From positions 1 through 32,940 of the forward strand of contig JAAYEA010000532.1 of NCBI GenBank assembly GCA_012689325.1: 32,940 nucleotides of DNA, given 5' to 3'. The notes below the pieces were generated by a model, which had not been told where the DNA came from, did no database searches, and saw nothing but the letters and a program-made list of their open reading frames with translations. The DNA is from Chloroflexota bacterium. GTDB taxonomy: Bacteria; Chloroflexota; Anaerolineae; JAAYEA01. Positions within the stretch are counted from its first letter, which is position 1; every line of letters starts with the position of its first letter. This document shows positions 1 to 32,940 of this stretch, piece after piece. The translations under genes and the position numbers were made by a program.

Positions 1-1
1 A

Positions 2-2221
2 AAATCGACCAAGGCGCCACCTCCCCAAGGCATTTCCAGCAAGAGCCTGCTGCGGACCAGCGGCATTCTGCTGATCGCCATAGCTTTTCTGACCCTGCTG
101 AGCCTCCTTTCCCTGAGCCGTGGCGTGGTCACCGAGGCCTGGATCGGCCTGTTGCGCACCAGCTTTGGCTGGGGCGTATTGCCCATTTGCCTCGTCATGG
201 GGGCGGTGGGACTGATCCTTTTCCTGCGCAGCTTTGACGCCGCTCCCACGGTGAGCGGGGAGCGGTGGGCGGGGCTGGCGGTGCTGTTGGTGGCCATGCT
301 CGGCTGGTTCCATGCCTTCGCCGATGATCCCCAGGCCCTGGCCCAAGCGGGAGCCGGGGGCGGCCTGGTCGGGCTGTTTATGCAGCAGACCTTTGTCGCC
401 TGGGTCGGGCGGCTGGGCATGTTCGTGATCCTGGTCACGCTGCTGGTGTTGGGCATCGTGCTGGCCTTTGACATCTCGACGCTGGCGCTCCTGGCGCAGG
501 TTCGGGAGGCGATCCGGGACGCCGTGGCCAGCTATCGCGCCCGCAAGGCGGGCCAGGTGGTGATCTCGGCGCCCTCCCAGCCTCAGCAGAATGGCTTGCC
601 CGCCAAGCTCTTGAACAAGGCCAAGTCCGAAGGGGCCAAACCCCTGATGGAAGCGGTCAAAGCCAAGTTCGCGCCCAGGCCCGCCGCCTCCGAGGCCACG
701 CCCTTGCAGCCGCGCGTCATCGGCGGCGAGCCCTCTCCCTGGCGCCTGCCCTCCGTGGCGAGCATCCTCGACGAAACCACCGAGCAAGACATCAGCCAGT
801 CCGAAATCCGCCATCGCGTCCGCATCATCGAGGAGACGCTGACCAGCTTTGGCGTCCCCGGCAAAGTCACCGAGGTGAACCAGGGGCCGACGGTCACCCA
901 GTTCGGCGTCGAGCCGGGCTATGTGGAGCATCGCGAAAAGAACGGCGAGATTCGCCAGGCCAAGGTCAAGGTGAATCGCATCAGCGCGCTGGGCAAGGAT
1001 CTGGAGCTGGCGTTGGCCGCTTCGCCGATCCGCATCGAGGCGCCGGTGCCGGGGAGGTCGGTGGTGGGCCTGGAAGTGCCCAACGCCCAGGTGGCGGTGG
1101 TCTCGTTGCGCGGGGTCATGGAGGTCGAGGATTTCAAGCCGCGCAAGGACAAGCTGATGATCGCGCTGGGGCGCGACGTCTCCGGCCAGCCGGTGGTCGC
1201 CAACCTGGCATCCATGCCCCACCTGCTGGTGGCAGGCGCCACCGGCTCGGGCAAATCGGCCTGCATCAACGCGCTGATCACTTGCTTGCTCTGCACCCAC
1301 ACGCCGGACACCCTCCGCCTCTTGCTGGTGGACCCCAAGATGGTCGAGATGGTACAGCTCAATGGCATCCCTCACCTGCTCTCGCCGGTGATCACCGAGG
1401 TGGCGCGGGTGGTGGAGACGCTCAAATGGGCTACGCGCGAGATGGAGCGCCGGTATCAGATGTTTTCGGCGGCGGGGGCCAGGAATATCGAGTCTTATAA
1501 CCAGCAGATGGAGGCCAAGGGCCAGCCCACCCTGCCTTTCCTGGTGATCTTTATCGACGAATTGGCGGATATCATGATGGCCGCGCCGGACGACGTGGAG
1601 CGCCACATCTGCCGTATCGCCCAGATGGCGCGGGCCACCGGCATCCACCTGGTGATCGCCACGCAGCGCCCCTCGGTGGACGTGGTCACCGGCCTGATCA
1701 AGGCCAATTTCCCGGCACGCATTAGCTTTGCCGTCACCTCGCAGGTGGATTCGCGGGTGATCTTGGACACCCCCGGCGCGGAGCAATTGCTGGGCAGCGG
1801 CGACATGCTCTATATGCCGCCCGATTCCAGCAAGCTGGCGCGCATCCAGGGCTGCTATGTGACCGATCTCGAGCTGGAGCGGTTGGTGCGCTATTGGAAG
1901 GGGCTGAGCCTGGAGCGCCCCCTGGCGGCAGACGCGCCGCTGGTGCAAAAGCCCTTGTTCGACGGCTTGCCTGGCGAGCCCTCCGCGGCGCCTGCGGAGG
2001 AGGACGGCGACGGCGATTCCCTGCTTCAGGAGGCGATCGAGATCGTCTGCGAAGAGGGACGCGCCTCCGTCTCGCTGTTGCAGCGCAAATTGCGTATCGG
2101 TTATACCCGGGCGTCGCGCCTGATCGATCTCATGGAGGAGAAGGGCATTGTGGGCCCCTCGCCGGGCGGCAGCCGTCCTCGTGAGGTGCTGGTCGAGTCC
2201 GGCGACGCGGCTCGCGTTTAG
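2..2221 (+). CDS. ftsK: DNA translocase FtsK/SpoIIIE (5' end outside window)
   Basis: ATP-driven membrane-anchored DNA pump that clears and aligns chromosome ends at the division septum. The frame is open to the left edge, and the residues before the GTG at 125 form a good membrane helix, so that GTG is internal and the true start lies upstream. Four hydrophobic segments are visible at nt 60-480, then a linker of about 100 residues rich in Ala, Pro and Lys. The motor follows, with Walker A GATGSGKS at nt 1235-1258 and Walker B FLVIFIDELAD near nt 1538-1570. A C-terminal winged-helix gamma domain (nt 2020-2190, RKLRIGYTRASRLIDLMEEKG) would read KOPS-like polarity sequences. The linker is short compared with E. 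coli FtsK and closer to SpoIIIE or SftA length. The stop TAG abuts the ribosome-binding site of the next gene. Confidence 0.95.
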   Translation, partial: KSTKAPPPQGISSKSLLRTSGILLIAIAFLTLLSLLSLSRGVVTEAWIGLLRTSFGWGVLPICLVMGAVGLILFLRSFDAAPTVSGERWAGLAVLLVAMLGWFHAFADDPQALAQAGAGGGLVGLFMQQTFVAWVGRLGMFVILVTLLVLGIVLAFDISTLALLAQVREAIRDAVASYRARKAGQVVISAPSQPQQNGLPAKLLNKAKSEGAKPLMEAVKAKFAPRPAASEATPLQPRVIGGEPSPWRLPSVASILDETTEQDISQSEIRHRVRIIEETLTSFGVPGKVTEVNQGPTVTQFGVEPGYVEHREKNGEIRQAKVKVNRISALGKDLELALAASPIRIEAPVPGRSVVGLEVPNAQVAVVSLRGVMEVEDFKPRKDKLMIALGRDVSGQPVVANLASMPHLLVAGATGSGKSACINALITCLLCTHTPDTLRLLLVDPKMVEMVQLNGIPHLLSPVITEVARVVETLKWATREMERRYQMFSAAGARNIESYNQQMEAKGQPTLPFLVIFIDELADIMMAAPDDVERHICRIAQMARATGIHLVIATQRPSVDVVTGLIKANFPARISFAVTSQVDSRVILDTPGAEQLLGSGDMLYMPPDSSKLARIQGCYVTDLELERLVRYWKGLSLERPLAADAPLVQKPLFDGLPGEPSAAPAEEDGDGDSLLQEAIEIVCEEGRASVSLLQRKLRIGYTRASRLIDLMEEKGIVGPSPGGSRPREVLVESGDAARV

Positions 2222-2234
2222 GGAGGAAGGAACC

Positions 2235-3494
2235 GTGCGCAGAAAACTGATCCTGGCCTTGTTGGCGGTTTGGCTGGTGAGCTGCACTGGCTGCGCGGGG
2301 CTGATCAGCAACCCTGTGCCCACGCCGGAGCCAGTGACGTTGCGCTTTATCTTTCCGCGCCAGGCACAGCAGGCGCGCTACTTGCAGGCAGCGGAGGCCT
2401 TTCACGCCAAGTACCCCTATATCACGGTGGAGGTGGAGCGCAGCGGCAATATCGTGCGCAGCATCAACAGCGGCGGGGTGGACGTGGCGGAGGCGGAGCA
2501 ATTCGATTACCCGACGCTGCTGCAGCGCGAGGCCATCCAGGAGCTATCGCCTTTCCTGAACGTGAGCAAGGATTTCCCGGTGGAGGACTATTACCCCAAG
2601 CTCTGGGAAGTCTATCGCGAGCAGGATCGCACCTGGGGCATTCCGGCCAACGTGGATCCCATGGTGCTCTTTTATAACAAGGACCTGCTGGACCGGGCTG
2701 GGGCGACTTATCCTCAGGCGGGCTGGACCTGGAACGATTTCCTGATCACCGCGCAGAAACTGAGCGAGGATCCGCTGGTCGCTCAGAACGCCTTTCTGCC
2801 GGATCCCTATGGGATCGGCCTGTGGGCCTTTATCTACCAGGGCGGCGGGCAGTTGGTGGACAACATGGAAAAGCCCACCCGGGCCATGCTGGATGACGAG
2901 CGGGTAATCCGGGCGGTGGAGTGGTACGTGGCGCTCGCCAACGAGCACCGCGTGATGCCGGTGATCACCTATAGCAGCGGCGACCTGTGGAACACGGTGA
3001 TGAGCAAGGTCCGTTGGGGGCAAGCGGGGATGTGGATGCTGCTGCTCTCCGAGCGGGGCGGCCAGAACGAACGCGAAAAGTGGGATTTCGAGTGGGGCGT
3101 CGTGCCGCTTCCCCAGGACGAGGCGCGCGTCACGTTCATGATGTCCACGGCCTACTTTATCACCGCCGATACGGCGCATCCCCAGGAGAGTTGGCTCTGG
3201 CTCAACTATGTGGCCACCAAAGCCGACCTGGATTGGGACGTGCCGCCGCGCCGGTCGGTGGTGGAGGATGAGAGCTATCGCAAGTGGGCCGGCGAGGAGC
3301 TGTATGCGGTGATCCAAGAGACCGCGGAATACGGGATGACCCTCCCCGCCGCTGCCTGGCTCACGCAGGTGCCCCTGCAATCCGTGGGGCTGATCGACGA
3401 GATCATGATGGGCCGAAAAACCGCCGAAGAGGGGTTGGAAGCAATGCAAGCTCAATGGGACGCCGCGATCCAAAGCCTGAACAGCGCCCAATAG
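2235..3494 (+). CDS. ABC transporter extracellular sugar-binding lipoprotein (family 1)
   Basis: Solute-binding lipoprotein of the maltose/multiple-sugar type, about 419 residues. I start it at GTG 2235 because GGGAGGAAGG lies just upstream at 2221-2230 and the product then begins with a lipoprotein signal (RRKLILALLAVWLVSC), with LVSC or SCTGC as lipobox. The more upstream in-frame start would lie inside ftsK. The body has the usual features of the family: a beta strand TLRFIF, a helix KYPYITVEVE, the motif PMVLFYNKDLLDRAG, and a hinge region GWTWNDFLITAQKL. No MalF/MalG-type permeases or dedicated ATPase are visible nearby, so it is an orphan receptor in this window. Whether it works with the exporter genes that follow cannot be told; the ligand is unknown. 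Confidence 0.88.
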   Translation: MRRKLILALLAVWLVSCTGCAGLISNPVPTPEPVTLRFIFPRQAQQARYLQAAEAFHAKYPYITVEVERSGNIVRSINSGGVDVAEAEQFDYPTLLQREAIQELSPFLNVSKDFPVEDYYPKLWEVYREQDRTWGIPANVDPMVLFYNKDLLDRAGATYPQAGWTWNDFLITAQKLSEDPLVAQNAFLPDPYGIGLWAFIYQGGGQLVDNMEKPTRAMLDDERVIRAVEWYVALANEHRVMPVITYSSGDLWNTVMSKVRWGQAGMWMLLLSERGGQNEREKWDFEWGVVPLPQDEARVTFMMSTAYFITADTAHPQESWLWLNYVATKADLDWDVPPRRSVVEDESYRKWAGEELYAVIQETAEYGMTLPAAAWLTQVPLQSVGLIDEIMMGRKTAEEGLEAMQAQWDAAIQSLNSAQ

Positions 3495-3552
3495 AGAGCT
3501 TGCTGGCTCGATTTGGCAGTGATGCCGCAATTTCAAGAGTGGGGTGCAGATA

Positions 3553-4902
3553 ATGACCAGAAAGCTACGTACATTGATCCTGATCGCTTTCGCAGGGCTG
3601 CTTATGGCCGGTTGCCAGACTGCTCAGGAACAGGCCACGCCCACGCCGATCCCGACGCCCATCGTGGCGGAGCAGACGCTCTATACCGTGCAGCGCGGTA
3701 CCGTCCAAAAGCTGCTCAAGTTCAACGCGCGCGTCTCGCCGATTGTTGAGGAAGAGCTTGCCTTCAAGGCCGGCGGGTATGTCAGCAAGGTGCATGTGGA
3801 GCGTAACCAGTCGGTGCTGGCAGGCGATGTCATCGCCGAGCTCGAGATGGAGGGCGCGCTGAACTCGGAAGCCCAGGCCCAGGTCGCCCTGGAAAAAGTG
3901 CAGCTCAGCCTGGAGCAGGCCCAACAATCCCTCGAGCGCCAGTTGACCGAGTCCAAGGTCAACCTGGAGGCGAAAGAGATCCAACTGGCCAAGAAAAAGC
4001 TCCAAGACCCCGCGCTGGACGTCCAGGCCGCGGCGCACCGGGTGACGCTGGCCGATGCGGCGCGGGGGGATGCCCAGGCGGCCTACGACCGGATCGCCTG
4101 GCAGCCGGGCGTGGAAGCCACCAGGGCAGCGCGGAACCTGCAGGACGCCACGATCAACTGGCAGCTGGCCAAGATCGCGTATGCCAAGGCCCTGGAGGCA
4201 AAAGAGGCTTTCGATTATGATGTGCAGTTGTTGGAGAAGGACCTGGAGCTGGCCAAGCTCAAGCACAGCTATCTGGAGCAGGGCGTGGACCAGAACCTGG
4301 TCAAGGCCGTGGAGCAAGCCCAACTGAGCCTCGATCGGCTGCAGGGGCAGGTGGCCCAGAACCGCATCCTGTCGCCCATCGATGGCATCGTGACCACCCT
4401 GGCGGTGACGGAAGGGCGCGCGGTGGAGGCGTTCAAGACCGTGGCCATTGTGGCTGACCAGACCAACCTGGAGTTGGCCGTGCAGCTTTCCGATGCCGAG
4501 ATGCAGAACCTGGAAGTGGAAATGCCGGTCACGGTGACGCTGGCGACCTATGCTGGCCGCGCGTTCCCGGCCAAGATCATCGAGATGCCTTATCCCTACG
4601 GGCAAGGCGGCTCCCAGTCCAAACTGGACAAAGCCGACCAGTTCACGCATCTGGCGCTGAATGACACCTCGATCGAGTTGCGCATGGGCGACGTCGCTGC
4701 CTGCACGGTCCTGCTGGAAGAGGAAAAAGAGGCGCTGTGGCTGCCTCCGGCGGCGGTGCGCAGCTTTGAGGGGCGCAACTTTGTCGTGGTCGATCAGGAA
4801 GGCCGCCAGCGGCGCATCGACATCAAAGTCGGCATCGTCGGCGAGGAACGGATCCAGATCCTGGAGGGCCTGGAAGGGGGCCAGTCCGTTATCGGCCAGT
4901 AG
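3553..4902 (+). CDS. Lipoprotein membrane-fusion (adaptor) protein, MacA/HlyD-like
   Basis: Periplasmic-adaptor-type subunit of a MacAB-like ABC export system, about 449 residues. The N-terminus carries a lipoprotein signal with lipobox LMAGC (Cys21 counting from ATG 3553; a GTG at 3544 is an alternative start). A Pro/Thr linker follows, then a first lipoyl half-motif (VEEELAFKAGGYVSKVHVERNQSV), a long alpha-helical hairpin rich in Ala, Gln, Glu and Lys at about residues 100-260, the second lipoyl half (RILSPIDGIVTTLAVTEGRAV), and beta-barrel and membrane-proximal domains to the end. The helical hairpin is long for a monoderm adaptor. Two ABC ATPase genes follow on the same strand. The predicted partner permease is not adjacent but lies at 11539-13890. 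The substrate cannot be deduced; lipids, peptides or macrolides are typical for the family. Confidence 0.88.
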   Translation: MTRKLRTLILIAFAGLLMAGCQTAQEQATPTPIPTPIVAEQTLYTVQRGTVQKLLKFNARVSPIVEEELAFKAGGYVSKVHVERNQSVLAGDVIAELEMEGALNSEAQAQVALEKVQLSLEQAQQSLERQLTESKVNLEAKEIQLAKKKLQDPALDVQAAAHRVTLADAARGDAQAAYDRIAWQPGVEATRAARNLQDATINWQLAKIAYAKALEAKEAFDYDVQLLEKDLELAKLKHSYLEQGVDQNLVKAVEQAQLSLDRLQGQVAQNRILSPIDGIVTTLAVTEGRAVEAFKTVAIVADQTNLELAVQLSDAEMQNLEVEMPVTVTLATYAGRAFPAKIIEMPYPYGQGGSQSKLDKADQFTHLALNDTSIELRMGDVAACTVLLEEEKEALWLPPAAVRSFEGRNFVVVDQEGRQRRIDIKVGIVGEERIQILEGLEGGQSVIGQ

Positions 4903-5044
4903 AACCGGTTGAGCGGAAGCGGGCCATGGCGGCGACGGGAGCGATCTCGCGCGGCTTGGCCGCTGCGCTACAGCGCTACGCGAGGGCCAGGGGCGGTGCT
5001 CAGAGACCCCGCTTTTGGCTCGCGGCGTGGTGGAGGGCTAGAGA

Positions 5045-6100
5045 TTGACAACAGAGAACGGATATATCGTCGAGTGCCATAACCTGGTCAAGATCTACAA
5101 GATCGCTGACCTGGAAGTGGTCGCTTTGCAGGGCCTCGACCTGGTGGTGAACCGGGGCGAGTTGATGGCCATCGTGGGCGCGTCGGGCTCCGGCAAGAGC
5201 ACGCTCCTCAACATCCTGGGCGGGCTCGATCACCCTTCGGCGGGCAAGATCTATGTCGATGGGCTGGACTTGCTCAAGATCACAGGCTCGGCTATGGACA
5301 AGTATCGACGGGAAAAGGTGGGTTTCGTCTGGCAGCAGACGGGCCGCAACCTGGTCCCCTACCTGACGGCGGAAGAGAACGTCGAACTGCCCATGGTCGT
5401 GGCGGGCCGCTCCCCGCGTGAGCGGAGACGCTGGGCCGCCGAGTTGCTGGAGGCGGTGGAGCTTTCCGACCGTCGCCATCACAAGCTCTCGCAGCTCTCC
5501 GGCGGCCAACAGCAGCGCGTCGCCATCGCGGTGGCTCTGGCCAACCGGCCAGTCTTGTTGCTGGCCGATGAGCCCACGGGCGAAGTGGACTCGGCCACCG
5601 CCGAGACGATCTTTTCCACCTTCCGGCGGTTGAATAAAGCCTTCAACTTGACCACCATCATCGTGACCCACGATCCCCGCATCGCCACCCAGGTGGACCG
5701 CGTGGTCGCCATCCGCGACGGCAAGACCAGCACCGAGACGATCCGCGAGGTGAGCCAGGTGGAGCAGGCGGTGGAGGGCGCGGATGAGAACGGTGAGGCG
5801 TGCCCCCCGGAGCAGGTGGAACACGTCTCTTATCGCGAGTTCGTGGTGCTGGATTCGGCGGGGCGTCTGCAGGTGCCGCAAGAATACCGCGAGATGCTCA
5901 ACATCGGCGACCGGGTCGAGCTGGACCTGTCCGAGGAGGGCATCATCATCCGGCCCGTGGAGGGACGGGGCATGGAGAGCGAAGGCAGCACCGTCGAGCA
6001 GCAGCGCCAGTCGCTCTACGCCGATTACCAGGAGGCGCCGCCAGCCAAGCGGGGTTTTGCCAGCAGGCTGAAGCGAGCCTTGCGCCAGCGGCGATCCTGA
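5045..6100 (+). CDS. ABC exporter ATPase (LolD/MacB class) with C-terminal AbrB-like domain
   Basis: ATP-binding subunit of an FtsX-permease type exporter, 351 residues. The TTG at 5045 is forced as start: a TAG stop lies in frame just upstream, no better codon precedes the domain, and GGAGGG sits 7 nt before it. Walker A GASGSGKST is at residues 45-53, the Q-loop Q at about 97-98, signature LSGGQQQ at 151-157, Walker B LLLADEP at 171-177 and the switch His at 209. The core ends near residue 230, where LolD-type ATPases normally stop. After an acidic linker, residues 263-306 (VVLDSAGRLQVPQEYREML, then GDRVELDLSEEGIIIRPV) match the swapped-hairpin AbrB/MazE fold. A basic tail follows. The extra domain could dimerise, bind DNA or regulate the pump; this is inference. 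Confidence 0.9.
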   Translation: MTTENGYIVECHNLVKIYKIADLEVVALQGLDLVVNRGELMAIVGASGSGKSTLLNILGGLDHPSAGKIYVDGLDLLKITGSAMDKYRREKVGFVWQQTGRNLVPYLTAEENVELPMVVAGRSPRERRRWAAELLEAVELSDRRHHKLSQLSGGQQQRVAIAVALANRPVLLLADEPTGEVDSATAETIFSTFRRLNKAFNLTTIIVTHDPRIATQVDRVVAIRDGKTSTETIREVSQVEQAVEGADENGEACPPEQVEHVSYREFVVLDSAGRLQVPQEYREMLNIGDRVELDLSEEGIIIRPVEGRGMESEGSTVEQQRQSLYADYQEAPPAKRGFASRLKRALRQRRS

Positions 6101-6141
6101 TCCCGCATAGCCATCAACCTGGAAAGGTTAATTGAACACAA

Positions 6142-6885
<744 letters not shown>

Positions 6886-6896
6886 GGTTGAGGCAT

Positions 6897-7934
6897 ATGC
6901 TACATTTGGAACGAGAGATACACGAGCAGCCCGCCGTGCTGGCGCGCTTCCTGGCCCGGCAGAGCGACAACGTCGCGCGGATCGCCGCGGCGGTTGCCGA
7001 CGCGGACATCTCGCACATCGTCATCGCCGCGCGGGGCACTTCGGACAACGCGGCCACCTACGGGCGCTATATCCTGGAAAGCATGGCGGGGACCGTGGTT
7101 TCGCTGGCCGCGCCCTCGCTCTTTACCCTGTATCACCGCCCGCCGCGCCTGAACCGGGCGCTGGTGATCGGCGTCTCGCAATCGGGGCGGGGCCTGGATA
7201 TCGTCGAGGTCCTTCGGCAGAGCAAGGCGCAGGGTGCCATGACGCTGGCCATCACCAATTTCGTCGACTCTCCCATGGCGCAGGTGGCGGATCACGTCAT
7301 CGGGCTGGAGGCGGGGGAAGAGCGCGCGGTGGCGGCCACCAAGACCTATACCGCCCAGTTGCTGGCCCTGGCCTCGCTGGCAGCGGCCTTGGCCAAGGAC
7401 GAGGCGCGCCTGCGCGAGCTGGTGCAGGTTCCCGAATGGGTGGCCTCGGCGCTGACGCTGCAGGACGAGATCATCCGCGCCGCCGAGCGGTATCGCTACA
7501 TGGAGGTCTGCGCCATGCTGGGGCGCGGCTATAACTATGCCACCGCCTTCGAGATCGCGCTCAAGCTCAAGGAGACCTGCTATCTCTCCACGCAGCCCTA
7601 TTCCACCGCCGACTTTCGCCACGGGCCCATCGCCATGATCTCGCCGAGCTTTCCCGTGTTCCTGGTGGGGCCCTCGGGGGTGGTCTATGATGACGTGTAT
7701 GGGTGCGCGCAAGAGCTTGTGCAGCGCGACGCCGAGCTGATCGCCATCTCGGATCGGGAGCCCCTGCTGGCTCTGGCGCGGACGCCGCTGCGCATGCCCG
7801 TCGCCATGCCGGAGTGGCTCTCGCCCATCGCCTATGTGGTGCCCGGTCAGCTCTTTGCCCTGGCCCAGGCCGTGTCCAGGGGCTATAACCCCGACCAGCC
7901 GCGCGGACTCGAGAAGGTCACGCTGACCCTCTAG
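6897..7934 (+). CDS. SIS-domain sugar-phosphate isomerase/deaminase (GlmS C-half like)
   Basis: Double SIS-domain protein of 345 residues that resembles the isomerase half of glucosamine-6-phosphate synthase without the glutaminase domain. Such proteins act as aminosugar-phosphate deaminases (NagB-II/AgaS type) or deglycases (FrlB type). Visible signatures are ARGTSDNAATYGRYILE, SQSGRGLDIVEVL and ATKTYTAQLLAL in the first half, and ALKLKETCYLS plus DFRHGPIAMI in the second. I chose ATG 6897 because GAGGTTGAGG precedes it well; a GTG at 6882 overlaps the stop of the ATPase gene. It is the last gene of the run that begins at ftsK and is closed by a hairpin terminator at 7961-7990. The exact substrate is not evident. 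Confidence 0.88.
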   Translation: MLHLEREIHEQPAVLARFLARQSDNVARIAAAVADADISHIVIAARGTSDNAATYGRYILESMAGTVVSLAAPSLFTLYHRPPRLNRALVIGVSQSGRGLDIVEVLRQSKAQGAMTLAITNFVDSPMAQVADHVIGLEAGEERAVAATKTYTAQLLALASLAAALAKDEARLRELVQVPEWVASALTLQDEIIRAAERYRYMEVCAMLGRGYNYATAFEIALKLKETCYLSTQPYSTADFRHGPIAMISPSFPVFLVGPSGVVYDDVYGCAQELVQRDAELIAISDREPLLALARTPLRMPVAMPEWLSPIAYVVPGQLFALAQAVSRGYNPDQPRGLEKVTLTL

Positions 7935-7960
7935 CTCGCGCACGGCCGCGCCGAACCAAG

Positions 7961-7990
7961 AAACGGTCCCTGCTATCGCGGGGACCGTTT
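7961..7990. terminator. Bidirectional intrinsic terminator
   Basis: A perfect 10-bp inverted repeat (AAACGGTCCC at 7961-7970 and its complement at 7981-7990) with a 10-nt loop. It has T-rich sequence on the plus side and A-rich sequence on the other. It sits between the convergent SIS and creatininase genes and overlaps the last codons of the latter. Confidence 0.8.
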
Positions 7991-8752
7991 TGCTTTGGAG
8001 AACCACTGCATCTTGGCGAGGGTGTCCTCGTCTTGCTTCACCGCCCGGATGCAATCCGCCAGCCGGTGGACCATCTCGTCAAAGAGGATGCGACCCTTTT
8101 CCGCCTTGGCCGGCTGCGCGTCGCCAGCGTAGGCATCGGGGTACATGCTCACCCACTCCACCGGCGTGTAGCTGCTCACCGGCGGCAGCCCGTTGGGGAG
8201 CCCGGGCTCCGGCGCCAGCGCCGCCATGTCCATGTACTCGGGGAACAGGTGCAGCCCCAAGCTGGCCTCCAATTCCCCCGCGTGCCCCTCATGGACGCTG
8301 GACTCGCGCAGGTGGCTCATGCTGGCCATGGTGTTGTCGCGGTACATATAGATCGCGTAGCCCTTGTCCTTGTCGCCATAGTCCATCATCATCAGGGGCA
8401 GCCAGGCGCGGTTGCCACCGTGACCATTCACCAGGATGATCTTGTGGAAGCCGTTCCGCGCGATCTCGTCGCAGAGGATCTCGGCCATTTGCATCAGCAC
8501 CGGCGTATCCAGGGCGATGGCCCCGATATTGTTCTTCATCTCGCGGACGTGGGTGTAATACAGGGGCGGGACCACCACGGCCGTCTCGCGCTCCGCCGCG
8601 GCCAAGCAGAGGGCATGGGCCGTCAGCGTGTCCGTCCCGGTGGGCATGTGCGTCCCGTGTTTCTCCAGGCTGCCGATGGGCACCAGGCAGACGCCCGCGC
8701 TCGCTTCCCGTGCGCGCAACAATTGGGGGCCGGTCAAGCATTCCCAGCGCAT
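7973..8752 (-). CDS. Creatininase-family amidohydrolase
   Basis: Metal-dependent amidohydrolase of the creatininase/MftE/ArfB fold, 259 residues. Family signatures are clear: PIGSLEKHGTHMPTGTDT with the metal-ligand Glu, His and Asp near residues 29-41, ILVNGHGGN in the middle, and HEGHAGELEASLGL with the metal-ligand Glu. Members hydrolyse creatinine or formamide-type intermediates of riboflavin/F420 synthesis, or cleave mycofactocin precursors. Nothing in the context selects one of these, so the substrate is open. The ATG at 8752 has a strong AGGAGG just upstream. It is the last gene of a minus-strand run that starts with the flavocytochrome at 11426 and shares the terminator at 7961-7990. 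Confidence 0.9.
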   Translation of the reverse strand: MRWECLTGPQLLRAREASAGVCLVPIGSLEKHGTHMPTGTDTLTAHALCLAAAERETAVVVPPLYYTHVREMKNNIGAIALDTPVLMQMAEILCDEIARNGFHKIILVNGHGGNRAWLPLMMMDYGDKDKGYAIYMYRDNTMASMSHLRESSVHEGHAGELEASLGLHLFPEYMDMAALAPEPGLPNGLPPVSSYTPVEWVSMYPDAYAGDAQPAKAEKGRILFDEMVHRLADCIRAVKQDEDTLAKMQWFSKAKRSPR

Positions 8753-8829
8753 ACTGTCCTCCTTGAGGCGATCATGGGGCAGCCGAGCGGCGGCCGCTCG
8801 TGCTGGCCAGGGTGATCCGATCCAGTGGA

Positions 8830-9318
8830 TTATTCGTGGCTGGTGATATCCAGCGTGCCCGAGGGGATGGGCCGCGAGGCTGCCGAGTGCAGCGCCAGAA
8901 CGGGCGCCGGCGTGCTGGCTGGGGCCACCGTCGCCTCCTGTGTGGCGCGCTGAGTGACCATGGCTCGCGAGATGTCGCTGGTCAGCGCGGCCGCTGGGAG
9001 CGCCTGCACGGTCGTCATGGCTGCCGGGGTCGCTGGCCAGGGGAGGGCCAGCGACAGGAAGGTGAGTGCGCAGGCCACCGTCGCGCTCAGCCAGTGGCGG
9101 GCGCTGCGATAGGGGCGCGGCGGCGCAGGCGCGCCCATTAGCTCGGCGCGCAGCGCGGCCAGGATGGCGGCCCGCTCGCTGGGGCGCAAGGACTGCTGCG
9201 CCACTGCCGCCTGCAGCGTCTGTCGCAGGTCGGCGGCGAGCGGCGGGCTGGGCGGGCGCTCATTCGCGCCGCCCCGGGCGAGCCGGAATCCATGCGCCAC
9301 GCTTCTCCACAAGTTCAT
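8830..9318 (-). CDS. Single-pass membrane protein, putative anti-sigma factor
   Basis: Protein of 162 residues starting at ATG 9318, which overlaps the sigma factor stop as ATGA, so translation is probably coupled. The N-terminal 90 residues are Arg/Ala-rich and probably cytoplasmic. One hydrophobic helix follows (about residues 88-108, WLSATVACALTFLSLALPW), then an extracytoplasmic tail rich in Ala, Thr and Pro. That topology and gene order match ECF anti-sigma factors, but the usual zinc-finger motif HxxxCxxC is absent. I therefore call the role from position and topology, not homology. Confidence 0.65.
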   Translation of the reverse strand: MNLWRSVAHGFRLARGGANERPPSPPLAADLRQTLQAAVAQQSLRPSERAAILAALRAELMGAPAPPRPYRSARHWLSATVACALTFLSLALPWPATPAAMTTVQALPAAALTSDISRAMVTQRATQEATVAPASTPAPVLALHSAASRPIPSGTLDITSHE

Positions 9319-9902
9319 AGGCTCTTCACCGAAAACGGCTCCAGCGCCAGCCCTTGCTCCGGCCTGGATAGTTCTTTCTCCAGCGCCAGCCGGGCATAGT
9401 GGAGCCGCGAATAGACCGTGCCGGACGGGCAGCCGAGCACCTCGGCGATCTGCTCGCAAGAGAGGTCCAGGTAATAGTGGAGGACGACCGCGATCCGCTG
9501 CTTGTCGTTGAGCCGGTTGACGGCCTCCCAGATGTCTCGCTGCCACTCCCGGGCCAGCGAGATCGTCTCCGGCTGGTCGGCGGGGGCGGCAGGCAGCCTA
9601 TCGCCGCGGGCCATCATGTCCCAAGGCAACGGGAGCCGATTGCGGCGGCGAAGGTGGTCGCGCCCCAGGTTCACCACGATCGCGTATAGCCAGGTCTCGA
9701 AGGAGCCCTTGCTCGCATCGTAGGAGTGGATCGTCTTGATCAGGCGGATAAAGGTCTCCTGGGTGACGTCCTGCGCGTCCTGCCGGCTGCGAGTGACCAG
9801 GAGCGCCAGCTTGAAGACGCGGTCCTGGCAGGCGTTAAAGAACTCGCCCCAGGCGTCCGCATCCCCTGCCTGGCATCTAGCCACCACATCCAGATCGGTC
9901 AT
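9315..9902 (-). CDS. RNA polymerase ECF-type sigma factor (sigma-70 family)
   Basis: ECF sigma factor of 195 residues. Region 2 (FFNACQDRVFKLALLVTRSRQDAQDVTQETFIRLI, in two parts, with the following SFETWLYAIVVNLGRDHLRRR) binds core polymerase and the -10 element. Region 4 (LNDKQRIAVVLHYYLDL, then SCEQIAEVLGCPSGTVYSRL) is the -35-binding helix-turn-helix. I prefer ATG 9902 because GGGGGAC precedes it at a proper distance; an in-frame ATG at 9920 has no such site and would add six residues. The next gene overlaps its stop and is probably its anti-sigma partner. The upstream 31-residue membrane peptide and flavocytochrome on the same strand are candidate co-regulated genes. Confidence 0.95.
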   Translation of the reverse strand: MTDLDVVARCQAGDADAWGEFFNACQDRVFKLALLVTRSRQDAQDVTQETFIRLIKTIHSYDASKGSFETWLYAIVVNLGRDHLRRRNRLPLPWDMMARGDRLPAAPADQPETISLAREWQRDIWEAVNRLNDKQRIAVVLHYYLDLSCEQIAEVLGCPSGTVYSRLHYARLALEKELSRPEQGLALEPFSVKSL

Positions 9903-9974
9903 GCTTGATTTGTCCCCCATGGTTGGCTTTCGTTGATACGTTGCCGGCGGCGAATGGCTTCAAATCGCGGCGGG

Positions 9975-10070
9975 CTAGCGGGCCTGCACCAGGGCAAAGC
10001 CGACCGAGAGCGCGATGACGAGCGCGAGGGTCAAGAGCAGCAGTTGTCCTGCACGGATTCGAGGTAGCAT
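9975..10070 (-). CDS. 31-residue single-helix membrane peptide
   Basis: A short frame from ATG 10070 to TAG at 9975-9977. It has GGGAAGG about 6 nt before the start and encodes four N-terminal residues, a basic patch (RIRAGQ), a 20-residue hydrophobic helix (LLLLTLALVIALSVGFALV), and a short QAR tail. It lies 39 bp after the flavocytochrome stop and 72 bp before the sigma factor, on the same strand. No family is recognised. The good ribosome-binding site, positive-inside membrane topology and tight placement support a real small protein, possibly an accessory subunit of the oxidoreductase or an input to the sigma/anti-sigma pair. Confidence 0.5.
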   Translation of the reverse strand: MLPRIRAGQLLLLTLALVIALSVGFALVQAR

Positions 10071-10109
10071 GCGCACCTTCCCATTTCTGATCAGCCCACG
10101 CGGCTGCTG

Positions 10110-11426
10110 TTAGGCCATCTTGTATTGCTCGATGTGCACGTTGGCGAGAGGGATCTCGAGCCCCTTGATGATCTTTTCCACGACCTTGATCATCGGGCCG
10201 GGGCCGCAGACAAAGAACGAACGGGTGTCCCGGTCCGGCGGCAGGATGCGATCCAAGATCTCCCGGGTCAGGTAGCCGCGCTCGCCGCCCCAGCCTTCCG
10301 GCGGCCGCTCCAGCACGTAGCGGACGTCCAGCTTTAGGCGCTGCTGCAGCTCCTCGATCTGCTCGCGGAAGGTGGTGTCCTCCCAGGTGCGGCTGCCATA
10401 GATCAGCGAGAGGGGGCGCTTGTCGCCCTGGTCGGCCAGGGTGCGCAACATGCTCATCACCGGGGCGCTGCCGATGCCGCCGGCGATAAAGACAAAGCCG
10501 GGCACGTCATCCTCGTTGATGTCATAGACGCCGTAAGGGCCATCCAGATAGACGCGGTCGCCGGGCTTGAGGTCCTTGACCGTCGCGGTAAAGTCGCCCA
10601 GCTCCCGGATGGTGAACTGCACGGTGCCTTTTACCAGCGGACTGGAGGAGAAGGAGAAGGGGTGCTCCATGATGGAAAAAGGCGAGTGGTTGGCGCTGAG
10701 CCAGGCCACCTGGCCGGCCTTGAACGTAATGCCGGCATGGCCGACCGGTTCCACTTCCAGCGTCCAGGTGGCGCCTCGCTCCTGAATCACGCGGGTGACT
10801 TGCCAGGGCTTCCGGGTTAACAACCAGGGCTTGATCAACCGGACGTAGGCAAAGAGCGCCGTCCAGACGATGGCGAGGATGATCCACAGCGCCCTTTGCA
10901 GCGGGGAGGACATGTGATAGTCCACCTTAAAGATGTGATACAGCGCCAGGGCGGCGGCCACCAGCACGCAGGCATCGTGAATGATGTGCCACGGCTCGTA
11001 TTTGAGCTTGAACTTTTCCCGCCAGACCGAGGTGGCGATCAGCACCAGGAGCGCGATCACGGCGATGACGCCCGCTCGCGCGCGCCAGGGCGCGCTGGCC
11101 AGGTTGAGCAGGCGCAGGGTGTAGGGGTTGTTGAGGAATAGGAGCACCGGATGGGCCATGATCAACCCAAAGGCCACCAGCGAGATCCCGTGGTGGAAGG
11201 CGTAAAGCACGTCCATGGAAAAGACCCGGGCCAGGAAAGGCAGCCGGGCGGTGGGCACGAACTGCAGGCCCATGAGCGATAGGCCCGCGAAGCCCAAAGC
11301 CACCGATAGCTCGCGCCAGAACTCGCGGCCCGCCGGGCGCGGCCCAATGAACAGGATGATGAGCGGCGCGAGGACGAGCAACAGGTAGGCCAGAACCCAC
11401 AGGACAGCCTTGGTCGATCGGGTCAT
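10110..11426 (-). CDS. Ferric-reductase-like membrane flavocytochrome (FAD/NAD(P)H oxidoreductase)
   Basis: Integral membrane oxidoreductase of 438 residues. The first half has about six transmembrane helices with conserved His residues (FHHGISLVAFGLIMAH, then WHIIHD and LYHIFKVDYH), as in ferric-reductase-like heme domains. The second half is a ferredoxin-NADP reductase module: an FAD site (EHPFSFSSSP), FIAGGIGSAPVMSML for NAD(P)H binding, and FFVCGPGPMIKVVEKII near the C-terminus. Electrons would pass from cytoplasmic NAD(P)H through FAD and heme to an acceptor outside the membrane, perhaps Fe(III) or oxygen. The start ATG 11426 has GGGAGGGAG 5-13 nt upstream. It heads the minus-strand run with the 31-residue peptide and sigma factor. 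Confidence 0.9.
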   Translation of the reverse strand: MTRSTKAVLWVLAYLLLVLAPLIILFIGPRPAGREFWRELSVALGFAGLSLMGLQFVPTARLPFLARVFSMDVLYAFHHGISLVAFGLIMAHPVLLFLNNPYTLRLLNLASAPWRARAGVIAVIALLVLIATSVWREKFKLKYEPWHIIHDACVLVAAALALYHIFKVDYHMSSPLQRALWIILAIVWTALFAYVRLIKPWLLTRKPWQVTRVIQERGATWTLEVEPVGHAGITFKAGQVAWLSANHSPFSIMEHPFSFSSSPLVKGTVQFTIRELGDFTATVKDLKPGDRVYLDGPYGVYDINEDDVPGFVFIAGGIGSAPVMSMLRTLADQGDKRPLSLIYGSRTWEDTTFREQIEELQQRLKLDVRYVLERPPEGWGGERGYLTREILDRILPPDRDTRSFFVCGPGPMIKVVEKIIKGLEIPLANVHIEQYKMA

Positions 11427-11458
11427 CTATTCTCCCTCCCCTGGCTATATCTGTTGCG

Positions 11459-11486
11459 ATTATACTCGAGACGCGGCAGGCCGCAA
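11459..11486 (-). promoter_or_regulatory. Sigma-A type promoter for the flavocytochrome gene
   Basis: On the minus strand a perfect TATAAT (11464-11459) lies 16 bp after TTGCGG (11486-11481). Transcription would begin near 11452, giving a leader of about 26 nt before ATG 11426. Confidence 0.6.
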
Positions 11487-11526
11487 GTCCGAGCCGTTGG
11501 CGGTTCTGTCGCGGCCGCAAAAGTGG

Positions 11527-11532
11527 TAGAAT
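11527..11532 (+). promoter_or_regulatory. -10 element of a probably leaderless permease transcript
   Basis: TAGAAT ends only six bases before ATG 11539, so transcription would begin at or next to the A of the start codon. No Shine-Dalgarno sequence is present between the two. The -35 region (TTCTGT at 11504) is weak. Confidence 0.45.
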
Positions 11533-11538
11533 AACGGC

Positions 11539-13890
11539 ATGAAGCTCCAGTTATCCGCCACGATCCTGAAGCCGCTGCGCGACCTGACCCGGCGCAAGTC
11601 GCGCTCGCTGCTCACCATCCTGGGCATCGCCGTGGGCGTGGCCAGCCTGGTGGCCATCGTCTCCACCTCGCGCAACCTGGCCCGCGCGCAGGCTGTCGCC
11701 TATGCCGATACCACCCAGGCCGACCTCACCTATTGGGCCTGGGATGTGCCCGCGGGGTTGGAGCGCATCCTGGCCGCGCTGCCCAACGTGGCCGTGGTGG
11801 AGCTGCGCTGCACCTACTATACCCGCGCCCAGCTCGGCGATACCTGGTACGACCTCTATTTCATCGGCATCGACGAGTTTGCGGCGATGCGGGTGAACAA
11901 GATCGCGCTGCGCGAGGGGCGTTACCCCGGGCCCGGCGAGGTGCTGCTGGAGGTCTCGGCCAAGGATTTGCAGCCGCTGGCGGTGGGGGAGCAGATCATC
12001 TACCGCGCGGGGGTGGACCACGCCGAGCGGCCGCTCACCATCAGCGGCTTTGCCCAGAGCCCCGCGCAGCCTTCCGCCGTGTTCCTCAACCTGGTCTACG
12101 CCTATGCCCCCGCCAGCCAGGTGCGGCGCATGCTGGACATCGCCGGCAGCAACCAGGTGGTGGTCAAGCTGGAGGATTTTGGCGCACGCAACGAGACCAT
12201 CGCCGAGATTCGCAAGGTCTTTGCCAAACGCCAGATCCAGTACGACGAGCCGCGGGTCCGCGACCCCGACTATTTCGAGGGCAAGCGCGAGCTGGACGCC
12301 CTGGTGCAGGTGATGTACGCCTTTTCCGGGCTGGGGCTGGTGATCAGCGCCTTCCTGGTGGCCAACACCCTGGCCGCGGTGGTGGCCGAGCAGACCCGCG
12401 AGATCGGCATCATGAAATCCATCGGCGGCGCCCGCGCCCATATCCTGCGCATCTATCTGCTCGAGGCGGGGCTGTACGGGCTGTTCGGCGCCGCGCTGGG
12501 GCTGGCGTTGGGCACCGCGGTGAGCTGGCTGTTGCTGCGCTACGCCGGTTGGGCGCTGAACCTGGCCATCGAGCCGCGGCCCTCGTGGCCCGGGCTGTTG
12601 TTGGGCGGCGCCATGGGACTCCTCGCCGCGTTGCTGGGCGGGCTGGGCCCGGCGCGGCAGGCCGCGGGGCTATCGGTGCGCGAGGCGCTCGGTTCCCACG
12701 GCATCACGGCCACCTATCGGCTGGGCTGGCTGGACCGGCTCTGGGAAATGTGGCGCAGCGCGCCGGCGCTGGTGGTCATGGCGGCGCGGAACCTGGCTCG
12801 CCGCGCGGGGCGGCACGCGGTGACGCTGCTCTTTACGGCGGCAGCCACCGCTGCGCTGCTGGCAGCGCTGAGCACGGGCCAATCGGTGAACCGCAGCATC
12901 GCGCAGATCTTTGACACTTATCGCGCCGATGCCTGGATCTGGCTGGGCGAGGTGGTGAGCGTCCACTTTGCCGCCGAGCTGGAAGCGATGCCCGAGGTGC
13001 TGCGGGCCGAGCCGTGGACGCTGGCCGATGCCTGGGTGCGCTTGGGCAAGGTGCGCCTGTGGGGCCTTCCCGCGGAGACGCAGCTCTACCATCCCAAGCT
13101 GGCCGCGGGGCGCTGGTACGCGCCGGGCGAGTGGGACGCCGCGGTGATCTCTGCCGAGCTGGCCGAGGGGCGCGACATCCGGCTGGGCGAGACCATCGAG
13201 GTGGATACCGGCGAGGCGGTGCGGCCTTTCCGGGTGGTGGGGATCGCCGTGGACAACGCCATCTTTTTGGGCGGGGCGGTGGCAGGCAAGGTTTTCGTGC
13301 CCCGGGAGACGGTGGAGCGCATGGTCCAGCGGCAGGGGCGCAGCTACTTTTACGCGCTGAGCCTGGCGGCCGGCGACCTGCGCGCCGCCGATGCGGCGCT
13401 GAACCGGATCGAGCGTCAGTTCCGCGACCTACGGCCGGTGACGGAATCGGCCCGGCGCGACATGCAGAGCGCCCAGCAGCAATCGCGGCTCTTGAGCATC
13501 TCGCTCTATGTGATGACCGTGCTCATCGCCCTGGCTGGCGGCCTGGGCGTGATGAACACCCTCACGCTCAACGTCCTGGAACGGCGGCGCGAGATCGGCG
13601 TCATGCGCGCCATCGGCGCCAGCAATGCCAACCTGGCGCAGGTCTTTCTCACCGAGGGGCTGACCCTCGGCGCGGCGAGCTGGCTGCTGGGGCTGGCGCT
13701 GGCCTATCCCGCCGGGCGAATCCTGCTGGCGATCCTTTCGGCGGTGCTTTTTCAAATCGACTATGTCTTTAGCCCCTGGTTGGCGCTGGTGGGCGCGGCC
13801 TTTGCCATCCTGCTCTCCAGCGCCGCCAGCCTGCTGCCCGCCCTCGGCGCGGCCCGCCTGCCGGCCCAGGAGGCGCTGCGCTACGAGTGA
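11539..13890 (+). CDS. ABC transporter permease with two FtsX/MacB-type halves
   Basis: Exporter permease of 783 residues built from two FtsX-like units. The first unit has a TM helix at about residues 22-42 (SLLTILGIAVGVASLVAIVS), an extracytoplasmic MacB-like core, then three helices at about 260-385. The second repeats this with a TM helix near 425-445, another core at about 450-640, and three final helices at about 650-780 with the family loop VLERRREIGVMRAIGAS. The matching loop in the first unit is EQTREIGIMKSIGGAR. No ATPase gene is adjacent. The adaptor and two LolD-like ATPases at 3553-6885 are the obvious partners, so the exporter appears split by about 4.6 kb of other genes. The start codon seems leaderless. 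Its end overlaps the convergent small gene by 10 bp. Confidence 0.92.
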   Translation: MKLQLSATILKPLRDLTRRKSRSLLTILGIAVGVASLVAIVSTSRNLARAQAVAYADTTQADLTYWAWDVPAGLERILAALPNVAVVELRCTYYTRAQLGDTWYDLYFIGIDEFAAMRVNKIALREGRYPGPGEVLLEVSAKDLQPLAVGEQIIYRAGVDHAERPLTISGFAQSPAQPSAVFLNLVYAYAPASQVRRMLDIAGSNQVVVKLEDFGARNETIAEIRKVFAKRQIQYDEPRVRDPDYFEGKRELDALVQVMYAFSGLGLVISAFLVANTLAAVVAEQTREIGIMKSIGGARAHILRIYLLEAGLYGLFGAALGLALGTAVSWLLLRYAGWALNLAIEPRPSWPGLLLGGAMGLLAALLGGLGPARQAAGLSVREALGSHGITATYRLGWLDRLWEMWRSAPALVVMAARNLARRAGRHAVTLLFTAAATAALLAALSTGQSVNRSIAQIFDTYRADAWIWLGEVVSVHFAAELEAMPEVLRAEPWTLADAWVRLGKVRLWGLPAETQLYHPKLAAGRWYAPGEWDAAVISAELAEGRDIRLGETIEVDTGEAVRPFRVVGIAVDNAIFLGGAVAGKVFVPRETVERMVQRQGRSYFYALSLAAGDLRAADAALNRIERQFRDLRPVTESARRDMQSAQQQSRLLSISLYVMTVLIALAGGLGVMNTLTLNVLERRREIGVMRAIGASNANLAQVFLTEGLTLGAASWLLGLALAYPAGRILLAILSAVLFQIDYVFSPWLALVGAAFAILLSSAASLLPALGAARLPAQEALRYE

Positions 13891-14213
13891 TCTGGCTCCA
13901 CCCGAGCCAGCTTGATGTGCCCATCGGCGGGCAAGGCCAGGCTGGCCGCTGCCTCCGCCGCCTTCAATATCCCCACCGGCGCGAGGCAGGCGGTATGCAA
14001 CTGGTGCTTGGCGGCCAGCTCGGCCACCAACGTCTGGCGCAGCGGCTTGAAGAGCTCCTGGAAGGCGTTGAGCTCCGCCAGCTCGGTGGCCAGCGCCCGT
14101 ATCCGGGGGCACTCGCTCTCGATGCGCAATTGGACCGTCATGCCGTCGGGGCAATCCGCTTCCACCGTCGTGCGCAGATTGCAGATCCCCGGCTCGATCT
14201 CGGCGTGGATCAT
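13881..14213 (-). CDS. Small conserved protein (possibly DUF6951-like)
   Basis: Cytoplasmic protein of 110 residues starting at ATG 14213, with AGGAG 7 nt upstream; the longer open frame before it lacks such a site. It contains EIEPGICNLRTTVEADCPDG, then RIESECPRIRALATEL, and a late Cys in LHTACLAPVGILKAAEAA. Four Cys residues are scattered without a CxxC pair. The ICxxxTTVEA start and the ESECPxI segment remind me of a family of short domains of unknown function (DUF6951). This is from memory and needs a profile search. Its 3' end overlaps the permease gene by 10 bp in convergent orientation. No function is claimed. Confidence 0.7.
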   Translation of the reverse strand: MIHAEIEPGICNLRTTVEADCPDGMTVQLRIESECPRIRALATELAELNAFQELFKPLRQTLVAELAAKHQLHTACLAPVGILKAAEAAASLALPADGHIKLARVEPDHS

Positions 14214-14288
14214 GTTGGGCTCCTCGTGGGCGAATGGGCGCATTGTAGCCCCAAAGCGCGCGCTTGCCAATCTGGCCGGCCGCCTGAC

Positions 14289-14316
14289 TTGACTCGAGCG
14301 CGGAACGGGCCACAAT
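14289..14316 (+). promoter_or_regulatory. Promoter for the MFS/isomerase operon
   Basis: TTGACT at 14289-14294 and CACAAT at 14311-14316 are separated by 16 bp, about 33 bp before ATG 14350. The -10 matches four of six consensus bases. Confidence 0.55.
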
Positions 14317-14349
14317 AGGCGGCACATTTCGCGAGAGACGGGACACGAC

Positions 14350-15591
14350 ATGGCAGAACTCGAACGGCGGCGCTGGCAGCGGCGCATCTTGTGGGTCTCC
14401 TGGCTTACCTATGCCAGCCTCTACCTGGGGCGGGTGAACATCGCGGTGGCTTTGCCGGCGTTGCAGTCGGCCTTTGGCTGGACCAAGGCGCAGGCGGGGT
14501 GGATCGGCACCGCCTTTTTCTGGGTCTATGCCCTGGGGCAGCTCATCAACGGCTCGCTGGGCGACCGGCTCAACCCGCGCTTGTTCGTGGCCCTGGGGCT
14601 GCTGGCCTCGGCGCTGGCCAACCTCCTCTTTGGCTTTGCGGGCGGGCTGGCGGCGATGATCGTCGTTTGGGCGCTCAATGGCTACGTCCAGTCCACCGGC
14701 TGGGGGCCGATCATGCGCGTGCTCTCGCGCTGGTTTCCGGCGCAGCAGCGCGGCAAGGTCACGGCCATCTTTGGCCCCTGCTATGCGGCGGGGCATGTGG
14801 CCTCCTGGCTGCTGGCCGGCTGGTTGATCGACCGCGTTGGCTGGCGGGCGGCTTTTTGGGCCCCGGCCGCGCTGCTGGCGCTCTCGGCGCTGCATTGGGG
14901 CTGGCGGGTTCGCAATAGCCCCGCTCAAGTCAGCGGCAGCGCATCCAGTGCCGAGGATCAGCCCGCGCCGCGGCTCGACCTGCGGGCGCTCTTGGCCTTT
15001 GTGCTGGCCGATCCCCGGCTGCGCGCGGCGGCGCTGGCCTGCATGGCCGTGGGCGTGGTCAAAGAGAGCCTCTCGCTGTGGATTCCCACCTATCTGATGG
15101 AGAGCTATGGCTTTGACGTGGTCCAGGCGGCGGGCTATGCCATCTGGCTGCCCTTGGCGGGAGCGCTGGGCATCGCGCTGAGCGGCTACCTGGCGCAGCG
15201 CTTCTTCCGGGCGGACGAGGCGCCCATGGCCACGCTGCTCATCGGCGCGCTGGCCGTAGCGGTGGCCCTCTACCGTCCGCTGGTCGGCTGGCTGGGGACG
15301 GCGGGCATCCCCCTGTCGCTGGGGTGGGTGGGCATGCTCACCTACGGCGCTAACGCCCTGTTGCTCACCGCGCTGCCGCTGGCCTACGGGCGGGCGGGGC
15401 GGGTTTCCTCCGTGGCGGGGACATTGGATTTCGCTTCCTACCTCGGCTCGGGGCTGGGCGGGATCATCACCGGCGCGCTGGTGGACTGGCGCAGTTGGGG
15501 CGCGGCCTTTGCGTTCTGGACCGTCGCGGCCCTGCTGGGGGCGCTGGCCATCGGCGGCCTGTGGTGGCGGAACCGGCAGCCCGCGGGCTAA
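14350..15591 (+). CDS. MFS transporter, organophosphate:phosphate antiporter (GlpT/UhpT) type
   Basis: Twelve-helix major facilitator of 413 residues. The N-terminus WQRRILWVSWLTYASLYLGRVNIAVALPAL and the loop GDRLNPRLFVALGLLASALAN resemble the OPA branch (glycerol-3-phosphate and hexose-phosphate transporters). Helix 4 has GPIMRVLSRWFPAQQRGKVTAI, in keeping with this group. A central cytoplasmic loop (about residues 190-215) separates the two six-helix bundles. It heads a two-gene unit with the sugar phosphate isomerase/epimerase that starts 21 bp later, so a phosphorylated or acidic sugar is a reasonable substrate guess. A promoter lies at 14289-14316; the ribosome-binding site (GAGAG) is weak. 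Confidence 0.88.
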   Translation: MAELERRRWQRRILWVSWLTYASLYLGRVNIAVALPALQSAFGWTKAQAGWIGTAFFWVYALGQLINGSLGDRLNPRLFVALGLLASALANLLFGFAGGLAAMIVVWALNGYVQSTGWGPIMRVLSRWFPAQQRGKVTAIFGPCYAAGHVASWLLAGWLIDRVGWRAAFWAPAALLALSALHWGWRVRNSPAQVSGSASSAEDQPAPRLDLRALLAFVLADPRLRAAALACMAVGVVKESLSLWIPTYLMESYGFDVVQAAGYAIWLPLAGALGIALSGYLAQRFFRADEAPMATLLIGALAVAVALYRPLVGWLGTAGIPLSLGWVGMLTYGANALLLTALPLAYGRAGRVSSVAGTLDFASYLGSGLGGIITGALVDWRSWGAAFAFWTVAALLGALAIGGLWWRNRQPAG

Positions 15592-15611
15592 TCACACCTG
15601 AGGAGGTGGCT

Positions 15612-16571
15612 ATGCAAGCGCGAATTGGCATCAACATGGATGGCGACAGCGTGGACGGGCGGCTGCAGGCCGTCGAGAACCAGATCGCCCGGGCGGCCGA
15701 GCTGGGCTACGACGCCATCGAGGTCTCGGGCTATGGCGCGAGCGTCGTCATGAACGGCCAGCTCCGCCCGGCGCAGGTGGCGCGGGTACGCGAGGTCACG
15801 CGGCGCTACCCGCTGCACTATACCGTCCACGGCCCTTGCGAGTTGAACCTCTGCCTGGGCGAGGAGGGCGGCATGGAGGAGCAGTGCCTGGCCTCCTATC
15901 TAGAGTTTTGCGGCGAGATCGGCGCCTCGGTCTATGTCTATCATAGCGGCCTGGTCTTTTTGCACGAGGCCTATTACGACCTGGCGCTGCTCCCCGGCCA
16001 AGCTCGCCGGGAGGCCGCCGCTCGCAAGGAGGTCGCCGCGCTGCAGCGGCTGGCCAAGCGCGCCGCTGAGCTCGGCGTCACCATCGCCATGGAGAACCGT
16101 GACCCGCACCTCTGGGAGGTCTCCACGCTGGCCCGCAACGGCCTGGGCCTGGAGGCGCTCACCACCTACCACCCTGGCTTGCTGGTGGAAGAGGTCATCG
16201 CCCAGATCGAGCGGGTGGGGCACCCCAACGTGGGCATGACCCTGGATTTCGGCCACCTGCACATCGCCTCCAAGACCTGCGGCTACGATTTCCTGAAGGC
16301 CGTGGAGACCGCCGCGCCGTACGTCCGCCACGTTCACATGCACGACAATGTGGGCAAGCTGGATGGCTACGCGGCCAGCCAGGGCGAGCGGATGGCGCTG
16401 GGGCAGGGGGACATGCACATGCCTCCTACCTGGGGCTGCATCCCGCTGCGTGAGGCGCTGCAACGGCTCCCCAGCCTGAACGGGACGATCATCATGGAGC
16501 TGCGGCCGCGCTACCAGGACCACTGGGCCGAGGCGCTGGCGACGGCGCGCGGGTTGGTGGCGGGGCTGTAG
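15612..16571 (+). CDS. Sugar phosphate isomerase/epimerase (xylose isomerase-like TIM barrel)
   Basis: TIM-barrel enzyme of the AP-endonuclease-2/IolE-like superfamily, 319 residues. ATG 15612 is set by AGGAGGTGG at 15601-15609; a longer frame upstream would overlap the MFS gene. The metal-site motifs are visible: YTVHGPCELNLCL, VYVYHSGLVF, ITIAMENRDP-type AMENRDPHLWE (ligand Glu), GMTLDFGHLHIA (Asp and His), RHVHMHDN, and the final IIMELRPRY (Glu). These fit a divalent-metal isomerase or epimerase rather than a DNA endonuclease. It is the second gene after the MFS transporter, suggesting uptake and rearrangement of one sugar. The substrate is unknown. Confidence 0.88.
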   Translation: MQARIGINMDGDSVDGRLQAVENQIARAAELGYDAIEVSGYGASVVMNGQLRPAQVARVREVTRRYPLHYTVHGPCELNLCLGEEGGMEEQCLASYLEFCGEIGASVYVYHSGLVFLHEAYYDLALLPGQARREAAARKEVAALQRLAKRAAELGVTIAMENRDPHLWEVSTLARNGLGLEALTTYHPGLLVEEVIAQIERVGHPNVGMTLDFGHLHIASKTCGYDFLKAVETAAPYVRHVHMHDNVGKLDGYAASQGERMALGQGDMHMPPTWGCIPLREALQRLPSLNGTIIMELRPRYQDHWAEALATARGLVAGL

Positions 16572-16591
16572 GGCGCGCCCTCGAAAAACGC

Positions 16592-16620
16592 TTGACAAAG
16601 CCGCTGGGCTGTGCTATGAT
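16592..16620 (+). promoter_or_regulatory. Strong sigma-A promoter for phasin-phaR operon
   Basis: TTGACA at 16592-16597 and TATGAT at 16615-16620 with an ideal 17-bp spacer. Transcription would start near 16627, inside the palindrome at 16620-16640. Confidence 0.8.
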
Positions 16621-16640
16621 TATAACGCAGTGCGTCATAA
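16620..16640. promoter_or_regulatory. Operator-like palindrome at the phasin promoter start site
   Basis: TTATAACGCA (16620-16629), one central G, then TGCGTCATAA (16631-16640). The arms pair at 9 of 10 positions, and the inner ACGCA-G-TGCGT is perfect. It covers the -10 edge and the start site, a classic repressor position. The downstream phaR product is the natural candidate binder, by analogy with PhaR repression of phasin genes in proteobacteria. Confidence 0.6.
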
Positions 16641-16673
16641 CTCGCTTGCGGCTTTTGCCGAGGAGGAAGTGCC

Positions 16674-17027
16674 ATGACCGAAGACAAGATTGCCCCAGAG
16701 GAAAGCAAGGTCACGCTTTCGGGGCTCTGGCGCAAGATGTTCCTGATCAGCGTGGGCGCGGTGGCCGTGGCCCAGGACGAGGTGGAAAAGCTGGTGGGCA
16801 CCCTGGTGGAGCAGGGCGAGCTGGCCGAGAAGGAAGGCAAGCGCCTGGCGGACAAGATGCTCAGCCAGCCCAAGAAGGGCATCCGCCGGGTGCAGGACAA
16901 GGGTGAGGACGCCATGGAGCAGGCCATCGCCAAGCTCAACATCCCCACTCGCAAAGACCTCAAGAGCCTGGAGGACCGCCTCGCCGAGCTGAGCGCCAAG
17001 ATCGACGAGTTGGGCAAGAAGGGCTGA
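16674..17027 (+). CDS. Phasin-like granule-associated protein
   Basis: Protein of 117 residues with AGGAGG 8 nt before ATG 16674. After a short acidic N-terminus, residues 18-35 form an amphipathic or weakly hydrophobic helix (WRKMFLISVGAVAVAQDE). A highly charged, helical region follows (KLVGTLVEQGELAEKEGKRL) and a terminal coiled-coil segment (LKSLEDRLAELSAKIDELGKK). This is the pattern of PhaI/PhaF-type phasins, which coat polyhydroxyalkanoate granules. The next gene encodes a PhaR-like regulator, which supports the call. No PHA synthase is in the window, and phasin-like proteins can also be found apart from PHA production. Confidence 0.78.
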   Translation: MTEDKIAPEESKVTLSGLWRKMFLISVGAVAVAQDEVEKLVGTLVEQGELAEKEGKRLADKMLSQPKKGIRRVQDKGEDAMEQAIAKLNIPTRKDLKSLEDRLAELSAKIDELGKKG

Positions 17028-17041
17028 GCGCGGGCCGCGCC

Positions 17042-17434
17042 ATGCGCACCGTCAAGCGTTACGCCAACCGCAAGCTCTACGACCTGGCAGACCGGCGTTA
17101 CATCACCCTGGAGGGCCTCGCCGTGCTGATTCAGGGCGGCGAGGACGTCGAGGTCGTGGATAACGACACGGGCCAGGATATCAGCACCCAGATCCTGGCC
17201 CAGGTCATCTTGGAGCGGGAAAAGGCGCGGCTCAGTGATCTGCCCAAGGCCCTGTTCTTGGGCCTGATCCGCGCCGCTGGCGATGGCCGCGATATCCTCA
17301 AGCGCGCGCTGCTATGGCATGTGCCCTCGCAAGAAGAGCTGGAAGGCATTCGCGCCCAACTCGACAGCCTGGAGCGCAAGGTGGATGCGCTCTTGCAGAA
17401 TCGCGCCAACCCCGACTCGCCCAAGTCGTCCTAG
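17042..17434 (+). CDS. phaR: Polyhydroxyalkanoate synthesis regulator PhaR
   Basis: Repressor of 130 residues with the diagnostic N-terminal PHB/PHA accumulation regulator DNA-binding domain: VKRYANRKLYDLADRRYITL at residues 4-23, then VEVVDNDTGQDISTQILAQV. The C-terminal part includes a PHB-accumulation-like region (FLGLIRAAGDGRDILKRAL) and a short coiled coil (LEGIRAQLDSLERKVDALL). PhaR proteins bind PHA granules and DNA, so phasin genes are derepressed when polymer forms. The gene begins 14 bp after the phasin stop, and the operator-like palindrome at 16620-16640 suggests autoregulation of both genes. Confidence 0.88.
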   Translation: MRTVKRYANRKLYDLADRRYITLEGLAVLIQGGEDVEVVDNDTGQDISTQILAQVILEREKARLSDLPKALFLGLIRAAGDGRDILKRALLWHVPSQEELEGIRAQLDSLERKVDALLQNRANPDSPKSS

Positions 17435-17436
17435 CT

Positions 17437-17478
17437 CATGGCCGGGCCGCCAAACCCTCTGGCCTCTCCCGGCCCATG
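17437..17478. terminator. Possible stem-loop between convergent phaR and GNAT genes
   Basis: CATGGCCGGG at 17437-17446 can pair with CCCGGCCCATG at 17468-17478 with one bulged base and a 21-nt loop. There is only a weak T run after it, so termination here is uncertain. Confidence 0.3.
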
Positions 17479-17480
17479 TT

Positions 17481-17510
17481 TGTGCCTCTGTGCTCTCCGT
17501 GTCTCGGTGG
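17481..17510 (+). repeat. Degenerate CTCTGTG-type intergenic repeat
   Basis: The stretch TGTGCCTCTGTGCTCTCCGT followed by GTCTCGGTGG is an imperfect tandem of a 7-9 bp unit (CTCTGTG, CTCCGTG, CTCGGTG). It resembles the dispersed non-coding repeats seen in several environmental bacterial lineages. Only one copy is present in the window. Confidence 0.3.
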
Positions 17511-17517
17511 CGCAGTC

Positions 17518-18678
17518 CTAGGCCAGGTTCATGTCATAGATGCGCCAGGTCTTGTAGCGCTCCCCGCCCATCGCCTCCGAGATGCGCAGGATCGCCTCGT
17601 TCGTCTCCAGCAGCAGCGAAGGCTCGAACATCTCGTAGCCGTGGGTCAACGCGTACTCTTGCACCTCGCGAAACAGGAGCGCGTCGATGCCCATGCCGCG
17701 GAATTGGGGGAGGATGCCAAAGAACCAGACCCGCAGGCGGGGGATGTGGCGGCGCTGCAAGAAAGCGCGGGCCAGGCGGACCGGCTCGGTATCCAGCGGC
17801 CAGCGCCAGCGAGGCCGCAGCGGCACATAGATATCCGGGATCGTCGCCAGGACGGCGGCGGGCTCCCCCTTGACGTAAGCGAAGCGCAGCAGGTCCGAGA
17901 TGAGTACCATGCCGACGTTGGCGGCGATCAGGTCGGCCTCTTCTGAGGTGATGGGCAAAAAGCCCCAGTTGCGCGACCAGGCCTGGTTATAGATGTCGAT
18001 CAGGATGCCGATCTCGTTGCGCAAGTCCTTGAGGTTGACCTGGCGCGTCGTGATGCCGCGGCGCTCGGCCAGCTTGGCGGCGATGCGCTCCACCCGCTCA
18101 TCCTGATAGTCCTTCGTGTCTATTTTGTAGGCGTGATAGTCCATGGCCTTGTGCAGGCCATAGCGCTGCAGATAATCGTCGTAAAAGGGCGGGTTATGCG
18201 TGCATTCGAGTGTGGGGGGAGTGTCGAAGCCGTCGATCAAGACGCCCTGGCGCTCGTGGGTGGCGTTGGAGTACTCGCCTGGCCCGCGCATCACCTCCAT
18301 GCCCCGCGCCTTGATCCAATCGCGGGCGGCATCCAGCAGCATCTGGGCCACGGCAAAGTCCTCGATGGTCTCGAAAAAGCCGAAAAAGCCGATCTTGCTG
18401 TGATAGTGCTCGTTGAAGCGGCGGTTGATCGCCGCCGAGACGCGACCCACCGGCTCCCCATCGCGGCGCGCCAGGAAATGCGTGACCTCAGCGTCCTTGT
18501 GATAGGGGTGCTGCGGCGTCAGCAAGCCGACGGTCCCCAGGAGCTTGCTCCCCAGATAATCCGAGTCGAGCGGCGGCGTCCAGTTGGGGTCGCCGCGATA
18601 TAGCCGCCACGGCATCCGCACGAACTCGCGCAAGCGACGATCGCCCAGGGGGATCTGCTCGATGGTCAGGTTGGTCAC
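17518..18678 (-). CDS. GNAT-superfamily N-acetyltransferase-like protein (YghO-like)
   Basis: Protein of 386 residues. I start it at GTG 18678 because AGAGGGA lies 7 nt upstream; the longer frame would cross the palindrome at 18700-18717. The N-terminal part has LREFVRMPWRLYRGDPNWTPPL and a GNAT-like strand FLARRDGEPVGRVSAAIN. The middle carries GPGEYSNATHERQGVLIDGF, and the C-terminal GNAT fold has WFFGILPQFRGMGIDALLFREV, the acetyl-CoA binding Q/RxxGxG/A-type loop. This duplicated layout is typical of uncharacterised YghO-like proteins found in many phyla. The substrate is unknown. It is convergent with phaR and divergent from the GH3 gene. Confidence 0.8.
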   Translation of the reverse strand: MTNLTIEQIPLGDRRLREFVRMPWRLYRGDPNWTPPLDSDYLGSKLLGTVGLLTPQHPYHKDAEVTHFLARRDGEPVGRVSAAINRRFNEHYHSKIGFFGFFETIEDFAVAQMLLDAARDWIKARGMEVMRGPGEYSNATHERQGVLIDGFDTPPTLECTHNPPFYDDYLQRYGLHKAMDYHAYKIDTKDYQDERVERIAAKLAERRGITTRQVNLKDLRNEIGILIDIYNQAWSRNWGFLPITSEEADLIAANVGMVLISDLLRFAYVKGEPAAVLATIPDIYVPLRPRWRWPLDTEPVRLARAFLQRRHIPRLRVWFFGILPQFRGMGIDALLFREVQEYALTHGYEMFEPSLLLETNEAILRISEAMGGERYKTWRIYDMNLA

Positions 18679-18699
18679 GTGTCTTCCCTCTTCTCGGAT

Positions 18700-18717
18700 T
18701 TGGCCGCGCGCGGCCAA
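18700..18717. promoter_or_regulatory. Perfect 18-bp palindrome upstream of the GNAT gene
   Basis: TTGGCCGCGCGCGGCCAA is a perfect dyad with no spacer, 21 bp before GTG 18678. It could be an operator or an mRNA hairpin close to the ribosome-binding site. A second weaker inverted repeat, CCAGGAG and CTCCTGG, lies at 18737-18766. The rest of the 289-bp intergenic region shows only the GH3 promoter. Confidence 0.45.
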
Positions 18718-18895
18718 GTGAAGCAAGCGTCCCCTACCAGGAGGCGTGGTGATTGCCATCTCCTGGCTCACCTTTTACTACCATGCCCTGGATTTGTCAA
18801 CTCGATTCCTGGACTCCGGGTACATCAGCGCCGGCCATTATATTAACCCTGCCTCCGTTCACTGGATGCGCCACGAGATGCCAAAGCGCCGCCTA

Positions 18896-18924
18896 TTGAC
18901 TCTCAGGTCGGCGGATGCTATACT
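18896..18924 (+). promoter_or_regulatory. Promoter for the GH3 gene
   Basis: TTGACT at 18896-18901 and TATACT at 18919-18924 with a 17-bp spacer, 43 bp before ATG 18968. Confidence 0.78.
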
Positions 18925-18967
18925 GGCAGTGGTGAATTTTCGCAGGTGGGGCAAAGGAGGCCTCATA

Positions 18968-21154
18968 ATGAGCGCACAAGTGAACGTGGACACCGCATTT
19001 GGCGCGCTGGAGACGGCGCAACCCCTGGCCGAACCCCAGATCGAAGCCAAGGCCCAAGAGTTGCTGGCGCAACTGAGCCTCGAGGAAAAGATCAAAATGA
19101 TGTACGGCGACGTTTCCTGCTGGACATCGCTGATCGGGATGATGAGCGGCGCCTACGGGACCAAGCCGTATGTCGCTGGCCAGGTTCACCGGCTGGGTAT
19201 AGCGGGCATTCGCTTCTCGGACGGGCCTCGCGGCGTCATCCTCAAAGGGGCCACCACCTTTCCCGTGGCCATGGCCCGCGGCGCCACCTGGGACCCCGCC
19301 CTGGAGGAACGGGTGGGCGACGCCATCGGCAAAGAGATGCGGGCGCTGGGCGCCAACCTCTTTGGCGGCGTTTGCATCAACCTGCTGCGCCACCCTGCCG
19401 GGGGCCGCGCGCAGGAAACCTTTGGCGAGGATCCCTGGCATCTGGGCGAGATGGCCGCGGCGCTGGTGCGCGGCGTGCAGCGCCACGTCATGGCCTGCGC
19501 CAAGCACTATGCCCTCAACTCGATGGAGAACGCCCGCTTTCAGGTGGATGTGACCGTCTCTCGCCGCCCCTTGTATGAGGTCTACCTGCCGCACTTTCGC
19601 CGGGTGGTGGAGGAGGGTGTGGCCTGCGTGATGAGCGCCTACAACAGCGTCAACGGGGCGTGGTGCGGCCACAACAAGGTGCTGCTGACCGACATCCTCA
19701 AAAAGCGCTGGGGCTTTCAGGGGTTCGTGGTCACGGACTGGATCATGGGCATGCGGGACGCCAAAGCGGCGGCGCTGGCCGGGCAGGACCTGGAGATGCC
19801 GTTCCGCATGCATTTCCATCGCGACCTGCCGCGGCTCGTGGCGGAGGGCGAGGTCCCCGTGGCGCGGGTGGACGATGCCGTGCTGCGCATGTTGCGCCAG
19901 CAGGTCCGCTTTGCCCAGGGACGCGACCCCAAGCTCTACGACCGCAGCGTGGCCGGCTGCGAGGCGCACCGCCGATTGGCGCGAGAAGTGGCGCAAAAAA
20001 GCATCGTGCTGCTCAAAAACGAGGGCGGGCTCTTGCCCCTCAGCCCCAAGGGCAAGGTGGCCGTCATCGGGCGGCTGGCTGACCGGCCCAACACCGGCGA
20101 CGGCGGGTCGAGCAAGACCCAGCCCGATTACGTGGTCACCCCGTTGCAGGGGCTGCGGGCGGCGCTGGGCGAGGAGCGCGTGCTCCACGCCGACGGCAGC
20201 GACCTGGGGCAGGTGATGGCCGCGGCCCAGGCCGCCGATGCGGCGGTGCTGATCGTTGGCTATACCCACGAGGACGAGGGCGAATACATCCCGCCGAACC
20301 TGCTCGCGCGCGTGGCCGATGTGGTCCCGCCCCCGACGCAAGCAGAGGCAGCCCAATTGCAGGGCGTCATGCAGAGCATGAGCGCCTCGGACAAGACGGT
20401 CGGCGCCCTCTCCGTGGGCGGCGACCGGACCAGCCTGACGCTGCGGCCCGAGGACGAGGCACTGATACAGGCCGTGGCGGCAGCCAACCCCCGCACCGTC
20501 GTGGCCATCATGTCTGGCAGCGCGGTGATCACCGAGGTCTGGCGACGCCGCGTCCCCGCCATCTTGATGCTCTGGTATCCGGGGATGGAGGGCGGCCACG
20601 CCCTGGCCGACGTGCTGCTGGGCAAAGCCAACCCCGGCGGCAAGCTCCCCTGCGTCTTTCCCAAGCGCGCCGAGGACCTGCCCTTCTTTGACCGCGACGC
20701 CACGGCCATCACCTACGACCTCTGGCACGGCCACCACAAGCTGGAGCGGGATGGCGTGGCCCCGGCCTTCCCCTTCGGCTACGGCCTGAGCTACACGGCC
20801 TTTGCCCTGAGCGACCTCCAGCTCGAGCGCGCCGAGATCGGGCCGCAGGACACGCTCCGCGCCACGGTCACCGTGCGCAACACCGGCCCGCGCGCCGGCG
20901 ACGAGGTGGTGCAATTGTACGTGGCGGCGCACGGCTCGCGGGTGGAGCGCCCTCCGAAAGAGCTGAAGGCCTTTGCCCGCGTCTCGCTGGCCCCTAGCGA
21001 AAGCCGCGTGGTCACCTTCGAGGTTCCCGCGCCGCAGTTGGCCTACTTTGACGAGCAGTGGGAGTGGGTGATCGAGCCGCTGGAGTACGAGGCCATCGTT
21101 GGCGCGCACTCGCTGGACCCGCAGGCGCTGCGCGCGCGGTTCCTGGTCCGCTGA
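18968..21154 (+). CDS. Glycoside hydrolase family 3 beta-glucosidase-type enzyme
   Basis: Family 3 glycosidase of 728 residues without a signal peptide, so probably cytoplasmic. ATG 18968 follows AAAGGAGG at 18953-18960 and a promoter at 18896-18924; an earlier in-frame start would lie upstream of that promoter. The N-terminal TIM-barrel domain has LRHPAGGRAQETFGEDPWHL, CAKHYALNSMENARF and GFQGFVVTDWIMG, where the Asp of TDW is the expected nucleophile. The alpha/beta sandwich follows (SIVLLKNEGGLLPLSPKGKV), then VIMSGSA- and GGKLPCVFP-type segments, and an FN3-like C-terminal domain (LRATVTVRNTGPRAGDEVVQ, VERPPKELKAF). It likely hydrolyses imported beta- or other glycosides. A strong terminator follows at 21179-21212. 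Confidence 0.93.
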   Translation: MSAQVNVDTAFGALETAQPLAEPQIEAKAQELLAQLSLEEKIKMMYGDVSCWTSLIGMMSGAYGTKPYVAGQVHRLGIAGIRFSDGPRGVILKGATTFPVAMARGATWDPALEERVGDAIGKEMRALGANLFGGVCINLLRHPAGGRAQETFGEDPWHLGEMAAALVRGVQRHVMACAKHYALNSMENARFQVDVTVSRRPLYEVYLPHFRRVVEEGVACVMSAYNSVNGAWCGHNKVLLTDILKKRWGFQGFVVTDWIMGMRDAKAAALAGQDLEMPFRMHFHRDLPRLVAEGEVPVARVDDAVLRMLRQQVRFAQGRDPKLYDRSVAGCEAHRRLAREVAQKSIVLLKNEGGLLPLSPKGKVAVIGRLADRPNTGDGGSSKTQPDYVVTPLQGLRAALGEERVLHADGSDLGQVMAAAQAADAAVLIVGYTHEDEGEYIPPNLLARVADVVPPPTQAEAAQLQGVMQSMSASDKTVGALSVGGDRTSLTLRPEDEALIQAVAAANPRTVVAIMSGSAVITEVWRRRVPAILMLWYPGMEGGHALADVLLGKANPGGKLPCVFPKRAEDLPFFDRDATAITYDLWHGHHKLERDGVAPAFPFGYGLSYTAFALSDLQLERAEIGPQDTLRATVTVRNTGPRAGDEVVQLYVAAHGSRVERPPKELKAFARVSLAPSESRVVTFEVPAPQLAYFDEQWEWVIEPLEYEAIVGAHSLDPQALRARFLVR

Positions 21155-21178
21155 GCGCGGCCACCGCCATCCATCGCG

Positions 21179-21212
21179 CGAGGGCTGCCGCTGCGGCAGC
21201 CCTCGTTGTTTT
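21179..21212 (+). terminator. Intrinsic terminator after the GH3 gene
   Basis: A perfect 11-bp stem (CGAGGGCTGCC at 21179-21189, complement at 21195-21205) with a 5-nt loop is followed by TTGTTTT. Confidence 0.88.
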
Positions 21213-21220
21213 CCGGGCCT

Positions 21221-21249
21221 TTGACTCGCCGCGTAACTGCGGGTAGTAT
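21221..21249 (+). promoter_or_regulatory. Promoter for the TIM-barrel/GNAT gene pair
   Basis: TTGACT at 21221-21226 and TAGTAT at 21244-21249 with a 17-bp spacer, 30 bp before ATG 21280 and directly after the GH3 terminator. Confidence 0.72.
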
Positions 21250-21279
21250 GAGGGCATCCTATTTCAGCGGAGAGACCCC

Positions 21280-22266
21280 ATGCCCACAACTGCCCTCTTT
21301 GGCCCCTACGGCAGCCAGGCGCTGCAGCACGGCGAGCGCCTGGCGGAATATGGCTGCAATGCCGTCTGGTTCCATGGCTTTGACGAGCGCGCCTTTGACG
21401 CCTGCGCGCGCCACGATCTGGCGCCCTGCGTCGAGTTCCCGACTTTTCGGACCAACTATGACGAGCACCCCGAGCTGGTGCCCATCGGCGCCGACGGTCA
21501 GCCACTGCGGCGCGGGCGGCTCTTTCAGGGCGTCTGCCTCTCCCAACGCGGGTTTGTGGACCGCATCGCCGCCGACCTGTTGGCCGGCGTGCAGCGCTAT
21601 CAGCCCACCGGCATCTGGCTCGATTACCTGACCTACGGCGGCTGGTTCGAGGTTCCCGACCCCGACCTGCAGGAGAGCTGCTTCTGCCCCGCCTGCATCG
21701 CCGAGTTTTGCGAGGCCACCGGCGTCGATGCCGCCACGCCGCAAGCGATCCTCGCCCATCACGCCGGAGCCTGGGCGCGGCACAAGGGCGAGCGCGTCGC
21801 CGGTTACGCGACCCAGTATGCCGCCATCATCCGCGAGCACCTGCCGGATTGCCTCATCGGCGCGTACATGTGCCCCTGGGCCCCGGACGAGTTCGACGGC
21901 GCGCTGAAACGCATCTTTGCCCAGGATCACGCGCTGCTGGCGCCCTCCATCGACGTCTTCACCCCGCTGATCTATGCCGCGAAATGCGGCCGCGCGCCGG
22001 GGTGGGCCGCCGAGGTCTTGACCGCCTCCGCGGCTTGGGTTCCCGCCGGACGCAAGGTGCAATTGATTCTGGACGCGTTGGACTTTCCTGCGAGCTTGCA
22101 GGCCGCCGCGGCGTCGCCCGCGCCCAGTTGGGGCGTGCAGATGTACGGCGGCGCTGACCTATTTGTTGACCCGACCCAGGCGCGCCAGTGGGCGGACGCT
22201 ATCGCCCAGATGCGCGGGAACCTGGAGGGAGGCGCTTGCGATGATCATCCGCCCCTTGTCCGCTGA
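21280..22266 (+). CDS. Uncharacterised glycosidase-like TIM-barrel protein
   Basis: Soluble protein of 328 residues. The sequence reads like a (beta/alpha)8 barrel of the family seen in hypothetical glycosidases with GH10/GH42-like folds: GCNAVWFHGFDERAFDACAR, then GIWLDYLTYGGWFE, a Cys pair in SCFCPACIAEF, AAIIREHLPDCLIGAYMCPW, and DVFTPLIYAAKCGR. The Cys-x-Cys-x2-Cys cluster followed by a helix resembles the FCPxC segment of proteins that enclose the barrel with a small zinc-binding or disulfide loop. Asp in WLDY is a possible catalytic residue. No signal peptide is present. It shares a transcript with the overlapping GNAT gene. I do not recognise a specific family. Confidence 0.72.
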   Translation: MPTTALFGPYGSQALQHGERLAEYGCNAVWFHGFDERAFDACARHDLAPCVEFPTFRTNYDEHPELVPIGADGQPLRRGRLFQGVCLSQRGFVDRIAADLLAGVQRYQPTGIWLDYLTYGGWFEVPDPDLQESCFCPACIAEFCEATGVDAATPQAILAHHAGAWARHKGERVAGYATQYAAIIREHLPDCLIGAYMCPWAPDEFDGALKRIFAQDHALLAPSIDVFTPLIYAAKCGRAPGWAAEVLTASAAWVPAGRKVQLILDALDFPASLQAAAASPAPSWGVQMYGGADLFVDPTQARQWADAIAQMRGNLEGGACDDHPPLVR

Positions 22267-22738
22267 GGACGACCTGCGTGAGCTGGTGGAGCTATCCAGG
22301 GCGTTCTTTGCCGAGTACCAGGGCCACCACGCCGAGTTCTTCAACGTGGAGGATCTGCGCGACGACGATATCCTAGCTTTCTTTTCCCGCTCGCTCGGTT
22401 CCGAGGACCATCGCACCTTCCTCGCCCTGGACGGCGGGCGGATCGTGGGCTATATCACGGTGGCGATCCGCTCCCAGGCCCCGTTCTACCAGGTGCGCCG
22501 CTATGGGACCATCTCGGGGCTCATGGTCCAGCCGGCCTATCGGCGGCAGGGCGTCGCCAGGGGGCTCATGGCGGAGGCCGTCGCCTTTTTTGCGGAGAGG
22601 GGCGTCCGGTATTACACCGTCTATACCGCCGTGGCCAACGAGGGCGCCCTGCGGTTCTACGAGCAGGAGGGGCTGGCCCCGCTGCAGACGGTGCTGATCG
22701 GGAGGGTTGATCCAAAAGCGCGGGATGGCGCGAGTTGA
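22241..22738 (+). CDS. GNAT family N-acetyltransferase
   Basis: Single-domain acetyltransferase of 165 residues. ATG 22241 with GGAGGGAGG at 22224-22232 fits the domain start IIRPLSAEDDLRELVELSRA, and the gene overlaps the upstream one by 26 bp. The acetyl-CoA loop is ISGLMVQPAYRRQGVARGLM (Q/RxxGxG/A type), followed by VYTAVANEGALRFYEQEGL, the typical fourth motif. The substrate, whether a protein N-terminus, small amine or sugar, cannot be told. Its stop codon lies inside the -35 element of the next promoter. Confidence 0.9.
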   Translation: MIIRPLSAEDDLRELVELSRAFFAEYQGHHAEFFNVEDLRDDDILAFFSRSLGSEDHRTFLALDGGRIVGYITVAIRSQAPFYQVRRYGTISGLMVQPAYRRQGVARGLMAEAVAFFAERGVRYYTVYTAVANEGALRFYEQEGLAPLQTVLIGRVDPKARDGAS

Positions 22739-22766
22739 CAGCAGGGCAAATCCTGCTATACTGTCA
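22735..22766 (+). promoter_or_regulatory. Promoter with embedded inverted repeats before the GH/amidase gene
   Basis: TTGACA at 22735-22740 and TATACT at 22757-22762 are separated by 16 bp, with an upstream TGC next to the -10. TGACAG at 22736-22741 is repeated inverted as CTGTCA at 22761-22766, and GCAGG/CCTGC form a nested pair at 22741-22756. The whole promoter is therefore inside a dyad, suggesting a repressor site. Confidence 0.7.
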
Positions 22767-22821
22767 GTAATAATATGGCAGTTGGTTGCAGATTGCCTTG
22801 AGGCAGATTCGGGGGGAGCGC

Positions 22822-24435
22822 ATGGGCAACTCGATGCTGGGCCCGCACATCAATTGGAAATCCGATCAGATTCCCTGGTTGCGCAAGGTCAAGCCCCGCG
22901 TAGCCAAGGTGTTGTTGCAGAACGTGGATCCGGTCTGGATGCGAGAGGCCAAGGAGGCCAGCCCGAACACCTTTTGGGTGGGGCGGCTGGTGGTCTTTCC
23001 GCAACCGTGGGAATCCCCGAAAGAGAACGCGGAAAGGTTCTGCAGCGAGCTTCTATTGCCCGCAGCCGAGCCATTCCGCGGCCTGATCGACGCGTTGGAG
23101 GGATACAACGAGATCGGCTTTACCCAGTTCAAGAGCCGGGCTCCCTCCCTCTTGTCCCGTTTCCTGGGCGCGGCGGCTCGCTCCAACATGGAGGCCCAGG
23201 CCCACGAAGAGATGCAGCGCTACGCCCTGTTCGAAAAGACCCGCGCGCAGATCCTGACCGCCCAGGGCTGGAAATCCGTGGTGGGCAACTTTTCCTCGGG
23301 GACGCCCGAGCTGGAGCTCTGGCCCGACTTTTACCCGGCGCTGGAGGTGGGCGATTACCTGGGGCTGCACGAGTACTCGGCCAATACCCATCCGCCCTAC
23401 CTGGCCAACCTGGACACCTGGCTCTGCCGCCGCTATCAGCGGGTCTATGACGCGCTGCCGGAGAACCTGCGCAAGCCGCTGATCATCACCGAGTGCGGCA
23501 TCGACGGAGGCATGCTGGGGCAGGCGCAGGAGGGCTGGAAGCGCTATACCGACGCGGCGGGCTACCTGAACGAGCTGCAATGGTACGACACCAGCCTCCA
23601 AGCCGACGCCGCCCGCTGGCCCATCGTCGGCGCGACGATCTTTTGCTATGGGCGGGTGGACCCGCGTTGGGAGACCTTTGACATCCACGGCGAGATGTCC
23701 GAGCGCCTGGCGACCTATATGGTGGCCAACCCGCCGCTGCCCTGGAAACCCACCGAGCCGGCCCAGCCCAAAGACGAGCTGGTGGAGCGGCTGAGCGCCG
23801 AGTTCGGGGCCAAGTTCGACGATATCCGCACCGAGCTGATGCGCTCGGGCGAGTTCGACAAGCGCCCGCTGGCGGGCATCAAGCTGCAGGTGATTCATCA
23901 CACCGGCACCGGCACCACGCCCCAGACCTACAGCAACACCATCGCCCGCTATCACGTGGAGAACAACGGCTGGCCCGGCATCGGCTACCATTTCGTCGTC
24001 TATCCGCACAAGGTGCGCTACGTAGGCTCGCTGGATACGGAGCGCGCCAACGTCTGGGGGCGCAATGCCGAGGTCATCGGCATCTCGCTGGTGGGGGATT
24101 TCTCCAAGGAGCCGCCCGCCAGCTCGACGCTGGACCTGTGCAAGCGGCTCTGCAATGTGCTGGATAGCTACCTGGGGCGGCTCTTGCCGCGCGTGGGCCA
24201 CCGCGACGCTTCCTTGCCTGGCCACGGCACCGAGTGCCCGGGCGAGAGCGCCTATGGCCCCGATGGCTGGTTGCAGCGCATCCAGCCCGACGCGCCCGGC
24301 CAGCCCGATGATGAAGACGAGTACGCCGAGGTCAGGGGGCGCGTGGCCACGTTGGAGCAGCAGCTTGTCGCCTGCAGCCTGGAGCTGATGCGCCTGCAAG
24401 AGATCGTCACTCGGCTCAAGCAGGGCCTGCCGTAG
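22822..24435 (+). CDS. Two-domain protein: clan GH-A-like glycosidase plus N-acetylmuramoyl-L-alanine amidase (Amidase_2)
   Basis: Protein of 537 residues starting at ATG 22822 after GGGGGGAG. The first 310 residues look like a clan GH-A barrel: LEGYNEIG with the candidate acid/base Glu97, LHEYSAN near residue 183, and IITECGIDGG with the candidate nucleophile Glu224, in the expected order and spacing. Residues about 350-480 form an Amidase_2/PGRP domain with the zinc ligands His359 or 360 (QVIHHTGTGT), His460 (GHRDAS) and Cys472 (GTECPGE). This would cut between muramic acid and the peptide stem. The last 50 residues are a coiled coil (RVATLEQQLVACSLELMRLQ). No signal peptide is visible. A penicillin-binding protein follows, supporting a cell-wall role. 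A phage-lysin origin is possible. Confidence 0.85.
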   Translation: MGNSMLGPHINWKSDQIPWLRKVKPRVAKVLLQNVDPVWMREAKEASPNTFWVGRLVVFPQPWESPKENAERFCSELLLPAAEPFRGLIDALEGYNEIGFTQFKSRAPSLLSRFLGAAARSNMEAQAHEEMQRYALFEKTRAQILTAQGWKSVVGNFSSGTPELELWPDFYPALEVGDYLGLHEYSANTHPPYLANLDTWLCRRYQRVYDALPENLRKPLIITECGIDGGMLGQAQEGWKRYTDAAGYLNELQWYDTSLQADAARWPIVGATIFCYGRVDPRWETFDIHGEMSERLATYMVANPPLPWKPTEPAQPKDELVERLSAEFGAKFDDIRTELMRSGEFDKRPLAGIKLQVIHHTGTGTTPQTYSNTIARYHVENNGWPGIGYHFVVYPHKVRYVGSLDTERANVWGRNAEVIGISLVGDFSKEPPASSTLDLCKRLCNVLDSYLGRLLPRVGHRDASLPGHGTECPGESAYGPDGWLQRIQPDAPGQPDDEDEYAEVRGRVATLEQQLVACSLELMRLQEIVTRLKQGLP

Positions 24436-24485
24436 CGCAGGCCGGTTCTTGGGGGAACCTTGGCGGTCCGGGGCGCGTCTATCTG

Positions 24486-27011
24486 ATGCGAGCGAACAGC
24501 CTCTTTGCACCGGACCATGCCATGACCCATCGCGAGAACAACCAGCCAAAGCATCGCAGCAAGTGGCCCTACCTCCTGGGTGGGCTGGCGGCGCTGTGCC
24601 TGATCGGCGCCGTCGCTGCCTATCTCTGGCTCTTTGCCGACCTGCCGGACCCCGCGTCCATGCGCCAGGTGCAGGCCAGGGAGACCACCAAGATCCTCGA
24701 CCGAGAGGGGCGGGTCCTCTACGAGTGGCTGGACAACGTGGAGGGCAAGCACACCTATGTGACCCTGGACCGCATCCCCCTGGCCTTGCAGCAAGCGACC
24801 GTCGCCACCGAGGACGCCACTTTCTATCGCAACCCCGGCGTCGACCTGGGAGGCATCCTGCGCGCCGCTTACTATAACCTGCGCTACGGCGAGATCACCT
24901 CCGGGGCCAGCACCATCACCCAACAGACGGCGCGGATCATCTTGTTGCCGGAGGAGCGCTGGGAGCGCACCTGGCGGCGCAAGCTGCGCGAGGCCTTCCT
25001 GGCCTGGCGGATCAGCCGCCTCTTTAGCAAGGGTGAGGTGCTGGAGCTCTACCTCAATTACAGCTATTACGGGAACTATGCCTACGGCGTCGAGGCGGCG
25101 GCGGAGGCCTACTTTGCCAAGCGCGCCGACGAGCTGGACCTGGCCGAAGCCGCCCTGTTGACCGGCTTGCTCCAGGCCCCGGTCCACTATAACCCGCTCA
25201 CCAACATGCAGGGGGCCAAGGAGCGGCAGGATGTCGTGCTGGGGCTGATGGTGGAAGCGGGGTATATCAGCCAAGAGGAGGCCGACCTGGCCTTGGGAGA
25301 GGCGCTGCGCTTTGCGGCTCGCCCCTTTGCCATCAACGCCCCGCATTTCGTGATGATGGTGCGGCAGCAGTTGGAGGAGTGGTACGGCGTGGAGGAGGTG
25401 GCGCGAGGCGGCTGGCGCGTGGTCACCACGCTGGACCTGGACATGCAGCGGCGCGCCGAAGAGATCGTCCGCTACCGCCTGCAACTGCTCTCCGACCCCG
25501 CCTACGATGGCATGGACCACAATGTGCGCAACGCCGCCGCCGTGGTGCTGGACCCAGCGACGGGCGAGGTGCTGGCCATGGTGGGCAGCCCCGACTATTT
25601 CGATGCCGACATCGACGGCGCGGTGAACGCCGCGCTGGCCCCGCGGCAGCCGGGGTCGTCGCTGAAGCCCTTCACCTATGCCGCGGCGCTGGGGGCTGGC
25701 TATACCCCGGCGACGGTGATCTTGGATGTGCGGCGGCCGTTCCTGACCGCCGAGGACCAGCCTTTCGTGCCGATCAACTATGACCGGCGCTTCTATGGGC
25801 CGATCTCGCTGCGCCGGGCGCTGGCTACCTCCTCCAACGTCGCCGCCGTCAGCGTGCTCCACGACATCGGCATCGCCTCGCTCACCGACCTGGCGCGGCG
25901 CATGGGTATCAACTGGCAGGGCGACCTGAAGCGTTTCGGCCTGGCCTTGACCCTGGGCGGCGGCGAGGTGCGCCTGCTGGACCTGACGGCGGCCTATGCC
26001 GGGCTGGCGCGCCAGGGCGTGCGGGTCGAGCCGGTCGCCATCTTGCGCATCGAGGGGCCGGATGGGAGCGGGCGCTACCAAAAGCCCGCGCCTGCGGAGG
26101 ATCGCGTGCTCGATCCCCGCGTGGCCTACCTGATCACTGACATCCTGGCCGATGACCAGGCGCGCGCGCCCGCCTTTGGCGAGCATAGCGCGCTCTATGT
26201 GGGGCGGCCGGCGGCGGTCAAGACGGGCACCACCACCGATTGGCGGGACAACTGGACGGTGGGCTATACGCCGGACCTCGTCATCGGCGTGTGGGCGGGC
26301 AACGCCGATAACGAGCCGATGAAGCAGGTCTCCGGCATCACCGGCGCGGCGCCCATCTGGCATCAGCTCATGGTCGAGTTGCTCAAGGGCAAGCCGGCCA
26401 CGGCCTTTGCGCGGCCTGAGGGCCTCGTGGAGGTGGAGGTCTGCCCCGAGTCGGGGCTCTTGCCGGGGCCGCATTGCCCCAACCGCCGCTACGAGCTGTT
26501 CATCGAGGGGACAGAGCCCGCGCAGCAGTGCGACGCCCACCAGCTCTACCGCATCGACGCCGCCACGGGCGCGCTGGCTGCCGCGTCCACGCCGCCCCAA
26601 CGGGTGATGGAGCGCGTCTATTGGGTGGTGCCGGCGGAGGCGCAGGAATGGGCGCGCGAGCAGGGGATCCCGCAGCCGCCCGCGCGGCTCACGCCGCCCC
26701 AGGCCGTAGATAACGCGGTGGCGTTGGAGATCATCAGCCCCGACCCCAATGCGGAATACGTGATCAGCGCGGCGCTGCCGCGCTCCGCACAATCCATCGA
26801 GATTGCGGCGCGCTGGCGGCTGGCCTCGGCGCCCCGGGCCGTGACGCTGCTGCTGGATGGCGAGCCGCTGGCTGAGCTGGCGCAGCCGCCGTATAGCCGC
26901 CTCTGGAACCTCGCGCCAGGCCAGCACATGGTCCAGGCCGAGGCGGTGGACGCCGAGGGCAAGCGATGGTCCAGCGCGCCGGTGCGCTTTACGGTCACGC
27001 CTGGGCGCTAA
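24486..27011 (+). CDS. Class A penicillin-binding protein (PBP1C-like transglycosylase/transpeptidase)
   Basis: Bifunctional peptidoglycan polymerase of 841 residues anchored by one helix (about residues 28-50). The GT51 glycosyltransferase has VATEDATFYRNPGVDLGG with catalytic Glu109 and GASTITQQTAR at 140-150. The transpeptidase has PGSSLKPF with Ser391/Lys394, SSN at 449-451 and KTGTT from 579. A C-terminal extension with VCPESGLLPGPHCPNRR and an Ig-like end (ALEIISPDPNAEYVISAALP) is characteristic of PBP1C. The His of the usual EDxxFxxHxG motif is replaced by Asn-Pro (FYRNPG). Two ATGs, at 24486 and 24522, are possible and neither has a clear ribosome-binding site. The upstream amidase fusion is 50 bp away and may be co-transcribed. 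Confidence 0.93.
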   Translation: MRANSLFAPDHAMTHRENNQPKHRSKWPYLLGGLAALCLIGAVAAYLWLFADLPDPASMRQVQARETTKILDREGRVLYEWLDNVEGKHTYVTLDRIPLALQQATVATEDATFYRNPGVDLGGILRAAYYNLRYGEITSGASTITQQTARIILLPEERWERTWRRKLREAFLAWRISRLFSKGEVLELYLNYSYYGNYAYGVEAAAEAYFAKRADELDLAEAALLTGLLQAPVHYNPLTNMQGAKERQDVVLGLMVEAGYISQEEADLALGEALRFAARPFAINAPHFVMMVRQQLEEWYGVEEVARGGWRVVTTLDLDMQRRAEEIVRYRLQLLSDPAYDGMDHNVRNAAAVVLDPATGEVLAMVGSPDYFDADIDGAVNAALAPRQPGSSLKPFTYAAALGAGYTPATVILDVRRPFLTAEDQPFVPINYDRRFYGPISLRRALATSSNVAAVSVLHDIGIASLTDLARRMGINWQGDLKRFGLALTLGGGEVRLLDLTAAYAGLARQGVRVEPVAILRIEGPDGSGRYQKPAPAEDRVLDPRVAYLITDILADDQARAPAFGEHSALYVGRPAAVKTGTTTDWRDNWTVGYTPDLVIGVWAGNADNEPMKQVSGITGAAPIWHQLMVELLKGKPATAFARPEGLVEVEVCPESGLLPGPHCPNRRYELFIEGTEPAQQCDAHQLYRIDAATGALAAASTPPQRVMERVYWVVPAEAQEWAREQGIPQPPARLTPPQAVDNAVALEIISPDPNAEYVISAALPRSAQSIEIAARWRLASAPRAVTLLLDGEPLAELAQPPYSRLWNLAPGQHMVQAEAVDAEGKRWSSAPVRFTVTPGR

Positions 27012-27035
27012 GCAGGCCTGGGCGGGCGCGCACAT

Positions 27036-27064
27036 TTGCATCGTAAGCCGATGGGGTATATAAT
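27036..27064 (+). promoter_or_regulatory. Promoter for tRNA-Pro
   Basis: TTGCAT at 27036-27041 and a perfect TATAAT at 27059-27064 with a 17-bp spacer, 13 bp before the tRNA. Confidence 0.7.
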
Positions 27065-27077
27065 AGCTCACGTCCAT

Positions 27078-27151
27078 CGGGGCGTAGCGCAGTTTGGTAG
27101 CGCGCACGGTTCGGGTCCGTGAAGTCGGAGGTTCAAGTCCTCTCGCCCCGA
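27078..27151 (+). tRNA. tRNA-Pro (anticodon CGG)
   Basis: Full cloverleaf of 74 nt. The acceptor stem CGGGGCG (27078-27084) pairs with CGCCCCG (27144-27150), with A27151 as discriminator. The anticodon stem CACGG/CCGTG encloses the loop TTCGGGT, giving anticodon CGG for CCG codons. The T-arm has GGTTCAAGTCC. The 3' CCA is not encoded. Confidence 0.95.
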
Positions 27152-27161
27152 CAGACCCATC

Positions 27162-27219
27162 ACTGGAGTATGCACAAGTGTCTCACCAGACACAAGCTGC
27201 ATACTCCAGTTTTTGTTTT
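27162..27219 (+). terminator. Long intrinsic terminator after tRNA-Pro
   Basis: ACTGGAGTATGCA (27162-27174) pairs perfectly with 27198-27210, and the loop holds a nested hairpin (GTGTCT with AGACAC). TTTTGTTTT follows. Confidence 0.85.
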
Positions 27220-27417
27220 CCGGGGAGTCGTGCCAACCCGAGTATGCGCGGATACAGGGACCAGAGGGCGCGTCTTTCGGAGGCAGCTCGCAGCCTTGCT
27301 CTGTCTTTCGCCATCGTCAGGTGCGCCCAAGGCGAGCCACGCGCCCCCGCGACTCGGGGTGACCGGGCGCCGCCGAAGGGGACTTGGCTCAGTTCCTGGG
27401 TTTTATGCTCATTTGCC
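27220..27417. other. Non-coding spacer without recognised content
   Basis: About 200 bp between the tRNA terminator and the promoter at 27418. Short open frames here lack ribosome-binding sites and read as random high-GC sequence. I see no RNA motif or repeat beyond a third partial copy of GAGTATGC. Confidence 0.4.
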
Positions 27418-27446
27418 TTGACAAACTTGCCAATTTGACATATAAT
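27418..27446 (+). promoter_or_regulatory. Full-consensus promoter for the protease gene
   Basis: TTGACA at 27418-27423 and TATAAT at 27441-27446 with a 17-bp spacer, identical to the sigma-A consensus and the strongest promoter in the window. Transcription would start near 27453. Confidence 0.88.
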
Positions 27447-27452
27447 ATGTAG

Positions 27453-27711
27453 AGGGAGGAAAGTCTTTCGCTGAGGATCGCTTGGCTGCCCTGTTCGGGG
27501 GTGCACAGGGCTGAGGCCGCTGGTTTGGGACGCCCACGGCGGGTGCGCGCTGTTGATCGTTCTCAGCACCCGCCGAGGATGCCCCGGCCGTGGCCCGAGA
27601 TGGAGAGGAAGGTGATGACCAGAGCCTGTCCTCAGAGGCAGGGTGGTGGCGCGTGGACGTTGCTCTCAGCGCAGCTTGTGGCTGAACCAATGGGAGGAAC
27701 CAGGAGGCAAC
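27453..27711 (+). other. Long structured 5' leader of the protease mRNA
   Basis: About 260 nt separate the expected transcription start from ATG 27712. Two clear hairpins are present: GCCCTGT/ACAGGGC at 27488-27511 and a 10-bp stem with CGGCGGGTGC at 27537-27546 pairing with 27566-27575. No T run follows either. Short frames starting at 27616 and 27643 overlap the main start. I recognise no known riboswitch. The leader may control translation or stability. Confidence 0.45.
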
Positions 27712-29946
27712 ATGAAAGCGCGTTGGGCTGCTGCTTTTCGTCTGGTCATGGTTTCCATCGTATTGCTGGTCGGCATGACCGCCGCGGCCTTGCCAGCGGC
27801 GGGCGACGCCCCGCCAGAGATCCACGTCACGGAGCGCGATAACGGCAAGTCCATCGACCTGAACGGCGAGGTGCTGGTCGTCCATTTGGAGAGCAACCCC
27901 TCCACCGGCTATGGCTGGCAGGTGCAGGGGCTCGGCGCGGGCGTGCTGCGCCAGTTGGATGAGGCAGAGTGGCTGCCGACCAGCGAGGGCAAGCTCGGCG
28001 CGCCGGGCACCCAAGTGCTGCGCTTCGCCGCCGCCAACAAGGGCGTGGCCATCCTCAAGCTCGTCTATGGCCGTCCCTGGGGGGCCGCTGGCGCGGCGAA
28101 CCTTGCCGCCTCGGCCCGGACCTTTTCCCTGGAGGTGCGCGCGAACGCGCCTTCCAAGGACACGGGCTATCCCGCGCCGGCCGCGCAGGAGCCGGACCTG
28201 GCCGTGGACCAGAAGCTGCCCGCGGCGGATGGCGGGGCGTCACTGGCTGCCGTGCCCTCGGCCTACAACTGGTGTACCCTCGGGGGCTGCACCCCGGTGC
28301 GCGATCAGGGCAACTGCGGCAGTTGTTGGGCCTTTGGCACCGTCGGCCCCATCGAGATGAACATCCTGATCAAGGACGGGGCCTCCAAGGACCTGGCGGA
28401 ACAGTGGCTGGTGTCGTGCAACACCGATGGCTATGGCTGCGATGGCGGCTGGTGGGCGCACAAGTACTTTGTGTCGCCAGGGGCGGTCTATGAGAGCGCC
28501 TTTCCCTATACTGCCACCGATGTTCCCTGCGGCGGGCCCTACACCTACCACGAAAAGATCGCCAGTTGGGCCTATGTCGGCACCAGCTACAGCGTCCCTA
28601 GCACGGACGCCATCAAGCAGGCGATCTATGATCGGGGCCCGGTATCCGCCGCGGTGTGCGTCAACACGGCCTTCCGGAGCTACACCAGCGGGGTCTTTAA
28701 TCCCGCGACCTCGTGCACCACGATGAACCACGCCATCGTCCTGGTGGGCTGGGATGACGCCCTGGGAGCCTGGCGGCTGCGCAACTCGTGGGGAGACGAC
28801 TGGGGCGAGGGCGGCTACATGTGGATAGCCTACGGCAAGAACCGGGTCGGCTACGCGGCCGCCTCCGTGGTCTACAATAGCTCGGTGCCGCCCACGCCGC
28901 CCGCTGCTCCGACCAACCTGGCGGCAACCGCCGTCTCGTACAGCCAGATTAATCTGGCCTGGACCGATAACTCGGGCAACGAGACTGGCTTCAAGATCGA
29001 GCGTTGCACCGGCGCGGACTGCAATGGTTTTGCGCAGATCGCCACGGTCGGCGCGGGCGTGACCAGCTATGCGAACACCGGGCTGGCCGCGTCCACGAGC
29101 TATAGCTACCGGGTGCGGGCCTACAACGATGGCGGCGACTCGGACTATTCCAACACGGCCACCGCGATGACGCCTGATCCCCCGGCCGGAGCCAAGCTCT
29201 ACCTGGGCTCCAGCACCGCGGGCACGGCCGGAGGCGTCGCCTTCGCCGATGAGGATATCCTGATCAAGGATATGGGCACCGGCGCCTGGTCGCTGTTCAT
29301 AGATGGCTCGGACATCGGGCTGGCCAACACCGACATCGATGCCTTTGAGCTGCAAGCCGGTGGCTCGCTGCTGATGAGCTTTGACACCGACTTTACCCTG
29401 AGCGGCTTGGGCGCGGTGGACGACTCGGATATCCTGCGCTTCACACCCACCTCGACGGGCGCCACGACGGCCGGGAGCTGGTCGTGGTATTTCGACGGCT
29501 CGGACGTGGGCCTCTCGACCAGCGACGAGGACGTGGACGCCTTCGCCCTGCTGCCGGACGGCCGGCTGCTGGTCAGCACGCTGGGCAGCTTTTCGGTGAC
29601 GGGCGCGTCGGGCGCGGACGAGGACCTGATCGCCTTCACGCCGACGGCTCTGGGGTCCACCACCTCTGGCGCCTGGGCCATGTACTTTGATGGCTCGGAT
29701 GTGGGGCTCTCTTCCACGTCGAACGAGGACGTGAACGCCGCCTGGGTGGACGCGGCTGGCAAGATCTACCTGAGCACCGTGGGCAGCTTTGGCGTCACCG
29801 GCGTCAGCGGCGATGGTTCAGACATCATCGTCTGCACGCCGGGCACGCTGGGCAGCACGACAACCTGCACGTGGACGATGTACTGGGATGGCTCGGCCAA
29901 CGGCTTTACGGGCGAGGTCACCGATTCGCTCAGCATCATCCCCTAA
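27712..29946 (+). CDS. Secreted fusion of chagasin-type inhibitor (I42) and papain-like protease (C1A) with FN3 and C-terminal repeats
   Basis: Exported protein of 744 residues; ATG 27712 follows AGGAGG. A signal peptide spans residues 1-30. Residues about 33-145 match the chagasin inhibitor family, with all three binding loops: NPSTGYGW at 62-69, GAPGT at 96-100 and RPW at 121-123. A papain-type domain occupies about 180-390: oxyanion Gln199 and nucleophile Cys205 (DQGNCGSCWAF), His340 (MNHAIVLVGW) and Asn358 (RNSWGDDWGEGGYMWIAYG). An FN3 domain (about 398-492) and four repeats of about 65 residues ending in W-x-x-Y-x-DGSDVGL follow. The usual papain propeptide is missing and the inhibitor domain stands in its place, suggesting intramolecular inhibition until cleavage. 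No sortase motif is seen. Confidence 0.92.
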   Translation: MKARWAAAFRLVMVSIVLLVGMTAAALPAAGDAPPEIHVTERDNGKSIDLNGEVLVVHLESNPSTGYGWQVQGLGAGVLRQLDEAEWLPTSEGKLGAPGTQVLRFAAANKGVAILKLVYGRPWGAAGAANLAASARTFSLEVRANAPSKDTGYPAPAAQEPDLAVDQKLPAADGGASLAAVPSAYNWCTLGGCTPVRDQGNCGSCWAFGTVGPIEMNILIKDGASKDLAEQWLVSCNTDGYGCDGGWWAHKYFVSPGAVYESAFPYTATDVPCGGPYTYHEKIASWAYVGTSYSVPSTDAIKQAIYDRGPVSAAVCVNTAFRSYTSGVFNPATSCTTMNHAIVLVGWDDALGAWRLRNSWGDDWGEGGYMWIAYGKNRVGYAAASVVYNSSVPPTPPAAPTNLAATAVSYSQINLAWTDNSGNETGFKIERCTGADCNGFAQIATVGAGVTSYANTGLAASTSYSYRVRAYNDGGDSDYSNTATAMTPDPPAGAKLYLGSSTAGTAGGVAFADEDILIKDMGTGAWSLFIDGSDIGLANTDIDAFELQAGGSLLMSFDTDFTLSGLGAVDDSDILRFTPTSTGATTAGSWSWYFDGSDVGLSTSDEDVDAFALLPDGRLLVSTLGSFSVTGASGADEDLIAFTPTALGSTTSGAWAMYFDGSDVGLSSTSNEDVNAAWVDAAGKIYLSTVGSFGVTGVSGDGSDIIVCTPGTLGSTTTCTWTMYWDGSANGFTGEVTDSLSIIP
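29197..29937 (+). repeat. Four in-frame repeats of about 195 bp in the protease gene
   Basis: The anchor DGSD(I/V)GL, or DGSANGF in the last copy, starts at 29302, 29494, 29689 and 29887, spaced 192, 195 and 198 bp. Units also share the patterns DEDVDAFAL, LLVSTLGSFSVTG and LGSTTSG. They may form beta-propeller-like or stacked beta units outside the cell. Confidence 0.75.
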
Positions 29947-30017
29947 AGCACGCGGAGAGCCAAAAGACGGAGAGGCGTAGGGGCGCGAGACATCCACCTC
30001 TAGCTCCTGGCTAGGCT

Positions 30018-30053
30018 GCAACGGCCGCTACCCGGTTGGGTGGCGGCCGTTGC
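30018..30053 (+). terminator. Stem-loop after the protease gene
   Basis: GCAACGGCCGC at 30018-30028 pairs perfectly with GCGGCCGTTGC at 30043-30053 (11 bp, 14-nt loop). There is no T run, so it may be a weak or factor-assisted terminator. Confidence 0.5.
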
Positions 30054-30094
30054 CATGGGAGCGCTGCGGCGCAGGGCCACAGCGCTTGGCCCAA

Positions 30095-30124
30095 CAAAAA
30101 AGCCCACAGGGCGAGCCTGTGAGC
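30095..30124 (-). terminator. Intrinsic terminator of the lysine-rich small gene
   Basis: On the minus strand GCTCACAGG pairs with CCTGTGGGC across a short loop (one G-T pair), followed by TTTTTTG. It lies about 80 bp after the stop at 30203. Confidence 0.8.
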
Positions 30125-30202
30125 TCTTCGAAGTGAAAGAAGCGGTCGTTGGACCCGGTTACCAGATGCGCGATACCCGGGGCCTCCGGCCTGGGGCGGG
30201 GT

Positions 30203-30289
30203 TCATTCCGCCTTGGGCGCTTTCTTCTGCTTCTTGTCCTTCTTCTGCTTCTTTTCCTTCTTCTCGGGCTTTTGCTCTTTGTTGGCCAT
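30203..30289 (-). CDS. 28-residue lysine-rich small protein
   Basis: Short gene from ATG 30289 to TGA at 30205-30203. GGGGAGG lies 9 nt before the start, a promoter is at 30354-30326 and an intrinsic terminator at 30124-30095, so it has a complete transcription unit of its own. The product starts MANKEQKPEKK and continues with alternating Lys, Glu, Gln and Asp blocks, ending KKAPKAE; half of its residues are Lys. It should be unstructured or a charged helix, perhaps binding nucleic acid or the ribosome. I recognise no family. It diverges from rubrerythrin, with 188 bp between start codons. Confidence 0.6.
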   Translation of the reverse strand: MANKEQKPEKKEKKQKKDKKQKKAPKAE

Positions 30290-30325
30290 GCTTATCGCCT
30301 CCCCTCTGTTGAGTACTGTGAGGAA

Positions 30326-30354
30326 ATTATAAGTCAATAGTGCAAACAAGCCAA
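30326..30354 (-). promoter_or_regulatory. Promoter of the lysine-rich small gene
   Basis: On the minus strand TTGGCT (30354-30349) and a perfect TATAAT (30331-30326) with a 17-bp spacer, giving a leader of about 30 nt. Confidence 0.7.
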
Positions 30355-30371
30355 ATAGCGAATTCGCTGGA

Positions 30372-30400
30372 TTGCCAAACCGGGCACTCTGCGCTATACT
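30372..30400 (+). promoter_or_regulatory. Promoter for rubrerythrin
   Basis: TTGCCA at 30372-30377 and TATACT at 30395-30400 with a 17-bp spacer. It is divergent from the promoter at 30326-30354, with the -35 elements about 18 bp apart, so one regulator could affect both. Confidence 0.72.
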
Positions 30401-30477
30401 GTGTGCCAGCGGGGACCGCACCCAGAGTCTATGCTTCTGTGGCGCACGAGCAGAACCATCAGTAAAGGAGATGCAGC

Positions 30478-31053
30478 ATGGCTACCCTCAAGGGCACCCA
30501 GACCGAGAAGAACCTGCTGGCCGCTTTTGCCGGCGAGTCGCAGGCTAGGAACCGCTACACCTACTTTGCCTCCGTCGCGAAAAAGGCGGGGTACGAGCAG
30601 ATCGCCGCGATTTTCCTCGATACCGCCGAAAATGAGAAAGAACACGCCAAGATGTTCTTCCAGCAGTTGGAGGGCGGCGAGGTCGAGATCACGGCCAGTT
30701 ACCCCGCCGGCGTGATCGGCGACACCGCGGCCAACCTGGCGGCTGCCGCTGCGGGCGAAAAGATGGAATGGACTGCCATCTACAAGGACTTTGAAAAACA
30801 AGCCCGCGCCGATGGCCTGCCCAAGATCGCGGCCGTCTTTAAGGAGATCGCCGAGGTGGAGGAGCAGCACGAGAAGCGCTACCTGAAGCTGCTCAAGAAC
30901 GTGCAAGAGGGCAAGGTCTTTGAAAAGGATGAGGTGGTGTATTGGCGTTGCCGCAACTGCGGCTATGTGCACAAGGGCAAAAAGGCGCCCGCCGCCTGCC
31001 CCGCCTGTCTCCACCCGCAGGCCTACTACGAGGTCTTGGGCGAGAATTACTAG
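30478..31053 (+). CDS. rbr: Rubrerythrin
   Basis: Non-heme iron peroxidase of 191 residues that reduces hydrogen peroxide in anaerobes and microaerophiles. The N-terminal four-helix domain holds the diiron ligands in FAGESQARNRYTYFA, AENEKEHAKMFF and a second pair around EIAEVEEQHEKRYLKLL. The C-terminal rubredoxin-like domain has CRNCGYVHKG and CPACLHP, four Cys for one iron. AAAGGAG precedes ATG 30478. It is monocistronic, with a promoter at 30372-30400 and a 16-bp perfect terminator stem at 31101-31137. Oxidative stress control is likely, but no PerR box was recognised. Confidence 0.96.
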   Translation: MATLKGTQTEKNLLAAFAGESQARNRYTYFASVAKKAGYEQIAAIFLDTAENEKEHAKMFFQQLEGGEVEITASYPAGVIGDTAANLAAAAAGEKMEWTAIYKDFEKQARADGLPKIAAVFKEIAEVEEQHEKRYLKLLKNVQEGKVFEKDEVVYWRCRNCGYVHKGKKAPAACPACLHPQAYYEVLGENY

Positions 31054-31100
31054 CCCACAGCGCGGCTAGTCGCTGGCCTTGCTACAGCATTCCCTCACAA

Positions 31101-31137
31101 CCAAGATGGGCTGCGGGGTCACCGCAGCCCATCTTGG
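31101..31137. terminator. Long hairpin between convergent rubrerythrin and GH28 genes
   Basis: A perfect 16-bp stem (CCAAGATGGGCTGCGG at 31101-31116, complement at 31122-31137) with a 5-nt loop. T-rich flanks are short. It probably serves both convergent genes. Confidence 0.8.
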
Positions 31138-31150
31138 TTCATACAACCCT

Positions 31151-32641
31151 TCATAGGCTGCACACCACGTCGTCGCAGGTGTCCACGGTGCGCCTGACCG
31201 GCTCGGCGGCGGCGCGCAGGTCGTTGCCCGCCAGCGAGATGTCGCGCGAGAACTCGCCGCTGACCCCCACGAACACCGGCGTCCCCCGGGCGGCCAGGCA
31301 GCCCGTGACCATCATCTGCTGGCAGTTGTGCAGCTCCAGCACCGGCACCGTGCTCCCGGCCCCGGCGGGCACGCGCCGCACGTCGCGGATCACCGCGCCG
31401 TCGGATTCATAGACCCCCACCGCGGAGCGCGGATAGTAGCCGTAGGCATCCTTGGCGATGATCGCCCGCACGCCATCCAGCGTCAGCCCCCTGACGTGGG
31501 CGATGGTGAAATAGGAGGGCTTGCGCGCATAGAGCGTGTCCCGCGCGTCCGAGGTGGTGCGCCGCCCGCCGATGGCCTTTTCCCGCTGATCCCAGCTCGC
31601 CGTGGTCTCCACGCGCATGGTCACGTTGCGCAAGGCGAGGTTCTCGATGGGCCGCTCCGGCATCCCCTGGATCAGCGTCCCCGACCCGCCATGGATCTGG
31701 ATGTCGGAAAAGCTGATGTCGCGGATGGCGCCCACCTTGGAATCTGGGTCGCGCCGCTCGATGTCCATATAGATGGGAAAGACGGCGTGCTTGGTATGGT
31801 TGAGGTCCAGGTTCTCGATGGAGATGTTGGAAAAGGTCATCCGCTCCATGGTGGCGCCGTCTTTGAGGTAAAAGCCGATCCCCACCGAGGTGTTGCGGAT
31901 GGTGCAGTTGGAGAAATGGATGTCGCGGAAATCGCCCCAAGACTCGGTCCCCAGCTTGATGGCGGTGCAGGTGGTCTCCAGGGTGCAGTTGGTCACCACC
32001 ACGTTCTCGCAGGGGTAGCGCTCCGGGTCGGTGGCCTTGAGCACGATGCAATCGTCGCCGGCCACGATGTGGCAATTGGAGATGCGCACGTCGCGGCACG
32101 AGTTGGGGTCGATGCCGTCCGAGTTGATGTGGCGGATGTCGTTGTGGATGGTGATCCCGTCGATGACCACACGCTCGCAGCGCTTCAGGTGCAGCGTCCA
32201 GGCGTCGCCATAGAGGATGGTGATGTCGCGGATGGTCACCTGGCGGCAGCCGGTGAAGAGCAGGATACCCACGCGGAAGGGCGGCTTTTCCGGGACGCCG
32301 AAGAAGCGGCCCAGCGGCCAGTTGCCCTCGCCGCGCAGCGTCCCCTGGCCCACGATGGCGACGTGCTCCGCGCCGTCGGCCTGGAGCAGGTAGCCCTCCT
32401 GGCTGGTGCGCTGGGTCAGCTCGTAATCGGCGGGGTTCGTGCTGGTCCAGAGCGTGGCCCCCGCGCCCAGCTCGAGCGTCACATGGCTGCGCAGCCGGAT
32501 CATGCCGCAGCGATAGTCCCCCGCGGGGACATGGACCGTGCCCCCGCCTGCGGCGTGGCAGGCGTCGATGGCCGCCTGGATCGCCGGCGCGTCGTTGGTG
32601 GTTTTATCTGCTTTCGCTCCATAGTCTCGGATGTTGAACAT
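31151..32641 (-). CDS. Glycoside hydrolase family 28-like beta-helix enzyme (polygalacturonase-type)
   Basis: Right-handed parallel beta-helix protein of 496 residues. ATG 32641 is set by AGGAGGT 5 nt upstream and by the canonical opening FNIRDYGAKADKTTNDAPAI, where AIQAAIDACHAAGGGTVHVP is the pectin-lyase-like entry. The active-site region has HINSDGIDPNSC and VAGDDCIVLK, supplying the Asp residues of family 28 (NTD and DD motifs). The GHG motif is not kept and CTAIKLGTES stands there instead, so the substrate may differ from pectin. No signal peptide is seen. It would act on intracellular oligogalacturonides or related uronic sugars, in line with the GH3, MFS and isomerase genes in the window. 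Confidence 0.87.
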   Translation of the reverse strand: MFNIRDYGAKADKTTNDAPAIQAAIDACHAAGGGTVHVPAGDYRCGMIRLRSHVTLELGAGATLWTSTNPADYELTQRTSQEGYLLQADGAEHVAIVGQGTLRGEGNWPLGRFFGVPEKPPFRVGILLFTGCRQVTIRDITILYGDAWTLHLKRCERVVIDGITIHNDIRHINSDGIDPNSCRDVRISNCHIVAGDDCIVLKATDPERYPCENVVVTNCTLETTCTAIKLGTESWGDFRDIHFSNCTIRNTSVGIGFYLKDGATMERMTFSNISIENLDLNHTKHAVFPIYMDIERRDPDSKVGAIRDISFSDIQIHGGSGTLIQGMPERPIENLALRNVTMRVETTASWDQREKAIGGRRTTSDARDTLYARKPSYFTIAHVRGLTLDGVRAIIAKDAYGYYPRSAVGVYESDGAVIRDVRRVPAGAGSTVPVLELHNCQQMMVTGCLAARGTPVFVGVSGEFSRDISLAGNDLRAAAEPVRRTVDTCDDVVCSL

Positions 32642-32709
32642 GGGAGACCTCCTTGGAGGAAAAACGCTTGTTGTGCCCAGCCTTTCCAACCAGGTACTGA
32701 TATCCGCCG

Positions 32710-32737
32710 ATGATAATGTCTTACAAAGTGGTGTAAA
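32710..32737 (-). promoter_or_regulatory. Putative promoter for the GH28-like gene
   Basis: On the minus strand TTTACA (32737-32732) and TATCAT (32715-32710) with a 16-bp spacer, about 68 bp before ATG 32641. Confidence 0.45.
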
Positions 32738-32812
32738 AAAGATTTGACGAAAAAGGTCATCGTGTGCTGAATCCTTGTGGTGCAACCAACACGCAACAAG
32801 GAGAAGCAGACG

Positions 32813-32845
32813 ATGACCAGGGCGATTGCATTAAAAGTGAGGTAG
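32813..32845 (+). CDS. Ten-codon open frame, leader peptide or truncated gene start
   Basis: ATG 32813 has AAGGAG nine bases upstream and reads MTRAIALKVR before TAG. The good ribosome-binding site suggests real translation. It may be a leader peptide, or the 5' remnant of a gene interrupted by the insertion sequence that begins just downstream. Confidence 0.25.
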   Translation: MTRAIALKVR

Positions 32846-32879
32846 AATAGCGGCTATCCTGTACAGGGGGGTAGCCGAG

Positions 32880-32940
32880 GTGGACAAGCCGGGCGCAACG
32901 ATCAGGGAGCACTTTGGGAGCCTACGCGATCCGCGTCTGG
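32880..32940 (+). CDS. ISAs1-family transposase, N-terminus only (runs off right edge)
   Basis: GTG 32880 with AGGGGGG 8 nt upstream opens a frame that continues to the window end. The visible 20 residues include IREHFGSLRDPRL, which matches the EHFxxLxDPR start of the DDE_Tnp_1-associated domain found in ISAs1/H-repeat transposases. The catalytic part lies outside the window. The left terminal inverted repeat should be between about 32835 and 32875, but I could not define it. Confidence 0.7.
   Translation, partial: MDKPGATIREHFGSLRDPRL

Follow-up and report, generated by a model that had tools for sequence, protein, structure and literature searches.

A gene from a Chloroflexota bacterium was found to encode a protein in which a domain of an unnamed clan GH-A-like family, absent from the databases searched, precedes an Amidase_2 domain (Table 1). 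The gene lies in a stretch of 32,940 nucleotides (contig JAAYEA010000532.1), which was analyzed whole and is called the window here. The encoded protein is laid out as the first domain (residues 1-310), a linker helix, Amidase_2 (residues 349-476) and a C-terminal helix. Judging from sequence comparison and structure modeling, we consider it fairly likely that this protein is a phage-type, two-enzyme wall lysin kept by the host, and that its first module would be a retaining beta-glycosidase targeting a wall-attached or surface glycan. The modular type of lysin is itself known.

Table 1. Features of the fusion gene and its surroundings (positions in the window)
Feature	Position	Strand	Basis
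Sigma-70-type promoter TTGACA-16-TATACT, extended -10	22735..22762	+	11/12 consensus matches
Shine-Dalgarno GGGGGGAG ahead of ATG 22822	22811..22818	+	Read in sequence
GH-A-like/Amidase_2 fusion gene, 537 aa	22822..24435	+	ORF call, Pfam, GC by codon position
GH-A-like (beta/alpha)8 domain, residues 1-310	22822..23751	+	AlphaFold2 pLDDT 85.5, pTM 0.88; Foldseek to GH26/GH5/GH128
N96-E97, predicted general acid/base just past strand 4	23107..23112	+	Invariant 123/123
H183-E184-Y185, HxY motif, strand 6	23368..23376	+	H 122/123, Y 123/123
E224, predicted nucleophile on strand 7	23491..23493	+	Invariant 123/123
Linker and short helix (ELVERLSAEFGA)	23752..23865	+	Model of full protein; similar stretch in L159
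Amidase_2 domain, residues 349-476	23866..24249	+	Pfam PF01510; PHROG endolysin 1493 E 2.6e-14; solved relatives
Zinc ligand H359	23896..23898	+	Alignment, position
Zinc ligand H460	24199..24201	+	Alignment, position
Zinc ligand C472	24235..24237	+	Alignment, position
Long C-terminal helix, probable coiled coil, residues 497-535	24310..24426	+	DSSP of full-length model
Class A PBP (Transgly, Transpeptidase, BiPBP_C)	24486..27011	+	Pfam; neighbour conserved in sister genus

A first-pass annotation of the sequence had described the ORF at 22822-24435 as lacking a signal peptide. This was borne out, as no hydrophobic N-terminal segment was seen in the 537-aa protein and none was gained from the open frame upstream of the ATG at 22822. 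The cytoplasmic start at this ATG is probably correct because a Shine-Dalgarno sequence and a promoter precede it, and because in the sister-genus gene (L160) the equivalent ATG is preceded by AAAGGAG and, at a distance of about 30 bp, by TATACT. An operator-like dyad (TGACAGCAGGGCA/TGCTATACTGTCA, 22736-22766, 77% complementary) overlaps the promoter -35 and -10. The codon-position GC of the fusion ORF is 0.63/0.45/0.88, and the differences between the window gene and the sister-genus gene are 160/122/240 by codon position. Based on these two patterns, the ORF is taken to be a real protein-coding gene under purifying selection.

The fusion gene had also been placed directly before a class A PBP, and the Pfam domains found at 24486-27011, in a gene that begins 50 bp downstream, agree with this. 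The two genes are adjacent in the sister genus too, where they are 61% and 63% identical, respectively, to those in the window; the GH-A domain is 67% identical. The other window genes tested had no match within 14 kb around the sister-genus pair. Phage endolysins are encoded by phages or prophages, whereas no phage families or holin were found among the Pfam matches listed for 22 window ORFs (best 25 of 51 families). Since the pairing with the PBP is kept in the sister genus and no phage family is among these listed matches, the window gene is an example of a phage-type architecture that the host keeps on its chromosome. That the PBP neighbour is conserved points to a possible connection with wall synthesis. 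At 21280-22266 of the window, between a GH3 enzyme and a GNAT gene, lies the gene for a protein of 328 aa that gave no Pfam match (E up to 1) and looks like another barrel hydrolase.

Fold and active sites of the two domains

The three motifs from which the first-pass annotation proposed a clan GH-A glycosidase, GYNEI (E97), LHEY (183-185) and ITECG (E224), are all located where it had placed them. Domain 1-310 was modeled by AlphaFold2 with 20 relatives. The eight predicted barrel strands are, in order, 6-10, 27-31, 51-55, 91-93, 152-157, 179-184, 220-225 and 268-276. In this model, E97 is found just past strand 4, H183 on strand 6, Y185 just past strand 6 and E224 on strand 7. The domain is therefore predicted, with good confidence, to be a (beta/alpha)8 barrel with the active-site layout of clan GH-A. 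Scans of Pfam, NCBIfam and PHROGs gave no family match to the domain, and comparison with the PDB, by sequence and by profile, gave chance-level matches only. The top PDB folds found by Foldseek were GH26 lichenase, GH5-4, GH79, GH1, GH39 and GH128, with E values down to 2e-7 and moderate TM-scores of about 0.5. The solved structures that resemble the domain most closely thus belong to clan GH-A and not to a non-catalytic fold. Model, Foldseek matches, profile comparison and invariant residues all speak for the fold and catalytic layout of clan GH-A type that had been proposed.

The profile comparison was made with GH128 (PF11790, Glyco_hydro_cc), a family of clan GH-A beta-1,3-glucanases that shares the barrel fold with domain 1-310. 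When the domain family was aligned by hhalign to GH128-like PF11790 proteins of the same class, the probability was 90.9% (E 1.1e-6), and NEP was paired with NEP, LHEY with IHSY and ITECG with LTEFG-type motifs; the benchmark of GH5 against GH128 gave 90.8%. Two GH128 structures, 6uav and 8j3x, were among the Foldseek matches, the former with about 16% identity in the Foldseek alignment. The -1 site of the GH128 enzyme CBM6E consists of N167, E168, H245, Y247 and E272 (PMC10956234), the same pattern as N96, E97, H183, Y185 and E224 of the window protein, so the GH128-type -1 subsite pattern (N-E, HxY, E) is present in domain 1-310. None of 20 domain members passed the PF11790 cut-off by HMMER, and genomes of the same class do hold PF11790 members. 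In contrast to GH128, the domain family occurs in fusions with wall hydrolases. GH26 and GH5 provided the top Foldseek folds (2cip, 6xso), but domain members matched neither the GH5 (PF00150) nor the GH26 (PF02156) Pfam model, and the window gene is absent among the PF00150 and PF02156 matches listed. Membership in GH5 was rejected at an hhalign probability of 7.9%, a weak match in which NEP and HEY nevertheless align. Homology to GH25 was rejected as well, with an hhalign control of 0.1%.

N96, E97, Y185 and E224 are invariant in all 123 distinct domain sequences, and H183 varies once. These homologues reach down to about 25-30% identity and include single-domain secreted proteins. Two of the scans, those of species genomes and viral contigs, used motif patterns that hold both Glu, which biases the counts; therefore, conservation was recounted on homologues found by a whole-protein search without motif patterns, and the same four residues were invariant in 42 of 42. 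They were also invariant in 20 of 20 sequences from viral contigs. Conservation across the 123 distinct homologues rules out that GYNEI, LHEY and ITECG are chance motifs. Variable Glu residues or a non-catalytic fold had been named in advance as grounds for dropping the glycosidase assignment, and given this invariance neither applies.

The Amidase_2 domain had been described as having intact zinc ligands, and this holds. Pfam Amidase_2 (PF01510) matches residues 353-475 with E 1.3e-11 and 45.4 bits against a cut-off of 26, and H359, H460 and C472 are in place. The closest PHROGs to the amidase half are endolysin 1493 and amidase 822, and among solved structures PGRPs and the LysT endolysin (4z8i, 6fhg) come nearest to it in sequence. 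PGRPs and T7-lysozyme-type amidases, the closest solved amidases, share the HHC ligands but lack the N-terminal glycosidase and the C-terminal helix. In the alignment, HHC is intact in the window protein, L101, L157, L158 and L159, and degenerate in the sister-genus proteins L002/L160 (D/H/G) and in L156 (H/R/S), where two ligands are lost. Since both domain-1 Glu are kept in all of these proteins, even in L002/L160 and L156 with their degenerate zinc ligands, the glycosidase site is more constrained than the amidase site. The loss of two zinc ligands also means that two-enzyme action is not conserved even in the sister genus. A GH5 (PF00150) enzyme is encoded at L156:249-1316, 1.1 kb upstream of the L156 fusion.

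The domain in phages and in Chloroflexota

A scan of viral contigs with the domain as a single sequence gave no matches, and an alignment-based scan of IMG/VR gave 23 loci. Of 20 proteins from tailed-phage contigs, 15 carry the domain as a fusion, with Peptidase_M23 (5), GH25 (4), SLT (4) or Amidase_2 (2). The first-pass annotation had suggested looking in phages for the architecture of the window protein, and one of the 20 viral-contig proteins has it. This protein, L101, is found on a 98-kb phage contig and has the same domain order and an intact HHC zinc site; its neighbours include an integrase, an Erf annealing protein, ParB-like proteins and a repressor. Terminase, portal, major head, tape measure, distal tail (Dit) and minor tail proteins are among the neighbours pooled from five of the contigs. 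The order seen in L101, together with the joining of the domain in tailed phages to peptidoglycan hydrolases of four classes, supports the earlier comparison with phage lysins. Among the matches listed for INPHARED phages (tblastn, E 1e-3), only the amidase half was found, so no listed isolated phage shows the fusion.

Like phage endolysins, the window protein has no signal peptide and carries modules with predicted wall-cutting activity. With modular phage endolysins that contain Amidase_2, it shares the cytoplasmic start, the two modules, the intact zinc site and the matches to PHROGs 1493 and 822. It differs in its second enzyme, a clan GH-A-like barrel, as no clan GH-A domain is among the catalytic domains of phage lytic proteins in PhaLP Table 1 (PMC8310338). 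Among the papers searched, none mentions both 'clan GH-A' and 'endolysin'.

In cells, the domain is present in 27 of 60 sampled relatives. The full protein was matched in 207 of 298 genomes of the class, in some of them through its amidase half alone. In 84,980 species genomes scanned, 80 loci were kept; nearly all are from Chloroflexota, and the few others come from a spirochaete and archaeal MAGs. A simple search for signal segments placed a signal peptide or lipobox ahead of the domain in 49 of the 103 cellular members, and these 49 are all single-domain proteins. Another 28 cellular members have no signal segment and carry extra C-terminal sequence, and the window protein is of this kind. 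LysM was found in 4 and Amidase_2 in 4 of a set of 32 cellular members. Most cellular homologues are single-domain proteins, often secreted, without a peptidoglycan-cutting partner, and the domain is therefore not tied to peptidoglycan. In a tree built by a quick method, the window protein falls outside a supported group (95) that holds all the single-domain proteins, but its exact place is unsure because the branches are long.

Possible roles of the fusion protein

Clan GH-A enzymes cleave beta-glycosides with retention, with one Glu as acid/base and one as nucleophile, and the Asn ahead of the acid/base contacts the free 2-OH of the sugar. By this chemistry, E97 would donate a proton and E224 would form a covalent glycosyl intermediate, and beta-glycosidic bonds would be cut with retention. 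The glycosidase may clear a Chloroflexota beta-glycan that is attached to the wall or lies on the surface, after which the amidase may cut the MurNAc-L-Ala bonds beneath the cleared glycan. Lacking a signal peptide, the protein would probably get to the wall when the cell lyses or through a holin-like route. We infer that a different wall glycan is a likelier first target than the peptidoglycan backbone for three reasons: GH25 and SLT partners are already there to cut that backbone, an Asn next to the acid/base fits a sugar whose 2-OH is free, and many cellular members are secreted without a peptidoglycan-cutting partner.

The glycosidase module could instead cut the peptidoglycan backbone, for example the GlcNAc-MurNAc bond, which would make the protein a true two-bond peptidoglycan cutter. 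This would fit the fusions to M23, Amidase_2, GH25 and SLT and the LysM in four cellular members, but the fusions to GH25 and SLT would then be partly redundant, and the invariant Asn, with its contact to a free 2-OH, is ill-suited to an N-acetyl sugar at -1. PhaLP Table 1 also has no clan GH-A peptidoglycan glycosidase (PMC8310338), and we regard backbone cutting as rather unlikely. A role in the cytoplasm, with an AmpD-like Amidase_2 acting on imported wall fragments for recycling and the glycosidase trimming attached sugars, is decidedly unlikely. The closest PHROG is a phage endolysin, the solved proteins nearest in sequence are PGRPs and LysT rather than AmpD, and the module recurs in phage lysins, all of which weigh against recycling. 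What speaks for it is the precedent of AmpD as a cytoplasmic Amidase_2 enzyme, the lack of a signal peptide in both genera, whose genes each have a Shine-Dalgarno sequence of their own, and the adjoining class A PBP.

The barrel adjoins catalytic modules in most of the phage proteins, as binding domains do, and might bind the wall without catalysis and so direct the amidase there. The four active-site residues that are invariant in 123 sequences, at identities down to about 25-30% and in single-domain secreted proteins too, make this very improbable. It is hardly credible that the gene is a decaying prophage remnant without function: its phage-like architecture in a chromosomal contig and the loss of amidase ligands in the sister genus could be read that way, but it has its own promoter, a purifying codon-position pattern, a conserved PBP neighbour and a GH-A domain that is 67% identical in the sister genus.

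Beyond the host-kept lysin that we prefer for the window protein, there is, in our estimate, an even chance that the whole family is a tailed-phage lysin module that removes a Chloroflexota-specific wall glycan, and that hosts keep secreted single-enzyme forms and lysin-like fusion forms for their own wall. If true, clan GH-A would be represented among phage lytic enzymes for the first time; the domain lists for these enzymes hold amidases, peptidases, muramidases, glucosaminidases and transglycosylases. The coupling of four such enzyme kinds to a clan GH-A glycosidase would imply that the Chloroflexota wall presents a further barrier to phages, and the enzyme could be used as a probe in the search for that wall glycan. 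The proposal would also give a function lead for an unannotated family that is present in about half of the sampled relatives. Its recurrence in tailed phages beside four kinds of wall-cutting enzyme makes the domain look like a tool for opening bacterial walls that earlier lists do not contain.

Other members and accompanying domains

The GH-A domain occurs a second time in the genome that holds the window, as the distant copy L155 (G000:C283:20714-21415), with the motifs GYNEI, HEYG and AEIG and neither a signal peptide nor an amidase. An unannotated C-terminal domain (VPWMPVNNTAALWKFAKQNGLQDQQTDEI...YVKVGDWGNIKV) with no Pfam match is common to the cellular proteins L026, L046, L128 and L129 and the phage proteins L116, L117 and L121. 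Another unannotated domain (YERTYVLLPP..ADAAWARAVV..GGSADDAGIGD) follows the GH-A domain at the C-termini of cellular L012, L062 and L075 and in phage L104, L106 and L109. The L106 protein (L106:9710-12811, 1034 aa) combines the GH-A domain, the YVLLPP domain and Amidase_2, and it also has a second barrel-like C-terminal region (GNEWNNP, VIVSEFNH).

Follow-up and report, generated by a model that had tools for sequence, protein, structure and literature searches.

The gene described here lies on the plus strand of the window, by which we mean the whole stretch of DNA that was analysed (32,940 nucleotides). It encodes a chagasin domain (Inhibitor_I42, here I42) followed on the same chain by a papain-type catalytic domain (Peptidase_C1, here C1). 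Its features are collected in Table 1. The start codon is ATG and the frame is unbroken through 27712-29946; an earlier, sequence-only reading had the coordinates, frame and length (744 amino acids) right. Upstream lie tRNA-Pro and a penicillin-binding protein gene, and downstream a rubrerythrin gene. With such neighbours and a promoter consensus of its own, the gene looks monocistronic. The putative promoter and the ATG are separated by a GC-rich leader of about 250 nt (27453-27711). A structured leader RNA in this promoter-to-start interval was considered and rejected, as it has no Rfam match and its fold z-score is -0.26.

Table 1. Features of the I42-C1 gene and its product (positions in the window; residues of the protein)
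Feature	Position	Strand	Basis
Putative sigma-70-type promoter, TTGACA-17-TATAAT, 12/12 consensus positions	27418..27446	+	consensus match
Ribosome-binding site AGGAGG, 4 nt upstream of ATG	27702..27707	+	sequence reading
Whole ORF, 744 aa and stop: signal peptide, I42, linker, C1, fn3, repeats	27712..29946	+	translation and Pfam
Putative signal peptide, residues 1 to ~31; basic start, hydrophobic core, Ala-rich end	27712..27804	+	inspection and hydropathy
Chagasin (Inhibitor_I42) domain, residues ~36-145 (Pfam 52-132)	27817..28146	+	Pfam E 1.6e-17; AlphaFold2 beta-sandwich
Inhibitory loop L2, NPSTGYGW, residues 62-69	27895..27918	+	L2 motif as in PMC2607524
Inhibitory loop L4, KLGAPG, residues 94-99	27991..28008	+	conservation; L95 bridge in AlphaFold2 model
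Inhibitory loop L6, RPW, residues 121-123	28072..28080	+	conservation
Linker, residues 141-180, Ala/Pro-rich, poorly conserved; presumed processing region	28132..28251	+	column identity, pLDDT
Papain-type catalytic domain (Peptidase_C1), residues 181-385	28252..28866	+	Pfam, Foldseek
Gln199	28306..28308	+	catalytic set with Cys205
Catalytic Cys205	28324..28326	+	invariant in 20/20 fused proteins
His340	28729..28731	+	catalytic set with Cys205
Asn358	28783..28785	+	catalytic set with Cys205
Fibronectin type III (fn3) domain, residues 399-484	28906..29163	+	Pfam E 3.9e-11
C-terminal region, residues 519-744, ~3.5 copies of a ~65-residue repeat	29266..29943	+	sequence inspection

A profile search with Inhibitor_I42 and Peptidase_C1 placed both domains above their curated cut-offs: I42 scores 64.0 bits against 27.2 over residues 52-132 (67.4 bits when searched in its own genome), and C1 scores 156.6 bits against 20.7 over residues 181-383 (E 1.3e-45). 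The three chagasin loops and the catalytic residues Gln199, Cys205, His340 and Asn358 lie at the positions given by the sequence-only reading. When the catalytic domain was submitted to Foldseek, the best solved chains were cathepsin S and ervatamin C (E about 4e-18). A Pfam scan of the protein gave no match to I29 or any other propeptide family. The host genome (5.29 Mb, 97% complete) contains a single I42 match and a single C1 match, both in the window protein, so another C1 target for the I42 domain is not at hand there. A search of the same genome with the I29 profile PF08246 came out empty as well, but it was equally silent on its controls and therefore carries little weight.

The fn3 domain and the C-terminal repeats are parts of the protein that the earlier account had left out. 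The repeats follow the pattern ..FDGSDVGLS..EDVDAF..GSFSVTG..DEDLIAFTPT.. and residues 519-744 match no Pfam family above cut-off and have no second copy in the genome; possibly they form a surface or adhesion module.

Conservation and predicted docking of the inhibitor domain

Members of I42 are defined by loops L2 (NPxTG), L4 (a hydrophobic residue, then GxGG) and L6 (RPW/F) (PMC2607524). The loops of the window protein, NPSTG, KLGAPG and RPW, fit this definition, with a Pro in KLGAPG at the position where the GG pair of chagasin has its first Gly. Conservation was assessed in a set of 20 fused proteins, consisting of the window protein and 19 homologues at 35-60% identity. Mean top-residue identity is 0.73 in the loops and 0.36 in the rest of I42, compared with 0.30 in the linker and 0.66 in C1. 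Twelve I42 columns are conserved at 85% or more, and eight of them fall in the loops, which take up only 19 of the 105 positions (hypergeometric p about 9e-5). Invariant in all 20 proteins are G66, W69, R121 and W123 of the inhibitor and Q199, C205, H340 and N358 of the enzyme, while G96 of L4 is conserved in 95% and P122 of L6 in 90%. With such selective conservation of the loops, the inhibitory surface has been retained in the fused state. The affinity of chagasin itself is carried by T31 of its NPTTG loop and by R91 and W93 of RPW, and R91 pairs with enzyme residue 18, more strongly if that residue is Asp (PMC2607524); its counterpart in the window enzyme is D198.

The linker tells a different story, with no conserved cleavage site visible in the alignment of the 20 fused proteins. 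A short propeptide hidden within it was also considered, as P156 seemed conserved in a mixed alignment. This residue is present in 55% of the fused set and the profile of the prosegment described below is silent there, and the idea was dropped.

An AlphaFold2 model of residues 31-390, built with 73 alignment rows, has a pLDDT of 90.5 and a pTM of 0.88. About 205 of the 360 residues belong to C1 and, by our own arithmetic, pTM would stay at about 0.6 or lower if the placement of I42 were free. The value obtained exceeds this ceiling, which argues that the relative placement of the two domains, with I42 against the catalytic domain in cis, is predicted with confidence. By blocks, pLDDT is 89-98 within I42 except for residues 121-140 (66-76), and 47-61 over residues 151-180 of the linker. 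A model of C1 alone (pTM 0.92) has the same isolated bridges as the fused model save one: Gly246, which corresponds to papain Gly66 in the S2 subsite, forms an isolated bridge solely when I42 is present, and within I42 just one residue, L95 of loop L4, has such a bridge. These secondary-structure differences are read most simply as pairing in cis between L4 and the substrate-binding strand, an interaction that chagasin makes in trans. The sequence-only reading had named two contrary outcomes, a missing I42 match and loops that cannot reach Cys205, and neither was seen. Whether the loops reach the cleft in cis had been posed as a check, and the predicted bridge at the S2 subsite speaks in favour of such reach, although AlphaFold2 may have been trained on chagasin-cathepsin complexes from the PDB, in which case the predicted docking is not independent of them. 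A linker of 40 residues can span well over 100 angstrom; hence the reach of I42 to the cleft is not limiting.

Relatives with fused, neighbouring or absent inhibitor

When 84,980 species genomes were scanned with the I42-C1 part of the protein, 79 loci emerged, and local profiles were then applied to all frames. Three arrangements can be distinguished. In arrangement (i), I42 and C1 are in one frame; there are 27 non-redundant cases including the window. According to the names of the records, which are mainly MAGs and among which single contigs may be misnamed, the majority of these hosts belong to Chloroflexota (Anaerolineae, Roseiflexus and others) and the remainder include Thermodesulfobacteriota/Deltaproteobacteria, Acidobacteriota, a Bacteroidales MAG, a cyanobacterial MAG and a Contendobacter MAG. 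In arrangement (ii), I42 is a separate ORF adjoining C1; the 10 cases come from Caldithrix, Aminicenantes, Acidobacteriota, Methanosarcina, Methanosaeta, Smithella, a record named Nitrospira japonica, Myxococcota (two) and Christiangramia. Arrangement (iii), with 51 cases, is C1 without a nearby I42. Of 298 genomes sampled from the class to which the window belongs, at least 19 have one uninterrupted match across both domains, and three further genomes of this sample have both domains in the same frame with an insert between them. The I42 domain as such was found in 75 of 400 genomes of the phylum, many times as short ORFs. The rarity implied by the sequence-only reading was therefore mistaken: the window protein is one member of a widespread and apparently undescribed subfamily of fused I42-C1 proteins. 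The subfamily is probably of single origin, and a tree with the fused group as one clade was not rejected (AU p 0.75).

The relatives that lack a fused I42 have something else in its position, a conserved stretch, some 50 residues long, that precedes LPxxFDWR. Its profile consensus contains GYTFTVGENSASKLPLEELCGLRVPEDW, and the pattern can be described as GYTFTVGxNxAxxxPLxxLCGLxxP-like. A profile of this prosegment, trained on sequences of arrangements (ii) and (iii), matches at E<0.01 in 51 of the 61 unfused relatives and in none of the 27 fused proteins, the window protein included (Fisher p 1e-14). Broken down by arrangement, (iii) has it in 42 of 51 cases and (ii) in 9 of 10, against 0 of 27 for (i). 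Hence a neighbouring I42 gene goes together with retention of the prosegment, and a fused I42 with its loss. By sequence comparison I42 stands at the place taken by the prosegment in close relatives, which supports the inhibitor in place of a propeptide proposed by the sequence-only reading. It should be kept in mind that with a single origin of the fused group the loss of the prosegment is probably one inherited swap rather than 27 independent ones, so that the contrast is statistically unreplicated; an independent-pairs test of fusion against prosegment absence had too few events for significance.

By eye, the prosegment (L060, L063, L064, L066 and others in alignment A5) is reminiscent of a short cathepsin-B propeptide. 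The possibility that it is a relative of I29 was rejected: the 17 members scanned gave no Pfam propeptide match, and its profile had no match in the PDB.

Proposed latency and its alternatives

Several suggestions can be made regarding what the fused inhibitor might do. We think it probable that the protein is a secreted cysteine protease of the papain family (C1A) with a chagasin pro-domain, held latent in cis until the linker is cut. The steps that we infer (secretion, the contacts of the individual loops, latency, cleavage and its site, and anchoring) would be as follows. During or after export, the N-terminal I42 would cover the active-site cleft of the C1 domain on the same chain. Loop L4 would enter the S2 side in the manner of a substrate backbone, L2 would lie over Cys205, and L6 would use R121 and W123 to grip D198 and W360. 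With the cleft blocked the enzyme would be latent. Cutting of the exposed linker (residues ~141-180) by another molecule of the enzyme or by another protease would then make it active, the inhibitor being degraded or diluted away afterwards, and the fn3 domain and the repeats would probably keep the mature enzyme on the cell surface or on its substrate. A wider scenario, towards which we lean a little less than away from it, is that the subfamily exchanged its ancestral propeptide for a chagasin once, with a former trans inhibitor now doing the work of folding and latency, and that some members may keep I42 as a reversible self-gate.

Another potential role for I42 is that of a folding helper, an intramolecular chaperone whose inhibitory activity is a by-product and whose latency has no regulatory role. 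Propeptides of the papain family assist folding, many protease propeptides act as intramolecular chaperones, and I42 does take the place of the short prosegment of its relatives. However, most of the residues conserved in I42 correspond to active-site contacts of known chagasin complexes and not to the beta-sandwich core, and we find it unlikely that folding is the chief role. Help in folding and inhibition are not mutually exclusive, of course.

It is likewise improbable, in our judgement, that I42 stays tethered as a reversible gate that competes with substrate, with no single decisive cleavage. Chagasin binding is tight yet reversible (PMC7863939) and the linker displays no conserved cleavage site, both of which suit such a gate. 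On the other hand, affinity in the picomolar range combined with a tether would leave the enzyme closed nearly all the time, and exposed flexible linkers are usually cut by proteases. Both the folding helper and the reversible gate are partly compatible with the chagasin pro-domain reading favoured above.

If instead I42 were released, it could act in trans against cysteine proteases of other organisms at the cell surface, the protease being its carrier or partner. The frequency of free-standing I42 in the phylum (the 75 of 400 genomes, many with short ORFs) and the occurrence of tandem-I42 proteins, of which L052 has four such domains, would fit this proposal. Against it, the host genome has I42 in the window protein alone, and an inhibitor that faces outward needs no conserved cis arrangement with C1; we regard it as quite unlikely.

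Since the protein contains an Ig-like module elsewhere, the fn3 domain, one could also ask whether I42 is just another inert, non-inhibitory Ig-like spacer. A spacer would not be expected to retain exactly the loop surface, which is the selectively conserved part of the fused I42, and the occurrence of I42 as a separate gene adjoining C1 genes in other phyla points to a functional pairing, which makes this idea very improbable. An artefact of assembly or frame that joined two genes can be dismissed, as no stop interrupts the frame and the fusion recurs in independently assembled genomes, among them the 19 or more of the 298 of the class and those of other phyla.

Known systems and variants of the architecture

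The chagasin/ICP proteins of Trypanosoma and Leishmania (MEROPS I42) share with the window protein the Pfam PF09394 domain, loops L2 (NPxTG), L4 and L6 (RPW), and papain-family targets (PMC2607524), but they are small separate proteins, whereas here I42 is fused N-terminally to C1 on one chain. Zymogens of the papain family that carry I29 or cathepsin-B-type propeptides likewise begin with a removable stretch by which the cleft would be blocked; there the propeptide is helical, while in the window protein it is a chagasin beta-sandwich. Papain-family propeptides are themselves inhibitors. The inhibitor-like N-terminal segment of cathepsin F is of the cystatin type. Cathepsin F is similar in that it is a papain-family protease with an inhibitor-like N-terminal domain (PMC11171618), yet the fold of the inhibitor is different and the ordinary propeptide is kept, in contrast to the window protein, which has no recognisable one. 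The exclusion domain of cathepsin C and the LolA-like domain of the 26/29-kDa peptidases are further examples of non-helical, beta-rich domains ahead of C1A (PMC7863939, PMC10380794), but they are outside any family of free-standing cysteine-protease inhibitors. In the staphopain-staphostatin system a protease and its dedicated inhibitor come from the same organism, as in those relatives of the window protein that have I42 as an adjoining ORF; they are, however, two separate proteins, of protease family C47 and the unrelated inhibitor family I57 (PMC7863939).

A description of the I42-C1 fusion was not found in the open-access literature, an absence that is no proof. A 2023 survey of the papain family left multidomain prokaryotic members unanalysed and did not mention chagasin (PMC10380794). 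The architecture lists of Pfam and InterPro very likely include the combination already, so that the novelty is in recognising it as a subfamily in which the propeptide has apparently been replaced. The origin and role of chagasins in prokaryotes have been little studied, and the cis pairing hints at what their endogenous target might be. Together with relatives that have I42 in a neighbouring gene or the propeptide only, naturally fused proteins make it possible to test directly if an inhibitor can assume the job of a propeptide.

Several variants were seen among the loci. In L053, L061 and L062 the fused gene is duplicated in tandem, side by side. In four Chloroflexota loci (L052, L042, L044 and L051) there are two to four tandem I42 domains with C1 absent from the same frame, an organisation like that of kininogen-style multi-headed inhibitors. 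About half of the fused homologues have an extra N-terminal region of about 110 residues ahead of I42 (observed in L040, L041, L055, L056, L057, L061, L062, L069 and L081). It was considered as a second I42 or a prosegment and rejected, as neither profile matches it; the four such proteins scanned gave no significant Pfam match in this region. Finally, the fused member at L059:2274-4952 has about 240 residues, with a weak MAM-type resemblance, inserted between I42 and C1, which suggests that tight spacing and docking of the two domains are unnecessary in some members.
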